A stretch of DNA of 64,000 nt from Brevibacillus brevis (lineage in GTDB: Bacteria; Bacillota; Bacilli; Brevibacillales; Brevibacillaceae). The notes under the pieces were generated by a model that was given only the letters and a program-made list of their open reading frames with translations, ran no database searches and was not told the DNA's origin. A program made the translations under genes and the position numbers. This document shows positions 1 through 64,000 of the stretch, in pieces; the first letter of the stretch is position 1; every line of letters starts with the position of its first letter. The stretch spans positions 3,361,501 through 3,425,500 of the forward strand of contig NZ_CP134050.1 in NCBI RefSeq assembly GCF_031583145.1, read 5' to 3'.

Positions 1-1415
1 GTGATCACCTGGATCAGCTTTTTCTCGCTGGCCAGAATCGATTTGAGCTCTTCGATGTCTTTCGCCAAAGCGGCCAATTCCTTCTCCAGTTTGACGATGT
101 CGAGGCGAGTCAGGGACGCGAGCTGAATGGCCAGAATCGCGTCGGCCTGCAAATCGGTAAAGCCGTACTTCTCCATGATGTTGCGCTTTGCATCGGCTCG
201 ATCCTCGGAATCCATGATCGTCTCCACGATTTCGCGCAAAATGGATTTCGCGCGGATCAGACCCTGAACGATGTGCTCCCGATTCTGTTTTTTATCGAGA
301 TCGAACTGGGAACGACGGGTGACAACCTCTTTCTGATGGTCGATGTAAGCACCGAGCAGCTCCTTGAGGCCCAATTGCTTGATCGTTCCCTCGTGGATCA
401 CGTTCATGTTGTAGTTGTAATAGATTTGCAGATCGGTATTTTTGAACAGGTAGTTGAGAATGGCCTGCTCTTCCGCCTCTTTGCGAATGTCGATGACGAT
501 TCGGACTTTTTTCTGCTCCGCCTCTTTTCGTCCGGTTTCGTCGCGGACGGCGATAGCACCCTCAATTTTCCGCTCCATCACGAGCTCGTCGATTTGTCCC
601 ACCAGCTTGGATTTGACGACTTCGTACGGAAGCTCGGAAATCACGATCTTTTTGATCTTGCCGCCCTTCGGCTCCTCGATGTGGGTCTTCGCTCGAATGA
701 TAAACTGGCCCCGCCCGGTTTCAAACGCCTTGCGGATGCCGGAAATGCCCTGAACGATGGCGCCTGTCGGAAAGTCCGGGCCTTTTACATACGTCATCAG
801 CTGATCCAGCGTTATCTGCGGATTCTTCATCTGGGCGACAGCAGCGTCTATGATCTCGCCCAGATTGTGGGTCGGGATGTCTGTGGCAAACCCGACGGCA
901 ATTCCCGATGCGCCGTTTACCAGCAGGTTCGGAAAGCGCGATGGCAAAACGGCAGGCTGCTGAGCCGAGTTGTCGTAGTTCGGGATAAAGGTGACCGTAT
1001 CTTTTTCGATATCGCGCGTCATTTCGTTTGCCAGCGCAGACAGGCGGGACTCCGTATAGCGCATCGCCGCCGGCGGATCGGCGTCCAGGCTGCCGAAGTT
1101 CCCATGCCCCTGAATCAGGACGTGGCGCATTTTCCACCATTGCGCCATCCGTACCATCGTTTCATAGATGGCCGTGTCGCCGTGCGGGTGGTATGTCCCC
1201 ATCACAAACCCGACGGTCTTCGCAGATTTGCGATACGGCTTGTCATTCGTGTTGCCTTCTTCGTACATCGCGTACAAAATGCGGCGCTGAACCGGCTTGA
1301 GTCCATCCCTGGCATCCGGAATGGCCCGGGACAGGATGACCAGGTTGGCGTAGTCGCCAAAGCGCTTGCCCATGATTTCTGCAAAGCTTTGCTCGATAAT
1401 TTGATTGGACAGCAT
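1..1415 (-). CDS. parC: DNA topoisomerase IV subunit A (C-terminus cut by window edge)
   Basis: ParC forms the DNA-cleaving half of topoisomerase IV, which decatenates replicated chromosomes together with ParE. The 471 visible codons cover the winged-helix and tower domains. The breakage site AAMRYTE puts the catalytic tyrosine at residue 120, and the quinolone-determining stretch [10 protein letters not shown] spans about residues 76-85. Residue 81 is Thr where most ParC proteins carry Ser. The ATG lies 2 nt after the parE stop, so the two genes form one transcript and are probably translationally coupled. ParC rather than GyrA is inferred from this parE linkage. The gene runs off the left edge, so its C-terminal beta-propeller cannot be judged. 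Confidence 0.95.
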
Positions 1416-1417
1416 GC

Positions 1418-3391
1418 TTATTCATCCTCCCCCATTTCAAAGGTGACATGGCTTTCGATCCATTCGCGTCTCGGGGGAACTTTGTCGCCCATCAGCACGG
1501 TGACGAGCTTCTCCGAATGAGCCAGGTCTTCGAGCTGCACTTTGATCAGCTTTCGCGTCTCGGGGTTCATGGTCGTCTCCCACAGCTGGTCGGCGTTCAT
1601 CTCGCCCAAACCTTTGTACCGCTGCACTTCCGCTCCGCGGCCTGCCTGCTTCAACGCCTGCTCCAGCTCCTGGTCGTTCCAGCAGTAGATGGATTCCGGC
1701 TGCTTGCTTCCTTTCGCCTGCTTCCTCACCTGATAAAGCGGCGGCTGGGCGATGTACAGGTGTCCCGCCGCAATCATCGGGCGCATGTAGCGGAAGAAGA
1801 ACGTCAGCAGCAAGGTTTGAATATGAGAACCGTCCACGTCCGCGTCGGACATGATGATGACTTTGTCAAAGGCGCAGTTTTCGATGGAAAACTCTTCGCC
1901 GATATCCGTCTCCAGCACTTCCAGAATGGTGCGGAACTCTTCGTTCGCCAGGACTTCGGAGAGCTTTGCCTTTTCCGTGTTGAGCGGCTTTCCGCGCAGG
2001 CTGAACAGAGCCTGAAACTCGGAGTTGCGCGCCTGCTTGGCGGATCCGCCCGCAGAGTCCCCCTCGACGAGGAACAGCTCATTGCGCTTTGAGTCCTTGT
2101 ATTGCGGCGGCGTGAACTTCTCGGAAATGGACTTGCGCTTTTTGGCCGTTTTGCCTTTCTTGTCGCCGCGCAGCGCTTCCCGCTGCTTTCTCAGCTCCTC
2201 GCGAATTTCCGCGGAACGCACCGCTTTGTCGATGAGCAGCTTGCCGATCTCCGGATTTTCCTCCAGAAAGAATCCCAGCTTCTCGGACACGATCTGTTCG
2301 ACGATGGTCCGCGCTTCTTCATTCCCCAGCTTGTCCTTCGTCTGCGACTCGAACTGGACGTCCGCCATTTGCAGTGACAGCACGCCGAGGAAGCCTTCGC
2401 GCAGATCGTTTCCCGTGAGGTTGGGGTCCTTGTCTTTCAAATACCCTTTTTTCCGGGCAAATTCGTTGAAGATTCGGGTCGTGCCGTTGCGGAAGCCCGT
2501 GACATGCGTCCCGCCGTCACTCGTCACGATCGAGTTTACGTACGAGACGAGCGTTTCCGCGTAGCCGTCGTTATATTGAAAAGCCAGCTCGACGTAGACA
2601 TTGTCCTTCTCCCCCTCGAAGTAGACGATGGGATGGAGCGTATTTTTTCCTTCGTTCAAATAGGCGACGTACGACTTCAGGCCGTCCTCGAAGTAAAATT
2701 CATCGCGCTTCTTTTCGGGGCCGCGCTCGTCAATCAGCACCATCTTCAGCTTTTTCAACAAAAAAGCGGTTTCGCGGAAACGGTCGCGGATCGTTTCATA
2801 GTCGAAACGGGCGTTGCCAAATACCGCTTCGTCTGGCAGAAAACGGACCGTTGTCCCTGTTCGCTTCGTGTTTCCGACGATTTCGAGGTCCGTAACCGGC
2901 TTCCCGACGTGCTCGACTCCTTTTCCATCCACCACGTATTCGAACCGCTGCTTATGTATTTTCCCTTCGCGGTGAATCTCGACTTCCAGCCATCTGGACA
3001 GGGCGACAACGACACTGGAGCCTACTCCGTGCAAGCCACCGCTTTTTTTGTACCCGCCTCCGCCAAACTTGCCGCCTGCGTGCAAGGTCGTAAATATCAC
3101 TTCCGGTACCGGACGCCCTGTTTTGTGCATGCCGGTCGGAATTCCCCGGCCGTGGTCTTCCACGCTCACACTGCCGTCCTTGTACAGCGTGACAATGATC
3201 GTATCGTTAACGCCTGCCAGCGCCTCATCCTTCGCGTTGTCCACGATCTCCCACAGGAGATGATGCAGCCCTCTGCTGCCCGTGGAGCCTATGTACATGC
3301 CTGGCCGTTTGCGAACGGCAATCAAGCCCTCGAGGACCTGAATATCTTCTTCGGTATACGTCAACGTATGGAGTGTGTCTGTTTCCTTCAA
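1418..3391 (-). CDS. parE: DNA topoisomerase IV subunit B
   Basis: ParE is the ATPase subunit of topoisomerase IV. The 657-residue product matches the usual Bacillales length (about 655). The N-terminal GHKL ATPase includes [13 protein letters not shown]. The C-terminal Toprim domain shows [11 protein letters not shown] and DADVDGSH, the acidic Mg-binding motifs. The start chosen is TTG at 3391 because GAGGGGAG sits 7 nt upstream and the protein then begins [15 protein letters not shown]; the longer open frame back to 3496 has no family-like sequence. It is co-transcribed with parC (2 nt gap). A plausible promoter lies about 150 bp upstream. Confidence 0.95.
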
Positions 3392-3545
3392 TCGAGTTCT
3401 CCCCTCTACATTCAGCAACTTCCCAAAAATCTTCTGTTCACCGAAGTGCTCTCGAAGAAGCTGGTTACCTTCTTGAGAAGATGGCCAAATTGCCAAAATA
3501 CCTGTTCTCCATTCGGGTGCCCAAAAAAGCGAACACTTAATCGCT

Positions 3546-3575
3546 ATTGTACCGTATGATTCCCAATGTATTCAA
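3546..3575 (-). promoter_or_regulatory. Candidate sigma-A promoter of parE-parC
   Basis: On the minus strand a TTGAAT box (3575-3570) is followed by an 18-nt spacer and TACAAT (3551-3546). This is a fair vegetative promoter and would give an untranslated leader of about 150 nt before the parE TTG start. Confidence 0.4.
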
Positions 3576-3740
3576 TCCTGGCGTCCAAATGAGCTTGAAA
3601 CTTGGCGTTTGCCACCTAGTTGAGCAAAGGCTTTCGCCTAAAGATGGTATCGCTTTCTTTTCCAAAGCCTCTTCGTCTCGCGCACTCGCACGGGAAAGCA
3701 TACGGGATATGACAATCCCCGCTCTGGAAATCCTATCGGA

Positions 3741-3772
3741 GCAAAAAAGCCACCTCGCCCGTGCGAGATGGC
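3741..3772 (-). terminator. Rho-independent terminator in the parE upstream region
   Basis: Read on the minus strand, a 10-bp stem with one G-U pair (arms 3763-3772 and 3749-3758, loop of 4) is followed by six Ts (3748-3743). No minus-strand gene lies upstream of it. It therefore ends either a very short RNA from the promoter at 3799-3828 or acts as an attenuator ahead of parE. Confidence 0.6.
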
Positions 3773-3798
3773 CGATTTCGCTAAAGTTTGCAGATATA

Positions 3799-3828
3799 AG
3801 TTTAGCATTTCTGGCAAAGAAAGGTCAA
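3799..3828 (-). promoter_or_regulatory. Candidate promoter for a short minus-strand RNA
   Basis: TTGACC (3828-3823), 18-nt spacer, TAAACT (3804-3799). It points toward the terminator at 3741-3772, leaving a transcript of only about 50 nt if it initiates near 3792. There is no reading frame with a ribosome site in that interval. Confidence 0.35.
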
Positions 3829-3921
3829 AGAGAAAGCACAAGTTTTTCCATTCATCCCGCTTGAGCCGCTGGGCAACCTAGTAAGGCATCGATACCTGAG
3901 GCGAACAAGGGGGGATCAAGA

Positions 3922-4299
3922 GTGATTAGTGCAACGAAGCCGTTTGTGAAATTCCATCGGTACGACGGTGAACTCGTTTCGGATATTCAAGCGTTGAACT
4001 CATCGGGTTACCACAAGGATGACATTTGGGTCCTGAAGTGGAATCCCGATAAAAATCACTCCAATCAACGGAACAATTTTTATAAATACAGCACCCATTT
4101 CGAAAGCGCGAAAGGGGACATCGACAGCAAGGCCCATTTTTTTGACAACGGCGCTGAAGAACTCCGCACCCGCTTAGAAAAGCTCGGGCTGACAAAAGAC
4201 GAATGCTCTTCGCTTGTCCGTGAGCTGCAAGAGACCGACTACACGTGTCTGCTTGTCGTGCGGGATCTGAAAGACAACATCATCAAGATGAACGATTGA
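3922..4299 (+). CDS. General stress protein of the YflT/GSP17M type
   Basis: A soluble 125-residue protein resembling the small heat/general-stress proteins of Bacillales (YflT domain). The N-terminal part (residues 15-40) has the family's beta strand and the GYHKDDIWVL segment. The C-terminal part has the conserved ELRTRLEKLGLTKDE helix followed by a hydrophobic strand (CLLVVRD). Its biochemical role is unknown in the family. The GTG start at 3922 has AAGGGGGG 7-8 nt upstream. The gene stands alone between the parE leader and a bidirectional terminator. I did not find a convincing sigma-B promoter, but the upstream region is structured. Confidence 0.7.
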   Translation: MISATKPFVKFHRYDGELVSDIQALNSSGYHKDDIWVLKWNPDKNHSNQRNNFYKYSTHFESAKGDIDSKAHFFDNGAEELRTRLEKLGLTKDECSSLVRELQETDYTCLLVVRDLKDNIIKMND

Positions 4300-4312
4300 C
4301 CCCAAGAATGCC

Positions 4313-4350
4313 GAAAGCCACTGCCTGGCGGATGCCAAGCGGTGGCTTTG
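4313..4350. terminator. Bidirectional terminator between convergent genes
   Basis: AAAGCCAC...GTGGCTTT arms (4314-4321 and 4341-4348) with an inner TGGC/GCCA stem. It lies between the stress protein stop and the DUF1292 gene stop and has T-rich tails in both directions. Confidence 0.75.
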
Positions 4351-4368
4351 TCTTGCAGGAGGAAGCAA

Positions 4369-4671
4369 TCAGTCTTCCTTGATCAGTTCGATGCCTTCGA
4401 GGACTTCATTCAGCTTTGCGTAAACGACGCTCTCTTCGCCTTCTTCCAGAGGCACCATTTCTCCGCCATCTACTTGGAACACGAAAATATCCACTTCTTC
4501 GTCCAGTTCTTCTTCGCTTTCCTCATCTTCAAGCGCTTCCGTCAAGGCAATATATTCTTTACCGTTCAGGTCGAACAATGCGATTACTTCAAAATCCCCC
4601 AACGGTTCTCCATTTTCGTCATCCAGGGTAATGATATCGCCCAGTTCCAGGTCTTTGTTTTCTTCCGTCAA
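4369..4671 (-). CDS. DUF1292 family protein (YrzB-like)
   Basis: A small, very acidic 100-residue protein. The family signature LGDIITLDDENGE opens the protein, followed by the FEVIALFDLNGKEYIAL strand pair and an acidic linker (EDEESEEELDEEV), then a second strand set. DUF1292 proteins are widespread in Firmicutes and have no established function. TTG at 4671 is preferred over GTG at 4680 because AAGGA is 10 nt before the TTG but only about 2 nt before the GTG, and family members usually begin near this point. It has its own promoter just downstream of the kinase gene. Confidence 0.8.
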   Translation of the reverse strand: MTEENKDLELGDIITLDDENGEPLGDFEVIALFDLNGKEYIALTEALEDEESEEELDEEVDIFVFQVDGGEMVPLEEGEESVVYAKLNEVLEGIELIKED

Positions 4672-4710
4672 TGAGTTCACGTCCTTACGATGTTATTGGT
4701 ACTCGTATCC

Positions 4711-4739
4711 ATCATACCGTTTTTTTCCGGCGGAAGCAA
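4711..4739 (-). promoter_or_regulatory. Candidate promoter of the DUF1292 gene
   Basis: Minus strand TTGCTT (4739-4734), 17-nt spacer, TATGAT (4716-4711). It is located in the 85 bp between the histidine kinase stop and the DUF1292 start. Confidence 0.4.
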
Positions 4740-4756
4740 ACAGGCGAACAACATGA

Positions 4757-6187
4757 TCAGGTCGGGAGCTGCACCTCGAACGATGTGCCTTCTCCGATCC
4801 TGCTGTTCACCTTGATATCACCGCCATGCTGGGCCACGATCTTGTAGCTCACCATCAATCCTAGACCTGTTCCCGCTTTTTTGGTGGTAAAAAACGGCTC
4901 TCCCAGCCTGTCCAGCAGCTCCTCCGGAATTCCGCAGCCCTGGTCGGTGAAACAGATGTGGAGCCTGCCACCCTCCTGTCTCGCAGCAACCGTCACCACT
5001 CCGCCGTCCGGCATCGATTCGATCGCATTTTTCATCAGATTGAGAAAGACCTGCTTGAGCTGATTCTCGTCGCACATGACCGCCGGAAGCTGAGGGGGGC
5101 AGAGCGTCACGATCTCGATGTTGTGCATAATCGCCTGGGTCCTTGCCAGCATGATGATGTCATCGAGCAAGGGCCGGATCTCCCGTCTCTGGTAGAAAAC
5201 GACTTGCGGCTTGGCCAGCACCAGAAACTCGCTGATGATGAATTCGATGCGATTCAGCTCCGAAAGCATAATTCGGAAATACTCTTCGTTGCCGTTCGCA
5301 TCCGATTGCAGAAGCTGGACAAAGCCTTTAAGCGACGTCAGCGGATTGCGGATTTCATGGGCGACCCCTGCCGCCATCTGGCCGACCACGGAAAGCAATT
5401 CAGACTTTCGTACCATTTCCTCCGCCTGCTTGCGTTCTGTCACGTCCTGCAGAATCCCGATCACGGCGGGCTTCCCTTTGTATGTCGTCGTCTTTTGCAC
5501 GACTTCCACATCGATCACGCTCATATTTTTGCACAATCCGCGGAATTGCTGCCGGATGTTCGACCGATCGCCCTTTGTACGGCGCTCCTGGTGGGTGAGA
5601 ACCACCTCCCGCTCTTCCGGAACCACCAGGTCAGCGGCTGTCAGCTTGACCATTTCTTCTTGGGTATAGCCGAAGATGTCTGCCAGACGGGGATTGACGT
5701 AAACGAATCCCGCCTCTTCCACATAGGCAATATAGACTCCCACGAGCGTGTCTTCGACGAGACTGCGGTACAGTTCCTCCGTCTCCAAGAGTTGCAGCTC
5801 CATTTGCTTCCGCTCGGTAATTTCCGTCGTGGTTCCGAATACTTCCCTGACCACACCTCCTGAATAAATGGGAGAGAGTGTGGTCCAAAACGTGCGATCT
5901 CCGATGGTCGACTCCACTTCCATCGCTTTGCCCTGCCAGGCTTGGTGATAGGCTAAGAGCAGTGCACCCACCCTCTCGAGGTGAAGCACATCCTGAATCC
6001 TTTTTCCTTTGACGGCATCGGTAGTCAACCCAAACTCGTGCGCCAGTTTTCCTTCCGACATGATCGCGATGAGGTCGCCGTTCTGATCCTGGGTATAAGC
6101 AAAAACATGGTTATGTACGTTTTCCACAGCTTGAAATGGTCCTTGCCTTGGCGAATTCGTCGATTGCCCCACATAGTGAATTTGCAA
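4757..6187 (-). CDS. Soluble PAS-domain sensor histidine kinase (sporulation-kinase type)
   Basis: A 476-residue cytoplasmic kinase with no membrane segment. Two PAS/PAC units are visible (about 20-127 ending TEITERKQ, and 135-255 ending DVTERKQ). The HisKA dimerisation helix carries VAHEIRNPLTSLKGF with the phospho-acceptor His at 277. The HATPase domain has the N box (LMKNAIE, Asn387), DQGCGIP, and GTGLGL. This layout resembles Bacillus KinA/KinE-type sporulation kinases. There is no adjacent response regulator, as expected for an orphan kinase feeding the Spo0 phosphorelay; that partner assignment is inference. TTG start at 6187 with AGAGGT 9 nt upstream. Confidence 0.88.
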   Translation of the reverse strand: MQIHYVGQSTNSPRQGPFQAVENVHNHVFAYTQDQNGDLIAIMSEGKLAHEFGLTTDAVKGKRIQDVLHLERVGALLLAYHQAWQGKAMEVESTIGDRTFWTTLSPIYSGGVVREVFGTTTEITERKQMELQLLETEELYRSLVEDTLVGVYIAYVEEAGFVYVNPRLADIFGYTQEEMVKLTAADLVVPEEREVVLTHQERRTKGDRSNIRQQFRGLCKNMSVIDVEVVQKTTTYKGKPAVIGILQDVTERKQAEEMVRKSELLSVVGQMAAGVAHEIRNPLTSLKGFVQLLQSDANGNEEYFRIMLSELNRIEFIISEFLVLAKPQVVFYQRREIRPLLDDIIMLARTQAIMHNIEIVTLCPPQLPAVMCDENQLKQVFLNLMKNAIESMPDGGVVTVAARQEGGRLHICFTDQGCGIPEELLDRLGEPFFTTKKAGTGLGLMVSYKIVAQHGGDIKVNSRIGEGTSFEVQLPT

Positions 6188-6331
6188 ACAGCATGCACCT
6201 CTTTAGTCGCGCGTCTATGGGAAAACAATTCACCGTTTTCTGTCTATTCCCTCTTTTTCAGGATGCCCTGCAACCGTTGTGATTAGAAAGCCTGGCTGCG
6301 CCATGCCTTTTGGGCGGAGCCGCGTCTGTAC

Positions 6332-6366
6332 AAAAAAAAAACAACCCACCGTCCGGCAGGTTGTCT
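6332..6366 (-). terminator. Terminator of the ECF-sigma/ABC operon
   Basis: On the minus strand ACAACC...GGTTGT with an inner CCG/CGG pair is followed by a run of about nine Ts (6340-6332). It sits immediately after the small protein gene that ends the operon. Confidence 0.85.
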
Positions 6367-6370
6367 TTGG

Positions 6371-6541
6371 TTACTCGCTCATCTCTTGCAATACACCTTT
6401 TTCCAGCAGGAACGCTTCTTCCGCCTGCAAAATGGTGATGATTGCTTCCCGTTTGACGTACGTACCGGCTGAAGCGAGACGTTTTTCAATAAAACGCAGC
6501 ATTTCTTCAAAGTCGATGATTTGTACCTCTTGATCGCCCAC
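6371..6541 (-). CDS. Small hypothetical protein, last gene of the ECF/ABC operon
   Basis: A 56-residue, mostly helical soluble protein; I do not recognise a family. The GTG start at 6541 is supported by GGGAGGT 6 nt upstream; an ATG six bases further upstream is in another frame. It begins 26 nt after the ABC permease stop and is followed directly by a strong terminator, so it is very probably the last cistron of the sigma/anti-sigma/ABC operon. Its role is unknown. Confidence 0.65.
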   Translation of the reverse strand: MGDQEVQIIDFEEMLRFIEKRLASAGTYVKREAIITILQAEEAFLLEKGVLQEMSE

Positions 6542-6567
6542 GACATTACCTCCCTTTTCACACGTCC

Positions 6568-7434
6568 TTATTGTACATGATTCGGGCGTTTCTTCCAACT
6601 CACCCATTTACGGCGGACCGGCCTCAGCAAATAGGAGCTCCACCCTACGAATACAGCTGTCAGCACGAGGTAGAAGCAAGAGAAAAACAGCCACGGGGAA
6701 AACGCAATCTGATCGACATCGGCAAGCGATTCACCTAGAATGCCGAAGAGGACGATGACCGGATTGATGCCAGCCAGCATTTGCAGCTGAGGCAGATTCC
6801 ACACCGCTGCTTCCGGAAACATTTCGGGATACGCTTGCTGGAGAGACTCCCCGATAAACCAAAAAAGCAGTCCTGTACCCACGACAAAAAAGAAGGCAAT
6901 ACCGTAGGCGGTGATGGTGCTGACCGATGTTCGTTTGATCCAGGTGGAACAAAAGAGCCCCAGTGCCCCCAGAAACAGGACGTTGACCGCGAGAAACACC
7001 ACCAGCTGCGCCATCTGTTCCGGAGATACGCTGCCGTACAGAATGACGATGCTGTACAAAGGCATGGAAGCTACCAGCAACAGCGACGAAAAGGCCAGGG
7101 AGGTGATCAGCTTGCTCAGTACGATCGTCCCGGGAGATAGCTGAGTCGTAAGCAAAATGTGCAGCGTCTGCCGCTCCCGCTCCCCGCTGATCGCTCCTGC
7201 TGTCAGTGCAGGCGCTACAAAACAGACCATTGCGTAGTGGATGGCAGCGGAAATCAGAAACAGATTGCGATTTTCACCGAGCGCTTCCGCCCGTATCGGG
7301 TCCATCAGCAAAAAACCGAGCGGAATCCCGCCCATGACAAGCAGGTAGAGCGCGAGGATCCAGAACGTTTTTTTTGAGCGAAACCGCTCTCTCATTTCCT
7401 TGACGAGAATCGGGTTGAAAAAAAAGCTTTCCAT
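6568..7434 (-). CDS. ABC-2 type transporter permease
   Basis: A 288-residue integral membrane protein with six hydrophobic segments (around residues 25-43, 65-85, 105-130, 140-160, 170-195 and 245-268). The cytoplasmic start NPILVKEMRERFRSKK and GAISGERERQTLHILLTT after segment 2 are typical of ABC-2 permeases that pair with an NatA-like ATPase. The ATG overlaps the stop of the ATPase gene by one base, so the two are translationally coupled and form one exporter. Substrate is not evident. With the ECF sigma factor at the head of the operon, a cell-envelope stress role is plausible. Confidence 0.85.
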   Translation of the reverse strand: MESFFFNPILVKEMRERFRSKKTFWILALYLLVMGGIPLGFLLMDPIRAEALGENRNLFLISAAIHYAMVCFVAPALTAGAISGERERQTLHILLTTQLSPGTIVLSKLITSLAFSSLLLVASMPLYSIVILYGSVSPEQMAQLVVFLAVNVLFLGALGLFCSTWIKRTSVSTITAYGIAFFFVVGTGLLFWFIGESLQQAYPEMFPEAAVWNLPQLQMLAGINPVIVLFGILGESLADVDQIAFSPWLFFSCFYLVLTAVFVGWSSYLLRPVRRKWVSWKKRPNHVQ

Positions 7435-8363
7435 CAGCCACCCACTCCTTCCGTGATGGCCAAGAACACATCTTCCAAATTCTCTTTGGCTTCTCCGAAA
7501 AAAACCACGGAAACGCCCTCGCTGATGAGCTGCTGAAGCAGTTCCGCCTTTTGCGAATCCGTCCCGTCGAAGCGGAAACGGAAGCCATCGACGTACTCCT
7601 CCAGCTGGCTCACAAATGGGGAGCTCTCGAGGACAAAGGCAGCGATCTCTTCATTCGCTACGGCCTTCACTTGCATGGAGCAGTGGCCCCGATCGCGATG
7701 GCTCACCTCTCGAACCGAGCCGCAGGCGATCAAACGTCCCCGCTCGATCACTCCGATCTCGTCGCACAGTTCGGCCAGTTCCGGCAAAATATGCGAGCTG
7801 ATCAGGATCGTTTTCCCCATGCCGCGGAGCTGCTTGATGATTTCTCTCAGCTCGATGCGGGCCCGCGGATCCAGACCGGAAGCAGGCTCATCGAGAATCA
7901 GCACGGAAGGGTCATGAACCAGGCAACGCGCCAATCCAAGACGCTGCTGCATTCCGCGGGACAAGGAATCCACATACGTGTCGGCTTTGTGCGAGAGATT
8001 GACCAGCTCCAGCAAATCGGCGACCAGTGCGGGCCTCTTTCTGGCAGGGATCTTGAATGCTCCTGCGTAAAACTCCAAATATTCGACCGCCGTGAGATTG
8101 TCGTACACCCCGAAAAAGTCCGGCATGTAACCGAGAGACTGTCGGACGGCCTTCGGATCTTTCCTCACATTGTACCCGCATACAAAAGCTTCGCCTTCCG
8201 TCTGCTCCAGCAGCGTGGACAGAATGAGCATCGTCGTCGACTTGCCTGCGCCGTTCGGTCCGATAAAGCCGAACACTTTTCCTTGTTCAATGGATAGGTT
8301 CAAGTCAGTCAATGCCTCGAGTTGTCCGTATCGTTTCCCTAGGTGGACGGTTTCGATCACCAT
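7434..8363 (-). CDS. ABC transporter ATP-binding protein
   Basis: A 309-residue NatA/CcmA-like ATPase. Walker A is GPNGAGKS near residue 36, the signature is LSRGMQQRLGLAR, and Walker B is SVLILDEPASGLD, followed by the H-loop SSHILPE. The extra C-terminal 80 residues are the regulatory extension usual in drug or NatAB-type exporters. It starts at ATG 8363 behind GGGAGGGAG, overlaps the end of the upstream membrane protein by 7 nt, and shares one base with the permease start. It energises the adjacent ABC-2 permease. Confidence 0.9.
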   Translation of the reverse strand: MVIETVHLGKRYGQLEALTDLNLSIEQGKVFGFIGPNGAGKSTTMLILSTLLEQTEGEAFVCGYNVRKDPKAVRQSLGYMPDFFGVYDNLTAVEYLEFYAGAFKIPARKRPALVADLLELVNLSHKADTYVDSLSRGMQQRLGLARCLVHDPSVLILDEPASGLDPRARIELREIIKQLRGMGKTILISSHILPELAELCDEIGVIERGRLIACGSVREVSHRDRGHCSMQVKAVANEEIAAFVLESSPFVSQLEEYVDGFRFRFDGTDSQKAELLQQLISEGVSVVFFGEAKENLEDVFLAITEGVGG

Positions 8364-10594
8364 GTCCGCTCCCTCCCTTCTACCTGGAAGAATGGCGTCG
8401 GCAGTGTCAACCGAGGTGTTCCACTATGAGAAAAACGCAGCAAAACCGTCCCTCTGGGTGTAAGCGTGTCCTCCAGCTGTCCCTTGTCCAGCACCAGCTT
8501 TTCGCCCCGCCCCAGCGACGTCCACTTTCCGTATTTTTGCCGGAAAATTTCAATCTGGAACGGTCGAAACGAACTATGCTCCAGCGGTACGATCAATCGC
8601 TCGAGATCGAGTCGAGCGTCGTCCGCATTGAGTTCGAAGGTGATGCTTCCTCTGCCCAGCTCCCACAAATAGGCTGATTTGGCATCGACGTCACCTGAAG
8701 TTTCCTGAACAGAGACATCCAACAGTCCGTATGGATACGTGACAATCCCTTGCCCATCCGGCTTCAGCCGGATCGATTGATGAACCACGTTCCAATAATG
8801 TGCCTGGTGAGGTTCCTGCATAGTCAGGAGCTGCAGCGGTTCCGTGCTGATCCCCACGATGCGCACCTCGTGTCCGCGTCCGTATGACAAGACGTTCTCC
8901 TGCAGCTCCTTGATCCGCTCCTGTTCCGTCTCTCTTTTGCCCGATTCCGGCTGCCGTGGCATCAATAGCGGATCCAGCCTGACGTCCACCGACTTCTCCG
9001 CTCCTTTTGCCAGAGCCCCAAGCGGAATCCTCTGCAGGCCGATTTCGATGTATGCGGCATCCAGCGGGAAGCTCGTGCTGTTTTTTACGGTTCCCTGCAA
9101 GTGATCGCCCGTAACCGTCAGGTCAGCGGAGTACTGGCCCACATCTGTGAGCATGCCGAATCCGATGGCTTGCTTCGGCGTGAGGTAAGGAACGTTTTTA
9201 TAAGACAGAAGCGTATCATCCGCTGTGATCCCAGTCGGTTCGTAGTCGTTTCTGCCAGTAGTCAGCGGAAGCGCCACGAAAGAATGATTGACCTTGACGT
9301 CATACTGATCTTGATCGACGGCCAAAAAAGTAGAGGCCGTTCTCGTTTGGGCGAGCTGCTTATCGACAATTTTTACCTCGGAAACAGCGTAGCTGGCGCT
9401 TTCTTTGACCACGAGCGGTTTGCCAATGCCAATCGTGCCCAATGTCAGGAGAATCGCTGTACCGGGTATGATCCCCCATGCCCATTGGCGCTTATCTCTT
9501 CGCTTGAGGATGTAATACGTCAATGGAGCGATCAGCACCACATAACCTGTCCAAAGAACGACCATCCATAGCGGGGCAGGGGTATGCACGCCGGGAATTT
9601 GTTTGCTCAGCTCCAGAAAAGGCCGGGTCATCTGATCCCAGTACGTCTGGTCTTCCAAGACTTCCTGGGCCCCGTGCCTCATCAGCACCGTTTGCCAGAG
9701 CTGCGAATTGTATTGCCAGGACGCCAAGGGCTCAGCTGCCACGTCGTAATTGACGAAAAGCACGCGCCCTTGCCCCACCTCTTTGGACGTGAACAACGGC
9801 AGTTCCTGATTGTAGACGCCGATCTTCCCCTCAGGAATCGCTTTTTCCCCCGCGTACGGCCGCAGGGCATCCCTCAGCTCTACTTGACCGCTGTGTCCTG
9901 CTTGGACGGGCAACACATCCTTGAAAGTCTGTACGATCCCATCCTGGCCGGGACCTGCCGACAAAATCAATACGCCTCCCGTTTTGATCCACGCCTCAAT
10001 CGCGTGAACTTGCGATACGGAGAGCTGAGTCACTTGCCTGCTTCCCAGCGCGAGCACATCGAGGCTTTGATAGATCCATGATTCTTCCGGCAGCGCCTGT
10101 ACAGGCAGACTCTGGATCGAATACGTCGTACCTGGAGCGATCTGCGACTGCTGTTTCGCCAAAAAATGGTAGGCGCTGGGAGACTCGTGCAACACTCCGA
10201 TGGTTTTCCCATCCTTCGGGTAAGGCAGTCGAACCTTCTCCGTCTTCACGACTTGTCCATTTTCAGTCAGACGGATGAACCACTCGTCCATGAGAAGCTG
10301 TGTCGGCATGTCGAAGTGAAGAACCGCGCTCTTCCCCGACCCAAGCTCCACCTCCTGGCGCAGCGCGGAATCATGCGTGCCCCGAGCCGTCTTTTTTTTG
10401 GACATCTCGACAAATCCATGAAAAGGCTGCTCCTGTGCTGCCACGCTCACTTCCAAACGAGTCCACGCCTCGTATTTCATGATGCCGCCAAGCGGCACAT
10501 CCACGTTTATTTCTATGTTGCTCTCGGCCGAGACCGGCTGAACAGTTACCAGAAGCCAGGTCACAGCGAAAAGCAACATCCGTTTCCATCTCAT
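8357..10594 (-). CDS. Large membrane protein with amidotransferase-like ectodomain
   Basis: A 745-residue protein starting with a signal peptide (ending near SAE) and having two central membrane spans (about residues 342-364 and 372-391), so long N- and C-terminal parts face outside. The N-terminal half has a beta-sandwich followed by a segment (about 130-290) with GGVLILSAGPG, like the class I glutamine-amidotransferase fold seen in many membrane proteins beside NatA-type ABC systems; no catalytic triad is obvious. ATG at 10594 is chosen because GGAGGA lies 7 nt upstream; the earlier ATG overlaps the previous stop and lacks a site. It overlaps the ATPase gene by 7 nt. Confidence 0.75.
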   Translation of the reverse strand: MRWKRMLLFAVTWLLVTVQPVSAESNIEINVDVPLGGIMKYEAWTRLEVSVAAQEQPFHGFVEMSKKKTARGTHDSALRQEVELGSGKSAVLHFDMPTQLLMDEWFIRLTENGQVVKTEKVRLPYPKDGKTIGVLHESPSAYHFLAKQQSQIAPGTTYSIQSLPVQALPEESWIYQSLDVLALGSRQVTQLSVSQVHAIEAWIKTGGVLILSAGPGQDGIVQTFKDVLPVQAGHSGQVELRDALRPYAGEKAIPEGKIGVYNQELPLFTSKEVGQGRVLFVNYDVAAEPLASWQYNSQLWQTVLMRHGAQEVLEDQTYWDQMTRPFLELSKQIPGVHTPAPLWMVVLWTGYVVLIAPLTYYILKRRDKRQWAWGIIPGTAILLTLGTIGIGKPLVVKESASYAVSEVKIVDKQLAQTRTASTFLAVDQDQYDVKVNHSFVALPLTTGRNDYEPTGITADDTLLSYKNVPYLTPKQAIGFGMLTDVGQYSADLTVTGDHLQGTVKNSTSFPLDAAYIEIGLQRIPLGALAKGAEKSVDVRLDPLLMPRQPESGKRETEQERIKELQENVLSYGRGHEVRIVGISTEPLQLLTMQEPHQAHYWNVVHQSIRLKPDGQGIVTYPYGLLDVSVQETSGDVDAKSAYLWELGRGSITFELNADDARLDLERLIVPLEHSSFRPFQIEIFRQKYGKWTSLGRGEKLVLDKGQLEDTLTPRGTVLLRFSHSGTPRLTLPTPFFQVEGRERTW

Positions 10595-10611
10595 GCTTGT
10601 TCCTCCGCTCA

Positions 10612-11685
10612 TTATCGTGACGCCAAGGAAATGACCAATGAATCCGGCTGTCTGTCATGATGGACCAGGAGCAGTTGCGTGCCATCAGACGCCCAGTTTC
10701 CACGTACAATCTGATCGTCCGTCGGGCTCATCAAATCGCGTTCCTTTACCGCCACCAGACGATCTTCGTCCAGCTCAGCTTCCGCCAGATGCCCGTTTGG
10801 CGTCGTATACGTAAGGTTCGAATCGCTGCTCCACGATGGCCAGGACCCTTTTCCCAAGACTTTCATTTTTCCTGTCCGAAGCTCCAGGATCTGCACGTTC
10901 CCCTCCTTGGTGAACGCGAGGAATCGGCCGCTCGGCGACCACGCCGGCTGCGAGCCTTCCGCCATCTTCCACTCCTGAAAAGAGACGGTGCTGCTCATCC
11001 AGATCTCCTCCACCCCGTTTTTGATCCGGGTGTAAGCGACGGTGTCATCGGTTGGCGACCATGTCGGAGAGCGGTACATAACCCCTTGCTCCTCTTTGAG
11101 CAGCCGGCTGCTGCTCGTACCCGTCTGATCGGGGATATCCACGATCCAGATGCGCGACTGCTGAGCCGTTTGCTCCACCACAGCGACCTGCTTGGAATGG
11201 TTGGCCCAGGCGAGGGCTTTATACTCCCCCTTGGTAGGCGGCAGCGCGATGGACAACGGCTTTTTCTCTTCCAGGGAAAGCGTTCGGATGACGGACTGGG
11301 GAGCCAGGTACGCTACCGTATTGCCTGTGGAATCGATGTCGACCTGTTCTTCCGTGGCATGGGCCGGCAGTGCCAGCAATCCCTTCGCTTCGACCGTCAG
11401 CACGTCCTTTTGCAGGCAAACCAAGCTGCCGGCGACCACAACCGCGGCCACGGCGGCGACAACGATACGCGCCCATTTTTTTCGTTTGCTTTGAGGGGCG
11501 ATGCCATCCATCTTCCTGTTCTGCAGCTCCAGCTCACTCATGCGTTGGAGCAGCTGCTTTTTCAGATCCGCCTTGAGCTGGTAGTTTACCGGGACAGCCC
11601 GCCGCATGTGCTGCAAGTGGCTCAAGAGCGACACGATCGTCTGCTCTTCCGGGTGGTCGTGGGGGTATTGATCCTCCTCTTTCAT
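10612..11685 (-). CDS. Membrane-anchored TolB/PD40-like beta-propeller protein, probable anti-sigma factor
   Basis: A 357-residue protein. The first 70 residues are soluble, hydrophilic and helical, as in anti-sigma regulators. One transmembrane helix follows (about 72-91, VVVAAVAAVVVAG). The extracytoplasmic part contains repeated WSPxxDxVAY and WSPSGRFLAF units, the pattern of TolB/PD40 propeller blades. The start overlaps the end of the ECF sigma gene by 4 nt (ATGA). That coupling and the one-helix topology make it the likely anti-sigma factor; no zinc-binding HxxxCxxC motif is present, so it would be a non-classical one. Confidence 0.75.
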   Translation of the reverse strand: MKEEDQYPHDHPEEQTIVSLLSHLQHMRRAVPVNYQLKADLKKQLLQRMSELELQNRKMDGIAPQSKRKKWARIVVAAVAAVVVAGSLVCLQKDVLTVEAKGLLALPAHATEEQVDIDSTGNTVAYLAPQSVIRTLSLEEKKPLSIALPPTKGEYKALAWANHSKQVAVVEQTAQQSRIWIVDIPDQTGTSSSRLLKEEQGVMYRSPTWSPTDDTVAYTRIKNGVEEIWMSSTVSFQEWKMAEGSQPAWSPSGRFLAFTKEGNVQILELRTGKMKVLGKGSWPSWSSDSNLTYTTPNGHLAEAELDEDRLVAVKERDLMSPTDDQIVRGNWASDGTQLLLVHHDRQPDSLVISLASR

Positions 11686-12245
11686 TCGGATCCCCCCTTC
11701 TCGTACATCTTTTGCAGTTTTTGCAATCCACGGTATGAGATCATCTTTATACTCGACTCCGTTTTGCCCAAAACTTCGGCCACCTGACTGATTTTGAGAT
11801 CGGCAAAGTAGCGGAGCATCAGAACGTCTTTCTGATCCTGGGACAACAAATCGAGCCGGTCACGAAGCAGGCGAATTTCTTCCTTCGTCAACGCCTGCCT
11901 CTCCGGCTGCCACGTGTCGTCCGGTTCTGCTCCCAGCAAATCTTCCTGATCTACCGGCACTTCCCTGTTCTTCCGCACGAAATCGACATACGTATTGTGC
12001 GCGATGCGAAAGATCCAGGAAGCGAACGGACTTGTTCGACTGTATTGTTCAAATTTTTCCAGCGCTTTTAAAAATACCACTGTGGTCAAATCGTCTGCAT
12101 CCCACGTATTTTGAACACGGCATCGCAAATAACGGTTGACCCGGTCAAAATACTCGTCATACAGTTCGGTAAACGGACGCGATTCGTAATAGTCCCCACT
12201 CGATTGGGCCGATGGTTGCGCGGAACGCTCGATTGCCATTCCCAC
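11682..12245 (-). CDS. ECF-type RNA polymerase sigma factor
   Basis: A 187-residue sigma-70 family member with only regions 2 and 4. Region 2 (about 25-95) includes YDEYFDRVNRYLRCR and ASWIFRIAHNTYVDFVRK. Region 4 (about 130-180) includes LSQDQKDVLMLRYFADLKI and the helix-turn-helix VAEVLGKTESSIKMISYRG. GTG at 12245 has GGAGG about 9 nt upstream; an in-frame ATG two codons later is possible. It heads the operon containing the probable anti-sigma protein and the ABC exporter. An inverted repeat at 12290-12316 just upstream may be a control site. Confidence 0.92.
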   Translation of the reverse strand: MGMAIERSAQPSAQSSGDYYESRPFTELYDEYFDRVNRYLRCRVQNTWDADDLTTVVFLKALEKFEQYSRTSPFASWIFRIAHNTYVDFVRKNREVPVDQEDLLGAEPDDTWQPERQALTKEEIRLLRDRLDLLSQDQKDVLMLRYFADLKISQVAEVLGKTESSIKMISYRGLQKLQKMYEKGGSE

Positions 12246-12289
12246 TATCGTTTTCCTCCAGCCTGACTGCCCAGATCTCTTACTCGATC

Positions 12290-12316
12290 GAACCAGCAGT
12301 TTAGACAGTCTGGTTC
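12290..12316. repeat. Inverted repeat upstream of the ECF sigma gene
   Basis: Perfect 7-bp arms GAACCAG (12290-12296) and CTGGTTC (12310-12316) are separated by 13 nt. It sits 45-71 bp before the sigma start, where a promoter or operator is expected. No T-run follows, so it is not a normal terminator. Confidence 0.5.
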
Positions 12317-12382
12317 TACTCTAACTAAGTACTACGATTGGAACTGGAAGAAAGTAACGCTTTTTTGGGAAAATGGTTCCAT

Positions 12383-13540
12383 TTATTTTCCGAGCGCCCG
12401 ATCCAGTTCCGCGATAATGTCTGCCGCCGACTCGATTCCTACAGACAAACGGACCAAACCCATGGTAATGCCGGTCGCTTGCCTTTGCTCCTCTGTAAAC
12501 GCGCGGTGCGACGTGGTCACCGGGTGCGAGACACTCGTTTCCACTCCTGCCAGCGAAGGCGCGAATTTGATCCATTGCAGTTTGCGATAAAAGTCGTAGA
12601 TGGCCTTCTCGTCCACCAGTGTAAACGAGACCATCGCCCCCTGCTTTGGACGACAGAAAAACGAAGTCGCTTCCTTAGCGGGATAGTATACCGTGCCGAC
12701 AGCCGGGTGCTGCGAAAGGAAATCGGCGACCTCCCTTGCGTTGTCACATTGCCTGTCCATCCGCAGCGCAAGTGTTTTCAAACCGCGCGAGGTGAGCCAT
12801 GCTTCAAACGGACTGAGTGACGCGCCGTAGTTGACGACAATTTCTCGCGCTCTCCCGATCAGTTCGGACGCTCCCACGAGCACCCCGGCAGTCACATCGC
12901 TGTGCCCGCCTATGTATTTCGTCGCGCTGTGCACGACCAGATCGGCGCCGAGCGTGACCGGCTGCACGAGGTAAGGCGTCGCGAACGTATTGTCTACCAT
13001 CACCTTGAGCCCGAGCTCTTTCGCTTCCCGGATCCAATATGGCATGTCTGCGACGGTCAAGAGCGGATTCGTGATGGTTTCCATGAAAAACAGCTTCGTC
13101 GTCGGCCTCACATGGTCCGCGAGAGTACGCAGCTCTTGCAAGTTGACGCACTCCAGATCGATCCGGAAGCGGGAAAGCTCCTTGTGCAGCAAGGCGTAGG
13201 TGCCGCCGTAAATCTCGTGGGAGGCCAGGACATGGTCTCCCGGTTCCAGCACAGCGAGGAGTCCAGCCATGATGGCGCCCATTCCGGACGCAGCGCTTAC
13301 TCCCGCTTCCGCCCCTTCCAGAGCTGCGATGGCATCGGAAAGCTCAGCCTGATTGGGATTACCGTTTCGCGTATACAGGTACTCCCCTTCTCCGGCATAA
13401 AACTGTTCAACTTCTTCCAATCCTGGAAAGGCAAAGACGGACGTTTGGTAAATCGGAGTCGACTTGCTCGCCACCTGGCGCAGAGGCTGATGGCCGATAT
13501 GAACGGTTTTCGTCTCGAATCTCTCTCCCACGCTGATCAC
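12383..13540 (-). CDS. Cystathionine gamma-synthase/lyase family PLP enzyme
   Basis: A 385-residue enzyme of the Cys/Met metabolism PLP family, which adds or removes sulfur-bearing side chains in cysteine and methionine metabolism. SATKYIGGHSD places the PLP-binding lysine at residue 208. YTRNGNPNQ near residue 56 and ASGMGAI near 85 are further family motifs, and length is typical. From sequence alone I cannot separate cystathionine gamma-synthase, gamma-lyase, O-acetylhomoserine sulfhydrylase or methionine gamma-lyase. GTG start at 13540 with AAAGG 5 nt upstream. It appears monocistronic; I saw no S-box or T-box leader. Confidence 0.85.
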   Translation of the reverse strand: MISVGERFETKTVHIGHQPLRQVASKSTPIYQTSVFAFPGLEEVEQFYAGEGEYLYTRNGNPNQAELSDAIAALEGAEAGVSAASGMGAIMAGLLAVLEPGDHVLASHEIYGGTYALLHKELSRFRIDLECVNLQELRTLADHVRPTTKLFFMETITNPLLTVADMPYWIREAKELGLKVMVDNTFATPYLVQPVTLGADLVVHSATKYIGGHSDVTAGVLVGASELIGRAREIVVNYGASLSPFEAWLTSRGLKTLALRMDRQCDNAREVADFLSQHPAVGTVYYPAKEATSFFCRPKQGAMVSFTLVDEKAIYDFYRKLQWIKFAPSLAGVETSVSHPVTTSHRAFTEEQRQATGITMGLVRLSVGIESAADIIAELDRALGK

Positions 13541-13592
13541 CCCAACCTTTTTCTACCATCATAGCACGCTCAAAGCGACAGCGACTAGTGGA

Positions 13593-13623
13593 TTGGCATT
13601 CCGCCAGTGACTTGTGCTATAAT
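13593..13623 (+). promoter_or_regulatory. Promoter of the cyclophilin lipoprotein gene
   Basis: A perfect TATAAT (13618-13623) preceded by TG and one base gives an extended -10. A TTGGCA box at 13593-13598 is 19 nt upstream. The start codon is about 50 nt downstream. Confidence 0.6.
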
Positions 13624-13671
13624 CCGAACCGAACTCCCCTTTTTGGGAAGAAGCTAAGGAAGGTGCTTGAG

Positions 13672-14370
13672 ATGAAGAGACTGATACCTACTATTTTCGC
13701 TTGTCTGACAGCTTTTGCATTGGTTGCAGGCTGCTCCAGCGGCGGCAACGAGACGGCTCCACCAACTCAGCCTACGGCTCCCGCTGAAAAGCCCGCATCC
13801 AAAGAGCCTGCTCAACCGCCTGGTCCTACTGGCGCGAAAAAATATGAGAAAGCGCCAGCCATGCAAATTGACAAATCGAAATCGTATCAAGCGAAAATAT
13901 CGACAACAATGGGTGACATCACGGTAGAACTGTTCGCGAAGGATGCGCCGATCGCAGTGAATAACTTCGTGTTCCTCGCGAAGGACAAGTTCTATGACGG
14001 CATTACGTTCCACCGCGTCATCAAAGACTTCATGATTCAGACTGGCGATCCGCTTGGCAGCGGTATTGGCGGGCCTGGCTATACGTTCGAGGACGAGCTG
14101 AACAACGGTCACAAGTACGAAGTGGGCGTCGTCGCCATGGCAAATGCCGGTCCCAACACCAACGGAAGCCAATTCTTCATCGGATCCGGTAAAGATGTGG
14201 AAGGTCTGAAAAATTCCCCGAACTACACAATCTTTGGGAAAGTGGTCGGAGGAATGGATGTCGTGCAAAAGATTGCCAGCACCAAAGTGAAGAAGAATCC
14301 GCAAACCAGCGAAATGAGCGTTCCGGAGCAGACGATCAAAATCAACACCATCACCATTACCGAAAAGTAA
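13672..14370 (+). CDS. Secreted lipoprotein peptidyl-prolyl cis-trans isomerase (cyclophilin type)
   Basis: A 232-residue lipoprotein. The first 20 residues form a signal sequence ending in the lipobox LVAGC (Cys20), so the protein is anchored on the outer face of the membrane. A Pro/Ala/Lys-rich linker (about 22-65) leads to a cyclophilin domain (about 75-230) with TFHRVIKDFMIQTGDPLGSG, GVVAMANAGPNTNGSQFFI and FGKVVGGMDVV, including the catalytic Arg of FHRV. It should assist folding of secreted proteins by isomerising prolyl bonds. ATG at 13672 is chosen because AAGGAAGG precedes it and the signal peptide begins there. Confidence 0.93.
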   Translation: MKRLIPTIFACLTAFALVAGCSSGGNETAPPTQPTAPAEKPASKEPAQPPGPTGAKKYEKAPAMQIDKSKSYQAKISTTMGDITVELFAKDAPIAVNNFVFLAKDKFYDGITFHRVIKDFMIQTGDPLGSGIGGPGYTFEDELNNGHKYEVGVVAMANAGPNTNGSQFFIGSGKDVEGLKNSPNYTIFGKVVGGMDVVQKIASTKVKKNPQTSEMSVPEQTIKINTITITEK

Positions 14371-14378
14371 TGCCCACG

Positions 14379-14420
14379 AGAAACACCACTGCATGTTCTG
14401 CAGTGGTGTTTCTTATTTAG
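14379..14420. terminator. Terminator after the cyclophilin gene
   Basis: A 13-bp perfect stem (arms 14381-14393 and 14399-14411, TGTTC loop) followed by TCTTATTT. It is close to symmetric and could act in both directions. Confidence 0.85.
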
Positions 14421-14565
14421 TCCGATCTACTCTCTTGCAGGAACGATAAATAGTTCCGTGGAACCAATTTCCTCTTGCGCCACCCGGACAATGCCGATAG
14501 ACTTGCTAAAGACCCGATTCGCTTCCGCAGATTGACGCAAAGAGCGAAAAGGAGTGGTTCCTGTC

Positions 14566-15195
14566 GTGATGACACGAGAAGCGCGCATGCGCCTTTTTTT
14601 CTGGTTGAACAGCTTTGGTTTGATGTTACTATGCCTCTTCGTCACACCGACAAGCGCTACGGCGCCTCATTCCAACGAAGCAACGCCTATTCCTACCTCT
14701 AAGCCAGTCCCCCTTGGCCCAGTTGTTCAAACGGAAGCAAAAGAAAAACCGAAAACCATACATTCAACCGCTGTCCGCAAGTCCGTTTCGGTTAGCCGAG
14801 ACGAGCGGCGAAAAGTGATACGCAATGGCAGAGTAAAAGTATCCGAGCGGGATATGGAACTGCTTGCCCGGCTAGTTTACGCGGAAGGCCGGGGTGAACC
14901 GTATGAGGGACAAGTGGCAATTGCCGCTGTTGTATTGAATCGGGTAGCGTCTCCTCAGTTCCCGGACACGGTTTCCGAAGTCATATTTGCCCGGAATGCC
15001 TTCTCACCGGTACAGAACGGCAAACTATCCCACAAGTCCAACGAAAGTACCCGCAAAGCCGTGCGGGATGCTGTGAATGGAATGGACCCGACAAATGGTT
15101 CCCTTTATTTTTTTAATCCGAAGACAGCCACTTCCGATTGGATCTTGTCCAGACAAAAAACGGTCGCGATCGGGCATCATCAGTTCGCCAATTAG
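14566..15195 (+). CDS. SleB/CwlJ-type cell wall hydrolase
   Basis: A secreted protein of about 209 residues. A hydrophobic signal/anchor (about 8-25) is followed by a low-complexity linker (25-85) and a Hydrolase_2 domain (about 95-209) with the catalytic-site segment RLVYAEGRGEPYEGQVAIA, then VVLNRV and WILSRQ...HHQFAN at the C-terminus. Enzymes of this family are lytic transglycosylases, many acting on spore cortex during germination. It lacks the N-terminal peptidoglycan-binding domain of full SleB. GTG 14566 (AAGGAG 11 nt upstream) or the next ATG are both possible starts. Confidence 0.85.
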   Translation: MMTREARMRLFFWLNSFGLMLLCLFVTPTSATAPHSNEATPIPTSKPVPLGPVVQTEAKEKPKTIHSTAVRKSVSVSRDERRKVIRNGRVKVSERDMELLARLVYAEGRGEPYEGQVAIAAVVLNRVASPQFPDTVSEVIFARNAFSPVQNGKLSHKSNESTRKAVRDAVNGMDPTNGSLYFFNPKTATSDWILSRQKTVAIGHHQFAN

Positions 15196-15522
15196 CGCTA
15201 GCAAAGCTGGTCGAACAAGAGAGAACGGGATGTTGAATCAGTGGACCATGCCAAGAAGATCGCAATCAGTGCGTGCAGAAAAATTTAATAATACTTTATT
15301 TTTATTTTATCTGCATTTTACTATTGTTTGCTATCTTAGTCATCGTAAGCACTTTTTCAACGCATTGAGAAAAAGTCCGATATTCATTTTGAATGACTTC
15401 TCCGTGCAAGCACGACTACCGTACTTGCCTGATCTAGTTGGCTTTCTGGCCTGTTTTGGGTGAGAGCAAAACGGACCTTAGCGAAAGCCGATCGGTATTT
15501 TTCTCAATCGCCCCCAATACTT
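15196..15522. other. Intergenic stretch with AT-rich patch
   Basis: About 330 bp after the cell wall hydrolase. It contains an AT-rich run (about 15280-15335) and an ACTTTTTC/GAAAAAGT inverted repeat (about 15349-15376). A 77-codon plus-strand frame starting near 15230 is unlike any family I know and is not called. The strong terminator at 15523-15555 suggests that the hydrolase mRNA reads through this stretch. Confidence 0.4.
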
Positions 15523-15555
15523 AGGCCTTCCCATTATGGGAAGGCCTCTTTTTTG
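15523..15555 (+). terminator. Plus-strand rho-independent terminator
   Basis: A perfect 10-bp stem AGGCCTTCCC/GGGAAGGCCT with an ATTAT loop, followed by CTTTTTTG. It ends plus-strand transcription converging on the acetyltransferase gene. Confidence 0.9.
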
Positions 15556-15564
15556 CCTGGAGCT

Positions 15565-16032
15565 TCAAACCAGCTGCTTTCTCATATATGCCGTCGGTAT
15601 TCCCTGCGTGCCGGAGCGCTCGACGATTTCCTGCTTCACGATTTGAAACCCCGCTTTTTGATACAGCCTCACATTCCTTTCCATTTCCATGCGAACGCGG
15701 CACGTCAACGCCCTTTTCCCACGCTCGAGGGCCTGCTGCTCCAGCCAGGCGAGAAGCGTCCGTCCGATTCCTTGTCCCTGAGCATCAGGGCTTACGGACA
15801 GTCGAAAAAAGTACAGGGCCTCTTCTTCCCAATGAAAACGCACCATCCCGACTGCTCGTCCTTCGACGGTCGCGACAGCTGCCTGCTCTTCTCCCGATTC
15901 CAGCTTCCCAGCTACCAGCTCTTCCGTTTCCAGAAGAGCGCTGGATGGCGGCTGCGTGTTGCGAAAAGCGGCGTGCATCAGCGAAGTAAGGATGGGGGCA
16001 TCATTTTTGCCAGCTTCTCGAATGTCTGTCAT
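15565..16032 (-). CDS. GNAT family N-acetyltransferase
   Basis: A 155-residue acetyl-CoA dependent acyltransferase. The acetyl-CoA loop is VSPDAQGQGIGRTLL (motif A, about 80-95), followed by the motif B region NVRLYQKAGFQ. Length is normal for a single-domain GNAT. Substrate unknown. ATG at 16032 is preferred because AAGAGG is 8 nt upstream; an in-frame GTG three codons earlier overlaps that site. It lies 18 nt downstream of an SDR oxidoreductase gene in the same orientation, so the two are probably co-transcribed. Confidence 0.85.
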   Translation of the reverse strand: MTDIREAGKNDAPILTSLMHAAFRNTQPPSSALLETEELVAGKLESGEEQAAVATVEGRAVGMVRFHWEEEALYFFRLSVSPDAQGQGIGRTLLAWLEQQALERGKRALTCRVRMEMERNVRLYQKAGFQIVKQEIVERSGTQGIPTAYMRKQLV

Positions 16033-16050
16033 GTCTTTCACCTCTTGCTG

Positions 16051-16815
16051 CTAAAATCCGTATACAGACATACCGCCGTCCACCGCGATGGTCTGTCCGG
16101 TGATGTACGCTGCCGCATCGGAAGACAGGAAAATAGCAGGTCCTACCAAGTCCTCGACATCGCCGATTCGACCGCTAGGCGTGCGCTGTAAAATTTCCTG
16201 CAAATACGCCTCGTCGCTTAGCAATGCTTCCGTCAAGGGGGTACGGAAATACCAGGGAGCGATCGCATTGATGTTAACCCCGAATTTGCTCCATTCCAGC
16301 GCAAGCACACGAGTCATCTGAATGACTCCCGCCTTGCTGGAACCATACGCCACTCCCGTCCGCATCGCGACCTGTCCTGCCACGGAGGCGATGTTCACGA
16401 TTCGGCCGTAGAGCTGCTCGCACATGATTTTACCGGCCGCCTGGCTCATGAAAAAGGTCGCTTTCAAGTTCAGATCCACGACGCGGTCCCAGTCTTCCTC
16501 CGTCACCTCATGCGCCTTTTTGCGCAGGTTCATCCCTGCATTATTCACCAAAATATGCAGGCCTCCCAACGCTTCCACTGTTTGGGAAACCACTTTATCA
16601 GCCGCCTCGGCTTCCGTCAAATCAGCGGCAATCGCGTGCGCTTTTCCGCCGTTTGCCTCGATCGTCTCTACGATCTCGTGCAAATCCGTCTCTGTGCGCG
16701 CCACTACGGCTACCTGGGCACCTGCCTCTGCAAGCCCCAATGCCAGCGCTTTTCCGATTCCTCTCCCTGCTCCTGTTACAATGGCTGTTTTTCCACTCAG
16801 ATCAAAACGAGTCAT
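16051..16815 (-). CDS. Short-chain dehydrogenase/reductase (FabG/gluconate dehydrogenase type)
   Basis: A 254-residue classical SDR using NAD(P). The cofactor motif is TGAGRGIG (14-21), NNAG is at 91-94, and the catalytic triad is Ser144, Tyr157 and Lys161 (YGSSK). The C-terminal ITGQTIAVDGGMSVYGF matches the 3-ketoacyl reductase/gluconate 5-dehydrogenase branch. Substrate cannot be assigned. A good site (AAAGGGG) precedes the ATG. Probably in an operon with the acetyltransferase downstream. Confidence 0.88.
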   Translation of the reverse strand: MTRFDLSGKTAIVTGAGRGIGKALALGLAEAGAQVAVVARTETDLHEIVETIEANGGKAHAIAADLTEAEAADKVVSQTVEALGGLHILVNNAGMNLRKKAHEVTEEDWDRVVDLNLKATFFMSQAAGKIMCEQLYGRIVNIASVAGQVAMRTGVAYGSSKAGVIQMTRVLALEWSKFGVNINAIAPWYFRTPLTEALLSDEAYLQEILQRTPSGRIGDVEDLVGPAIFLSSDAAAYITGQTIAVDGGMSVYGF

Positions 16816-16915
16816 GTTTTCCAGTCCCCTTTCTGTCCCCTAGATCATTCGGCATCCATCGCCATTTCCCTTGTCTTTTGTTACAATATTCGTGTCAGGA
16901 AGGGAGGCATGTAAC

Positions 16916-17227
16916 GTGCGTTTGTACAGTCAAATGACACTAGCCGAATTACAGGAAGAGATGGAACGTCTCCGCCTGCAGGCAGAAGAAAAAAAGAAGG
17001 CAGGGGACGAGTCCCAATTCGCCATTCTTCAGCAAAAATACTTTATGGCCAAGTCGTATTACCTCGGTACGGATGAGTTTCGCATCGGGGGTACATACAG
17101 CGTTGCTGACCATGATGAACCGTTTACGATCGACTATTTTAACGGCGTCTTTGCGTGGGGGCGTTTTCCCTCTTCCACTGAACCGACCGGTTTTCCCGTC
17201 GGCATGCTGGAGGACTGGTTCGGTTAA
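16916..17227 (+). CDS. yfhH: YfhH family protein (DUF1811)
   Basis: A 103-residue protein with an N-terminal coiled helix (LAELQEEMERLRLQAEEKKK) and a C-terminal small beta domain (FRIGGTYSVADHDEPFTIDY, then FAWGRFPSS). This matches the Bacillales YfhH/DUF1811 family; function is not settled. GTG at 16916 is chosen because GGGAGG is 8 nt upstream. An extended -10 (TGTTACAAT, ending at 16887) lies about 30 nt upstream. Confidence 0.8.
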   Translation: MRLYSQMTLAELQEEMERLRLQAEEKKKAGDESQFAILQQKYFMAKSYYLGTDEFRIGGTYSVADHDEPFTIDYFNGVFAWGRFPSSTEPTGFPVGMLEDWFG

Positions 17228-17241
17228 GTCACACGCATGAA

Positions 17242-17284
17242 GAAGAGGGACAGGTAGCTGGTTACCCGTCCCTCTTCCTGTTTT
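17242..17284 (+). terminator. Terminator after yfhH
   Basis: GAAGAGGGAC (17242-17251) pairs with GTCCCTCTTC (17268-17277), followed by CTGTTTTGG. Confidence 0.8.
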
Positions 17285-17355
17285 GGGGTGCCTCAGTCAC
17301 GAGGCTTTCGCCCTGCGGATATACTAACGAAAAAAGAAAGCGAGCACATCAAACC

Positions 17356-17805
17356 ATGGACTGGATCAATGTCACACTACTTGCGCTGCTTGCGCTCGGC
17401 GTTGTTGGTAACAATTCGACTGTCTCGATCGCCGTTGGAATTCTCCTGCTGCTGCGGCTGGTTTCACTCGAGAGGGTCTTTCCCTTTTTCGAGCAGTACG
17501 GGCTTCATGTCGGAATCATCGTGTTGACGATCGGCATTCTTACCCCGCTTGCGAGCGGAAAAATCAAACCGGAATCGATTTACCAGCTCTTTATCCATTG
17601 GCAATCCCTTCTCGCCGTGCTCATCGGAGTCTTTGTCGCTTACCTGGCCGGGAGGGGGACGACGCTTATGTCGGAAAACCCACTAATCGTCACCGGACTC
17701 CTCTTGGGAACCATTATCGGTGTCACTTTCTTCCGCGGGGTGGCGGTAGGCCCGCTCATCGCAGCAGGTATCCTCGCCTTCATCCTGCAATTCGTTCCAA
17801 GGTGA
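17356..17805 (+). CDS. ytwI: UPF0756/DUF441 membrane protein (YtwI-like)
   Basis: A 149-residue integral membrane protein with four hydrophobic segments (about 5-35, 50-68, 85-100, 108-147). VGNNSTVSIAVGILLLLRL and LTPLASGKIKP are characteristic of the DUF441 family found across Firmicutes and proteobacteria. No function is established. The ribosome site is weak (AAAGCGAG about 12 nt before ATG). It ends 8 bp before the convergent HesB-like gene stop, with no terminator between them. Confidence 0.85.
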   Translation: MDWINVTLLALLALGVVGNNSTVSIAVGILLLLRLVSLERVFPFFEQYGLHVGIIVLTIGILTPLASGKIKPESIYQLFIHWQSLLAVLIGVFVAYLAGRGTTLMSENPLIVTGLLLGTIIGVTFFRGVAVGPLIAAGILAFILQFVPR

Positions 17806-17813
17806 GAGGCCCT

Positions 17814-18134
17814 TTACCCCCAGCGTTCTTTCAGCTTGAGGCCGTACGCCAAAATCTGTTGCGGGGTCACAAGCCGAAAGCCTTGCTGCGGTCGATAATC
17901 GATCACCAGTCGGTCTGAATCGATATATTCCTTCGTCGACGGATCGATTGCCATGGTCAGCGAATCGACCTGCAGCAGCTCGTCGGCGGGATGAGCTTCG
18001 TCCCACCACAAGGCGTACTCCACGTTCATGCCGCAACCGCCAACCAGCTCTCCATTTATGCGAATCAGCTTACCTTCGTGACCCGCCGCAGCGTGGATCT
18101 GCTCCTTGGCTTCGTTCGTCACTGTGACTTGCAT
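17814..18134 (-). CDS. HesB/IscA-fold protein (YqkB/YneR-like)
   Basis: A 106-residue protein of the iron-sulfur cluster biosynthesis (HesB/IscA) fold. Its central GGCGMN carries the only cysteine (Cys34), and the C-terminal YRPQQGFRLVTPQQILAY corresponds to the region where true A-type carriers have a CxC pair. The missing C-terminal cysteines argue against classical cluster delivery. It belongs with the YneR/YqkB-type paralogues whose role is unknown. AAAGGATG precedes the ATG. A nested palindrome lies in its promoter region (18174-18207). Confidence 0.75.
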   Translation of the reverse strand: MQVTVTNEAKEQIHAAAGHEGKLIRINGELVGGCGMNVEYALWWDEAHPADELLQVDSLTMAIDPSTKEYIDSDRLVIDYRPQQGFRLVTPQQILAYGLKLKERWG

Positions 18135-18173
18135 CTGTCTTTCATCCTTTCTGTCGGTACAATTGCCTGTATT

Positions 18174-18207
18174 TTGTATGAATCATTCCTATCATGATAG
18201 CATACAA
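18174..18207. promoter_or_regulatory. Nested palindromes in a divergent promoter region
   Basis: The outer inverted repeat is TTGTATG (18174-18180) and CATACAA (18201-18207). Inside it is the perfect 12-bp palindrome CTATCATGATAG (18189-18200). It lies between the minus-strand HesB-like gene and the plus-strand 46-codon gene. It looks like an operator; I cannot name the regulator. Confidence 0.5.
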
Positions 18208-18239
18208 TGCTTGAAAGGCAGCAGAAAGGACGATCACCT

Positions 18240-18380
18240 ATGAACATTTACGAACGAGACGGGATTTTTGTCGCGGAAACCGAATACCAATCCGAGCATG
18301 TGGTCATTTTTGCAGATACATGGGAAGAGGCGAAAGAAAAGCTGTTCGTCAGACTTCTTGTATTGGAAATGATCGGATGA
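18240..18380 (+). CDS. Small conserved-looking hypothetical protein (46 aa)
   Basis: A 46-residue reading frame starting MNIYERDGIFVAET and ending LLVLEMIG. It has AAAGGA about 9 nt before the ATG and a protein-like composition (a beta pair, then an amphipathic helix WEEAKEKLFVRLLV). I do not recognise the family. It precedes the DUF2515 gene by 62 nt on the same strand and may be co-transcribed with it. Confidence 0.6.
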   Translation: MNIYERDGIFVAETEYQSEHVVIFADTWEEAKEKLFVRLLVLEMIG

Positions 18381-18442
18381 AAACAGGCGGGTCGCCTCCA
18401 GACCTGCTTTTTTCTTCCTATACTAGGCCGAGGAGCTTTGCC

Positions 18443-19495
18443 ATGACAGACACTCTCTCCACGCTAGGTCAGCATGAGCTGGTGGCCAGCATCCGCCGGA
18501 AGACAGCGGAAGCCAATCGCAACAACGTGACAAGGACAGACGCGTATCTCCGGTTTTACCAAAAGCATGAAGAAATTCACTGGGCCTTGCTCGCGCATCT
18601 CGTGTCTCGCAACGGCGGGTGGAGCATGACAGACCTGAAAGGGGAATGGCTCCCGCTGCTTATGGACGAGCAAGCGATTCAGCCGTTTTTTTGGTTTTTG
18701 GAAAGGAGCAACTGGCTTATCTTTCACGACGCCTACGCCCAGTTGCTATTGTACGAAGAGATGAAGCGAACCGGGCAGGATCTCACCTCACTTTTGCCCC
18801 CTCTTGGCGTCTCCTCGTTCATGATGCGGTTCTGGAGGGATTTCCTTAAAACGAGAGATTCCCGGCGTTTGACCCATGCGCTGATCGTGAACGAACAGCA
18901 GTACGTGGAACAGCGAGTCGTCCAAAAACGGTTTGCGTACCATCGGGTTTTCGCAACATTCGCCTATGCGGCCCAATCGGTATTTTCGCTCAACCAGGTT
19001 TTGTTTCCGTACAAGGCGCATCCGACTGATCGCAGGCTGAGCCTTACAGGGGTCAATGTGCAGGAATTCCCGGAAGTCCAACAGCGAATTGCCACGGGCA
19101 AGACTTTGTACAGGCTGCTGTACGCCGATCCGCACAGATTCGAGCAAATCCGGCGTTATGCTAACCGTATCCCCCACTCCGGCTCCAGAGCCGATTACTG
19201 GCCGCATCTTTTCACGCCGCGCCCTCCCGATGCCCCTGCCTCTGCAGAATACCGCTTGCGTCTGGACGGCATGGAACTGCGGCATGGACAGAAAAAGCTG
19301 TACAGTCCTCCCCTGGCTGCCGCTTGGCCCGATATCGTGCATGATGCAGCAGATGGCGTGGACTGGTTTCGCGATGAAAAATGGCTTGATGTAGTCGACC
19401 AATCCGCCGATTTGTCCCTGATCGACGAGGATGACTACGCACGAGCATTGCGGTGGACGGAGTACGGAGTCAAGTTCGTGACTTTATTTTCATAA
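18443..19495 (+). CDS. yppC: DUF2515 family protein (YppC-like)
   Basis: A 350-residue soluble protein similar to Bacillales DUF2515/YppC. Recognisable parts are the N-terminal VASIRRKTAEANRNNVTRTDAY, HWALLAHLVSRNGGWSMTDL (about 55-75) and FWFLERSNWLIFHDAYAQLL. These are typical of the family, which has no known activity. ATG at 18443 is chosen because GAGGAG is 7 nt upstream; the open frame extends further 5' but without family-like sequence. It is followed after 18 nt by another plus-strand gene with a six-hairpin-like fold, suggesting an operon. Confidence 0.8.
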   Translation: MTDTLSTLGQHELVASIRRKTAEANRNNVTRTDAYLRFYQKHEEIHWALLAHLVSRNGGWSMTDLKGEWLPLLMDEQAIQPFFWFLERSNWLIFHDAYAQLLLYEEMKRTGQDLTSLLPPLGVSSFMMRFWRDFLKTRDSRRLTHALIVNEQQYVEQRVVQKRFAYHRVFATFAYAAQSVFSLNQVLFPYKAHPTDRRLSLTGVNVQEFPEVQQRIATGKTLYRLLYADPHRFEQIRRYANRIPHSGSRADYWPHLFTPRPPDAPASAEYRLRLDGMELRHGQKKLYSPPLAAAWPDIVHDAADGVDWFRDEKWLDVVDQSADLSLIDEDDYARALRWTEYGVKFVTLFS

Positions 19496-19513
19496 GAAAG
19501 GAAGAGCACGCCG

Positions 19514-20452
19514 ATGAATGCGATGGTGGAAAACCAGAGAGCGTATCTTCTTTCATGCAGGCTGCCAAGCGGAACGTTCAGGCTTTCTCCACGGAGCGAC
19601 CAGATCAACCCGTACTTTACCAATCTGGCATTGATTTCACTTGTCCGCTTGCAGGAGTGGGAATCCGTTCGCAGCCATGTCGACTGGTACCTGCACCACG
19701 TCGATCAAAACGGATATGTAAACGACTACCGGTTGGAAGGAAATGCCGAAATCGATACAGGCAAGGCGGACAGCGAAGACAGCTACCATACCACTTTGTT
19801 TAGTCTGATTGCCGAGCTCATGCGTGCGACGGGGGAAACCGACTGGATTGCTCAGCGAAAGGACGAGCTCGTCTTTTTGATGGAAGCGGTAGGTAGGCTG
19901 CAGCAAAAGGACGGACTGACATGGGCTAAGCGTTCCTGGAGGGTGAAATACCTCATGGACAATTGCGAGGTAGCGAAAGGATTTGAAGATGCTGCTTCCA
20001 TCTTCTACGAGCTGGGTGACGATGAAGCTGCGCGGGAAGCCGGCAGGCGTGCTGCTGCCTGCCGGGCCGGCATTTCCTCGATGTACAGCGGACTTCGCAA
20101 GTCTTACGCGATGTATGACAGGTCCTATCCCGGTTGGCGCAAATGGTACCCGGATGTCACCTCCCAGGCCTTTCCCATCTTGTACGGGATGACCCGTCCC
20201 GGGGAAGATCTATCGCTTTACGAGCAGATCACACGGGCCTTCCCGCATTTTGATACGTTCCAGACGGGTGATTTGTACCCCTGGATGGCAATGGGGGAAT
20301 GCGCGAGGATAATGGGAGACTCTCGCCGGGTCGAATCGATGATCGCTACTGCCGCCGACCTTTACATATTCGGGCCACGATCGTCGTACTGGCTCATTCA
20401 TGAGGCGGGACGATACGTGGAGCTGTCCCTCTTCTACGGTTCGCCATCCTAG
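19514..20452 (+). CDS. Six-hairpin glycosidase-like conserved protein
   Basis: A 312-residue soluble protein. It has alternating helical segments and aromatic motifs (LALISLVRL, DSEDSYHTTLFSLIAELM, FPILYGM, DLYPWMAMGECARI) like alpha/alpha-toroid glycoside-processing enzymes. Acidic residues in DTGKADSEDSYH could be catalytic, but I cannot assign an activity. GGAAGAG is about 7 nt before the ATG. It lies 18 nt after yppC, so the two are probably co-expressed. It converges on the biosynthetic operon end, 27 bp away. Confidence 0.6.
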   Translation: MNAMVENQRAYLLSCRLPSGTFRLSPRSDQINPYFTNLALISLVRLQEWESVRSHVDWYLHHVDQNGYVNDYRLEGNAEIDTGKADSEDSYHTTLFSLIAELMRATGETDWIAQRKDELVFLMEAVGRLQQKDGLTWAKRSWRVKYLMDNCEVAKGFEDAASIFYELGDDEAAREAGRRAAACRAGISSMYSGLRKSYAMYDRSYPGWRKWYPDVTSQAFPILYGMTRPGEDLSLYEQITRAFPHFDTFQTGDLYPWMAMGECARIMGDSRRVESMIATAADLYIFGPRSSYWLIHEAGRYVELSLFYGSPS

Positions 20453-20479
20453 ACAAAGCAGCTCCCCGCATTCCTCTGC

Positions 20480-21664
20480 TCACAATCTGTACTTTTCGAC
20501 CAGCGGGATCCCAAATCGGTTCAGCAGGAATGACAGCGCCTGCCAGATCACGCTCCGGGATTTTGGCAGATGTCCCAGGTACACCGCCGTGTACTCTACC
20601 TCCCCTACCGCGCCTCTATCTGCTTTGAAAGCTCCGACTCCTGCGCTTTGATGGAGCAATAGCCCCTGCCTTTCCGCCTCTTGAACCAGTAGGCTGGACA
20701 GCATCCGATACAGTCCGGTTTCCTTGGGCAGCGTGACATCATAGCCAAACAGAGGGGTCGTCATCACGCCGTTTCGCTGAAAGTACCCCAGAATGCCGTC
20801 GAGCCGCCCTTCCTTTTCCAAACCGATCAGATTCAGCGTCCGCTGCTCCATGGCCAGCCTGATAAAGGCAGGGGTAAACTGCGGATTATGCCGCGAGTAT
20901 TTGTCCAGATACAAGGCATTGTACAATTCGATGATCCGCGGTACCTGCTCTTTCTTCAGTTCGTCGTGTACCACGACTCGGTATCCGGACTTCTCCAGCA
21001 TGCGGCGGTCGCGCTTTAGAGTGTTGCGGACTCGCCACCCTCCCTGCTTTGGCCAGTCAGGATGAAACAGGTAGACGTAACGGCTCGGGACCATGATATA
21101 TCCGGCGGCTCTCAAGCCTTCGTACATGGAGGGCTGCAGCCTGGGGCAAACCGAGCGAAAGGCAATGGCATGACGGGGAAATCGCTCCGTGCAAAACCGT
21201 GTGATACGACAAACCTGCCAAGGCGTCACATCCGGATACAGATTGGTGGACAAGAGCCAATTGTTAATACAGGCGATCTGGTTGACGCCGCTCTTCTTCA
21301 TCATCCAGCCGAGCACGTCCAACCCCTTTGCTATCGTCCCTTCCCAGAATGGCGTTTGCAGCATGCGCAGCTCCTCTTTTGCGTACGAGATGTAGTGCGT
21401 ATAGGGTGAGCATACATAGGAATTGTCGTATCCCGTTTCATTGACGGTCAAGGGCATGACGAGATCGTCAACCGTAATCGCCAGGAACCGGGTTCGCACA
21501 TTTTTGACATAACGATCGGATGCTTCTTGCATGAAGGCAGACAAATACGCTTTGGCATATTCCCCATCCTTCATGCTCTCCCATGGCAGTGTGCGGCTTT
21601 CGCTCGCTTCGTACACGGTTACGAGATCACTCTTGCTCACTTGGGGTAAACACCCTTTCCACAC
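20480..21664 (-). CDS. GNAT-like acyltransferase, last gene of the KAS III/ATP-grasp operon
   Basis: A protein of about 394 residues. The N-terminal half (SRTLPWESMKD... through WLLSTNLYPDVT) resembles no named domain I can place. The C-terminal half (about 225-365) has the alpha/beta order of a GNAT/FeeM-like acyltransferase: IPRIIELYNALYLDKYSRHN-type helix, LIGLEKEGRLDGILGYF strands, and a C-terminal helix RMLSSLLVQEAERQG. It would transfer an acyl group, which fits an operon with adenylating and condensing enzymes. GTG 21664 and GTG 21640 are both possible starts; it overlaps the preceding gene by 14-38 nt. Confidence 0.7.
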   Translation of the reverse strand: MWKGCLPQVSKSDLVTVYEASESRTLPWESMKDGEYAKAYLSAFMQEASDRYVKNVRTRFLAITVDDLVMPLTVNETGYDNSYVCSPYTHYISYAKEELRMLQTPFWEGTIAKGLDVLGWMMKKSGVNQIACINNWLLSTNLYPDVTPWQVCRITRFCTERFPRHAIAFRSVCPRLQPSMYEGLRAAGYIMVPSRYVYLFHPDWPKQGGWRVRNTLKRDRRMLEKSGYRVVVHDELKKEQVPRIIELYNALYLDKYSRHNPQFTPAFIRLAMEQRTLNLIGLEKEGRLDGILGYFQRNGVMTTPLFGYDVTLPKETGLYRMLSSLLVQEAERQGLLLHQSAGVGAFKADRGAVGEVEYTAVYLGHLPKSRSVIWQALSFLLNRFGIPLVEKYRL

Positions 21665-22958
21665 GCCTCAATTTTCTCCCGCCGGATACCCGCTCGTACG
21701 GCGTAAAGCGAATTTCCGGGAGCTGGCCTCCATGCTGCCTCACGATTGCGTGCAGATGGCTGGTGATCTGCTTCTGCCATGCATCCATACTGGAATCTGG
21801 ATCGGTCCACACAGATACCTCCAACAGCCATGGGGCGATTTGCCGAACTCGATATTCCCGGATCTCGTCGGAAGCCGCCATCACTGCCCTGCGAATGAAG
21901 TCAGGGAAAACAGGCACCCACCCATTCCCATCCACCTGATGGAACAAAAACACGTCATCCGCTCTTCCTTCGATCGTCTCCAGCGCGGTGTAGACGGAAC
22001 CGCACGGGCAAGGCGTCTTTTTTTCCGACAGGATGTCATTCAACCGATAGCGTATGATCGGCTGCGTCGTTCGGGAAAAATCCGTGATAATCGGGTAAAA
22101 GCGCTCCCGCTTCTCGTCCAGGTATTCCTTTTCCATCACCACGATGTCTTCGTTTACGTGAAGCGTGCCATGCGGACAAGTCACAGCCAGAAAGCCCTCC
22201 GTGCACTGATAGATCTGGTGAACCTCCTGTTGAAATGCCTGGCTGATGTACACCTGGTCCAACGGGTCCAACACTTCCGCGACGGAGATCACTTTGCCGG
22301 GAGAAATCTGCAAGCTCCCTTTTTCCTTCGCCTCCGCCAGCAGCCTGAGCATGGAAGGAGGAGCGACGAGAATGGTGGGGGAAAACACGTTCAACCTGTC
22401 AAGATGCTCGGCCAAAGGGATCAGCAAGTCAAAAAAAGAAAAACGGATCCGCCTCCGGTCCACGGAGGTGTAGAGATTGCTGTTGGCACGCAGGAAAAAC
22501 GCGATCCGATGTTCATCCCGCAGCCGTCCCGGCAAAGCCTTGGCCAAAATCACGCCCGCCCATCTCGCCCGCTCCGCTGGCCCGACCAAAAATATCCCCC
22601 GGTTTCCCGAAGTTCCCGACGACAATCCAACCGTCACGTTACCGATCGCTGGTGTGAAATCCCGCGATTCCTCTGCCAGAAAGGCCACGTGGAAAGCCTG
22701 TTCTTTGTCGATGCCCAGAGTGTTAAGCTCGCTGAAGGACTCCATCATGAGCTGCTTGTCGATGGGCTCCAGCTTTCTCCACTCATCCGGCCGAAGCGTC
22801 CCGAAGCGCTCTCGATAGAATGGGGAGCGAGGAAGCACGCAGCGAAGGAGCTTTTGCACTTGCCGCTCTTGCCATCGCTCCAGCTGGGCGCGTGTTTTCC
22901 ATTTCTTTCCCAGACGCTTGGTCGTCCAGTATTGCCACAATATTCTCAGGATCTCCAT
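21627..22958 (-). CDS. PaaK/CoF-synthetase-like adenylate-forming enzyme
   Basis: A 443-residue member of the phenylacetate-CoA ligase/F390-synthetase-like adenylating group. The phosphate-binding loop is LSSGTSGNRGIFLV (about 110-123), the adenine region is YQCTEGFLAVTC, and the core motif PIIRYRLNDIL is followed by a CPCGS zinc-type loop and the mobile C-terminal domain. Such enzymes activate carboxylates with ATP and may load CoA, carrier or amine acceptors. ATG at 22958 has AAGGAGAG 5 nt upstream. It overlaps the metallohydrolase gene by 13 nt, so translation is coupled. Substrate unknown. Confidence 0.82.
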   Translation of the reverse strand: MEILRILWQYWTTKRLGKKWKTRAQLERWQERQVQKLLRCVLPRSPFYRERFGTLRPDEWRKLEPIDKQLMMESFSELNTLGIDKEQAFHVAFLAEESRDFTPAIGNVTVGLSSGTSGNRGIFLVGPAERARWAGVILAKALPGRLRDEHRIAFFLRANSNLYTSVDRRRIRFSFFDLLIPLAEHLDRLNVFSPTILVAPPSMLRLLAEAKEKGSLQISPGKVISVAEVLDPLDQVYISQAFQQEVHQIYQCTEGFLAVTCPHGTLHVNEDIVVMEKEYLDEKRERFYPIITDFSRTTQPIIRYRLNDILSEKKTPCPCGSVYTALETIEGRADDVFLFHQVDGNGWVPVFPDFIRRAVMAASDEIREYRVRQIAPWLLEVSVWTDPDSSMDAWQKQITSHLHAIVRQHGGQLPEIRFTPYERVSGGRKLRRVERVFTPSEQE

Positions 22959-23797
22959 GCAAACTCTCCTTGGCTCATCTTCCATACTTCCGGACAATGG
23001 GTCGGCAAAATCTTCAGGCTTGGCCAATGGCCGAAGAGCTCGTGCAGCCGTAGCAGATTGTCCCGATAGGCGGGGCCGTCTGCCATGATGGACTGTGCAA
23101 GCGGGTGCGGCAGGACATGACGCCTGTACGCTTCGCTCGACCAGGCGGCGTCCGCGCAAAGAAAGACGTCGCCATGCTCCTCGTCACGCACGAACATCCC
23201 AAACTGCCCGATTGCATGTCCACCCAGCTCGACCAAGAGCATGCTCCCGTCTCCGAGCAAGTCGTAGGCTTCCCCGAACGGACGGTATCTCTCAAGAAGC
23301 TCGACTGGCAAAGCCCGGTCGACGAAAATCGCCCGCTCTTCAAAATCGTTCGGCATCAAGTCAGGCAGAAAGCCTTCCCGCAACGCCTGCAGGCCTCTTT
23401 TCCCCCGTACGTGTGCATAAGCCGAAGAAAAGCAGTACAACCGGGAGTCGGGGAAATCCCGCAAGCCTCCGATATGATCCGCATGAAAGTGGGAGAGCAA
23501 CACTCCGCCGATTTGATCCGCCCGGATACCGTGGGCTTCCAATTGAGCCTTTACACTCTGTTCCGGTCTCGTCACGACAGGTGTGATGGTGGCGTACAGC
23601 CGATATGGAAACGAGCGCGTAGCCTCGAAGAAGCGAGGCGAATAGCCGGTATCGAACAGGAACAGGCCGTGGACGGGATGCTCGATCAACGCTGCAATGG
23701 CATGGAATGAAATGCTGCGCGGCCTGCCTCCCCGGATCGAAAACATCTCCAGTTGCCGGCAATACCCCGTATCCAGCAGGGTAAGCTTAATCTTCAT
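22946..23797 (-). CDS. Metallo-beta-lactamase fold hydrolase
   Basis: A 283-residue MBL-fold enzyme. The metal site HFHADHIGG gives His103, His105, Asp107 and His108. GGHAIGQFG, CADAAW and LPTHCPEVW supply the remaining ligands, so two metals are likely bound. Overall form is like AHL-lactonase/glyoxalase II-type hydrolases, which cleave lactones or thioesters. In this operon an editing or product-releasing thioesterase or lactonase role is plausible but inferred. It overlaps the reductase gene by 11 nt and the adenylating enzyme gene by 13 nt. Confidence 0.85.
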   Translation of the reverse strand: MKIKLTLLDTGYCRQLEMFSIRGGRPRSISFHAIAALIEHPVHGLFLFDTGYSPRFFEATRSFPYRLYATITPVVTRPEQSVKAQLEAHGIRADQIGGVLLSHFHADHIGGLRDFPDSRLYCFSSAYAHVRGKRGLQALREGFLPDLMPNDFEERAIFVDRALPVELLERYRPFGEAYDLLGDGSMLLVELGGHAIGQFGMFVRDEEHGDVFLCADAAWSSEAYRRHVLPHPLAQSIMADGPAYRDNLLRLHELFGHWPSLKILPTHCPEVWKMSQGEFAWRS

Positions 23798-24788
23798 GCT
23801 GCATCCGCCACCATTTCGTAAAAGCCTCGATTCCTTCCGCGATGCTCACCCTGGGCTTGTAGCCGAGCTTCTCTTTTGCCCGGGTGATATCCAGCGTTTG
23901 GCTTTTCGCCAGCACGCCCACCGAGTATCTCGTCAGTATAGGCTCTTTGTAGTTCAGTACCGCTTTGGAGGCCAGCTCCATCACCCATGCAGCCGCGTAC
24001 GCCCGGCGGTACGAAATCTGCCTGGTCCGAAGCGGCATACCCAGGCGCCGAAACACCTCTTTGAGCACCTCGATCATGGTCACTGGCTCTCCGTTTGTAA
24101 TGTTGTACGCTTGTCCCCACGTGCTGGAAGGCGAATCGATACAGAGCAGCAAGGCGTCAACGACATTTTCCACATACGTCAGATCGACCGTCGCCCGTCC
24201 TCCGCCTATCAGCGGTACGAACTTTTCTTCATTCGCCCGGATCAGGCGCGGGAGGATCGCATTGTCCCCCGGTCCAAACAGCGCTCTCGGACGAATCGTA
24301 ACCGTCGCCAGCCCTTCTTTGAAGGCTTTGTCTACCAGTAGTTCGGCCAGATACTTCGTCTGGGCGTATGTATTGGCAAAGCGCCTTGGCAGAGGATCGG
24401 ATTCTTTGATGCCCAGACGGTCTTCAAAGCCGAAATAGATGCTGGGCGTCGACACGTGGATCAGCCTGTGGACTCCCTGTGACTTGCAGCCAGCGATCAC
24501 GTGGGCTGTTCCCGCTACATTTGCAGCATACATGTCTTTGTATTTCCCCCACGGTGACGAAAAGGCAGCGGCATGAAAGACGATCTCCTGATCTCGGCAC
24601 GCCCTCCGAACGGCTTCCTTGTCCGTGATGTCCGCTTGCACGAATCCGATCCCGCGCTTGGATAGCAGGAGCCCCACCTCTTCGTTCCGCCCTAAGGCTG
24701 TCACCAGGTAGCCGTTTTCCTGCAAACGGGCAGCCAGCTTTCGCCCCAGGAAGCCCGTCCCTCCCGTCACTAGTACACGTTTCTTCAT
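23787..24788 (-). CDS. NAD-dependent epimerase/3-beta-HSD-like reductase (OleD-like)
   Basis: A 333-residue extended SDR. The cofactor motif is TGGTGFLG (8-15), FHAAAFSS near 72-79 follows the second strand, and the active-site pair is YAQTK. The C-terminal part matches the 3-beta-hydroxysteroid dehydrogenase/OleD branch, which reduces beta-keto groups of 2-alkyl-3-ketoacids in olefin biosynthesis. Paired here with an OleA-like condensing enzyme, it may reduce the condensation product; this is inference. It overlaps the ATP-grasp gene by 4 nt (ATGA). Confidence 0.83.
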   Translation of the reverse strand: MKKRVLVTGGTGFLGRKLAARLQENGYLVTALGRNEEVGLLLSKRGIGFVQADITDKEAVRRACRDQEIVFHAAAFSSPWGKYKDMYAANVAGTAHVIAGCKSQGVHRLIHVSTPSIYFGFEDRLGIKESDPLPRRFANTYAQTKYLAELLVDKAFKEGLATVTIRPRALFGPGDNAILPRLIRANEEKFVPLIGGGRATVDLTYVENVVDALLLCIDSPSSTWGQAYNITNGEPVTMIEVLKEVFRRLGMPLRTRQISYRRAYAAAWVMELASKAVLNYKEPILTRYSVGVLAKSQTLDITRAKEKLGYKPRVSIAEGIEAFTKWWRMQHED

Positions 24789-25954
24789 TCTTCACCATTC
24801 CATTCGATATCGCTTGTGCTGCATTCCGCCATGCTCATGCCTGTACGGAAGCTCATCATGGCCAAATCGGCAAGCATGCGAGCCTGTTGAAAAAAAGGAA
24901 GCGGGTCCGAGCTGTGCCACACGACATCCCGGGACCTCCGAAAGTCGCGCAGCCAGCGCCTCCCCTCAGCCGCATTTCGAACAGCGGGGAGTCCGAACCC
25001 CACCATGGCCAATCCCAACATGAAGGATCGGTTGCCGCGGGGAACGACGACCTCGCCACTTTCTCCAAAAAATGCCTCCGCCGCTTCCGGTTGGCCAGAA
25101 AACAGATGGATGCCGCTTGTGAGGCGCGGATTGCACTCCAGGACGTACAGCCTGCCTGCCTTATCCTCGATGAAATCGAAAGCGACTTGACCCGAGATGC
25201 CCCGGAGCTTCACAAAGCGGCTGACAAATTCCCTCACTCCCGGGTGATTGGCATACGAAAAGAAAATGGATGCACCTTTCCCCGCTGTATGGATGGTTTC
25301 GTAGTCGGCATAAAGCGCGAGCTGGCCCTGGTGAGCCACAGCATAGCTGCACAGCTGCCGCCCCCGGATGAATTCCTGAACAAGCCACGGCTGCTGACGT
25401 GAGATGGCCGGCAAAGCTCCCTTCGCTGCTGATGCCGGATCTTGCTCGATACGTACGCGTGAGGCGAAACGGGAATATACGGGCTTCAACACCAGCGGTC
25501 CGCTCGCGTTTTTCAGTGCTTCCCGCATCTGCTCCTCCGTCTCTGCCCAGATCGTACGCGGCACGGTCGCTCCCGCCTCGCTCGCCAGTTTTCCAAACAT
25601 CCATTTGTCATGAAGAGGCCGCAAGCTCTCGATTCCCTCCGCGAGGACTCGCCCGACGCAGCCCAGGCGATCAAGTCCATGGGAGACGTGGAAGATTTCC
25701 TCGCAAGTGGGGATCAACAGGTCTGATTTCTCCTGTTCCATGATCCGCATCAGGGACCGAATATACGCATCCGGCTGCTGCCGGGGAGGGGGAACCGGAT
25801 AGCAGCGTGAAACGGCCCTTGATCCTTTGCAAAGGTGATGGCGCGAACTCTCGGCCACGACGACACGATGTCCCGCCTGGTTCATGAGACGAGCCAGTTC
25901 CAGCGTGGCTGGCGCTCTCCCCCCCGTCAGCACGACGTTTTTTCTAGTATTCAA
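24785..25954 (-). CDS. ATP-grasp domain ligase
   Basis: A 389-residue ATP-grasp enzyme, of the class that joins a carboxylate to an amine or thiol through an acyl phosphate. The N-terminal Rossmann-like part begins KNVVLTGGRAPATLELAR. The ATP-binding core shows GPLVLKPVYSRFASRV and WLVQEFIRGRQLCSYA, and the metal site is VLECNPRLTSG. TTG at 25954 is chosen because GGAGG is 8 nt upstream and the Rossmann motif follows at once; the gene then overlaps the KAS III stop by 11 nt. Substrate unknown; likely amide or ester formation on the product built by the neighbouring enzymes. Confidence 0.8.
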   Translation of the reverse strand: MNTRKNVVLTGGRAPATLELARLMNQAGHRVVVAESSRHHLCKGSRAVSRCYPVPPPRQQPDAYIRSLMRIMEQEKSDLLIPTCEEIFHVSHGLDRLGCVGRVLAEGIESLRPLHDKWMFGKLASEAGATVPRTIWAETEEQMREALKNASGPLVLKPVYSRFASRVRIEQDPASAAKGALPAISRQQPWLVQEFIRGRQLCSYAVAHQGQLALYADYETIHTAGKGASIFFSYANHPGVREFVSRFVKLRGISGQVAFDFIEDKAGRLYVLECNPRLTSGIHLFSGQPEAAEAFFGESGEVVVPRGNRSFMLGLAMVGFGLPAVRNAAEGRRWLRDFRRSRDVVWHSSDPLPFFQQARMLADLAMMSFRTGMSMAECSTSDIEWNGEE

Positions 25955-26939
25955 GCAGCAGCCCTCCGAGCGAAAGGCCCGCCGAGGTACCCAACAGCAG
26001 CATGATATCTCCGCGATTGACCCTCTTTTGCACGATCGCTTCATGCAGAGCCATAGGGATGGAGGCGGCGATCACATTTCCGTGGTTCTCGATAATATTC
26101 ATCATGTGACTGCCGGCAAAACCGAGTTTATTTCCCATGATGCGCATGGCCATCCCGCTTGCCTGATGAGGGACAACCAAACCGATCTCTTGTCTGGTTA
26201 TCGAAGCGGCATCCAGCAGCCGCTCCACGAATCCGGTGATCAACTGGGACGTCAGGCGAAAGATTTTTCGTCCATCCATGTCAAATTGGAAGTCCGCTTC
26301 TCTCCCCTTCGCGTATTCACCCGGATGAATCAGGGTCCCTCCTCCTCTGATCTCGGAGTAATGGGCCCCGTCACTGTAGGTCTGCATACGGGAAGCGAGA
26401 ATGCGGGATGTTTCCGCTTCCGGAGTACGGCCAATGACGACGGCTGCCGCCCCATCTCCAAAGAGTACGCAGCTCTCCTTCTGCCCCCAGTTCAACCCTA
26501 CGGAGGAAATTTCCGTAGAGACGATTAAAATGCGCTGGTAGCATCCCATCGCCAAAGATGCAGATAATACATCCATCGCCGTGACAAAGCTCAGGCACGT
26601 GGAGTTTATATCAAAGCAGGGAACCCCTGACTTCGACTGTCTCATCTCTTCCTGGATCAATGCTGCTGTACAGGGAATCTCTTGTTGAGACGTTCCGCTG
26701 GCACATACGAGGCAATCGACATCGGAAAAAGAAAGGCCCGCGTCCTCCAGTGCCCGTTGTGCGGCGATGGCTCCCATTTTGGCTGAAGTCTCGTCCGTCA
26801 CGAAATGTCTCACGCGGACGCCTGATTTTTTCGCAACCCAGCCTGGGGGAAGACGCAGCTTTTTCTCGAGTTCCTCAGCGGTTACTTGCTGCTTGGGCAA
26901 GTATTTTCCTGTTCCCAGGATTTTGACTTTTCTCTCCAT
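25944..26939 (-). CDS. KAS III/OleA-like 3-oxoacyl-ACP synthase
   Basis: A 331-residue thiolase-fold condensing enzyme. The catalytic triad is intact: Cys115 (DINSTCLSF), His258 (VVPHQASGM) and Asn288 (ENHGNVIAASIP). LFGDGAAAVVIG is the usual family segment. The Cys-site context looks more like OleA/stand-alone KAS III than housekeeping FabH. It heads the six-gene operon, with GAGGAGAA before the ATG, and is likely the committed step, making a beta-ketoacyl product. Which starter and extender it uses cannot be read from sequence. Confidence 0.88.
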   Translation of the reverse strand: MERKVKILGTGKYLPKQQVTAEELEKKLRLPPGWVAKKSGVRVRHFVTDETSAKMGAIAAQRALEDAGLSFSDVDCLVCASGTSQQEIPCTAALIQEEMRQSKSGVPCFDINSTCLSFVTAMDVLSASLAMGCYQRILIVSTEISSVGLNWGQKESCVLFGDGAAAVVIGRTPEAETSRILASRMQTYSDGAHYSEIRGGGTLIHPGEYAKGREADFQFDMDGRKIFRLTSQLITGFVERLLDAASITRQEIGLVVPHQASGMAMRIMGNKLGFAGSHMMNIIENHGNVIAASIPMALHEAIVQKRVNRGDIMLLLGTSAGLSLGGLLLEY

Positions 26940-27054
26940 TGCGGTGGTTCTCCTCTACCATGGTAAAATCATTCTTCGATCCCTTCATTTTACATAACTT
27001 TTGTCGATTGGTCCGTGAATCTTTTTTCCTATTCGCCTATTCCGACAAATGGTG

Positions 27055-27090
27055 ACAGCAAAGAGAGCCAAGAACAATTTCTTGGCTCTC
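27055..27090 (-). terminator. Hairpin terminator upstream of the KAS III operon
   Basis: A long stem GAGAGCCAAGAA/TTCTTGGCTCTC (27063-27090). On the minus strand it is followed by TTTGC. It probably ends the 92-codon gene at 27174-27452 and insulates the operon. The T-run is short. Confidence 0.55.
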
Positions 27091-27173
27091 GGATGATTCC
27101 CTATTCCTCCCTGTCTTGGCACGGACGCTTTCTTCGATGCTGCCGTCGATCACACCACTTCTCGCTTTGCAGG

Positions 27174-27452
27174 CTAATCAAAGATTGATACGCGAGCTCC
27201 CAGAGCATTTCGACCGGAAAACGTGCGAGAATCGAATTGATCGACACATAGTACTTCCGAAACCATCAAAGGCCGGTTGGAAAGAAGCTCCTGCAATTGT
27301 GAGTCACTGTAAAACTCGTACGCGTAACGATGGAGAAAGCGGATCCGCCAGAGTTTCTGTCCGTGCAAGCGGGTAAAAAACTGGGAGAGGTGCGGACACA
27401 GCTCCGCTTCCGTCTCAAAAACATGCTGACAGGTCTGACAAAAATATTCCAT
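27174..27452 (-). CDS. Hypothetical protein with N-terminal Cys motif (92 aa)
   Basis: A 92-residue protein whose start MEYFCQTCQHVFETEAELCPH has CxxC plus a distal Cys-x-His, which looks like a small zinc finger. The rest is helical and basic. No family is recognised. ATG at 27452 is chosen because GAAGGGG is about 9 nt upstream; the longer open frame has no start site. Monocistronic, ending at the hairpin near 27060-27090. Confidence 0.55.
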   Translation of the reverse strand: MEYFCQTCQHVFETEAELCPHLSQFFTRLHGQKLWRIRFLHRYAYEFYSDSQLQELLSNRPLMVSEVLCVDQFDSRTFSGRNALGARVSIFD

Positions 27453-27669
27453 GCGCTCATCCCCTTCAACATTCTGAATACGAAAAAGACTCCATCCCGC
27501 CTGCATCTGACACATGCGTGAAGGAGCCTTCAGTTTACTGATCGGCTTGACCATTCTGGTTCCTCTGTTACCCAATAGTTTAAACCAACAAAACCTACAG
27601 ATCAAGTAGGGATATGTTTAGCCTGCTCACGTACAATGCCATTTGCCAAATGCGAGCCAAGCGATTGGG

Positions 27670-27909
27670 CTACTGCGACAAGCGGCGCTGTCTAATCATC
27701 GAACGGATGGAGAGCAGCAGCAGCACGAGACCGATACCCAAATACCATCCCTTACCCTCGTATGAGATCATCAGCAAGAGCTCCCAACTATTGGACGGGC
27801 CTGAATGCGCACAGTCCTGACAGTATGGATAGGAAAAGAGCAGCGGCAAGGTTCCCATCACCGCAGCCACCGCACCTGAAATGAGCCATGCAACGGAAAG
27901 GATTCTCAT
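27670..27909 (-). CDS. Small two-helix membrane protein with CxxC
   Basis: A 79-residue protein with two hydrophobic helices (about 3-28 and 55-72). Between them is a short outer loop containing YCQDC. ATG at 27909 has GGAGG 7 nt upstream. The family is not recognised. The CxxC in an exposed loop might be redox-active or bind metal. It is divergent from the MOSC gene (95 bp between starts). Confidence 0.55.
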   Translation of the reverse strand: MRILSVAWLISGAVAAVMGTLPLLFSYPYCQDCAHSGPSNSWELLLMISYEGKGWYLGIGLVLLLLSIRSMIRQRRLSQ

Positions 27910-28004
27910 ACACATTCCTCCTGTTTTTTTCGTTGAGTCAGAAATTTTCCCCCCCGCCGCTTCGGGCAATCGCTTACAATTGCGTAAAGGAGGTGCTTTT
28001 TGGC

Positions 28005-28556
28005 ATGACCAAACATCCAGCACAGGTAGTAGCCGTAAGTGTCAGTGGGACTCACTCGTTCAGCAAAACGAACACAGACGCCATCCGTTTGCTCGCGGGA
28101 CTGGGCGTGGAGGGCGACGCTCACTTGGGAGAGACAGTCAAGCACCGCTCGAGGGTCGCACAGGACCCGACCCAGCCGAACCTGCGGCAGGTGCATCTCA
28201 TTCATTCCGAGGTGTTCGAGGAACTGCGGGATTCGGGCTTTTCTGTCTCTGCCGGCCAGATCGGAGAAAATATAACGACGAGCGGTCTCGAATTATTGAG
28301 ACTGCCGAGAGGAACGATCCTGCGCATCGGGGAAGACGCTGTCGTCCAGATTACAGGCTTGCGCAATCCTTGCCAGCAATTGAACCAGTTTCAGCCGGGA
28401 TTGATGAACGCCCTGCTGGACCATGACGAACACGGCCAACTTGTTCGCAAGGCCGGAGTGATGGGTATCGTCGTTGCCGGCGGTATCGTTCGCCCCGGGG
28501 ATCCCATCCTCGTCGAGCTTCCGCCGGAGCCTCACCAACCTCTGGAGCGGGTCTAG
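28005..28556 (+). CDS. MOSC domain protein
   Basis: A 183-residue stand-alone MOSC domain, related to the C-terminal domain of Moco sulfurase and to YiiM/YflK proteins. GVEGDAHLG is the usual N-terminal motif, and GQIGENITTSGLEL is the mid-domain signature. GLRNPCQQLNQF contains the conserved Cys123, the expected persulfide or Moco-binding residue. It may carry sulfur or bind molybdenum cofactor, as in N-hydroxylated base detoxification. ATG at 28005 with GGAGGTG upstream. Confidence 0.85.
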   Translation: MTKHPAQVVAVSVSGTHSFSKTNTDAIRLLAGLGVEGDAHLGETVKHRSRVAQDPTQPNLRQVHLIHSEVFEELRDSGFSVSAGQIGENITTSGLELLRLPRGTILRIGEDAVVQITGLRNPCQQLNQFQPGLMNALLDHDEHGQLVRKAGVMGIVVAGGIVRPGDPILVELPPEPHQPLERV

Positions 28557-28599
28557 ATCGTCTCCCCGAAGGAATACTGGTGCTTTTGGCCGGCGGGCG

Positions 28600-29496
28600 C
28601 TATGGCTGGTTCATGATGCGATCGATCCATCTGTAACAGTCATCCAGCTGTTCGTCCGAAATCCGGTCCGAGCGATGCTCAAATACGATCTTCACTCGGG
28701 GATTTTCCCTTTTGATGATCCGCAAATACTCTTCGATCGGCGCCCAGCCATCCTCCGGCTTGCAAGAGGGCAGAGCGGGATGATGGTTGTACTCGAACGC
28801 GTCTGTGATCTTCATATTCCAAAGATGGACGGTCAACGCGTATTTCCCGTACATCTCCAGTACTTTTTTCGCATCAAAGAATGGGTCGATTCGCTCCTGC
28901 ACGTAAAGCCTTCCCACATCCAGGCACAGCCGGATCTCGGGGTATCGGTCGAGCAGGGATGCCAGAAATGGCGACTCATACACATACCGGTTCAACGCGT
29001 CAAACTCCAAAACCGGCGTAACGCGGTATTCCCTCGCCTTGACCGCCAGCCACGAAAACAGCCGTTCGGTTTTGTCCGCCCATTCTTCTTGACCGTACTC
29101 GCTTTCGTACACGTATTCCCGTGGATCCGTGAAATTCCACCGGCTCCAGTCGACTCGATCGTCCAGAATCACTGGTTTCGGATAATGGAAAAGCATGTAC
29201 GCAGGCTGAATCTCAGCCACTGCAGCCAATTCTCGATCAATGTAGTCCAGCGCGTCCTGACGCACGTGCTCCTCCTTCGCGAGGAAAAGGGCATCGCGCA
29301 GTCTGGCGGCATCCTTCCGTAGGGGAAAGTGAATCCCGATCTGAAAGTGGCGTTCTTTGGAGGCAGCCGACAATCTCGAAATGTCCGCTTCCGTCTCAAA
29401 CAGGCAAGCCTCGATCCCGTAAAAGCCCTGCCGAAAGTCCCTCTCGTACTTTTTTTCATCGAACCCGCCGTACAGTCCTATGATAAATGTGTGCAT
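28600..29496 (-). CDS. Sugar phosphate isomerase/epimerase-like TIM barrel protein
   Basis: A 298-residue xylose-isomerase-like TIM barrel (AP endonuclease 2 fold). Barrel-strand ends carry metal-type residues: HFPLRK, MLFHYPKP, PVLEFD, CLDVGRLY, VHLWNMK and IVFEHRSD. This pattern of His/Glu/Asp at the C-terminal strand ends suits a divalent-metal isomerase, epimerase or endonuclease IV relative. Substrate cannot be assigned. ATG at 29496 has AGAGG 9 nt upstream. It lies alone on the minus strand. Confidence 0.72.
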   Translation of the reverse strand: MHTFIIGLYGGFDEKKYERDFRQGFYGIEACLFETEADISRLSAASKERHFQIGIHFPLRKDAARLRDALFLAKEEHVRQDALDYIDRELAAVAEIQPAYMLFHYPKPVILDDRVDWSRWNFTDPREYVYESEYGQEEWADKTERLFSWLAVKAREYRVTPVLEFDALNRYVYESPFLASLLDRYPEIRLCLDVGRLYVQERIDPFFDAKKVLEMYGKYALTVHLWNMKITDAFEYNHHPALPSCKPEDGWAPIEEYLRIIKRENPRVKIVFEHRSDRISDEQLDDCYRWIDRIMNQP

Positions 29497-29551
29497 CGGA
29501 ACCACCCTCTCCTCCTAGCTGTTTATCATACCACAAACTGGAAAAGGGGGA

Positions 29552-29583
29552 GAAAAAAAGCTGCCGACTGGACGTACGGCAGC
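29552..29583 (-). terminator. Terminator of the DUF3900/DUF1444 operon
   Basis: On the minus strand GCTGCCG/CGGCAGC stem (29560-29583) is followed by TTTTTTTCTCC. Confidence 0.85.
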
Positions 29584-29599
29584 ATTCGGAGTACATGAT

Positions 29600-30235
29600 T
29601 CATTTTTGAGGCGGGCGCGTGCCCCGCTCGATCGTAGTGTTCCCCCCGCGCGACACGACCAGATACGGCGTCAGCTCTCCGTCTTCCCAGAAAAAAGGCA
29701 GCACCGAGATTGGCACCTGGCCTTTGGAGGCGAAGTCGAAGGTCAAGCGGGCCAGCAAATGGGCGCCCGTATCGGAATCAAGCTCAGCCACAATCAAAAC
29801 ATCCTGATGGGGAATCGCCACTCCGAGCTGACTCGTTCGCTTGTTGCGGTCAAAATCCTGCAAGAGCGATGTCAGCAAAATCCGGCTGGCCGCGTAGCCA
29901 TCCGGTGGACTGATGAAATGGATACGGCTGTCGCCCACCTCCTGGGTCTTGACCGTAAAGGAGAGAGCCTGCAAATTCGCCAGGGCATAGTCATGCAGCT
30001 GTTCGTTACTCCAGCCGGCCTCCTTCAGCATGCTCGTCTCGATCAGACTGTATCCTTCCCCTTCATCCAGGGCGTACAGGATCGCCGTATCGGCAGTATG
30101 CGGGTTTGTCACCCAGCGGTCCGGATATTTCTGGATCATGGAAACGTGACGGAGAACCGGATAGATGTTGTTCTCCTGACCCGACAAGCTCCTTTTGGCA
30201 GAACGGTTTGGCGATGCTGGCTCATTCCCACTCAT
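29600..30235 (-). CDS. DUF1444 family-like protein
   Basis: A 211-residue soluble protein. The segment YPVLRHVSMIQKYPDRWVTNPHTADTAILYALD followed by a helix and two beta stretches (LIVAELDSDTGAHLLARL, PISVLPFFWE) resembles the DUF1444/YtpQ family. Function unknown. It begins 18 nt downstream of the DUF3900 gene and ends at a terminator, so the two genes form an operon. GGAGGA precedes the ATG by about 12 nt, rather far. Family assignment is moderate. Confidence 0.55.
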   Translation of the reverse strand: MSGNEPASPNRSAKRSLSGQENNIYPVLRHVSMIQKYPDRWVTNPHTADTAILYALDEGEGYSLIETSMLKEAGWSNEQLHDYALANLQALSFTVKTQEVGDSRIHFISPPDGYAASRILLTSLLQDFDRNKRTSQLGVAIPHQDVLIVAELDSDTGAHLLARLTFDFASKGQVPISVLPFFWEDGELTPYLVVSRGGNTTIERGTRPPQK

Positions 30236-30253
30236 ATCAAAATACTTCCTCCT

Positions 30254-31372
30254 TTACTCCCAAGGCGGCCGTTCCTCCTCGGACGGCGCAAGCGCAGGCG
30301 CTGCTTCGCGCTCCGCCAAGCTTCGCGACTCGATTTCCCGGACGAGGTCTGCCAATGCCTTCGGTTTGACAAATTCAACCGGCGACACTCCACGTTCGAA
30401 CTGAAGCTGTTCGCCTTCGAGCAACACCAAGTATCTGCCGTTCACTTTCGCGATGTGAAGATTCGTCCCGTAGTCGGCCAGAAGCGTGCGGATCTGCATG
30501 TGATCCAGCTTGAATTTCAGCTCCACTTCAGGCTGGCGATCGGTGATGATCTGCATCGCCTCCATCACTGTCTCATGCTCCCACTTCTCCGCCAATTCGC
30601 GCTTCGGGCTGGCGGCGATAAGCTCGATCGCTTCCTCCTCCCGAAGCCGCTCCTCCGTTTCCTCCGGATAGGTGTACTCGATATGCTGCCGGGCAAGCGA
30701 AATCACTTCATCGGACACGATCTGCGTCACCGTCTGCGGATATTCGATAAACCGCAAAAACTCTTCAAAGTACCGTGCATGGGAAAACTGGTGAATTTTC
30801 ACATGGTACGGATCGTTCATGCCCGACTCGATCATGTGTGGATACATCAGCGATTTCATGTTTTTCGCGTTGATCGCCATCTGCACATTCGAGATCAGGC
30901 TTTTTTCGTCGGTGATGACCGCTGTCTTTTGCTCGAAGTCGCACTTCAGGATAAATACATACCGTTCGTCGAGCAGCTCCAGTCTCGTTCTGGCCACGAT
31001 CATGACGCCGCCGCGCACCTGAGACGTCCGCAAATACGACTGGATCAGCTCCTGGCATGGCGCCTGGCTCTCTCCTGCGGTGTCCGCCTGCAGCAGCCGC
31101 GACAGCAGAGCGTAGTTCGGGTTCGATTCCAGCGGGTGTCCCGGTTCCAGTACGAATTGTCCCAGCTTCGTCGGCGTCCCTTCCGTCTTTGGATTCAATT
31201 CGACCTTTCGCTTGGCGATACGTGCGTATTCCCCTTCCAAAAAGTCTCGCAGCTCGCTTTTTTGGTAGTCGTCATGGCTCAAGTAACGGGCCATTCTCAC
31301 TGTTTTTGGGGCTTCCTCATCCTGCGGCTGTTCAATCAGGAAAAAGGCAAGCCAATCAACCGTAAAATTCAT
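30254..31372 (-). CDS. DUF3900 domain protein
   Basis: A 372-residue soluble protein beginning MNFTVDWLAFFLIEQ, with SELRDFLEGEYARIAKRKVE near residues 40-60. This matches the Bacillales DUF3900 family as I know it. The central part alternates beta strands and helices (VMIVARTRLELLDERYVFIL); the acidic C-terminal tail (EREAAPALAPSEEE) is disordered-looking. No activity is known. ATG at 31372 has AGGAG 10 nt upstream. It is divergent, 115 bp away, from a protein kinase-like gene, which suggests a functional link such as phosphorylation. That link is only inference. Confidence 0.65.
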   Translation of the reverse strand: MNFTVDWLAFFLIEQPQDEEAPKTVRMARYLSHDDYQKSELRDFLEGEYARIAKRKVELNPKTEGTPTKLGQFVLEPGHPLESNPNYALLSRLLQADTAGESQAPCQELIQSYLRTSQVRGGVMIVARTRLELLDERYVFILKCDFEQKTAVITDEKSLISNVQMAINAKNMKSLMYPHMIESGMNDPYHVKIHQFSHARYFEEFLRFIEYPQTVTQIVSDEVISLARQHIEYTYPEETEERLREEEAIELIAASPKRELAEKWEHETVMEAMQIITDRQPEVELKFKLDHMQIRTLLADYGTNLHIAKVNGRYLVLLEGEQLQFERGVSPVEFVKPKALADLVREIESRSLAEREAAPALAPSEEERPPWE

Positions 31373-31487
31373 CTCATTTCCGCTCCTGTCTGCATGTAAC
31401 GAGATGATTATAGCAAACCTGAGCAAAAAGCGGTCAGTCATTTTTCTTCCGCATGGTATGATAGAAAGGAGGGGGGATGGAACGCAC

Positions 31488-32336
31488 ATGTGGAACAAAC
31501 TCATGAATTGGTGGAACGATCACGTCCGAGACCGTCCGTATTCCCCAGGACGCCGGATCCATCAATACCGGATATCAAACGTGCTGGGAATGGGCAGCTA
31601 CGGGATTGCCTATCTCGCAGCCGATTTGACGAACCGCACACAGGTCGTTCTCAAACAGGTAAAGCCCAGCCTTCGTCGCTCCCCGAAAGGAGAAGCCATG
31701 CAGGACTACGAAAAGAAGGTGCTAGCAACGCTCTCCCATCCCCGAATTCCCCGTTATTTGAACTCCTTCACCTACCGTGGAGACTCTTTTCTTTGTATGA
31801 CGTTCATCGAGGGACCCACACTGGAGGAGGCCTTGTTCGAGCAGCTGGTGATCCTGGACGAGCGCTCAGCGGCTCGCTTGATGCAGCAAATCGGAGAGAT
31901 CGTCGCTCATTTGCACGACCACGGGATCATTCACCGTGACGTGCGCATTCCCAATGTCATTTGGCACGATGACGCGCCATACCTGATCGACTTCGGCCTC
32001 GCCCGATTTGTCGGCGACAGTCCGACCTACACAGCCGACGCGCTCAGCGACTATCCTTCCGAGAAACAACTGAAGAGGGCAGTCGCTCCGACCAGCGATT
32101 TGTATGCATTGGGGCATTTTTTCCTGTTCTTGCTCTACTCCGGCTACGACGCGGACGACCATGCACCGGAGCGCAGCTGGGAAGAAGAATTGAACTTGTC
32201 CGAAGATGTTCACGGAATAATCAGGCGCTTGCTTCAGATCGATGCCCCGTACGAAAACGTCCGGCAGCTCCTGTCCGACCTTGAGCGTTACCTGAACAGG
32301 GACGAAGGCGCGTCAGTCGCCGGCCTCTCCATGTAA
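31488..32336 (+). CDS. Eukaryotic-type Ser/Thr protein kinase (YrzF/YbdM-like)
   Basis: A 282-residue soluble kinase without a membrane or PASTA domain. The glycine loop is GMGSYGIAYLA (about 34-44), the ATP-anchoring lysine is Lys56 (VVLKQVK), and the catalytic loop is HRDVRIPN (His149, Asp151, Asn156). DFGLA is at 168-172. The usual catalytic-loop lysine (HRDxKxxN) is Arg153, a substitution known from small Bacillus kinases of this type. GGAGGGGGG lies about 11 nt before ATG 31488. A terminator follows directly. Substrates unknown. Confidence 0.85.
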   Translation: MWNKLMNWWNDHVRDRPYSPGRRIHQYRISNVLGMGSYGIAYLAADLTNRTQVVLKQVKPSLRRSPKGEAMQDYEKKVLATLSHPRIPRYLNSFTYRGDSFLCMTFIEGPTLEEALFEQLVILDERSAARLMQQIGEIVAHLHDHGIIHRDVRIPNVIWHDDAPYLIDFGLARFVGDSPTYTADALSDYPSEKQLKRAVAPTSDLYALGHFFLFLLYSGYDADDHAPERSWEEELNLSEDVHGIIRRLLQIDAPYENVRQLLSDLERYLNRDEGASVAGLSM

Positions 32337-32394
32337 AAAGAGCAGATGCAGCCTGAAGTGGAGTCCCACTTGCAGCGGCTCTGCTCTTTTTCTT
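32335..32394. terminator. Terminator between kinase and 51-aa gene
   Basis: AAAAAGAGCAG (32335-32345) pairs with CTGCTCTTTTT (32381-32391) around a long loop holding a second small stem. T-rich tails exist in both directions, serving two convergent genes. Confidence 0.7.
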
Positions 32395-32550
32395 TTACTC
32401 CGCGATCTGCTCGTTCTTGGCTTGCTCGATCTTTTCCTTGAGTTCGCCCGCTTCCCGCCGCAGCGTCTGCCTTTCATGCTTGGACAAGACCTCGCCGCCG
32501 ACCGTGCCGTTTACCAGCAAGTCTTCTTCGTACAAACGATCTTTGCGCAT
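32395..32550 (-). CDS. Small hypothetical protein (51 aa)
   Basis: A 51-residue, highly charged, helix-forming protein beginning MRKDRLYEEDLLVNGTVGGE and ending in a lysine/glutamate-rich coiled segment. It has a strong GGAGG about 5 nt before the ATG. It sits 37 nt downstream of the DEAD-box helicase gene on the same strand and ends at a terminator, so it is probably the second gene of that transcript. No family recognised. Confidence 0.65.
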   Translation of the reverse strand: MRKDRLYEEDLLVNGTVGGEVLSKHERQTLRREAGELKEKIEQAKNEQIAE

Positions 32551-32587
32551 GGAAACCTCCTAGAGACAAGAGTATGCTTCTCTCGTC

Positions 32588-33847
32588 CTACTTTGTTCCA
32601 AAGCCGCCTTTCTTATGTACGCGGTTTGCATCTTTCGCGGGTCTTGCCGCTTCCGGCTTGGACTTTGGCGCTCCCCCGGTCCTTGGTTTTGCACCCGGTG
32701 CCTTTTGGTACGGCCGCGGATCTTCCAAGGCACCGTGCGACATGACCTTCTCGTCGATCGGCAATCCGGTCTGCTTGGAAAACTTTTGGACGATAAACCG
32801 CTCCTGGCTGCTGATGATGGAAAACACAAGCCCCGCTCTTCCCATCCGACCGGTGCGCCCGCTGCGGTGAACATACGTATCAGCATCAGGGGCAGGATCG
32901 TAATGAACGATACACTCCACTTCCGGAATATCGATGCCACGAGCAGACACATCCGTGGTGATCAGCACGGGAAAAACTCCTTCCCGGAATTGCCTCAAGG
33001 TAAGGGCGCGCTCTTCTTTCGTCGCATCCCGGTGCAGCAGCCTGCAAGGGAGGTGGTGGAAATTGAGCTTGGAGACGATTTCATCGACTTTCTCGATCTG
33101 GTTGACGAAAACGATGGAAGACCGGACGTTGACCAGCCGCAGCAGCCGCCTCAGCGTATCCACTTTTTTGCGGGGGTCGCTCACCAGATACATGTGTGCG
33201 ACGCCTGCCGCACCCTCAGGCGCAGCGGCGCGAATCACGACCGGGTCTTTCGTAAACGCTTGCGAAGCCCCGATGACGCCTGCTGGAAGCGTAGCGGAAA
33301 ACAGCAAACGCTGTGTATCCCGCAAGGTGCGCTTCATGACTTCGCCGACCGGCTTCCCGAAGCCGGCGTCCAGCATCCGATCCGCCTCATCGACCACGAC
33401 CGTTTTGACCTCGTGTACCTTGAGCTTGCGCTGCTCGAGGAGCTCGAGCAGTCTTCCCGGTGTAGCAACCACGAGCACCGGCTTCATTTTTTTCAGCCGT
33501 TCTACCTGGCGCTTGACGTCCACGCCGCCGATGATTGGCAGCACAGCGAGTTCCTGCCCGGCAAGCAGCCGATCCGCTTCCTGTGCGATCTGCATGACCA
33601 GCTCATGGGTAGGAGCCAGTACCAGTGCCTGGACGTCTTTTTGTTCCGGATTCACTTTGGACAGGATCGGCAGCAAATAGGCGTACGTCTTGCCCGTTCC
33701 TGTCGGGGATTCCACCAATGCATCTCTTCCTTCCAAGATCAGCGGAATGGCCTGCTCTTGGACGGGAGTCGGTTTTTCCATATTTCTTTCGCGCAATACG
33801 TGGAGCAGCGGCGCGCTAATGTGCAAATCAGCAAACGTGGTACTCAC
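32588..33847 (-). CDS. DEAD-box RNA helicase
   Basis: A 419-residue DEAD-box ATPase that unwinds RNA. Motif Q is PTPVQEQAIP; motif I is SPTGTGKT (47-54). Motif Ia is PTHELV rather than the common PTRELA. Motif II is VVVDEADRML, motif III FSATLP, motif V TTDVSARGID and motif VI YVHRSGRTGRMGR. A basic Ala/Pro/Lys-rich tail (about 370-419) could bind RNA. Resembles CshB/YfmL-like cold-shock or ribosome-assembly helicases. GTG at 33847 has AGGAGGG 5 nt upstream and gives the standard N-terminus. Confidence 0.92.
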   Translation of the reverse strand: MSTTFADLHISAPLLHVLRERNMEKPTPVQEQAIPLILEGRDALVESPTGTGKTYAYLLPILSKVNPEQKDVQALVLAPTHELVMQIAQEADRLLAGQELAVLPIIGGVDVKRQVERLKKMKPVLVVATPGRLLELLEQRKLKVHEVKTVVVDEADRMLDAGFGKPVGEVMKRTLRDTQRLLFSATLPAGVIGASQAFTKDPVVIRAAAPEGAAGVAHMYLVSDPRKKVDTLRRLLRLVNVRSSIVFVNQIEKVDEIVSKLNFHHLPCRLLHRDATKEERALTLRQFREGVFPVLITTDVSARGIDIPEVECIVHYDPAPDADTYVHRSGRTGRMGRAGLVFSIISSQERFIVQKFSKQTGLPIDEKVMSHGALEDPRPYQKAPGAKPRTGGAPKSKPEAARPAKDANRVHKKGGFGTK

Positions 33848-33973
33848 AAAAACCCTCCTGGCATGAAAAATGTTGCATTGGGTAAGCTTACCACACTTTG
33901 CCCGAGGGGAACAGAGGATTTGCCGCCAAAGCAAAACCAGGCGAAAGCCTCTGCGACTTCGCCCGGCGACCCA

Positions 33974-34198
33974 TTACCCGTTGTTCGTGTCCATGCGGGT
34001 CTCCTGCATTTCTCCCTGGTCCTGGCGATCCCGGCTGGTGGTTTGGTTCCGGGTACCTTTTGGCCCCTGTTGGTAAGCCTCTACTTCTTTCTGAAACTCT
34101 TCATCGTAGCCTCGCACGCGGCTCACCTCCTGCCGGTAGTGTGCCCACTGGCCGCTTCTGTTATTTCCCTGAAACTTTTTACCTACTGATACGTCCAT
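33974..34198 (-). CDS. Small hydrophilic hypothetical protein (74 aa)
   Basis: A 74-residue, cysteine-free, very hydrophilic protein with a central YDEEFQKEVEAYQQGP helix and a Gln/Asp/Arg/Thr-rich disordered tail. Composition resembles small sporulation or stress proteins of Bacillales but no family is certain. The ribosome site is poor (ACAAGA right before ATG 34198), which lowers confidence. It is divergent from the glycosidase-like gene (start 34241). Confidence 0.4.
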   Translation of the reverse strand: MDVSVGKKFQGNNRSGQWAHYRQEVSRVRGYDEEFQKEVEAYQQGPKGTRNQTTSRDRQDQGEMQETRMDTNNG

Positions 34199-34240
34199 TC
34201 TTGTAGAATGATTATTTTCTGACGGACAGGTGAACCACAC

Positions 34241-35296
34241 ATGCAAACACTATCCCGCACTCGCTCCTACAAACGAACTGCCCGCCGACCTTTGCGCTGG
34301 GTCAAGCGCCTGGTCTTGGTCAGTGCCTTGACCTTCACAACATTGGCACTGGGGGGAATCATCTTTTTATTTGGCACACAGACAGGAGAGGATCTGCGAG
34401 AATGGGCTGCCGGTACACTGCTGACGACCCAGCACGATTACTGGGCCCCTTATACCTTCATTCCCGAGGAGCGCCTGAACGCCTTGAAAGAGCAGATCAG
34501 GCATCCGCAGGTCATCAATTCCGAGCCGGAAACCACCGAAACGGAGCTTCCCACTACCAAGTCCGCTGTCGTACCGGTCCCGGAGAAGCCGAAAGAACTG
34601 GTCGAGGTCGAAGAAATCAACGAAAAGAAGGACAATTACTATTTCAAAGGAAAGATCATGTACATCCACGATCCTGACCGCGTCCATCTGCTCGTGACAA
34701 ACCGCAAAGAACGCGGAGATCTGCTGGACGAGTTCGTCAAAAAAACCAACGCGATCGGCATTGTAAACGCCAGCGGTTTTGCAGACCCAGACGGTTACGG
34801 GCAAGGGGCCAAAGCGTACGGGCTCGTGATTCACGACGGAAAGATCCTGCAGGGGTACAATCCGCGGAGCGGAGAAACGGCGCTCGGCATCACCTATGAC
34901 GGCAAGCTGGTCACCGGAAGCTACTCGGCCGAACAGCTGGTGAAGATGGGGGTGCGGGATGCCATGAGCTTCCGCCCTCAGCTGATCGTGAACGGCAAAA
35001 ACCTGTTCGAAGGGAAGCCGGCCCGCAGCTGGGGCATCCAGCCGCGTACTGCCATCGGGCAAACGGCGGACGGCACGATCGTGTTTGTCGTTATCGACGG
35101 ACGGCAGCCCGGCCATTCCATCGGCGCGAGTATGAATGATTTGGCCGAGCTTTTGCAGGAAAAAGGAGTCGTCACGGCGATGGCCATGGACGGCGGTTCG
35201 AGCTCGATGATGCTGCACAATGGCGAGGCGATCACCAAGACATCCTGTCCGTATTACCGGGGGCGCTACCTGCCAAACGCCTGGGCTGTCATTTAA
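34241..35296 (+). CDS. Phosphodiester glycosidase family (NAGPA domain) exported protein
   Basis: A 351-residue protein with one N-terminal membrane anchor (about 22-46) and the rest outside. A Pro/Glu-rich linker (about 85-130) leads to an NAGPA-like domain (about 175-350) with NASGFADPDGYGQGAK, RTAIGQTADGTIVFVVIDGR and the diagnostic AMAMDGGSSSMM. Such domains cleave phosphodiester-linked N-acetylglucosamine or wall polymers. A wall-teichoic or exopolysaccharide role is possible but not shown. AGGTG is 8 nt before the ATG. Followed by a strong terminator. Confidence 0.85.
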   Translation: MQTLSRTRSYKRTARRPLRWVKRLVLVSALTFTTLALGGIIFLFGTQTGEDLREWAAGTLLTTQHDYWAPYTFIPEERLNALKEQIRHPQVINSEPETTETELPTTKSAVVPVPEKPKELVEVEEINEKKDNYYFKGKIMYIHDPDRVHLLVTNRKERGDLLDEFVKKTNAIGIVNASGFADPDGYGQGAKAYGLVIHDGKILQGYNPRSGETALGITYDGKLVTGSYSAEQLVKMGVRDAMSFRPQLIVNGKNLFEGKPARSWGIQPRTAIGQTADGTIVFVVIDGRQPGHSIGASMNDLAELLQEKGVVTAMAMDGGSSSMMLHNGEAITKTSCPYYRGRYLPNAWAVI

Positions 35297-35365
35297 GTAG
35301 TGAGAGGCAGGAGGGCACGCACGTGTCGATGATTCGAATGCGAAATGCAAAGCGATCCTAGCCAC

Positions 35366-35414
35366 AAAAAACAGGCAGCCCCGCTTTATACAGGGCTGCC
35401 TGTTGGCATTTTTC
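35366..35414. terminator. Bidirectional terminator
   Basis: ACAGGCAGCCC (35371-35381) pairs with GGGCTGCCTGT (35393-35403). It is flanked by an A-run on the left and GGCATTTTTCC on the right. It separates the convergent glycosidase-like and ABC-F genes. Confidence 0.85.
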
Positions 35415-35427
35415 CTCGATTTTGCCT

Positions 35428-36999
35428 TTACAGTTTGATGGGAGTCTTCGCTTGCTCCAGGCTCCACTTTTCCACGTCCCAAACCTGGGTGACCCAATCT
35501 TCGTAGAACTCCGGCTCATGGCATACGAGAAGGACCGTGCCTTTAAACTCCTTCAAGGCCCGTTTGAGCTCCTCTTTCGCTACGACGTCCAAGTGGTTGG
35601 TCGGTTCGTCAAAGACAAGCCAGTTGCTCTCCCGCTGCAGAAGTTTGCACAGGCGCACTTTCGCCTGCTCGCCCCCGGAGAGCGCGTTCATATTGCGGTT
35701 GATATGCTCGTTTTTCAATCCGCAGCGGGCAAGAGCTCCGCGTACCTCATGGTTATTCATCGAAGGAAACTCGTTCCATACCTCTTCCAAGGCCGTAATC
35801 GGCTTCGCTTTGACTTCCTGCTCGAAATACGCGGGATGCAGGAAATCGCCCTGGTCCAGCTTCCCGTTCAATGGTTTGATCACACCGAGCAAAGTCTTGA
35901 GCAGCGTGGATTTCCCTACCCCGTTCATCCCGACGATCGCGACCTTTTCGCCGCGCTCCAGCTTCACGCTCAGCTTTGGCAAAAGGGGATGGGTGTAACC
36001 AATTTCCAAGTCTTCCGCTTCCACGACAAAACGGCTGCTCGCACGGGCTTCCTTGAAAGTGAAGGTCGGTTTGGCTGCCGACTCCGGCTTGTCGATCCGC
36101 TCCATCCGTTCCAGTTGTTTCTGCCGGCTCTTGGCGCGGCCAGTCGTTGAAGCACGAGCCTTATTGCGCGCGATGAAGTCTTCCATGCGCGCAATTTCCT
36201 CCTGCTGCTTTTCAAACGCATCAAGATGCTGGTTACGCTTCATTTCGGACTGGGCGAGGAACGATTCATAGTTTCCGGTATAACGGTTCAGTTTGGTAAA
36301 CTCCAGGTGGTAAATCACGTTGACGACTTCATTCATGAATGTCGTGTCGTGAGAAATGAGGATGAACGCATACGGATACTCTTTCAGGTAGTTCTTTAGC
36401 CAGACGATGTGTTCTTCATCCAGGTAGTTGGTCGGCTCATCCAGCAGAAGCACGGTTGGCTTCTCCAACAGCAGCTTCGCCAGGAGCACCTTGGTACGCT
36501 GTCCGCCGGAGAGAGCAGCGACGTCCCGATCCAGGCCGATTGCACTCAGACCGAGTGCATTGGCGATCTCTTCCACCTTGGCATCAATCAGGTAAAATCC
36601 GCTGGTCTCCAGACGGTCCTGAATTTCTCCCATGCGCTCCAGCAATTCTTCGAGCTCCTCCGGCGAGGCATCCGCCATCTTTTCCCCGATCGCCATCAGC
36701 TCGGCTTCCTGCTCCAGAAGCGGGAGAAAAGCGTCCTTGAGCACATCGCGGATGGTTTTGCCCGCTTCCAGCTTGGTATGCTGATCGAGGTAACCGTACT
36801 GGATTTTTGGCATCCATTCGATCCGTCCGTTATCCGGCATATTTTGCCCGGTCAAGATACTCATCATGGTCGACTTTCCTGTGCCGTTCGCGCCGACGAG
36901 GCCTACATGATCTCCAGGCTGCAAGCGGAATGACACATCGCGAAACAAAACGCGGTCCCCAAATCCATGGGACAAATTTTCCACAATCAAAACACTCAT
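35428..36999 (-). CDS. ABC-F family ATPase (YkpA/YbiT-like)
   Basis: A 523-residue protein with two ABC ATPase domains and no membrane segments. Walker A motifs are GANGTGKST and GMNGVGKST. Signatures are LSGGQRTKVLLAKLL and LSGGEQAKVRLCKLL. Walker B motifs are LLLDEPTNYLD and LVFDEPTNHLD. The charged interdomain linker (about 235-310, rich in Lys/Arg/Glu) is the ABC-F hallmark that reaches the ribosomal peptidyl-transferase region. Closest in form to Bacillus YkpA, a translation factor type, not to the Vga/Msr antibiotic resistance group as far as I can see. AGGAGG precedes the ATG. Confidence 0.9.
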   Translation of the reverse strand: MSVLIVENLSHGFGDRVLFRDVSFRLQPGDHVGLVGANGTGKSTMMSILTGQNMPDNGRIEWMPKIQYGYLDQHTKLEAGKTIRDVLKDAFLPLLEQEAELMAIGEKMADASPEELEELLERMGEIQDRLETSGFYLIDAKVEEIANALGLSAIGLDRDVAALSGGQRTKVLLAKLLLEKPTVLLLDEPTNYLDEEHIVWLKNYLKEYPYAFILISHDTTFMNEVVNVIYHLEFTKLNRYTGNYESFLAQSEMKRNQHLDAFEKQQEEIARMEDFIARNKARASTTGRAKSRQKQLERMERIDKPESAAKPTFTFKEARASSRFVVEAEDLEIGYTHPLLPKLSVKLERGEKVAIVGMNGVGKSTLLKTLLGVIKPLNGKLDQGDFLHPAYFEQEVKAKPITALEEVWNEFPSMNNHEVRGALARCGLKNEHINRNMNALSGGEQAKVRLCKLLQRESNWLVFDEPTNHLDVVAKEELKRALKEFKGTVLLVCHEPEFYEDWVTQVWDVEKWSLEQAKTPIKL

Positions 37000-37035
37000 G
37001 TTTTTCCTCCTGCTTTTCGTTTCCTCGGAAGAGGC

Positions 37036-37893
37036 TTACAAAATAATTCTCTCAAAGAATGACGGATCATAGCGTGTGAAATAGCTATCCCCGGTCAAAA
37101 TCAACTGATCCAGGCGAACGCGCAAATCTTGGAGGCTGATCCCTTCCATGGCTACGTTCAAGATCGCCGCACGGGCCATCAGGCGCAAAATGCTGACTTC
37201 CGTCTTGATTGCGTCGCCAAACACTTTTCCGCTGTGTACGATCTCCGAACGATGATTGTACGATTTTTTGATAAACTGCGCAATCTTTTCCCGCTGCTGC
37301 AAGGTTTCCCCAAAGTAATACGCCATTCGCAGCCTCAGCTTGTATGTGATTTCGCCTTTTTTCCCGTCCGGAACAAACAGCGACTCCAATCCGATCCACA
37401 AGTCCAGCAGCTGATCTTCGTAGCGTTTTTTTTCAAGAGAAAGAGCGTACCTGCGAAATGCCAGCGTCGGCAGATCCCGATCCAGCAGCGACAGGAAGAT
37501 CTTCCTTGCCTGTTCGTCAAACACGTATTTGGCTCCGTCCAGGGAACGCTTCAAATAAGTGATTCCGAACAAATTCCCTTTCGCCGTAATGACATACGGT
37601 ATCGAACAGATCCCGTCTACGTTGGAAAGGTTCAGCTTGTTCTCAATTTCCTCGATCCAGTCCCGCTCGTCAGTCAACCGCATTTCCGGGTATTCGCCGA
37701 CAAGGAACAGGCTGCTCATGTCGACCCGCTTGTCAAACATCCGTCTGTTTTCATCCATTTCATTCCGCAAATAACGGGATGCAATCTTATATGGATTTTC
37801 AGCACCGGAAACCAGCGTATAGGAATTCGGCATATCGATCCGGAGCGGCTCTGGCGTCGTCGTGTTGAACACAGGTGCGATCAAAAGTGGCAT
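37036..37893 (-). CDS. Apea-like HEPN domain protein
   Basis: A 285-residue soluble protein. The C-terminal half (about 145-285) is helical and contains LWIGLESLFVPDG and YNHRSEIVHSGK, the R-x4-H signature (Arg215, His220) of HEPN folds, many of which are RNases in toxin or phage-defence systems. The N-terminal part (about 1-140) is unassigned. The gene stands alone, without an obvious antitoxin next to it. AAAGGAGA precedes the ATG. A perfect 8-bp inverted repeat lies about 50 bp upstream (37943-37960). Confidence 0.68.
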   Translation of the reverse strand: MPLLIAPVFNTTTPEPLRIDMPNSYTLVSGAENPYKIASRYLRNEMDENRRMFDKRVDMSSLFLVGEYPEMRLTDERDWIEEIENKLNLSNVDGICSIPYVITAKGNLFGITYLKRSLDGAKYVFDEQARKIFLSLLDRDLPTLAFRRYALSLEKKRYEDQLLDLWIGLESLFVPDGKKGEITYKLRLRMAYYFGETLQQREKIAQFIKKSYNHRSEIVHSGKVFGDAIKTEVSILRLMARAAILNVAMEGISLQDLRVRLDQLILTGDSYFTRYDPSFFERIIL

Positions 37894-37942
37894 ATGCTTT
37901 CTCCTTTTGATTGGTGCATCTAGATGGGGCGAACAATGGTTT

Positions 37943-37960
37943 ACATAATAAATATTATGT
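37943..37960. repeat. Inverted repeat upstream of the HEPN gene
   Basis: ACATAATA and TATTATGT arms separated by AA: an 18-bp perfect dyad, a plausible operator for the minus-strand HEPN gene. Confidence 0.5.
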
Positions 37961-38110
37961 TGAACAAAGTTGCTCCTGCCAACCTCGTATTATTGCCAAT
38001 CGTACGACCTGCGGACATGCTTCCTTATAGAATACCAGCATTTCCTATGGTTCGTCATCCTTCTCTTGCGACAAACTACAAAAAGTGCAAGACAGAAAGG
38101 AGCTGATCGT

Positions 38111-38260
38111 ATGGAGAAAGACCATATCCTGGATGAAAACCCCCATCAAACGTATAATAACGAAGCAAGAAGCTTGGAGCAAACAGGTGAGCCGATGCCT
38201 GGCTCCAAAAAAGTGAAGCAGGAAAACCACAGCCGCGCGATCAAAACGCGCGAAGGATAA
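38111..38260 (+). CDS. Small hypothetical protein (49 aa), spore-protein-like
   Basis: A 49-residue hydrophilic protein beginning MEKDHILDENPHQTYNNEAR and ending KQENHSRAIKTREG. It has AAAGGAG 8 nt before the ATG and a terminator right after the stop. Composition (Asn/Gln/Glu/Lys rich, no Cys or Trp) resembles minor acid-soluble spore proteins, but I cannot name the family. Confidence 0.6.
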   Translation: MEKDHILDENPHQTYNNEARSLEQTGEPMPGSKKVKQENHSRAIKTREG

Positions 38261-38267
38261 AAGGATC

Positions 38268-38313
38268 CACCCGGCTGCGAAATGGAGTCGGGTGTTCGGT
38301 TTTCCTTTTTTTT
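38268..38313 (+). terminator. Terminator after the 49-aa gene
   Basis: CACCCG (38268-38273) pairs with CGGGTG (38289-38294), followed after a few bases by a long T-rich run to 38312. Confidence 0.75.
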
Positions 38314-38387
38314 ACACCAAAAAGATTGAATTGTCCCACAAGGATGAACTATGATGGATGAAGTATCCTTGTTGGAGGTAAGTATCT

Positions 38388-39140
38388 ATGTTCACCATTC
38401 CGCTTCCGGGCACGCGCCCTCTTTCCGACACGTTCAGTTACAGCGTCTCGCCATTGTACGAGCTGGCTGCCAGTCTGCACACTTTGGCGCAGCCGAACCC
38501 GCCCGAGCGTTTTTCCCATTGGGCCGGCGAAAAGCTATCGCACATTCAAGTCGCGCGTATGACAAAAGATTGGGAGTATGTGCTCCCCCTCTTCCGCTAC
38601 GGAATACCGGATACATTCGATCCCTTTCAGACCAAGGGGGTCATGTCGATCAACGATCTATACGACTACTTCTTCACGCTTCCAACCGAGCAATTCGTGA
38701 CAAGCCTGCATCCCCTCCTGGAACAGTGGAATCAGCGTCACGCAGAGCCGCCTATTTTCAGTGACTTGCGCGAGGATTCCGACTACGTGAAAGGCCGATT
38801 CAGCCTTTTCGTCTCTTCGTACTGGCAGCTTTCCTTTGAAACCAACTGGGAAGGGATCGCTCCCTTATTCGTAAATGAAGCCGAGCGTATCCACGCTTCA
38901 CTTGACTCCCCGCAGTCGCTGGTAGCTCTGTTGCAATCGATTCTGCCCGCCTGTTATTACGATCCGGACACTCATCGGATAGCCTGTCCCACCGATGGAC
39001 CTTCCTATGAGGTGCAGCATCTGGTCCTATACCCAAGCCACTACTATTTTGCGGAACCGCTGCTCACGAAGAAAGGTGTCAATGGACATCTGCTCTATTC
39101 ATTTACCGCACTGGCCGATTCCACCAAAAACGCCCTATGA
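38388..39140 (+). CDS. ArsR-type regulator relic lacking its C-terminal winged helix
   Basis: A 250-residue protein matching the N-terminal effector part of the long ArsR-type regulators (DUF5937-like), which normally end in a winged helix opening with a FKALADPTRLRIL-type motif. Here the frame reads FTALADSTKNAL and stops, so the DNA-binding domain is absent from its second residue group on. The stop lies inside the terminator hairpin 39124-39152. This looks like a deletion that joined the gene to the terminator. The product could be a non-functional relic or a decoy partner. ATG at 38388 follows GGAGG. Confidence 0.6.
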   Translation: MFTIPLPGTRPLSDTFSYSVSPLYELAASLHTLAQPNPPERFSHWAGEKLSHIQVARMTKDWEYVLPLFRYGIPDTFDPFQTKGVMSINDLYDYFFTLPTEQFVTSLHPLLEQWNQRHAEPPIFSDLREDSDYVKGRFSLFVSSYWQLSFETNWEGIAPLFVNEAERIHASLDSPQSLVALLQSILPACYYDPDTHRIACPTDGPSYEVQHLVLYPSHYYFAEPLLTKKGVNGHLLYSFTALADSTKNAL

Positions 39141-39152
39141 AGGGCGTTTTTC
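39124..39152. terminator. Bidirectional terminator overlapping two stop codons
   Basis: AAAAACGCCCT (39126-39136) pairs with AGGGCGTTTTT (39141-39151) around ATGA. The stops of both convergent genes lie inside the stem. Confidence 0.9.
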
Positions 39153-39296
39153 ATGCAACATATGGGCGACAATCAATTTGTCCAATTGCTGGCTAATCCT
39201 GACGATTTCAGGGTCAAGAAAATTGTAACCCGCGTCCTTGGCTGCTCGTTCCAGTTTGCGGCGCAAGTCATCAATCATCTGATTCGTAGTTTCCAT
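39135..39296 (-). CDS. Spo0E-like sporulation phosphatase
   Basis: A 53-residue aspartyl-phosphate phosphatase of the Spo0E family, which dephosphorylates Spo0A-P and restrains sporulation. Two helices are joined by a loop, and the motif ISQQLDKLIV matches the conserved SQxLD signature containing the active Asp. ATG at 39296 is chosen because GGGGG lies about 8 nt upstream. It is convergent with, and overlaps, the end of the truncated regulator gene. With the KinE-like kinase in this window it points to phosphorelay control. Confidence 0.85.
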   Translation of the reverse strand: METTNQMIDDLRRKLERAAKDAGYNFLDPEIVRISQQLDKLIVAHMLHEKRPS

Positions 39297-39374
39297 GCTG
39301 CCGACCCCCACCCAACTTGTGTCTCCCACTATTTTACATTATATAAGAAACGGTGGAAAGGGTAAGATGTGGAA

Positions 39375-39412
39375 GAAAAAAGCCTTGCACGTTTGTGTGT
39401 GCAAGGCTTTTG
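39375..39412. terminator. Terminator of the pdh operon
   Basis: AAAGCCTTGCAC (39379-39390) pairs with GTGCAAGGCTTT (39399-39410). On the minus strand it is followed by TTTTTTC. It follows pdhD. Confidence 0.88.
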
Positions 39413-39428
39413 TTATTGACCAGCCATC

Positions 39429-40838
39429 TTACTTCATGACGTGAATCGGATGACCCAAAGCCAGCTCAGCAGCTTCCATTGTCACTTCACCCAGCGTAGG
39501 GTGAGCGTGGATGGTCAGCTCGATATCTTCGAGTGTCGCTCCCATTTCGATCGCGAGTCCGATCTCGGCGATGATGTTGGATGCTTCCGGACCGACGATT
39601 TGCGCGCCGAGAACCAGGTTGGTTCCTTTCTCGCCAATCAGCTTCACATAGCCTTCGCCCGCATTGACAGACAGCGCACGGCCATTTGCTGCAAATGGGA
39701 AACGGCCGACAATGTAATCGATGCCTTTTTCTTTTGCTTCTTTTTCGTTGATCCCGACACTTGCGATTTCCGGATCGCAGAACACAACTGCAGGAATGGC
39801 TTTGTAATCCACCTCAGCAGGATGTCCAGCGATTGCTTCCGCAGCCACCTTGCCTTCGTAGGATGCTTTGTGAGCCAGGGCTGGGCCGGCAACGATGTCG
39901 CCGATCGCGTACACGTTCGGGATGTTCGTACGGCCTTGTTTGTCTACGACGATCAGACCGCGATCGGTCAAGTTCATGCCGATATCGCGTACTCCCAATT
40001 CGTCGGTATTCGGACGGCGACCTACCGTCACGAGGACGTATTCTGCCTCGATCTGCTTCTGCTCGCCTTTCACTTCAGCCGTAACAACAACGCCGTTTTC
40101 GGTTTCTTCCATGCCTTGAGCCAGTGCTTTCGTATGGATCGTCACGCCGAGCTTTTTCAGCTTGCGCTCGACCAGACGAGGCATATCCGGCTCGAAGCCA
40201 GGAAGAATTTGATCGGAGCCTTCCAGGATGGTGACCTGGGTGCCGAATTTCGCGAACACGGTACCCAATTCGATACCGATATAGCCTCCGCCGATGACAA
40301 CCAGGCTCTTCGGCAGCTCAGTCAAGCTAAGTGCTTCCGTGGAAGACAGGACGCGCTTGCCAAACGGGAACGCAGGAAGCTCGATCGGACGGGAACCTGT
40401 CGCGATGATGCAATGCTCGAAACGGTAACGGTTCACATCGTAGCCGTGGAATACACGTACTTCGTTTTCGCTGACGAACAATGCTTCACCCGGGATTACC
40501 TGGATTTTGTGGCCTTTGAACAAAGAGCTTACGCCGCCGGTCAATTGTTTGACGATGCCGCTTTTCCACTCTTGTACTTTGGCAAAATCCACTTTGACGT
40601 TTTCCATGGTGATCCCCATGGATTCTGTATGCTGTGCATGCTCGTATGTGTGTGCCGCGTGAATCATCGCTTTGGATGGAATGCAGCCGACGTTCAGGCA
40701 TACGCCACCTACGTCCGCTTTTTCCACGACGACTACGTTTTTGCCCAGTTGGGCGGCACGAATAGCCGCCACATATCCACCTGGACCCGCACCGATTACA
40801 AGCACATCCACTTCTGTGGTAAATTCACCTACTACCAT
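39429..40838 (-). CDS. pdhD: Dihydrolipoyl dehydrogenase (E3)
   Basis: A 469-residue FAD flavoprotein that reoxidises the lipoyl group of pyruvate dehydrogenase and passes electrons to NAD. The FAD motif is [12 protein letters not shown] (about 15-26). The redox disulfide is [13 protein letters not shown], the NAD motif [12 protein letters not shown], and the C-terminal interface carries the catalytic His-Pro pair in HAHPTLGE. It begins 6 nt after pdhC and ends at a terminator, the usual last gene of pdhABCD. A single E3 may also serve other 2-oxoacid complexes. Confidence 0.96.
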
Positions 40839-40844
40839 TGCGCA

Positions 40845-42221
40845 TTATCCCTCCATGACGAGCAGCGTCGGATTTTCCAGCAGCTGCTTCACGTAGTTGA
40901 CGAAACGTTGAGCCGGTTCGCCATCAACCAAACGGTGGTCAAAGCTGAGAGACAGATGCAGCATTTGGCCAACCACGATTTCTCCGTTTTTCACGATCGG
41001 TTTTTCGCTGATGCGTCCTACGCCCAAGATCGCCACATCCGGGTGGTTGATGATCGGGGTGAAGAACATGCCGCCAGCGGATCCGATGTTTGTGATGCTG
41101 AAGGTGGACCCTTTCAGTTCATCCGTAGTCGCCTTGCGATCGCGAGCTTTTTTCGCTAGCTCACTGATCTCACCGGCAATCTCGAAGATGGATTTTCTGT
41201 CAGCCGCTTTTACGACCGGCACGAGCAGGCCGTCTTCGGTCGAAGTCGCGATCCCGATGTTGTAGTACTTTTTATAGATCACTTCTTGTTTTTCGTCGTC
41301 GATGGAAGCGTTCAGCTCAGGGAATTTTTTCAGCCCTGCTACGACTGCCTTCACGATCATTGGCAGGTACGTCAGCTTCACGCCGCGCTCTTCCGCCAGT
41401 GGTTTCGCTTCCTTGCGCATATTTACGAGCGCCGTTACGTCCACCTCGTCGAAAATGGTAACGTGCGGTGCGGTGTAAGCAGATTTCACCATTGCTTTCG
41501 CGATCGCTTTGCGCATGCCTTTGAGCGGTACGCGCTCTTCCAATTCGCCAGCTTGGGCAGGCGTGTAGTGCACAGTTGGCGCTGCTGCCGCTTGTGCGAT
41601 ACCTGTCGGTGCTGCCGCTGCTTCAGCTGCTGCTTGAGCCGGAGCTGCCGCTGCAGGTGCTGCGCCGCCCGCTACGAAACGATCGATGTCTTCTCGAGTG
41701 ATGCGGCCCAGTTTGCCTGTGCCAGGCACATTCGCCAGCTGCACGCCTTTTTCACGTGCGTATTTGCGCACGGAAGGAGTCGCGAGTACATGCTTGCGGT
41801 CGATTGGTGCCGCCACCGCTGTCGCAGTTGCTTGCGCCATTGGCGTTTCAAGCGCTTGGTTGGCATTGGCGCTTACTTGAGAACCGATATCGCAGCCTGG
41901 CTCCATTTTTTCCGCAGCTGCTGGAGCTTCAGCAGCAGGCGCATCGCCGTGGCCGTGGTCCGGCAGGTTTGGAACTTCGCCTTCCACTTCGAACTCGATC
42001 AGCGGGTCTCCTACGACGGAAACGGTCCCCTCTGTCACTTTCAGTTCGAGCACTTTCCCTTTTACAGGCGATGGTACTTCCACAACCGCCTTGTCATTTT
42101 GCACTTCCATAATGACCTGGTCTTCTTCTACGGTATCCCCCGGCTGTACGTGCCATTTGACGATTTCGCCTTCGTGGATGCCCTCGCCGAGCTCCGGGAG
42201 TCTGAATGTAAAACGACTCAC
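40845..42221 (-). CDS. pdhC: Dihydrolipoamide acetyltransferase (E2) of pyruvate dehydrogenase
   Basis: A 458-residue E2 core protein. One lipoyl domain (1-80) carries the lipoyl-lysine in [10 protein letters not shown] (Lys44). An Ala/Pro-rich linker precedes the E1/E3-binding domain (about 130-165, [13 protein letters not shown]). A second Ala/Pro linker (about 172-205) leads to the catalytic domain (about 225-458) with [14 protein letters not shown], the active His. Only one lipoyl domain, as in Bacillus. GTG start at 42221 with AAGGAGGAG upstream. A 9-bp hairpin lies between pdhB and this gene. Confidence 0.95.
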
Positions 42222-42277
42222 GATATCTCCTCCTTATAAACAGTTCGCCGTATTTTTACCTAAAATTGCCAAAAGAA

Positions 42278-42302
42278 GGCGGAAAGCTCTCATCTTTCCG
42301 CC
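42278..42302 (-). terminator. Intercistronic hairpin between pdhB and pdhC
   Basis: A perfect 9-bp stem GGCGGAAAG/CTTTCCGCC with a 7-nt loop. On the minus strand it is followed by TTCTTTTGG, so it may act as a partial terminator or as a processing/stability element inside the pdh operon. Confidence 0.5.
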
Positions 42303-42320
42303 GATTATGTCAGCTTCTTA

Positions 42321-43301
42321 TTAGAAGTCCAAAACTTGAGTCAAGCCATCTACGACGCGTTTTACATCCGGAAGCCAGATGTCTTCCGCCTGTGCAAACG
42401 GATAGACGGTATCCGGCGCGGTGATGCGCAGAACCGGCGCTTCCAGGTGAAGAATCGCACGCTCGTTGATTTGCGCGATGATTTCCGCAGCGACACCGGA
42501 CGTTCTTTGCGCTTCCTGAACGACGATCGCACGGTTGGTTTTCTTCACGGATTCGACGATGGTGTCGATGTCCAGCGGGCTGATCGTACGCAGGTCGATC
42601 ACTTCCACCTTCGCTCCGCGAGCTTTTTCGATTTCTTCCGCCGCTTTCAGGCTTGTGTGCACCATTGCGCCGTACGTGATGATGGTAGCATCCGTACCTT
42701 CTTTCACTACGTTGGCCTTGCCGAGCGGAATGGTGTATTCGCCTTCTGGCACTTCTTGACGGAAGGAGCGGTACAGCTTCATATGCTCCAGGAACACGAC
42801 CGGATCGTTGTCGCGAATCGCGGAGATCAAGAGTCCTTTTGCATCATACGGGTTGGAAGGGATGACGACCTTCAGACCCGGCGTTTGCAGCATCAGACCT
42901 TCCAGAGAGTCAGCGTGCAGCTCAGGCGTCTTTACGCCGCCACCGAATGGCGAACGGAACGTGACCGGGCTGTGAAAGCGACCGCCGGAACGATAGCGCA
43001 TGCGAGTCGCTTGGGAAGCGATCGCATCGAAGGTTTCGAATACGAACCCGAAGAACTGGATTTCCGCTACAGGGCGGAAGCCGTTGATCGAGAGACCAAC
43101 AGCCAAACCGCCGATACCGGACTCAGCCAGCGGGGTATCAAATACGCGCTGCTCGCCGAATTCAGCCTGCAGCCCTTCCGTCGCACGGAACACCCCGCCG
43201 TTTTTCCCTACGTCTTCCCCAAAGACAAGCACGGTCTCGTCGCGTTTCAACTCGACGCGCATTGCATCCGTAATGGCTTGAACCATTGTCATTTGTGCCA
43301 T
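42321..43301 (-). CDS. pdhB: Pyruvate dehydrogenase E1 beta subunit
   Basis: A 326-residue transketolase-like subunit that, with PdhA, decarboxylates pyruvate on thiamine diphosphate and acetylates the E2 lipoyl group. Recognisable parts are [41 protein letters not shown] and the C-terminal transketolase domain (about 195-320, [25 protein letters not shown]). Length is normal. GGAGTCGAAG lies before the ATG, and the gap to pdhA is 3 nt, so E1 alpha and beta are translated in step. Confidence 0.96.
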
Positions 43302-43304
43302 GGC

Positions 43305-44716
<1,412 letters not shown>

Positions 44717-45451
44717 ATGTCCGAATATGTAAAACGAACAATCATAAAAGAAGAAGTGCCCAGCATCCATGTGGACACTCCCCGCTCCGTCAAAGTGTAT
44801 GTGCCGCCTGGCTACAATGAGCTTTTGTCCTATCCTGTCGTCTATTGCCAGGATGGAAATGACTTTTTCACGATGGGCCGGATCGCCACAATCGCAAACC
44901 AGCTCATTCTCGAGGAGGGAATCGATCCCTTCCTGATCGTCGGAGTCTCGGTAGAGCGAAGCAAACGGACCAGCGAGTATTCGCCGATCGGTTCCCGCAA
45001 CACGGCATACAAACATTTTTTCACAGACGAACTGGTGCCATACATCGAGGAGCGTTACCCTGTGCGCCGGGACCCGGCTTCCCGGGTTTTGGCCGGCGAT
45101 TCGCTAGGGGGAGCGGTCTCCCTGCACCTCGCATTGGATCGGCCGGATCTGTTTCAGCGCGTCCTCGCTTTGTCCGGCGCTTTTTTTCAGCCGACCCTGG
45201 ACCAGCTGCAAAGTGCTCCCAGCCTGTCCTGGCTTTCGCTATGGATGGTCGTCGGCACAGATGAGCTCGCAGTGGAGACGCACATGGGCACTTTCGACTT
45301 TGTCCAATGGAATCGGACTGCCAAAGAAGTGCTGGAGGCGAAGCAAGCAAACCTGTCCTACCGCGAAAAACCGGGAAATCACGTCTGGGGACTGTGGCAA
45401 AAAGAGCTGCCGGACGGATTGCGTCACTTCTTTCCCGCCCCAAAACTGTGA
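44717..45451 (+). CDS. Alpha/beta-hydrolase, enterochelin-esterase-like
   Basis: A 244-residue serine esterase of the esterase D/Fes-like group (YjcH-like in Bacillus). The nucleophile elbow is AGDSLGGAV (Ser129). A C-terminal GNHVWGLW supplies the catalytic His, and the preceding HMGTFDF region probably the acid. No signal peptide, so cytoplasmic. Substrate unknown. ATG at 44717 with GGTGG about 8 nt upstream; the short hairpin ATTTGC/GCAAAT ends 16 nt before the start and could affect translation. Confidence 0.8.
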   Translation: MSEYVKRTIIKEEVPSIHVDTPRSVKVYVPPGYNELLSYPVVYCQDGNDFFTMGRIATIANQLILEEGIDPFLIVGVSVERSKRTSEYSPIGSRNTAYKHFFTDELVPYIEERYPVRRDPASRVLAGDSLGGAVSLHLALDRPDLFQRVLALSGAFFQPTLDQLQSAPSLSWLSLWMVVGTDELAVETHMGTFDFVQWNRTAKEVLEAKQANLSYREKPGNHVWGLWQKELPDGLRHFFPAPKL

Positions 45452-45469
45452 GGGGCGGTTCCGCAGACC

Positions 45470-45661
45470 TTACAATCCGTTGATTTCTCTGATGTCGTCG
45501 TATCCGTAGTAGCGGCCATCCACCAAGTAAATGCCTTCGTGGGTGGCTTTTTCAATTTCTCCCGCCACCTGCTGCTCATCGCTCAGCACGATATTTACGA
45601 TTTTGCTCTCGTCGCGCTGCATTTGCCCCTGGATTCGTTGGCGATCCTTGGCCGATATCAT
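45470..45661 (-). CDS. Small hypothetical protein (63 aa)
   Basis: A 63-residue soluble protein: a charged N-terminal helix (residues 1-18) then a small beta unit (IVNIVLSDEQQVAGEI, GIYLVDGRYYGYDDIREI) that resembles an Sm-like or YolD-like strand set. No firm family. AAGAGGGG lies about 6 nt before the ATG. It stands alone, convergent with the esterase gene. Confidence 0.55.
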   Translation of the reverse strand: MISAKDRQRIQGQMQRDESKIVNIVLSDEQQVAGEIEKATHEGIYLVDGRYYGYDDIREINGL

Positions 45662-45729
45662 GTCTATCCCCTCTTTTCCCTGCGATTGGATAGGTATAGT
45701 ATTTCATTGGCGTTATGGATTTACACAAC

Positions 45730-45775
45730 AAAAAACAGCCCGAACCTCGCACAAAGGCGATGCCGGGCTGTTTCC
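45730..45775. terminator. Terminator of the threonine aldolase gene
   Basis: AAACAGCCCG pairs with CGGGCTGTTT (about 45733-45742 and 45764-45773). The minus-strand tail is TTTTTTGTTG. Confidence 0.8.
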
Positions 45776-45806
45776 TCAAGCAATGTCACTTCGTCCGCTC
45801 CAGCAT

Positions 45807-46850
45807 TTATCGTGGTGCAGACACACCTGAGATCAGCGTTTCCACCACTTCCAGCACGTGACGGACATCATCGTCGGTAATATGGCGATGCGTCGTAAAA
45901 CGGGTGACATACTCGTCAAAGTCTACCGCATACACGCCGTGTTCGGCCAAAGAACGGAGGAAATCCACGGCCGTCAGCTGGATCCCATCGGTTTTTACCA
46001 GAACGATATTCGTCTCGACCGGCTCGACCGCAAGGGAAAGCTCGCGAAAACCATCCGCCAGCAGTTTGGCTCGCGCATGGTCTTCCGCAAGCCTCTCCGT
46101 CATTTCTGTGAGGGCGAGAATGCCTGGCGCAGCCAAATACCCGACCTGACGCAAGCCGCCTCCCAGCTTTTTGCGCCACCATCTCGCCGCTTCGATGAAG
46201 TCCCTGTCACCGGCCAAGATCGAACCGACAGGAGCGCTGAGGCCTTTGGACAGACAAACCTGCACGGAATCCGTAAAACGGGTGAGCTCACGCACGTCTA
46301 CGCCCAAGGCTGCGGCTGCGTTGAACAGGCGCGCTCCGTCCAGGTGAACGGGAATCCCATGCTTCTGCCCGACATCATATACGCTCTTCATCTGCGCGGG
46401 AGAAACGACAGCCCCGCCTGCTCGATTGTGCGTATTCTCCAGACAAATCAGCTTCGTTCGCGGAAAGTGGATGTTGGTGGTAGAGCGAATCGCTTTTTCC
46501 ACATCTTCGGCCCGGAGCGCCCCCCGCTCGCCATTCAAGGTCCGCGTTTGTACCCCAGCGAGAGCCGACATCGCCCCTCCTTCGTAGTAGAAGATATGAG
46601 AGTCGGCCTCCACGATGACCTCGTCTCCGTTTACGCAATGCGTCAGTACCGCCACTTGATTGCCCTGCGTCCCGCTCGTGACAAACAGAGCGGCTTCCTT
46701 GCCCAGCTTCTCTGCCGCGAGCTCCTCCAGGCGATTGACCGTTGGATCCTCGCGGTATACATCGTCGCCGACTTCCGCATCCGCCATCGCACGAATCATC
46801 GCGTCCGTCGGTTTGGTGACGGTGTCGCTGCGCAAATCAATTTTTCTCAT
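45807..46850 (-). CDS. ltaE: Low-specificity L-threonine aldolase
   Basis: A 347-residue PLP enzyme that cleaves threonine or allo-threonine to glycine and acetaldehyde. [19 protein letters not shown] is the family start, [15 protein letters not shown] follows, and the PLP-lysine is Lys202 in [13 protein letters not shown]. Length fits. ATG at 46850 is chosen because GGAGG sits just upstream; an ATG 7 codons earlier has its Shine-Dalgarno-like sequence inside the frame. Monocistronic, with its own terminator. Confidence 0.92.
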
Positions 46851-46896
46851 GGCCTCCCCCTCCTCCTGCATTCTTCATTTCGTAACACTTTCCACA

Positions 46897-46926
46897 TTGC
46901 ATCGGCAATTCCCTCTTTGTTACTAT
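46897..46926 (+). promoter_or_regulatory. Promoter of the HesB-like gene at 46963
   Basis: TTGCAT, 18-nt spacer, TACTAT preceded by TGT (extended -10). The start codon follows 37 nt later. Confidence 0.5.
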
Positions 46927-46962
46927 GGAAGAGAACTTACATACAGTTAGGAGACCTGTCCC

Positions 46963-47265
46963 ATGAAAGTGAAAATCACGCGCAATGCGGCGAAGCAGCT
47001 GAAAACCATTATGGAGCAAGAAGAAGACAAGGATCTCAAGCTTCGCGTCTACATCACCCACGCGCACGGCGACCACGCTCACTACGGTCTCGCTCTGGAC
47101 AAGCCTACTGAAGAAGATGAGGTCATTTCCACCGACAAAGAAATCGATGTGATCGTGAAAAAGGACGAGTCTCTGCTGGACGGGATCATCCTCGATTACT
47201 TGTATCTGCCGGAAGAAGGCTTCGTCATTACGAATCCTTCGAAAGGCAACACCGGAGATCACTAA
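46963..47265 (+). CDS. HesB/IscA-fold protein without cysteines
   Basis: A 100-residue protein with HesB-like order: KVKITRNAAKQLKTIM, a beta strand LRVYITHAHGDHAHYGLALD, and a C-terminal strand IILDYLYLPEEGFVITNP. The three cysteines that bind clusters in A-type carriers are all missing; instead the loop has THAHGDHAHY, four histidines and an aspartate, which could bind metal. Small paralogues of this kind are common in Bacillales and of unknown role. TTAGGAG precedes the ATG; a terminator follows. Confidence 0.7.
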   Translation: MKVKITRNAAKQLKTIMEQEEDKDLKLRVYITHAHGDHAHYGLALDKPTEEDEVISTDKEIDVIVKKDESLLDGIILDYLYLPEEGFVITNPSKGNTGDH

Positions 47266-47277
47266 AAGAAACAGCAC

Positions 47278-47319
47278 AAATCCCCCTGCCGCTGAATGCA
47301 GCAAGGGGATTTTTGTTTG
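47278..47319 (+). terminator. Terminator after the HesB-like gene
   Basis: AAATCCCC (47278-47285) pairs with GGGGAT (47305-47310) with an inner TGC/GCA stem. The tail is TTTTTGTTTG. Confidence 0.8.
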
Positions 47320-47335
47320 TCCCGACGGGTAAGCG

Positions 47336-49576
47336 CTAGGCAGTCGTATAGAGCTCGGCTGGTAAATCAAGTAGCAGCGGCGCTTTCGTTCCCTCGCCGA
47401 CGGTCATGACCAGGCGGTGCACCGGACGCGTCATCGCGACGTAAAGCAGCTTGGCGTCCCATTCCGTATCGGCGTACTGTTCGACATCCAATAGAATGAC
47501 GACGTCAAACTGCAGGCCTTTGGTCAAGAATGCGGGCATCACGGTGACGCCGCCGGGAAACTGGCTGTCTTTGCTGCCGAGAAGAGTCACGTTCGGAATT
47601 TTATCCTGCAAGCTTTTGTGCGCCTTTTTGCTGCCCCCGATCGTCTTCGTCACGATCGCGATGGTCTGGAAGCCCTCCTCCAAAAAGGAAGCGACGCGCC
47701 GGGATATATCCGCCCACAGCTCCACTCGAGAGGTCGAGGTCACCATGACCGGCTTTTCGCCGTGCCTAAGTACCGGTTTGGCCAAAACCGTCTCCGGTAG
47801 CTCGATCTGCCGCAATACTTCGTTTGCGCATTTCATGATCTCAATCGTGGAGCGATAGCTCTGCGACAGCGTATAGTAAGCGGACCGGATCTTTTGGAAG
47901 ACGCCCTCGGTCAATTCCTCCCACGTATGAATGCCACGGTAGGAATGAATCCCTTGTGCGATATCGCCCACGACGGTTAGCGACTGGTTTTTCGTAGCGA
48001 GAGACACTACGGCGATCTCCAGTGCGCTCAAATCTTGCGCCTCGTCCACTACCGTATGATCGAAGTGTTCGGCCTTGCTCATGCCCTCGATGATGTGCTG
48101 TAAATAGAGCAGCGGCGCAATATCCTCGACCTCCAATCGCCCGTCTGCAAACAAGGCGCCCGATGACTGGCACACGTCCCTGATGACGGTATCGTTCACA
48201 TCGTCAAAGGCCAGCCTCCGCAATAGGCTCTCATCGGTCACTACTTCCCGGTATGCTTCGAATACGTCCAACCGTGGAAAGGAAGTCATGTACGTATCCA
48301 GAATCTGTTCCAGCATCTTTTCGAATCTCGTCAACCCTTGCTTGTCCAGATCGATCTTCAATTCGCGCAGATGAGCGAACATTTGCTTGCTCATTTCCTG
48401 CTTCAAATGCTTGCGCAAAGCGTCCAAACGGCGATGATACGGCAGCTGCGCGAACTGCTCCAAAAAGCTTTGGCGAATGAAGTCGCCACTGATGGTAAAG
48501 ACGTGCTTCGTTTTGTTGTATTGAAAACTCAGTTTTTTGAACGGGATTCTCGTCTCAATGACGAAGCGGATGTACTGCTCCAGTACGTCCCTGCACGCAA
48601 GCGAGCCCTTGAAGCGCAGTCGATTGCGAGTCGCTTCCTGCTCCCTCTCGTCTTGCCCTTCCTCAAAGAACAACTGAAGCGGCTTATCCGGGCTAGTGAT
48701 TCTCCACCCTTTCGGAATCAATGGCTTGACGAGCCTGGCAGCCCAATCCACAAAGGTCGATTGCTGGACGTCATCCACGCCCAACTCGGGCAGCACATCG
48801 GAAATGTATGTAAGGAACATCCGGTTCGGAGCAAACACCATGAATTTTTTGGATTGCATCGAATCCTGGTAGTTGTAAATCAGGTAGGAAAGCCGGTGCA
48901 GCGCAATGGTGGTCTTCCCGCTGCCTGCCACCCCTTGGACGACAATCGGACGCTCTTTTTCGGCCCGGATGATATCGTTCTGCTCGGACTGAATCGTGGC
49001 GACGATGTCTTTCAATCTGCTGTCGTTGGCCTGATTGAGATTGGCCGCCAAAAATTCGTCGATAAAGCCTTCCTGCAAAAAGTCGTCCGGATCGCCCATT
49101 TCCCGATGAATCGTCTCTTTTACCGCTCCATCGTAGATCCCGGTGATTTTCCCGTTCTCTATGGCAAAATTTCGCTTCAACGCCACTTCCCCGCGAACAA
49201 TTTCCCGTCCCATCCGGTAGAACGCATCTTTGCTCTCCCCGGAGTAGTACAGGCTTGCAATCGGCGCCCGCCAGTCCACCACGACGGAGTCAAAAGTATC
49301 TCCACGGACAATCCCACGTTTCCCGATGTACACCTGATCGCGCTCGTACACCTCGTCCTTGATGAAATCGACGCGGCCAAAATACGGCTTTTCACGGCCA
49401 TGGTCCTCCAGATAACGAAGGTCTTTCGCCTTCTTGGAATTCACGACCTGTTTCACATAATCGTCGGTCGCTTCCCGAATATCTTCGCGAAGCTGCGCGA
49501 TTTCCTGATCGATAATGGCAATCGTCTCGTCGAGCTTCTTTTGTTCCAGTTCATACTCCCGGTGCTGGGTACTCAT
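47336..49576 (-). CDS. helD: HelD, RNA polymerase-recycling helicase-like ATPase
   Basis: A 746-residue UvrD/Rep-like superfamily 1 ATPase that, in Bacillus subtilis, binds RNA polymerase and clears it from DNA. An N-terminal coiled-coil arm (about 5-65) reaches into the secondary channel. Walker A is QGVAGSGKTTIALHR (about 212-226), motif II VVDEAQDLS, and motif III GDIAQGIHSYRG. The C-terminal DVVILLDVEQY and LYVAMTRPVHRLVM complete the helicase motifs. ATG at 49576 has GAGGGGGG 6 nt upstream. In actinobacteria some HelD proteins protect against rifampicin; rph is also present in this window. Confidence 0.9.
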   Translation of the reverse strand: MSTQHREYELEQKKLDETIAIIDQEIAQLREDIREATDDYVKQVVNSKKAKDLRYLEDHGREKPYFGRVDFIKDEVYERDQVYIGKRGIVRGDTFDSVVVDWRAPIASLYYSGESKDAFYRMGREIVRGEVALKRNFAIENGKITGIYDGAVKETIHREMGDPDDFLQEGFIDEFLAANLNQANDSRLKDIVATIQSEQNDIIRAEKERPIVVQGVAGSGKTTIALHRLSYLIYNYQDSMQSKKFMVFAPNRMFLTYISDVLPELGVDDVQQSTFVDWAARLVKPLIPKGWRITSPDKPLQLFFEEGQDEREQEATRNRLRFKGSLACRDVLEQYIRFVIETRIPFKKLSFQYNKTKHVFTISGDFIRQSFLEQFAQLPYHRRLDALRKHLKQEMSKQMFAHLRELKIDLDKQGLTRFEKMLEQILDTYMTSFPRLDVFEAYREVVTDESLLRRLAFDDVNDTVIRDVCQSSGALFADGRLEVEDIAPLLYLQHIIEGMSKAEHFDHTVVDEAQDLSALEIAVVSLATKNQSLTVVGDIAQGIHSYRGIHTWEELTEGVFQKIRSAYYTLSQSYRSTIEIMKCANEVLRQIELPETVLAKPVLRHGEKPVMVTSTSRVELWADISRRVASFLEEGFQTIAIVTKTIGGSKKAHKSLQDKIPNVTLLGSKDSQFPGGVTVMPAFLTKGLQFDVVILLDVEQYADTEWDAKLLYVAMTRPVHRLVMTVGEGTKAPLLLDLPAELYTTA

Positions 49577-49620
49577 ACCCATCCCCCCTCTCATTCACTC
49601 ATTCTCGATAAGACGCTACT

Positions 49621-49992
49621 TCATGACCAATGACGAGCCATCCAGACACCCGCTGCGCATGCCAATAGACCTGCCGCCAAACTAAGCAACGCGTATACCG
49701 TACCACGGAGAATCTGGCCATCGCCCCAAAAAGAAATGACCTCCAGGGAAAAAGTCGAGAAGGTCGTAAACCCTCCCATCACTCCTGTCGCGAACAACAA
49801 GTACACTTGAGGCGGAAGAATCCCCTGTTCTTTGCCCCAGACCGACAGCATGCCGATCAAAAACGAACCGATTATGTTCGCGAGCCAGGTGCCCGCCGGC
49901 AGCCCGGGGCTGTTCGCTGCCAGAGAGAGCCCGTAACGCAGGATCGAACCAACCGCACCCCCTGCCGCTACCGCAATCCATGCCATCATCAT
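49621..49992 (-). CDS. crcB: Fluoride exporter CrcB/FluC
   Basis: A 123-residue, four-helix membrane protein forming dual-topology fluoride channels. AAGGAVGSILRYGLS at the N-terminus, WLANIIGSFLIGML (conserved Asn) and GVMGGFTTFSTFS (Phe box and the Thr/Ser track with Na site) are diagnostic. ATG at 49992 has AAGGGCG about 5 nt upstream. Only one copy is seen here; Firmicutes often have a tandem pair. I did not find the conserved fluoride riboswitch core upstream. Confidence 0.92.
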   Translation of the reverse strand: MMMAWIAVAAGGAVGSILRYGLSLAANSPGLPAGTWLANIIGSFLIGMLSVWGKEQGILPPQVYLLFATGVMGGFTTFSTFSLEVISFWGDGQILRGTVYALLSLAAGLLACAAGVWMARHWS

Positions 49993-50020
49993 GTTCACGC
50001 CCTTGCTTACCGATTCGGAA

Positions 50021-50058
50021 CAAAAAGACACCCCGGCAATAAAGCAAGGATGTCTTTG
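50021..50058 (-). terminator. Terminator between ynzC and crcB
   Basis: AAAGACATCC pairs with GGGGTGTCTTT on the minus strand, followed by TTTGTTC. crcB starts 29 nt downstream of it, so crcB may be expressed by read-through or from a weak local promoter. Confidence 0.6.
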
Positions 50059-50080
50059 CTATCCATACATATCTGTTATC

Positions 50081-50278
50081 TTACTGTTTCGGCCCATTTT
50101 CTTCAAGGTCTTCCACATAACGGATCGAATCGAGGTTTGCTTTCAGCGAAAGCCTTACCGCATCGATGTATTTTTGACGAAGCTGTTTTTGTTCGAGCTT
50201 CTCTTCCTCGGACAGTCCAACTTCACGGGATTTTTTCACCAGTTCATTAATGCGTTTAATTTCTGCTTCGGATACCAC
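50081..50278 (-). CDS. ynzC: DUF896 family protein (YnzC)
   Basis: A 65-residue two-helix protein of the UPF0291/YnzC family. EIKRINELVKKSREVGLSEE is followed by EKLEQKQLRQKYIDAVR, which is diagnostic. In Bacillus subtilis the gene belongs to the SOS-controlled yneA-yneB-ynzC operon; here yneB appears to be missing between yneA and this gene. GTG at 50278 has GGGGGGAG 5 nt upstream. Confidence 0.9.
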   Translation of the reverse strand: MVSEAEIKRINELVKKSREVGLSEEEKLEQKQLRQKYIDAVRLSLKANLDSIRYVEDLEENGPKQ

Positions 50279-50425
50279 TGCTTCTCCCCCCACCATTGAG
50301 TAATGCCGCTTTATTATACCACAATGGACGCACCGCGCAAACAAATCGGCAGCTTTCACAGGAGCAAGATCATGTGGTGTAGTCTTGCTGGACTGGCAGT
50401 ACCGTCTAGAATGCTCCCCCGCATC

Positions 50426-50764
50426 TTACTGCGCAACAGGTATTCGCAGTGTCTGCCCCGGGTAAATCACGACACTGTCGAGATCGTTCACTTCTTGAAT
50501 GGCCGCCACCAGCTCTTTCACGTCCATCTGTGCTTCCTCCTGGTAGCGAACAGCCAGCTTCCAAATACTATCGCCTGCTCGCACCGTTACTTCTTTCACA
50601 GGAAGAGTCTCTTCTGCACCAGAGGCAAACACCAGTTCGGTCAAGAGGTAAAAAAAGAGAGAGAAGCTAATGAGAAACAGTAGCGCCTGACCTCTTGTAA
50701 TCCCAAAGCGAGAGCGGCGGACTTCTCCTTTATTCCAACGGTTCTGTATCGAAATGGTCGACAT
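50426..50764 (-). CDS. yneA: SOS cell-division inhibitor YneA
   Basis: A 112-residue protein with one membrane helix (about 28-48) and a C-terminal LysM domain (about 62-112, VTVRAGDSIWKLAVRY, YPGQTLRIPV). In Bacillus subtilis YneA blocks cytokinesis during DNA damage, and the LysM anchors it to the wall. It is divergent from lexA. Its promoter (TTGACA-18-TATGAT at 50833-50804) has a LexA box in the spacer, so it should be induced in the SOS response. ATG at 50764 with GGGGGAATTGAG before it. Confidence 0.92.
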   Translation of the reverse strand: MSTISIQNRWNKGEVRRSRFGITRGQALLFLISFSLFFYLLTELVFASGAEETLPVKEVTVRAGDSIWKLAVRYQEEAQMDVKELVAAIQEVNDLDSVVIYPGQTLRIPVAQ

Positions 50765-50803
50765 CTCAATTCCCCCAAACACTTGTTCTGTTTTCTTGGA
50801 TTC

Positions 50804-50833
50804 ATCATAAACGAGAACATATGTTCATGTCAA
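50804..50833 (-). promoter_or_regulatory. yneA promoter with LexA box in spacer
   Basis: Minus strand TTGACA (50833-50828), 18-nt spacer, TATGAT (50809-50804). The spacer contains GAAC-ATAT-GTTC (50815-50826), a LexA/DinR box core of the CGAACN4GTTCG type. Confidence 0.85.
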
Positions 50834-50845
50834 TAAAAAAAGAAT

Positions 50846-50885
50846 CGAACTTACGTTTGTCGAACGCAAGATCCCATGGTATAAT
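50846..50885 (+). promoter_or_regulatory. lexA promoter with LexA box
   Basis: TTGTCG (50857-50862), 17-nt spacer, TATAAT (50880-50885). A LexA box CGAAC-TTAC-GTTTG (50846-50859, one base off consensus) overlaps the -35. This gives autorepression. Confidence 0.85.
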
Positions 50886-50922
50886 ATAGGAAAATATGTT
50901 CGAGAAATCCGAGGTGTCTTTT

Positions 50923-51546
50923 ATGTCTAAACTATCCAATCGACAGCAAGCCATCATCGACTTCATCCGCAAAGAAGTCCGCGACAAGGGTTACCCTCCC
51001 TCTGTTCGGGAAATCGGAGAAGCCGTCGGCCTTGCCTCCAGCTCTACTGTCCACGGACACTTGGCCCGTCTGGAAAAGAAAGGCTTGATCCGCCGCGACC
51101 CTACCAAGCCTCGTGCAATCGAGCTGCTGTCCGAGGAAGATCGCTTTCAAGACGATTTTGAAGATTCCGTAGTTCGCGTCCCTGTCATCGGGAAAGTCAC
51201 GGCCGGTCAGCCGATTACCGCAATTGAGGATGTGGAGGAATACTTCCCTCTGCCGGAAAACATCGTGACATCGGACAAGGTGTACATGCTGCGCGTCTCC
51301 GGGAACAGTATGATTGACGCGGGAATTCTCGACGGGGATTACGTCATCGTGCGCCAGCAGCACGTCGCCAACAACGGGGATATCGTCGTCGCCATGACCG
51401 AAGAAGACGAAGCGACCGTCAAACGATTCTTTAAAGAAAAAAACCACTTCCGCTTGCAGCCGGAAAACGCGACGATGGAGCCGATCATTCTCGACACGGT
51501 TACCGTTCTCGGCAAAGTCATCGGCGTCTACCGCCTGATTCACTAA
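50923..51546 (+). CDS. lexA: SOS repressor LexA
   Basis: A 207-residue repressor. The N-terminal winged helix (about 1-65, [20 protein letters not shown]) binds LexA boxes. The C-terminal S24 domain has the Ala94-Gly95 self-cleavage site and the Ser129/Lys167 dyad (VSGNSM, ATVKRFF). RecA filaments trigger cleavage and SOS induction. ATG at 50923 has GAGGTG 6 nt upstream. Divergent from yneA with LexA boxes between them; a terminator follows. Confidence 0.97.
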
Positions 51547-51564
51547 TCATGAAGTAGAATCAAC

Positions 51565-51594
51565 AAAAAGGACAGCCGCGGCTGTCCCTTTTTC
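51565..51594. terminator. lexA terminator
   Basis: AAAAAGGACAGCC/GGCTGTCCCTTTTT, near-symmetric, serving lexA and the convergent DUF456 gene. Confidence 0.88.
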
Positions 51595-51602
51595 CTGTTT
51601 GA

Positions 51603-52088
51603 TTACGCTGCGAGGAAAAACCAGATCATCATCACCAGCTGCAGCACGACTTTCACTATGGCGCTGCCGAGAAAGCCGATCAGCGATCCGAAGCCGGCCT
51701 TGACTGCCCGCTCCATCGTCTGATTTTGAACGAACAGCTCTACCAGAACGACAAAAACAAAAGGCAGCACAATCATTCCGATCGGCGGGAACACGAAGAT
51801 CCCGACAAAAATTCCGACTACTGCTGCTGCCGAGGACCATTTTGAACCGCCGTATTTTTTAACGAAGTACATATTCGTCAGCACGTCTGCTCCATACAAA
51901 AGAATGCTGAGGCCGACCATCCCCCACCAGAACGATGCCGGCAGCCCCGCTCCCGGCTCGGCAATAAAGAAATGATAGAGCAAAAATCCCGCCCAAAGGA
52001 GGATCGTATCAGGCAGTACCGGCAAGAAGATTCCGGCGATGCTGAGTGCGAACAGCGCCACCACGACAATCCACAGGATGATTTCCAT
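51603..52088 (-). CDS. DUF456 membrane protein
   Basis: A 161-residue integral membrane protein with about five hydrophobic segments and the family pattern GIFLPVLPDTILLWAGFLLY, then KKYGGSKWSSAAAVVGIFVG. DUF456 proteins are small membrane proteins of unknown function with glycine-zipper helices. ATG at 52088 is chosen because GAGAGGAG lies about 9 nt upstream. Confidence 0.85.
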   Translation of the reverse strand: MEIILWIVVVALFALSIAGIFLPVLPDTILLWAGFLLYHFFIAEPGAGLPASFWWGMVGLSILLYGADVLTNMYFVKKYGGSKWSSAAAVVGIFVGIFVFPPIGMIVLPFVFVVLVELFVQNQTMERAVKAGFGSLIGFLGSAIVKVVLQLVMMIWFFLAA

Positions 52089-52238
52089 CAGTTCCACTCC
52101 TCTCTCTAAGGATATACGTGCCAATAGGCATTCCGTTGCAGGTGATTGCCCTACCTTTCGGGTTACCAATCTCCTTGTCTGCCACCTACTTTACGAGGGT
52201 TACCCAAACGCATTGGTTTGAAACGGAGGTATTTTTCG

Positions 52239-52811
52239 ATGTTCGATTGGCGCGATCTTTCTTATTTGCAGACAGGAACGTCCAGACAACAGGCAGCCTG
52301 GCAGGCTCTTTTCCGGACCGGGGTGATGGCTGTTTTGCAATCGTACGATCCCGTTCTCGCAGGAACGCTCCCTCTTCAGATCGATGTGGATGACAGCGAC
52401 CTGGACATTATTTGCGAATGTCAGGAGCTGGACCAATTTGAGGCCAGCGTGCGAGCTGCCTATGAAAGAAAAGACGGCTACGTTGAAGAGCGTCACTTCG
52501 TGGGCGGTGTGGAGACGGGCATCATTCGCTTTTTCAGTGATGGCTTCTGGTTCGAGCTGTTCGCCCAGCCGATCCCGGTCGAACGTCAAAACGCCTACCG
52601 TCATATGGTTCTCGAAGCCAGGCTGCTAGAGCTGGGTGGGCCAGAAGCCCGTCGGGAGATCCATTTGCTGAAGAAACAAGGCATCAAAACCGAACCCGCT
52701 TTTGCCCGCTACTTCGGCATTCCGGGGGAAGATCCCTACCTGTCTTTGCTTCGGCTGGAATCCTTCACCGACGAGCAATTGCGGGAGCTTGTGAAAGCGA
52801 AAACCTCGTGA
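52239..52811 (+). CDS. DUF4269 nucleotidyltransferase-like protein
   Basis: A 190-residue soluble protein. VDDSDLDIICEC (about 50-61) is the DxD metal motif of a minimal nucleotidyltransferase, followed by the family's GIIRFFSDGFWFELFAQPIPV and RHMVLEARLLELGG. This matches DUF4269. Activity unknown. ATG at 52239 has GGAGG 9 nt upstream. Followed by a strong terminator, beyond which the decayed ileS fragment begins. Confidence 0.82.
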   Translation: MFDWRDLSYLQTGTSRQQAAWQALFRTGVMAVLQSYDPVLAGTLPLQIDVDDSDLDIICECQELDQFEASVRAAYERKDGYVEERHFVGGVETGIIRFFSDGFWFELFAQPIPVERQNAYRHMVLEARLLELGGPEARREIHLLKKQGIKTEPAFARYFGIPGEDPYLSLLRLESFTDEQLRELVKAKTS

Positions 52812-52835
52812 ACGCTTCGCTCACGAGGTTTTTTG
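52801..52835 (+). terminator. Terminator after the DUF4269 gene
   Basis: AACCTCGTGA (52802-52811) pairs with TCACGAGGTT (52821-52830), followed by TTTTGC. The stop codon lies in the stem. Confidence 0.88.
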
Positions 52836-52842
52836 CTGCTTC

Positions 52843-53056
52843 TATAGAGACTGACGAGTTCCAGCTGTTTGTCGATAGCATCCGGGTTTGGCTGTGGGTG
52901 ATTTCTCAGATGGACGCTCATATCCCCTGTCAGGTTTCCGTAGAGATCTTCCGCTAGGAGCGGCCCGAACGGCGCTATCATGCGAGCGATTGTCGGCAGT
53001 CTGGTGCAAAGTCACGTACGCGGACCGCCCCAAAAACGTTCCTTGAACTCCGCACA
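52843..53056 (-). pseudogene. Decayed fragment of an isoleucyl-tRNA synthetase gene
   Basis: On the minus strand about 70 codons in two or three frames match the anticodon-binding domain of IleRS. RSSRNV and FWGG correspond to the usual RRSRxRFWG segment. TIARMIAPFGPLLAEDLYGN corresponds to VTxxKLxAPFxPFxxEExYQN. SVHLRNHPQPNPDAIDKQLE corresponds to SVHLxDYPxxDxxLID. At least two frameshifts and an in-frame stop interrupt it, and nothing before or after the domain remains. It begins about 59 bp past the end of rph and runs up to the DUF4269 terminator. Confidence 0.7.
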
Positions 53057-53114
53057 TCCCCGTTGCTCAAATCGTCAGCTTTCTGATCGAAGACTCCGTT
53101 TCTTTCATCCGTCC

Positions 53115-55739
<2,625 letters not shown>

Positions 55740-55777
55740 TCAACCTCTCCCCTAACAAGTAAATTGAGAAAAACCAT

Positions 55778-55806
55778 TTGACATGAGTTTACCGGCATGG
55801 TACAAT
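55778..55806 (+). promoter_or_regulatory. Consensus sigma-A promoter pointing away from rph
   Basis: TTGACA (55778-55783), 17-nt spacer, TACAAT (55801-55806): eleven of twelve consensus bases. It drives plus-strand transcription with no gene before the terminator at 55897-55927. Confidence 0.75.
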
Positions 55807-55815
55807 TAAATTGTA
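55801..55815. promoter_or_regulatory. OhrR-type operator TACAATTAAATTGTA
   Basis: A perfect 15-bp palindrome (7-bp arms, central A) identical to the inverted repeat described for the organic-peroxide repressor OhrR in Bacillus (TACAATT-AATTGTA). It overlaps the -10 of the plus-strand promoter and lies 62 bp upstream of rph on the other strand. Confidence 0.6.
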
Positions 55816-55930
55816 AAATAAGATAACTTTGACCTTATGAGGCTGAACAGTCGTAAACCGATTGTATCATTGTGCCTTTTTATTTGCAATAGAAAAGAAC
55901 CTGGTCATCCGCCCAGGTTCTTTTTTTATG
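55813..55930 (+). ncRNA. Candidate small RNA under the OhrR-type operator
   Basis: The interval between the consensus promoter (55778-55806) and the terminator (55897-55927) would give a transcript of about 115-120 nt. It has no open frame with a ribosome site. It could be an sRNA, an antisense leader relic, or the remains of a lost peroxide-response gene. No family is recognised. Confidence 0.35.
55893..55930. terminator. Terminator between rph region and DUF917 gene
   Basis: GAACCTGG (55897-55904) pairs with CCAGGTTC (55913-55920), followed on the plus strand by seven Ts and on the minus strand by TTTTC. Confidence 0.82.
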
Positions 55931-55975
55931 CTCTGTGTACACCACGCGCGGACCGTTCGTGTTTCTCGTAGACCC

Positions 55976-57097
55976 CTACTTGGAAGCTGGCGCATTTCCT
56001 GTTTTCAGCCGGGCATACGTTTCACGATCCATCCCGATATACTCCGGTCCAAAAATGGACAGGCCCCTCTCCGTCTCCCAAGCAGCAGGCGCGGGGAAAG
56101 TCACTACATCGACGATCATTCCCGGCTGGCAAGAGGGATTTAAGATCGGCTCTCCCGTCTTGTGATCCAAGATCGACAAAAGCTCCGGAATAATCGAAAG
56201 GATTTCGTCCTGCTGCGTTGCCATCATAAATTCATTGCGAAACCAGACACGAACCAGGTCATCCTGTTTCTGTCCGTACGCCTCGATCGTCACCTCTCCC
56301 TCGATGAAACCGCCGACATCCTGCCAGGAAGCCGAGCGAATGATGCCATGACAGAGATGCTGGCCGCCGCCCGCCTTTGCTATGGCGTGGGCAGGAATGC
56401 TTCCCTGCTCGCTCGCCAGCCGCATGGCTCGACCGACCTGCTCGGCCTTGGACAACGTCCCGATGATGACCGTTTCTTTCAGTCGCTTTCCATCTACGGG
56501 ATGATCGCATACCCCGGCCAAATTGCCTGACGTTCCGGCAAAAGCACGAGCAATTTGCTCCGCGCGGTCATGATTGACGGCGTGCTGGACGATCAAGGTA
56601 TCCCCAAAACGGTTGGCAAGCGCAAAGGGAGAGATGGATACATCATAAATATGGAAGGTCGTATGGGCCAAATCGGGAACAGCGCGACCGGCCGGATCCG
56701 CATCGATCAAAGGAACGCCTAATTGAATGGCGGTCTCGATTGCACATGCCGTGTTTCCTCCAAGCTCGGTGGCGATCACTGCCTTGATTTCCTTGCCCAA
56801 ATATTTCTGCAAGGCTCTAGCAGCAAGCGTCGACACTTCATCCGGCAGAATCGGCAATCCCTCGAGACGTTTTCTCACTTCCTCGGGTGGCGGAGCTACG
56901 GAACCTACGTAGTAGGGTGAGGCAATCAGCCAGTCATCCTCGACCTCCTCCACGGAAATCATCATTACCGCCTTGCCGCTTGCGTACAATTTGCGGACGA
57001 GCGACAGTCCATCCGTGAGGCTTCCTCCTCCCCCTGTTCCAAAGATGCACGCTCCGTAGAGCATGTCCTCCGTTTCCTGCAACGTTAGCTGTCTCAA
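55976..57097 (-). CDS. DUF917 family protein (S-Me-THD-like)
   Basis: A 373-residue soluble protein. MLYGACIFGTGGGGSLTDGL at the N-terminus, ELGGNTACAIETAIQLGVPLIDADPAGRAVP in the centre and GEPILNPSCQPGMIVDVVTFPAP at the C-terminus are family hallmarks. DUF917 proteins are regularly found beside hydantoinase A/B genes and are thought to act in the same catabolism, but no reaction is settled. TTG start at 57097 with GGGAG about 11 nt upstream. It lies 41 nt after the MFS gene and ends the locus. Confidence 0.85.
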   Translation of the reverse strand: MRQLTLQETEDMLYGACIFGTGGGGSLTDGLSLVRKLYASGKAVMMISVEEVEDDWLIASPYYVGSVAPPPEEVRKRLEGLPILPDEVSTLAARALQKYLGKEIKAVIATELGGNTACAIETAIQLGVPLIDADPAGRAVPDLAHTTFHIYDVSISPFALANRFGDTLIVQHAVNHDRAEQIARAFAGTSGNLAGVCDHPVDGKRLKETVIIGTLSKAEQVGRAMRLASEQGSIPAHAIAKAGGGQHLCHGIIRSASWQDVGGFIEGEVTIEAYGQKQDDLVRVWFRNEFMMATQQDEILSIIPELLSILDHKTGEPILNPSCQPGMIVDVVTFPAPAAWETERGLSIFGPEYIGMDRETYARLKTGNAPASK

Positions 57098-57138
57098 AAT
57101 GTGGCAAACTCCCTTCTCCTACATGCTATTTCTATCCG

Positions 57139-58476
57139 CTACTCCAAGATTTGTCCTTCCGTTTCCGGCAAGAACAGAATAATGCAGAGCGTCATGACCA
57201 TGAAAATCTGGATAAACGACACCGTCGTATTAAATGCCCATCCCCAACCGATCACCATCCCGATTATCGAGGGAGCGAGCGTATTCGCCCAGCGCTGAGC
57301 ACCTGCCCCGAAGCTGTAGCCGGCGACCCGGCCGTTTGTCGGATAGATTTCGCCAAACCATGTATTCCAGACGCCCCACGCACCCAGGCTGAAGAAAGCC
57401 AATGCAAAATTGCAGATATACAGCTGCGTCATGTCACCTGCATACGCAAAGCCAAAGCCGCTGACTACCGCAAGTGCAACAAACGCTACCATCACTTTCT
57501 TGCGTCCATACTTACCCGTTAGCCAAGCAGCTACCATGTAGCTGGGAACCTGGAACAGCGTCGACAACGCCAGAAAGGTCAAGCTTTGCGACATGGACAA
57601 CCCTTTTTGCGCCAGCAGTGTCGGAATCCACGTGTAAAGACCCCAATAACCGAAAGCAAACGCAAAGTTCACGATGGTTTGAAATGCCGTCAGCTTGCGG
57701 AACCGCTTGGTAAATATCGTAAAATAATTCCCTTTTGTCATCGGTTCGACCCACAGCTCTTCATGCTCCCCGATCGTCAGCTTGCCTTGGCTCAGATAAC
57801 GGATGGCTTCCTTCGCTTCTGCCTGCTTCCCTTTGCTTGCGAGCCAATAAGGGGATTCCGGTATGTTTCGAATCATCAGGGCCCACAACCCTACCAGAGA
57901 GCTGAGCACAATGATCCCGCGCCATCCGCCCAAAAGTCCGTCCCCTTGCAAAAAGAAGGCGGTCACGCCGAGCGCGAGCAGCATCCCGAGGGGCCATCCC
58001 GCCGAGAGATACACGACGCCTTTGCCGCGTTGCTTGACGGGGAGCATTTCCTCAAAGTAGGGATAACCGGAGATCATCACTCCTCCGAGTGCTACCCCTG
58101 CAAGCAGCCGGACGGTATACAGCATCAGAAAGCTGGTGGAAAACGGTGTCAGCAAGGAGATGAGACTAAAACTAATCAAGCTGTACATCAATGTTTTTCT
58201 GCGGCCTACCCTGTCTGCGATAATCGCCCAGATATAAGTGCCGGGAATCATTCCCAAATAGATGGACCCGATCAACGAGCCTTCCTCGAGGGGAGACAAT
58301 TGAAAATCTGCCGCGATGGAGCTGCTCAGGAAGATAATCAACATCATCTCCCAGGCCTCGATGACGGAAACGATGAATAAGACGATTCCGACAAACAAGT
58401 GCATTTTCGTGAACGGCATCCGTTCAAACAGTTCCCCTACTTTAACGATCTGTTTTTTGTTTTTGGAGACCTCCAT
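57139..58476 (-). CDS. MFS transporter, sugar/metabolite:H+ symporter type
   Basis: A 445-residue permease with twelve hydrophobic helices. The loop 2-3 motif IWAIIADRVGRRKTLMYS and its counterpart between helices 8 and 9 (GKYGRKKVMVAF) mark the major facilitator superfamily. VALGGVMISGYPYFEEMLPVK fits the AAHS/SV2-like branch that takes up organic acids and cyclic amides. In this locus it probably imports the hydantoin-type substrate or exports a product. ATG at 58476 with GGGGCGACGACAC before it. A perfect 8-bp inverted repeat lies 22-45 bp upstream. Confidence 0.88.
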   Translation of the reverse strand: MEVSKNKKQIVKVGELFERMPFTKMHLFVGIVLFIVSVIEAWEMMLIIFLSSSIAADFQLSPLEEGSLIGSIYLGMIPGTYIWAIIADRVGRRKTLMYSLISFSLISLLTPFSTSFLMLYTVRLLAGVALGGVMISGYPYFEEMLPVKQRGKGVVYLSAGWPLGMLLALGVTAFFLQGDGLLGGWRGIIVLSSLVGLWALMIRNIPESPYWLASKGKQAEAKEAIRYLSQGKLTIGEHEELWVEPMTKGNYFTIFTKRFRKLTAFQTIVNFAFAFGYWGLYTWIPTLLAQKGLSMSQSLTFLALSTLFQVPSYMVAAWLTGKYGRKKVMVAFVALAVVSGFGFAYAGDMTQLYICNFALAFFSLGAWGVWNTWFGEIYPTNGRVAGYSFGAGAQRWANTLAPSIIGMVIGWGWAFNTTVSFIQIFMVMTLCIILFLPETEGQILE

Positions 58477-58497
58477 GTGTCGTCGCCCCTTTTTTTG

Positions 58498-58521
58498 TGA
58501 AAAGCATGTCGTCGCTTTTCA
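58498..58521. repeat. Inverted repeat in the MFS gene leader
   Basis: TGAAAAGC (58498-58505) and GCTTTTCA (58514-58521), perfect 8-bp arms with an 8-bp spacer. Located just before the MFS ribosome site. Operator or translation-control hairpin. Confidence 0.5.
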
Positions 58522-58715
58522 TAAACGTGTGCCGCTTCAAACGGTTACGAAACAAATGAAACGCTTTGACTTCCCATTCGGGCGGTACTGGTAACCGACC
58601 TTTTTGCTTTGACTCCGATTCAATTTCCGTTTGATATTTGCGAAAAATTCCGGATATTCCACGGATGCCAGGCGAATCCGCACCTTTTCCTTGCTCTCAG
58701 GAATCCCCTTTTGGA

Positions 58716-58755
58716 GTAGACATGCGAGGGAGCAAGGCCCCCGTCACATGTCTAC
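58716..58755. repeat. Hairpin between hyuB and the MFS gene
   Basis: GTAGACATG (58716-58724) and CATGTCTAC (58747-58755), perfect 9-bp arms around a 22-nt GC-rich loop that can pair partly inside. No T-run, so more likely an mRNA-processing or stability element after hyuB than a terminator. Confidence 0.5.
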
Positions 58756-58772
58756 GGTTGGATCGATGGAGC

Positions 58773-60515
58773 TTATTGCCGATAGTCTCTGCGCTCGGCC
58801 GTTTCCCCCCGCACTTCGTAAGACTCGGGGTTCAGTATGACTCCGTACTTTTGCTCGGCTTGCTCAATGGTCACGTATCCGTTCTTCGCATCCTTCGCGA
58901 CCTGCTCCGCCGGCCGATGGAAAGGATGTCCATAGCCGCCTCCTGTACCGGTCATCAGCTTCACGACATCTCCCTTATTCAGGGGGTAGCGCGCATAGAT
59001 TCCAAACGGCCCATCCGTTTCCCCATTGGCTTTCTCAATAAAAAACTCATTGGGAGAACCGGATTCCCCGCCATTGACTCCCCACGGCAAGAACTTGTTG
59101 CGGCCAAAGGTAACGGTCACTGCTTGCTTGTCCGTCATAGCACGATAAGAGCGAACAACACCGGATCCACCCATAAATTCACCCGCTCCTGCACCATCGC
59201 ATCGCAGGCTGTACTCGTCAACCATGACTCCGTATCGTGCTTCTGCGATCTCCACGGGCATATTGTACGTCTCTCCATCCCCAATGCAAAACTGACCACG
59301 GGCGCCATCCTGACCTTCCCCTGCTCCCCATCCGCCAACGGAAGGTTCGACGATCAAAAAGGGCTCGTCCGACACATGATGCTTGCCGGACAAAGTCACA
59401 GCGGAGACGGACAGGAAATGGCCAGCTGTCAAACGGTTCGGCAGGATGGGAGCCAGTGCTTTCCATACCAGGTCTCCCCCTGCAGATCCACTTTCCCAAT
59501 AAACAGAGACGGGTGCTGGCCGCTCTGCGGAGAAGATCGTGCCTGGATCGGCTATAATCTCCAACGGACGAAATACGCCATCGTTAATATCGTGAGAGGG
59601 GTTGGTGATCGCCAAGTAGATCGTGCGAACATCCGATACCAATGTCGTGTACGAGCAATTGACGGGGCCCAGTACTTGCGGATGGCTTCCCCTGAAGTCG
59701 CAAATGAACTGATCGTCCGTGATCGTGACCTTCACTTGAATCCGAAACGGCCCATTGCCCATTCCATCTGAATCGATGTAGTCAACCGCTTCATAGACCC
59801 CGTTTGGCAAGGAGGCCAGCTCTTTCCGGGCGAGCTGTTCGCCGTGGTCGAGCAAGCTCTGGATCGAAGCCAGAACCACATCTTTTCCATGCTTTTCACA
59901 CAGCTCCTGGAAACGTCTTTCCCCAGTTCGCAGTGCCGCTACCTGTGCCCACATGTCTCCGAGAGACAGATCGGGAAAACGGACATTTGCTTGAATCATC
60001 TCCACCAGAGCCTGATTGACCTTTCCCTCATCAAACAGCTTGATGCAAGGGAATTGAAGGCCTTCCTGGAAAATGTCCGTCGAATCGTTAGTAAAGGAAC
60101 CAGGATCTTTTCCTCCTACTTCTGTCCAGTGTGCTTTGTTTGCTGAAAACGCAACGATTTCCCCTTCGTAGTAAATCGGCATGACTAGCCCGACGTCAGA
60201 CAGATGAGAGCCGCCGCCGCTGTACGGATCGTTGATGATGATGATGTCTCCGGGAGACAGATTCTTGCCCTCTGCAAATTTTTTCACCGTATCTCGTACC
60301 ATGAAGCTCAGGTTGCCGATAAATCCCGCCACCCCGTGCCCTTGTGTCAATAGCTGACCATGGGCATCCGTCAAACCGCACGCGTAGTCCAATACTTCAT
60401 AGATGATCGGACTCATGGATGTCCGACCCAAGGTATAAAACATCTCGTCCCCGATGGCGATCAACGAATCCTTGACGATTTCCAGGCTGAACGGGTCTAC
60501 TTTTTGGACGCTCAT
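58773..60515 (-). CDS. hyuB: Hydantoinase/oxoprolinase subunit B
   Basis: A 580-residue HyuB-type subunit, which with HyuA hydrolyses cyclic amides such as N-methylhydantoin or 5-oxoproline with ATP. VDPFSLEIVKDSLIAIGDEM is the canonical start. ITQGHGVAGFIGNL, IINDPYSGGGSHLSDVGLVMPI and the C-terminal GTGGGYGHPFHRPAEQVA are diagnostic. The ATG directly follows the hyuA stop (TAAATG), so subunits are made together. The exact substrate cannot be read from sequence. Confidence 0.93.
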   Translation of the reverse strand: MSVQKVDPFSLEIVKDSLIAIGDEMFYTLGRTSMSPIIYEVLDYACGLTDAHGQLLTQGHGVAGFIGNLSFMVRDTVKKFAEGKNLSPGDIIIINDPYSGGGSHLSDVGLVMPIYYEGEIVAFSANKAHWTEVGGKDPGSFTNDSTDIFQEGLQFPCIKLFDEGKVNQALVEMIQANVRFPDLSLGDMWAQVAALRTGERRFQELCEKHGKDVVLASIQSLLDHGEQLARKELASLPNGVYEAVDYIDSDGMGNGPFRIQVKVTITDDQFICDFRGSHPQVLGPVNCSYTTLVSDVRTIYLAITNPSHDINDGVFRPLEIIADPGTIFSAERPAPVSVYWESGSAGGDLVWKALAPILPNRLTAGHFLSVSAVTLSGKHHVSDEPFLIVEPSVGGWGAGEGQDGARGQFCIGDGETYNMPVEIAEARYGVMVDEYSLRCDGAGAGEFMGGSGVVRSYRAMTDKQAVTVTFGRNKFLPWGVNGGESGSPNEFFIEKANGETDGPFGIYARYPLNKGDVVKLMTGTGGGYGHPFHRPAEQVAKDAKNGYVTIEQAEQKYGVILNPESYEVRGETAERRDYRQ

Positions 60516-62558
60516 TTAGTTCACCCCCGTGTGAATAATCAGATTGCCGTACTCATCTACCGTAAGCGACTGCCCCGGATGCATGACGGTGGACGAGGAA
60601 CGCTCCTCTACAATGGCAGGACCCTCAAGGGCGATTCCTGGCGACAGCTTTTTGCGATCATAGACATGGGTAGCAACCCATCCTTTGCCCTCGAAGTAAA
60701 CAGGACGTGATTCAATGATGGCTTCGGATACCGGGATATTGGTTTTCTCCAGCTTTTTGAGTGTGGGCTTCTGCACCTTGCCAAAAGCCGTCACATGGAG
60801 GGACACGATTTCCGTCTCTGTCTGTTCGAGACGGAATGTGTACGTTTTTTCGTGGAGCTGGTGGAATCTTTCCACGATCTCGGCAAAGGTATCTGCTCCC
60901 CACTCTCCATTCGGTACCTGCACTTTGACGGTATGCTCCTGTCCCACATAGCGCATGTCGGCAAAGCGAGCGTACATCACCGCTTCACGTGCAAGTCCGT
61001 CTGCTTCGTACTGCTGCCACGCTCCCTGCTCCAACGTATCCCACGCGCGGTTGATTTCCCCGATTTCTACTTGTCCCAAGCGCTTGTTGTACGTCTGTAT
61101 GTAGTCGCGGCGCAGGTCCGTCATCAGCATGCCCCATGCGGAGAATACAGATGATGCGGTCGGTACCACTACTTTTTTCACGCCCAGCTCTTTTGCGAGA
61201 ATCGATGCATGCATCGGTCCTCCGCCACCAAAAGCCACGAGCGTAAAGTCCCGCGGGTCGTATCCCTTGCGGACAGAAACAAGCTTCAGCGCATTCAGCA
61301 TGTTGGAATCGGCAATCCGGATCATCCCGAGAGCTGCTTCCTCTACCGACATGTCAAAATGGCTGGCTACCGTCTCGTGAATGGCTTGCTTCACCTTCTC
61401 CAGATCGACGTTGTAACCGAAGTTTCTGGCAGCCAATCGACCCGTAACGAGATTCGCATCAGTCGTGGTCGGCTTCGTTCCGCCCATTCCGTAAGCGACA
61501 GGTCCAGGAAGTGCTCCGGCGGATTCCGGCCCTACTTTCAGCGCCCCCGCTTCATCGATCCAGGCGATTGACCCGCCACCATTTCCGATTTCCACGATAT
61601 CGACGACGGGCACTTTGATCGGATAGCCGGCACTGCGCTCTGCACGCTCAATGTAGTAGTCCGTGGATACCTTCACTTCTCCCCTGTCGATGAGCGAACA
61701 CTTCGCTGTCGTTCCGCCGATATCAAAAGCAATCAGATTGGTCTCACCGATCAGCTCTCCGAGTACCGCAGCTCCGTACACCCCAGCTACCGGACCGGAC
61801 TCCACCATATTAATCGGAGTTTCCTTTGCCTGCGCAAACGTAGTCGTACCCCCATTGGATTGCATGATGTAGTTGTAGCTGTCTACCCCGTTTTCTTTCA
61901 GTTTTCCTTGCAGCTTATCGATGTACGAAGCGGCCGTTGGCTTCACGTAGGAGTTTAGCACGGCTGTATTGGTGCGTTCATACTCGCGCCATTCCTTTGT
62001 CACTTCATGGGAGGCTGTGACGTAGACCTCCGGCCATAGCTCCTTGATCAGGGCGGCCGTCATCTGCTCGTGCACCGGATTCACATAGGCATGCAAATAA
62101 GCGATCGCAACCGCTTTCACCTCTTCTTTTTGAAAGGAGGCGACGATGCTTTTGACCTGTTCACGATCGAGTGGACGAATGATTTCTCCCTGGAAGTCGA
62201 GGCGCTCCTCCACCTCCAGACGCAAATGGCGGGGGACGAACGGCTCCGGCTTGCGGTATCGCACATTGAAAAGATCCGGACGATTCCCTCGGGCGATCTC
62301 CAGTACATCGCGGAAGCCCTTGGTCGTAATCAGCCCTGTCTTGACTCCCTTTCTCTCTGTCAATGCGTTGATGATGACAGTGGAGCCGTGAATGAACGTA
62401 TGAATCGCTTTTTTGTCGATTCCGCTTGCCTCAATGACATCCAGGACCCCTTGTTCAAAGTTCGGCGGTGTCGTCGGGCTTTTTGCTACGCCAATGTCTC
62501 CGTGCTCATCCACGAAAACCAAATCGGTAAAAGTGCCGCCAATATCTGTTGCCACTCT
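60516..62558 (-). CDS. hyuA: Hydantoinase/oxoprolinase subunit A
   Basis: A 680-residue ASKHA-fold ATPase subunit. The phosphate-1 motif is TDIGGTFTDLVFVDE at the N-terminus. The hydantoinase A core has IAFDIGGTTAKCSLI (about 273-287) and the C-terminal part VAFGGGGPMHASILAKELG. It phosphorylates the cyclic substrate for ring opening by HyuB. ATG at 62558 is preferred over an upstream frame because AAAGGGGG is 7 nt before it. It is 47 nt downstream of the XRE-cupin regulator gene. Confidence 0.93.
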   Translation of the reverse strand, partial: RVATDIGGTFTDLVFVDEHGDIGVAKSPTTPPNFEQGVLDVIEASGIDKKAIHTFIHGSTVIINALTERKGVKTGLITTKGFRDVLEIARGNRPDLFNVRYRKPEPFVPRHLRLEVEERLDFQGEIIRPLDREQVKSIVASFQKEEVKAVAIAYLHAYVNPVHEQMTAALIKELWPEVYVTASHEVTKEWREYERTNTAVLNSYVKPTAASYIDKLQGKLKENGVDSYNYIMQSNGGTTTFAQAKETPINMVESGPVAGVYGAAVLGELIGETNLIAFDIGGTTAKCSLIDRGEVKVSTDYYIERAERSAGYPIKVPVVDIVEIGNGGGSIAWIDEAGALKVGPESAGALPGPVAYGMGGTKPTTTDANLVTGRLAARNFGYNVDLEKVKQAIHETVASHFDMSVEEAALGMIRIADSNMLNALKLVSVRKGYDPRDFTLVAFGGGGPMHASILAKELGVKKVVVPTASSVFSAWGMLMTDLRRDYIQTYNKRLGQVEIGEINRAWDTLEQGAWQQYEADGLAREAVMYARFADMRYVGQEHTVKVQVPNGEWGADTFAEIVERFHQLHEKTYTFRLEQTETEIVSLHVTAFGKVQKPTLKKLEKTNIPVSEAIIESRPVYFEGKGWVATHVYDRKKLSPGIALEGPAIVEERSSSTVMHPGQSLTVDEYGNLIIHTGVN

Positions 62559-62605
62559 CATGAATATCCCCCTTTGCCAACCCATCTGTGATCGCTCACT
62601 GCTTT

Positions 62606-63148
62606 TTAAAAAATGACCGGCGTCAACACGCAGAGCAGCTGCGTTTCTTCTTGCAGCGGATTCTCGTATTCATGCTCGATATGAGACGGAAAATGAATGG
62701 AATCCCCTTGCTTCACGAAATATTCCTCTCCCCCAATCTCGAAGAGTACTGCTCCCTTCAGTACGAAGTAAAATTCCTCTCCTGGATGACTGAATGTCTG
62801 TTCCTTTTTTTGATTGGGCGCGAGCGTGACGATCATCGGTTCGAGAGAGCGCTTTGGGAAATCCCCGCCCAATCGGACAAAAGTCGTCGCAGAGCTCTCC
62901 ACGCGAAATGGCTTCTGCTCGTTGGTTTTCACATGATAGTTGGAATGGACCTGCTCTTCAAAGAAGAAGCTCATCGGTACGCCAAACGCATCCGCAATTT
63001 TTTTGAGGGAAGTGATTGCGACGGAAGATGCTCCGCGCTCGATTTGGGACAAAAAACTGACGGACAGATTGGTCTTCTCGCTCAAATCCTTCAGCGTCAT
63101 GCCTTGTTCCAGTCTGATGTCTTTGATTTTTTTGTGGATATCGTCCAT
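62606..63148 (-). CDS. XRE-family regulator with cupin sensor domain
   Basis: A 180-residue transcription factor. The N-terminal helix-turn-helix (about 5-60) has LEQGMTLKDLSEKTNLSVSF and QIERGASS. The C-terminal cupin (about 105-178) has HPGEEFYFVLKGAVLFEIGG and GDSIHFPSHIEHEYEN. Such regulators usually control an adjacent catabolic operon, with the cupin binding a small ligand. It heads the hydantoin locus and is probably co-transcribed with hyuAB. ATG at 63148 with AGGTGAAG just upstream. A near-perfect palindrome lies about 90 bp upstream. Confidence 0.88.
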   Translation of the reverse strand: MDDIHKKIKDIRLEQGMTLKDLSEKTNLSVSFLSQIERGASSVAITSLKKIADAFGVPMSFFFEEQVHSNYHVKTNEQKPFRVESSATTFVRLGGDFPKRSLEPMIVTLAPNQKKEQTFSHPGEEFYFVLKGAVLFEIGGEEYFVKQGDSIHFPSHIEHEYENPLQEETQLLCVLTPVIF

Positions 63149-63230
63149 CTCTTCACCTGCATCCTTTTCCTTATTGAAATTGAAGCATTTGCACGACAAT
63201 TTCATATATTCTTTATTGATTGTGATTTTA

Positions 63231-63246
63231 CTATAATCGATTACAG
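63231..63246. promoter_or_regulatory. Palindrome upstream of the XRE-cupin regulator
   Basis: CTATAATCGATTACAG: a perfect TAATCGATTA core (63234-63243) extended with one mismatch per arm. A plausible operator for the regulator. Confidence 0.4.
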
Positions 63247-63776
63247 TTTTACAACATTTAATTCTTCTTTTACTTCATTTTTTACACTCTTATCTGAATA
63301 TTGTTTCTCATACATTGACAACACTCGTTCTTTAAATCCTGCTGCCGCAGCTTTTGAAATAGAGGCATTATCAGGACTACAGCCGACACACTGCTTGGAG
63401 TTCATCTTCATCCAAATGTTGGTGGTCCCCCTTTTCAGAACAACAAAAATAGCCCCTTCCTCCGTCTTAGTACCGAAGGAATTAGGCTATTACTTTCAGT
63501 ATTCCCGGTTTAGATTCGCCAAACCGAGTGGCGACATCCACGGACTTCCCGCAAAAAAATGTGGCGGCCTCCCCTTTTACTTTCAGCCATCGCCTTAGCG
63601 ATTTCCCCTGTCTTCTTTCTTGCCTCTATTCGTAGTACCAGTTTCCAACTCACTCGTTCAAACTCTTGCGAATGCCCAAAAAGCCAAATAGGGCTTGTTA
63701 CGCGGAAAATACGAGAATCTCTCACCCGATAAGAAAGATCCTTACAGGCATCATGAATTTGATTTACAGAACTTTC
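63241..63776 (-). pseudogene. Frameshifted remnant of an unrecognised gene
   Basis: Three consecutive minus-strand frames join into one protein-like sequence of about 175 residues. The first (about 63776-63580) includes RIFRVTSPIWLFGHS and VSWKLVLRIEARKKTGEIAK. The second, after a shift in an AAAAGGGG run, includes GEAATFFCGKSVDVATRFGE. The third, after a shift near 63487, includes TEEGAIFVVLKRGTTNIW and ends at TAA 63241. The last 57 codons alone could start at ATG 63411 but lack a good ribosome site. No start is seen upstream, so it is also 5'-truncated. Family not recognised. Confidence 0.45.
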
Positions 63777-63791
63777 CTAAAATAGTACAAT
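63763..63791 (+). promoter_or_regulatory. Promoter of the secreted peptide gene
   Basis: TTTACA (63763-63768), 17-nt spacer, TACAAT (63786-63791). The -10 overlaps the palindrome ACAATATTGT (63787-63796). The start codon is about 30 nt after the expected start site. Confidence 0.6.
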
Positions 63792-63825
63792 ATTGTCATA
63801 ACATTCACACAAGGAGATGGTACCA

Positions 63826-63996
63826 ATGAAAAAATTAATTGCCATCGCTTTCGCAACCATGATGGTGATGTCTGTATCTACTGCTGCTTTTGCTTATGGT
63901 GACGGTAGGGGAAACGGTAAAGACCTTCCTGGCGGCAATCCCCCTACTCCCCCAGCCTATTGCCCTACACCAAAAGCCTGCTACGTACCCTGGTAG
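63826..63996 (+). CDS. Small secreted peptide precursor (56 aa)
   Basis: A 56-residue precursor with a clear Sec signal peptide (MKKLIAIAF start, cleavage expected after STAAFA, about residue 23). The mature part is about 33 residues, rich in Gly and Pro (GDGRGNGKDLPGGNPPTPP), and ends CPTPKACYVPW with two cysteines six residues apart that could form a disulfide. AAGGAG is about 9 nt before the ATG, and a good promoter precedes it. No family is recognised; a bacteriocin-like, signalling or spore/envelope peptide are all possible. Confidence 0.7.
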   Translation: MKKLIAIAFATMMVMSVSTAAFAYGDGRGNGKDLPGGNPPTPPAYCPTPKACYVPW

Positions 63997-64000
63997 TATT

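What the first reader, a model, noticed from the sequence alone, without database searches (positions are those of the whole stretch)
20480..26939. Six-gene overlapping operon: OleA-like KAS III, ATP-grasp, OleD-like reductase, MBL hydrolase, adenylating enzyme, GNAT
Every junction overlaps (11, 4, 11, 13 and 14-38 nt), so the six proteins are made in step and should form one pathway. The condensing enzyme keeps Cys115/His258/Asn288, the hydrolase keeps its metal ligands, and the adenylating enzyme keeps its phosphate loop, so all look active. OleA- and OleD-like genes suggest beta-keto acyl condensation and reduction as in olefin or beta-lactone biosynthesis. However, OleC and OleB are missing and are replaced by a PaaK/CoF-like ligase, an ATP-grasp ligase and an acyltransferase. 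There is no carrier protein or NRPS/PKS module. The product is probably a small acyl-derived amide, ester or lactone. I know no characterised cluster with this set.
Basis: partly seen in the sequence, partly recalled or inferred. Interest (0 to 1): 0.8.

Follow-up and report, generated by a model that had tools for sequence, protein, structure and literature searches.

The report
Widespread uncharacterised lipid-building gene cluster
Six overlapping bacterial genes belong to a pathway, apparently not yet described, whose four-gene core recurs from soil bacteria and cyanobacteria to E. coli, and which may build a two-chain fatty molecule that different bacteria finish with different head groups.

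Summary
The six-gene minus-strand operon is real; coordinates and overlaps are exact. It is no one-off. The order KAS III, ATP-grasp, SDR, MBL, adenylating enzyme, GNAT recurs in Brevibacillus, Paenibacillus, other bacilli and cyanobacteria. A four-gene core (KAS-SDR-MBL-adenylating enzyme) also sits in Proteobacteria and Fusobacterium; the E. coli version covers at least 80% of a 6.9 kb query in 671 of 5426 complete genomes. The core travels with exchangeable partners: ATP-grasp plus tandem GNAT (as here), DUF3419 plus GNAT, PAP2/fatty-acid hydroxylase/desaturase, sulfotransferase, or glycosyltransferases. Several of these are lipid-modifying families.

'OleA-like' fails: the KAS lacks the OleA glutamate (Ile/Leu there), and its nearest solved relatives are the chain-fusing ketosynthases MxnB and CorB. 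'OleD-like' holds loosely. The GNAT model resembles FemX/MprF-type aminoacyl-tRNA-dependent transferases.

Best reading: the core fuses acyl chains, reduces the beta-ketone, then frees and activates the acid, giving a two-chain lipid backbone; ATP-grasp and GNAT add an amino-acid-type head group. All chemistry is inferred. My searches of open-licence papers turned up no description of the cluster, but one of them was seen only in part.

The parts
25944..26939 (-). KAS III-type ketosynthase (331 aa, NF005541/PRK07204), first gene, core
   Evidence: C115/H258/N288 invariant, I88 at the OleA-Glu position; nearest PDB 4v2p/CorB
24785..25954 (-). ATP-grasp ligase (389 aa from TTG 25954, NF005315/PRK06849), variable part
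   Evidence: K157, E273, N275 invariant in 46 sequences; model pLDDT 95.7 with a PurK/GARS/PylC-type fold, Z 24.7-25.9 in the first ten rows
23787..24788 (-). Extended SDR reductase (333 aa), OleD-like, core
   Evidence: OleD model 260 bits; Y141 and K145 invariant in 20; only PDB chain at E <= 1e-40 is 6jkg, sterol-4-alpha-carboxylate 3-dehydrogenase
22946..23797 (-). Metallo-beta-lactamase-fold hydrolase (283 aa), lactonase-like metal site, core
21627..22958 (-). Adenylating enzyme (443 aa from ATG 22958), TIGR02304 'F390 synthetase-related', PaaK-like, core
20480..21640 (-). Tandem-GNAT transferase (386 aa from GTG 21640), PF13480, variable part
   Evidence: model pLDDT 94; 20 best VIA rows Sbb17/Sba18/FemX/MprF/FemA, Z 17.6 to 14.4
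27063..27090 (-). Terminator-like hairpin upstream of the KAS gene, which would separate the operon from the gene at 27174-27605
   Evidence: consensus match only; 12 pairs then a T-rich tail; 5 terminator-like sites found in the stretch against 1.0 expected

Best explanation
A modular lipid pathway. Core: (1) the KAS loads an acyl chain on Cys115 and condenses it, through His258/Asn288, with a second activated chain or malonyl-type unit, giving a beta-keto product; (2) the OleD-like SDR reduces the ketone to a hydroxyl; (3) the lactonase-like MBL frees the carboxylate (thioester or lactone hydrolysis); (4) the TIGR02304 enzyme adenylates it for transfer. Result: a two-chain lipid backbone with a hydroxyl and a carboxyl end. 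Variable part, as in this window: (5) the ATP-grasp ligase couples an amino acid or amine to it; (6) the tandem GNAT puts an aminoacyl or acyl group on that amine. Other bacteria replace 5 and 6 with other head-group or chain-modifying enzymes. Shown: gene content, order, conservation, intact active-site residues, predicted folds of ATP-grasp and GNAT. Inferred: every reaction, substrate and product, and the order of steps.
For: Conservation: core four near each other in 83 and all six in 59 of 103 non-redundant loci. Elsewhere, the core four are together on one strand in 16 of 18 plasmid records fetched, of 28 found. Chain fusion: nearest solved KAS relatives are 4v2p (MxnB) and CorB, which in a tree of 34 sequences fall with the family and apart from three FabHs (split support 100; family against all else 95); MxnB condenses two activated chains, as beta-keto intermediates (PMC5724707, passages). 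Beta-keto reduction: the SDR scores best with OleD and 3-beta-HSD/sterol-carboxylate types. Lipid partners: core + PAP2_3 + FA_hydroxylase + FA_desaturase in E. coli, and their relatives in B. stagnalis; core + divergent sulfotransferase in three alphaproteobacteria; a GT21-type glycosyltransferase family beside the core in 3 loci (one member tested with Pfam); an extra SDR in 41 of 103 operons, three members of which were scored and match KdsR at 166-217 bits, cut-off 400. Head group: in three Rhizobiaceae loci DUF3419 (PF11899, 146 bits in the one tested; family of the betaine-lipid enzyme BtaA, recalled) stands where Paraburkholderia has ATP-grasp, and GNAT is kept. All 9 plasmid loci with the GNAT also have ATP-grasp or DUF3419; in the other set 67 of 70 loci with the GNAT have ATP-grasp nearby. 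GNAT fold: the 20 best VIA rows are FemX/FemA, MprF-type and Sbb17-type structures.
Against: No product, expression or enzyme data. The KAS lacks the OleA/PpyS glutamate, so it cannot be assumed to condense two plain acyl chains (MxnB and CorB also lack it but use beta-keto substrates); a FabH-like malonyl reaction is equally open. The MBL was not found near KAS and SDR in 4 loci (L108, L117, L127, L130), nor the SDR near KAS and MBL in 4 (L043, L052, L059, L124), so neither is strictly needed; the extra SDR family lies near in all eight. Three of 70 loci have the GNAT without ATP-grasp nearby (L062 degraded, L101, L124), and five have the adenylating enzyme alone. No carrier protein was recognised in the operons, but only some neighbours were tested, and in P. 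alcaliphilus an NRPS with a phosphopantetheine-binding protein lies close by on the other strand. A VipF acetyltransferase ties with the last of the 20 GNAT rows (Z 14.4, rmsd 7.2) and N-myristoyltransferases reach about 13, so acyl-CoA use is not excluded. The GNAT shows no detectable relation to bacterial ceramide synthase YghO. Some named partners are matches far below curated cut-offs (KdsR 217 of 400, HpnI 68 of 310, OlsE 67 of 475).
Confidence: 0.5

Rival explanations
1. A secreted small molecule (alpha-pyrone, butenolide or lactone signal or antibiotic): the KAS fuses two short chains as MxnB/CorB do, and the lactonase-like MBL tailors or degrades the lactone.
For: MxnB/CorB are the nearest solved KAS; the MBL profile hits AHL lactonases first; an exporter over the TIGR01194 cut-off lies inside the operon of Cylindrospermum L115; an EamA-family transporter (one member tested) follows in 10 of 103 operons, and a pair of clusters c6/c7 (a c6 member elsewhere is a histidine kinase) is upstream in several Brevibacillus loci.
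Against: Fatty-acid hydroxylase, desaturase, PAP2_3, DUF3419 and GT21 partners fit a long-chain lipid better. No PKS was recognised among the neighbours tested; one NRPS lies near the P. alcaliphilus locus. Presence of the KAS family in 80 of 198 genomes of one order is broad for one signal.
Confidence: 0.25
2. An Ole-type beta-lactone or olefin pathway with non-homologous replacements: KAS = OleA, SDR = OleD, TIGR02304 = OleC, MBL = OleB.
For: The four core activities match the Ole steps one for one; the SDR's best model is OleD; the MBL is lactonase-like.
Against: The KAS lacks the OleA glutamate in all 21 aligned members and the 7 further ones checked, and OleA chains (identity recalled) score far below MxnB. 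A lactonase would undo the lactone. Olefins need no head-group enzymes.
Confidence: 0.08
3. A variant of bacterial sphingolipid synthesis.
For: The epimerase-type (CerR-like) protein of the E. coli BL21 spt cluster aligns with the SDR profile (hhalign 99.6%); accessory families overlap with ceramide-decorating ones.
Against: No serine palmitoyltransferase is annotated in the named, annotated records fetched around the cluster, and none was named among the neighbours tested. The GNAT is not detectably related to YghO, nor the adenylating enzyme to the acyl-AMP ligase of that cluster. The SDR match may show only the shared extended-SDR superfamily.
Confidence: 0.04
4. A small N-acyl amino acid or amide metabolite made by adenylation and ligation, with the KAS supplying only a short beta-hydroxy acyl starter.
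For: A PaaK-like ligase, ATP-grasp (PylC and L-amino-acid-ligase folds among the matches) and GNAT are typical of amide assembly.
Against: The core occurs without ATP-grasp and GNAT in the stretches fetched from E. coli, Ketogulonicigenium, Paracoccus and Fusobacterium, so amide assembly does not seem to be the shared purpose.
Confidence: 0.13

Closest known systems
MxnB / CorB stand-alone ketosynthases (myxopyronin, corallopyronin)
   Same: Nearest solved relatives of the KAS; FabH-type Cys-His-Asn triad; no OleA-type glutamate (Val in MxnB/CorB, PMC4578411; Ile here)
   Different: They join two polyketide chains and close an alpha-pyrone; here no PKS was recognised, and a reductase, hydrolase and ligase follow
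OleABCD olefin / beta-lactone pathway
   Same: Condense, reduce, adenylate logic; the SDR is closest to OleD among curated families
   Different: KAS lacks Glu117; no OleC- or OleB-type gene in the operon, the adenylating and MBL enzymes being of other families; head-group enzymes attached
TIGR02304 'F390 synthetase-related' family and PRK07204 / PRK06849 models (NCBIfam)
   Same: The window proteins exceed all three curated cut-offs; the E. coli adenylating enzyme scores 755 bits with TIGR02304
   Different: These are names; the tables seen give no demonstrated function or pathway
Bacterial sphingolipid genes (spt, acpR, aasR, cerR, bcerS)
   Same: Extended-SDR reductase; a decorated two-chain lipid as the predicted product
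   Different: No spt seen beside it; GNAT and ligase not detectably related; a ketosynthase makes the C-C bond
FemX / MprF / Sbb17 aminoacyl-tRNA-dependent transferases
   Same: Whole tandem-GNAT fold, Z 14.4 to 17.6 in the first 20 rows
   Different: No sequence relative in the PDB; tRNA use not tested

Membership tests
OleA | Glu (X. campestris 117) followed by Pro, found essential for the condensation | tested here: not met
   Ile or Leu before the invariant Pro in 21 of 21 and in 7 of 7 members of plasmid records; feature from PMC7064751 (passages; all but two OleAs there) and PMC4578411 (part 1 of 3 of the text)
MxnB/CorB chain-fusing ketosynthases | Sequence closer to MxnB/CorB than to FabH or OleA; Cys-His-Asn triad; no OleA Glu | tested here: met
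   tree splits 100 and 95: the family is a sister group, not inside MxnB/CorB; OleA was not in the tree
MxnB/CorB chain-fusing ketosynthases | Condensation of two activated chains | not testable with these tools
   needs enzyme assay
OleD (NF042422) | Score above the curated cut-off of 580 bits | tested here: not met
   260 bits, the best of the models listed
TIGR02304 F390 synthetase-related | Score above 251.9 bits | tested here: met
   522.8 bits
PRK07204 KAS III (NF005541) | Score above 402 bits | tested here: met
   523.3 bits; the E. coli, Ketogulonicigenium and Fusobacterium members score 303-351, under the cut-off
PRK06849 ATP-grasp (NF005315) | Score above 406 bits | tested here: met
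   412.3 bits
AHL lactonase (AttM/AiiA) | HxHxDH plus further His, Asp, His of a two-metal site | tested here: met
   invariant in 19; the assignment as metal ligands is from family knowledge
AHL lactonase (AttM/AiiA) | Score above the curated cut-off (390 / 375) | tested here: not met
   77.6 and 43.3 bits
Bacterial sphingolipid pathway | GNAT homologous to bCerS (YghO) | tested here: not met
   BLASTP nothing significant, hhalign probability 0.1%
Bacterial sphingolipid pathway | Serine palmitoyltransferase gene present | not tested
   none annotated beside the cluster in the named records; the whole genome was not searched for it
Aminoacyl-tRNA-dependent transferases (FemX/MprF) | Tandem-GNAT fold over the whole protein | tested here: met
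   Z 17.6, rmsd 3.3 A, 262 aligned (9wqw)
Aminoacyl-tRNA-dependent transferases (FemX/MprF) | Use of aminoacyl-tRNA | not testable with these tools
   needs assay; VipF (Z 14.4) and N-myristoyltransferases (about 13) also match

The most novel reading that the evidence does not exclude
A third way to build a two-chain membrane-type lipid, neither glycerol- nor serine-based: a stand-alone KAS III fuses chains, an OleD-like reductase makes the hydroxyl, and the same kinds of enzymes that decorate ceramide and diacylglycerol (GT21, PAP2_3, hydroxylase, desaturase, sulfotransferase, DUF3419, aminoacyl-transferase-like GNAT) finish it in different phyla, including about one in eight complete E. coli genomes.
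Probability: 0.33. Interest if true: 0.93.

Novelty: new variant of a known kind. Interest (0 to 1): 0.74.

Why it matters
If the reading holds, an unrecognised class of bacterial lipids has been hidden under names such as 'F390 synthetase-related protein' in many Bacillota and cyanobacteria (568 relatives of the adenylating enzyme found in a one-genome-per-species set, taxa seen for the best 80) and in 671 of 5426 complete E. coli genomes. The natural swaps of partner genes around a nearly constant core make the core's product and each partner's role directly testable by gene removal and lipid mass spectrometry.

Tried and rejected
OleA-like KAS: rejected on residues and scores. Sphingolipid pathway: E. 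coli BL21 genes used as a yardstick (one search fetched the wrong stretch, another the right one); GNAT and ligase not detectably related, the SDR match may be superfamily only. A phospholipid link through a CDP-alcohol phosphatidyltransferase in Paenibacillus L107/L121: looks like a decayed remnant and was seen in two loci only. Lipoate ligase upstream in 3 operons (one member tested), RtcB, DJ-1/PfpI, protein-kinase-like and glutaminase neighbours: lineage-specific, set aside. Paenibacillus NAIST15-1 motility paper (PMC5072692, term search and passages): nothing on this cluster seen. Viral contigs: two pattern matches, none a relative. PHROGs: nothing for KAS or adenylating enzyme; SDR superfamily-type matches only. 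DUF3419 and PAP2 have no PDB sequence relative at E <= 0.1 and no NCBIfam model matched the DUF3419 protein, so 'BtaA' stays a recalled name. Sigma-70 promoter scan upstream: none found, uninformative.

Literature: ten searches. Searches were about MxnB/CorB, Ole and sphingolipids. Of the seven that looked for this cluster, six returned no paper; one search returned 1,064 papers, of which I saw 25 titles and opened one. Only open-licence PMC papers are covered, and no search asked about the E. coli locus. So 'not described' is weakly founded.
Full report
OBSERVATION. Curated models name three of them: PRK07204 KAS III, PRK06849 ATP-grasp (just over its cut-off) and TIGR02304 'F390 synthetase-related'. 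The SDR is closest to OleD but under its cut-off; the MBL is closest to AttM-type lactonases but far under the cut-off; the GNAT matches only PF13480. Expected catalytic residues of KAS, MBL, SDR, ATP-grasp and adenylating enzyme are invariant in the alignments made.

SPREAD. In the window's family, TIGR02304 is over its cut-off in 20 of 39 genomes. Over the phylum, drawn evenly, it is in 9 of 398. In the class of another unnamed carrier, G350, TIGR02304 is in 1 of 29.

ORDER. I read 112 loci (L041-L152), dropped 8 that duplicate others and one (L063) without the adenylating enzyme, leaving 103. Same-strand partners within 9 kb: MBL 93, KAS 92, SDR 91, ATP-grasp 87, GNAT 69; all six in 59, core four in 83. 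Of the 20 loci without the full core, some are short contigs (L071 3.6 kb, L072 5.6 kb, L140 5.3 kb); L062 is a degraded copy; L123, L148, L149 (cyanobacteria) and L069, L070 have the adenylating enzyme alone. The KAS/ATP-grasp overlap is exactly 11 nt in 57 of 85 pairs.

BEYOND BACILLOTA AND CYANOBACTERIA. Searching plasmid records with the adenylating enzyme found 28 records (25 with the E. coli protein), including Ketogulonicigenium, Paracoccus, Rhizobium, Shinella, Pseudomonas, Paraburkholderia, Burkholderia, Fusobacterium and Escherichia. I fetched 18 plasmid records plus one E. coli chromosome stretch. In 16 of the 18 the core four are together on one strand (in Fusobacterium the KAS comes last; in Paenibacillus urinalis the ATP-grasp is between); in two Pseudomonas megaplasmids family members are scattered. 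In E. coli the seven-gene version (core, PAP2, fatty-acid hydroxylase, desaturase) covers at least 80% of the 6.9 kb query in 671 of 5426 complete genomes, nearly all places on chromosomes; in the strain looked at it lies between narI and the tRNA-Tyr/purU region.

PARTNER SWAPS. Among those 16: divergent sulfotransferase 3; PAP2_3 + FA_hydroxylase + FA_desaturase 2 (the B. stagnalis set by similarity to the E. coli one); DUF3419 + GNAT 3; GNAT + Rieske + divergent ATP-grasp 4; ATP-grasp + GNAT 1; ATP-grasp + GNAT + second SDR 1; none recognised 2. GNAT never occurs there without ATP-grasp or DUF3419 (9 of 9). In the 103 other loci GNAT is near in 70 (either strand), with ATP-grasp in 67; the exceptions are L062 (degraded), L101 and L124. 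A second SDR is in 41 of 103 operons (the cluster is single-linkage and loose; three members scored, KdsR model 166-217 bits against a cut-off of 400). A GT21-type glycosyltransferase family adjoins the core in L134, L138, L140 and an MGT-type one is near it in L065, L134, L138 (Pfam run on the L134 members only; HpnI-like scores for the others of the first family).

WHAT EACH ENZYME LOOKS LIKE. KAS: 4v2p (MxnB, recalled) and CorB are nearest in the PDB by sequence (248, 237 bits; best FabH 190; the OleA group, identity recalled, about 48 or less) and by family profile (333, 323, 266, about 98-105). In a 34-sequence tree the split of three FabHs from the rest has support 100 and the split of the 29 family members from everything else 95, so MxnB/CorB is the sister group in this small set, which holds no OleA. 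The OleA glutamate is Ile/Leu. ATP-grasp: high-confidence model with PurK, GARS, 2pn1 and PylC folds at Z about 25. GNAT: high-confidence model; the 20 best VIA rows are Sbb17/Sba18, FemX, FemA and MprF-type structures, Z 17.6 to 14.4, spanning both GNAT halves; VipF ties at 14.4 (rmsd 7.2) and N-myristoyltransferases stand at about 13. A shared fold shows no function.

MECHANISM. The common thread is a nearly constant core with partners several of which act on lipid chains or head groups. I therefore read the core as a backbone maker: fuse, reduce, release, activate. ATP-grasp and DUF3419 appear interchangeable beside the GNAT, which suggests that each installs an amine-bearing head group that the GNAT then modifies. 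DUF3419 as the BtaA family is recalled, not from a call. None of the reactions is shown.

CAVEATS. The MBL was not found in L108, L117, L127 and L130, nor the SDR in L043, L052, L059 and L124, though KAS and the other were; the second SDR family lies within 5 kb in all eight. Operon calls rest on a simple ORF picker. Carrier proteins were not searched for systematically; an NRPS and a phosphopantetheine-binding protein lie near the P. alcaliphilus locus. The literature statement is limited to the searches named in Tried and rejected. From papers I saw passages only (PMC5724707, PMC7064751, PMC9386255, PMC11087976, PMC5072692), part 1 of 3 of PMC4578411, and a term search without hits in PMC10191378.

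CHECK.

Noticed in passing
L167:3001-9882 (E. coli UPEC 26-1) and L162:6191-13072: A seven-gene lipid-type operon with the same core in 671 of 5426 complete E. coli genomes, next to narGHJI, annotated only by family names. The L162 'plasmid' record carries the same narGHJI-purU surroundings.
   Followed up: partly
L043, L052, L059 (three Brevibacillus-like genomes; in G020 about 25 kb from the main copy): Second, diverged copy of the cluster that lacks the OleD-like SDR and carries the PRK06914-type SDR family instead, as if one reductase replaced the other.
   Followed up: partly
   Followed up: partly
L101:6237-7505 (Calothrix MAG): A TnpB-family RNA-guided nuclease gene sits where KAS and ATP-grasp would be expected upstream of the SDR.
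   Followed up: no
L107:12577-12999 and L121:12496-12974 (Paenibacillus): Broken CDP-alcohol phosphatidyltransferase remnant between GNAT and the second SDR.
   Followed up: partly
L159 and L168 (Pseudomonas megaplasmids pMPPla107, pBASL58): Members of the families occur scattered among hypothetical genes, with an unannotated protein of 456 aa in L159 matching the ATP-grasp profile (281 bits).
   Followed up: no
window 27174-27605 and 19514-20452: The genes flanking the operon have no Pfam or NCBIfam match at E <= 0.001.
   Followed up: no
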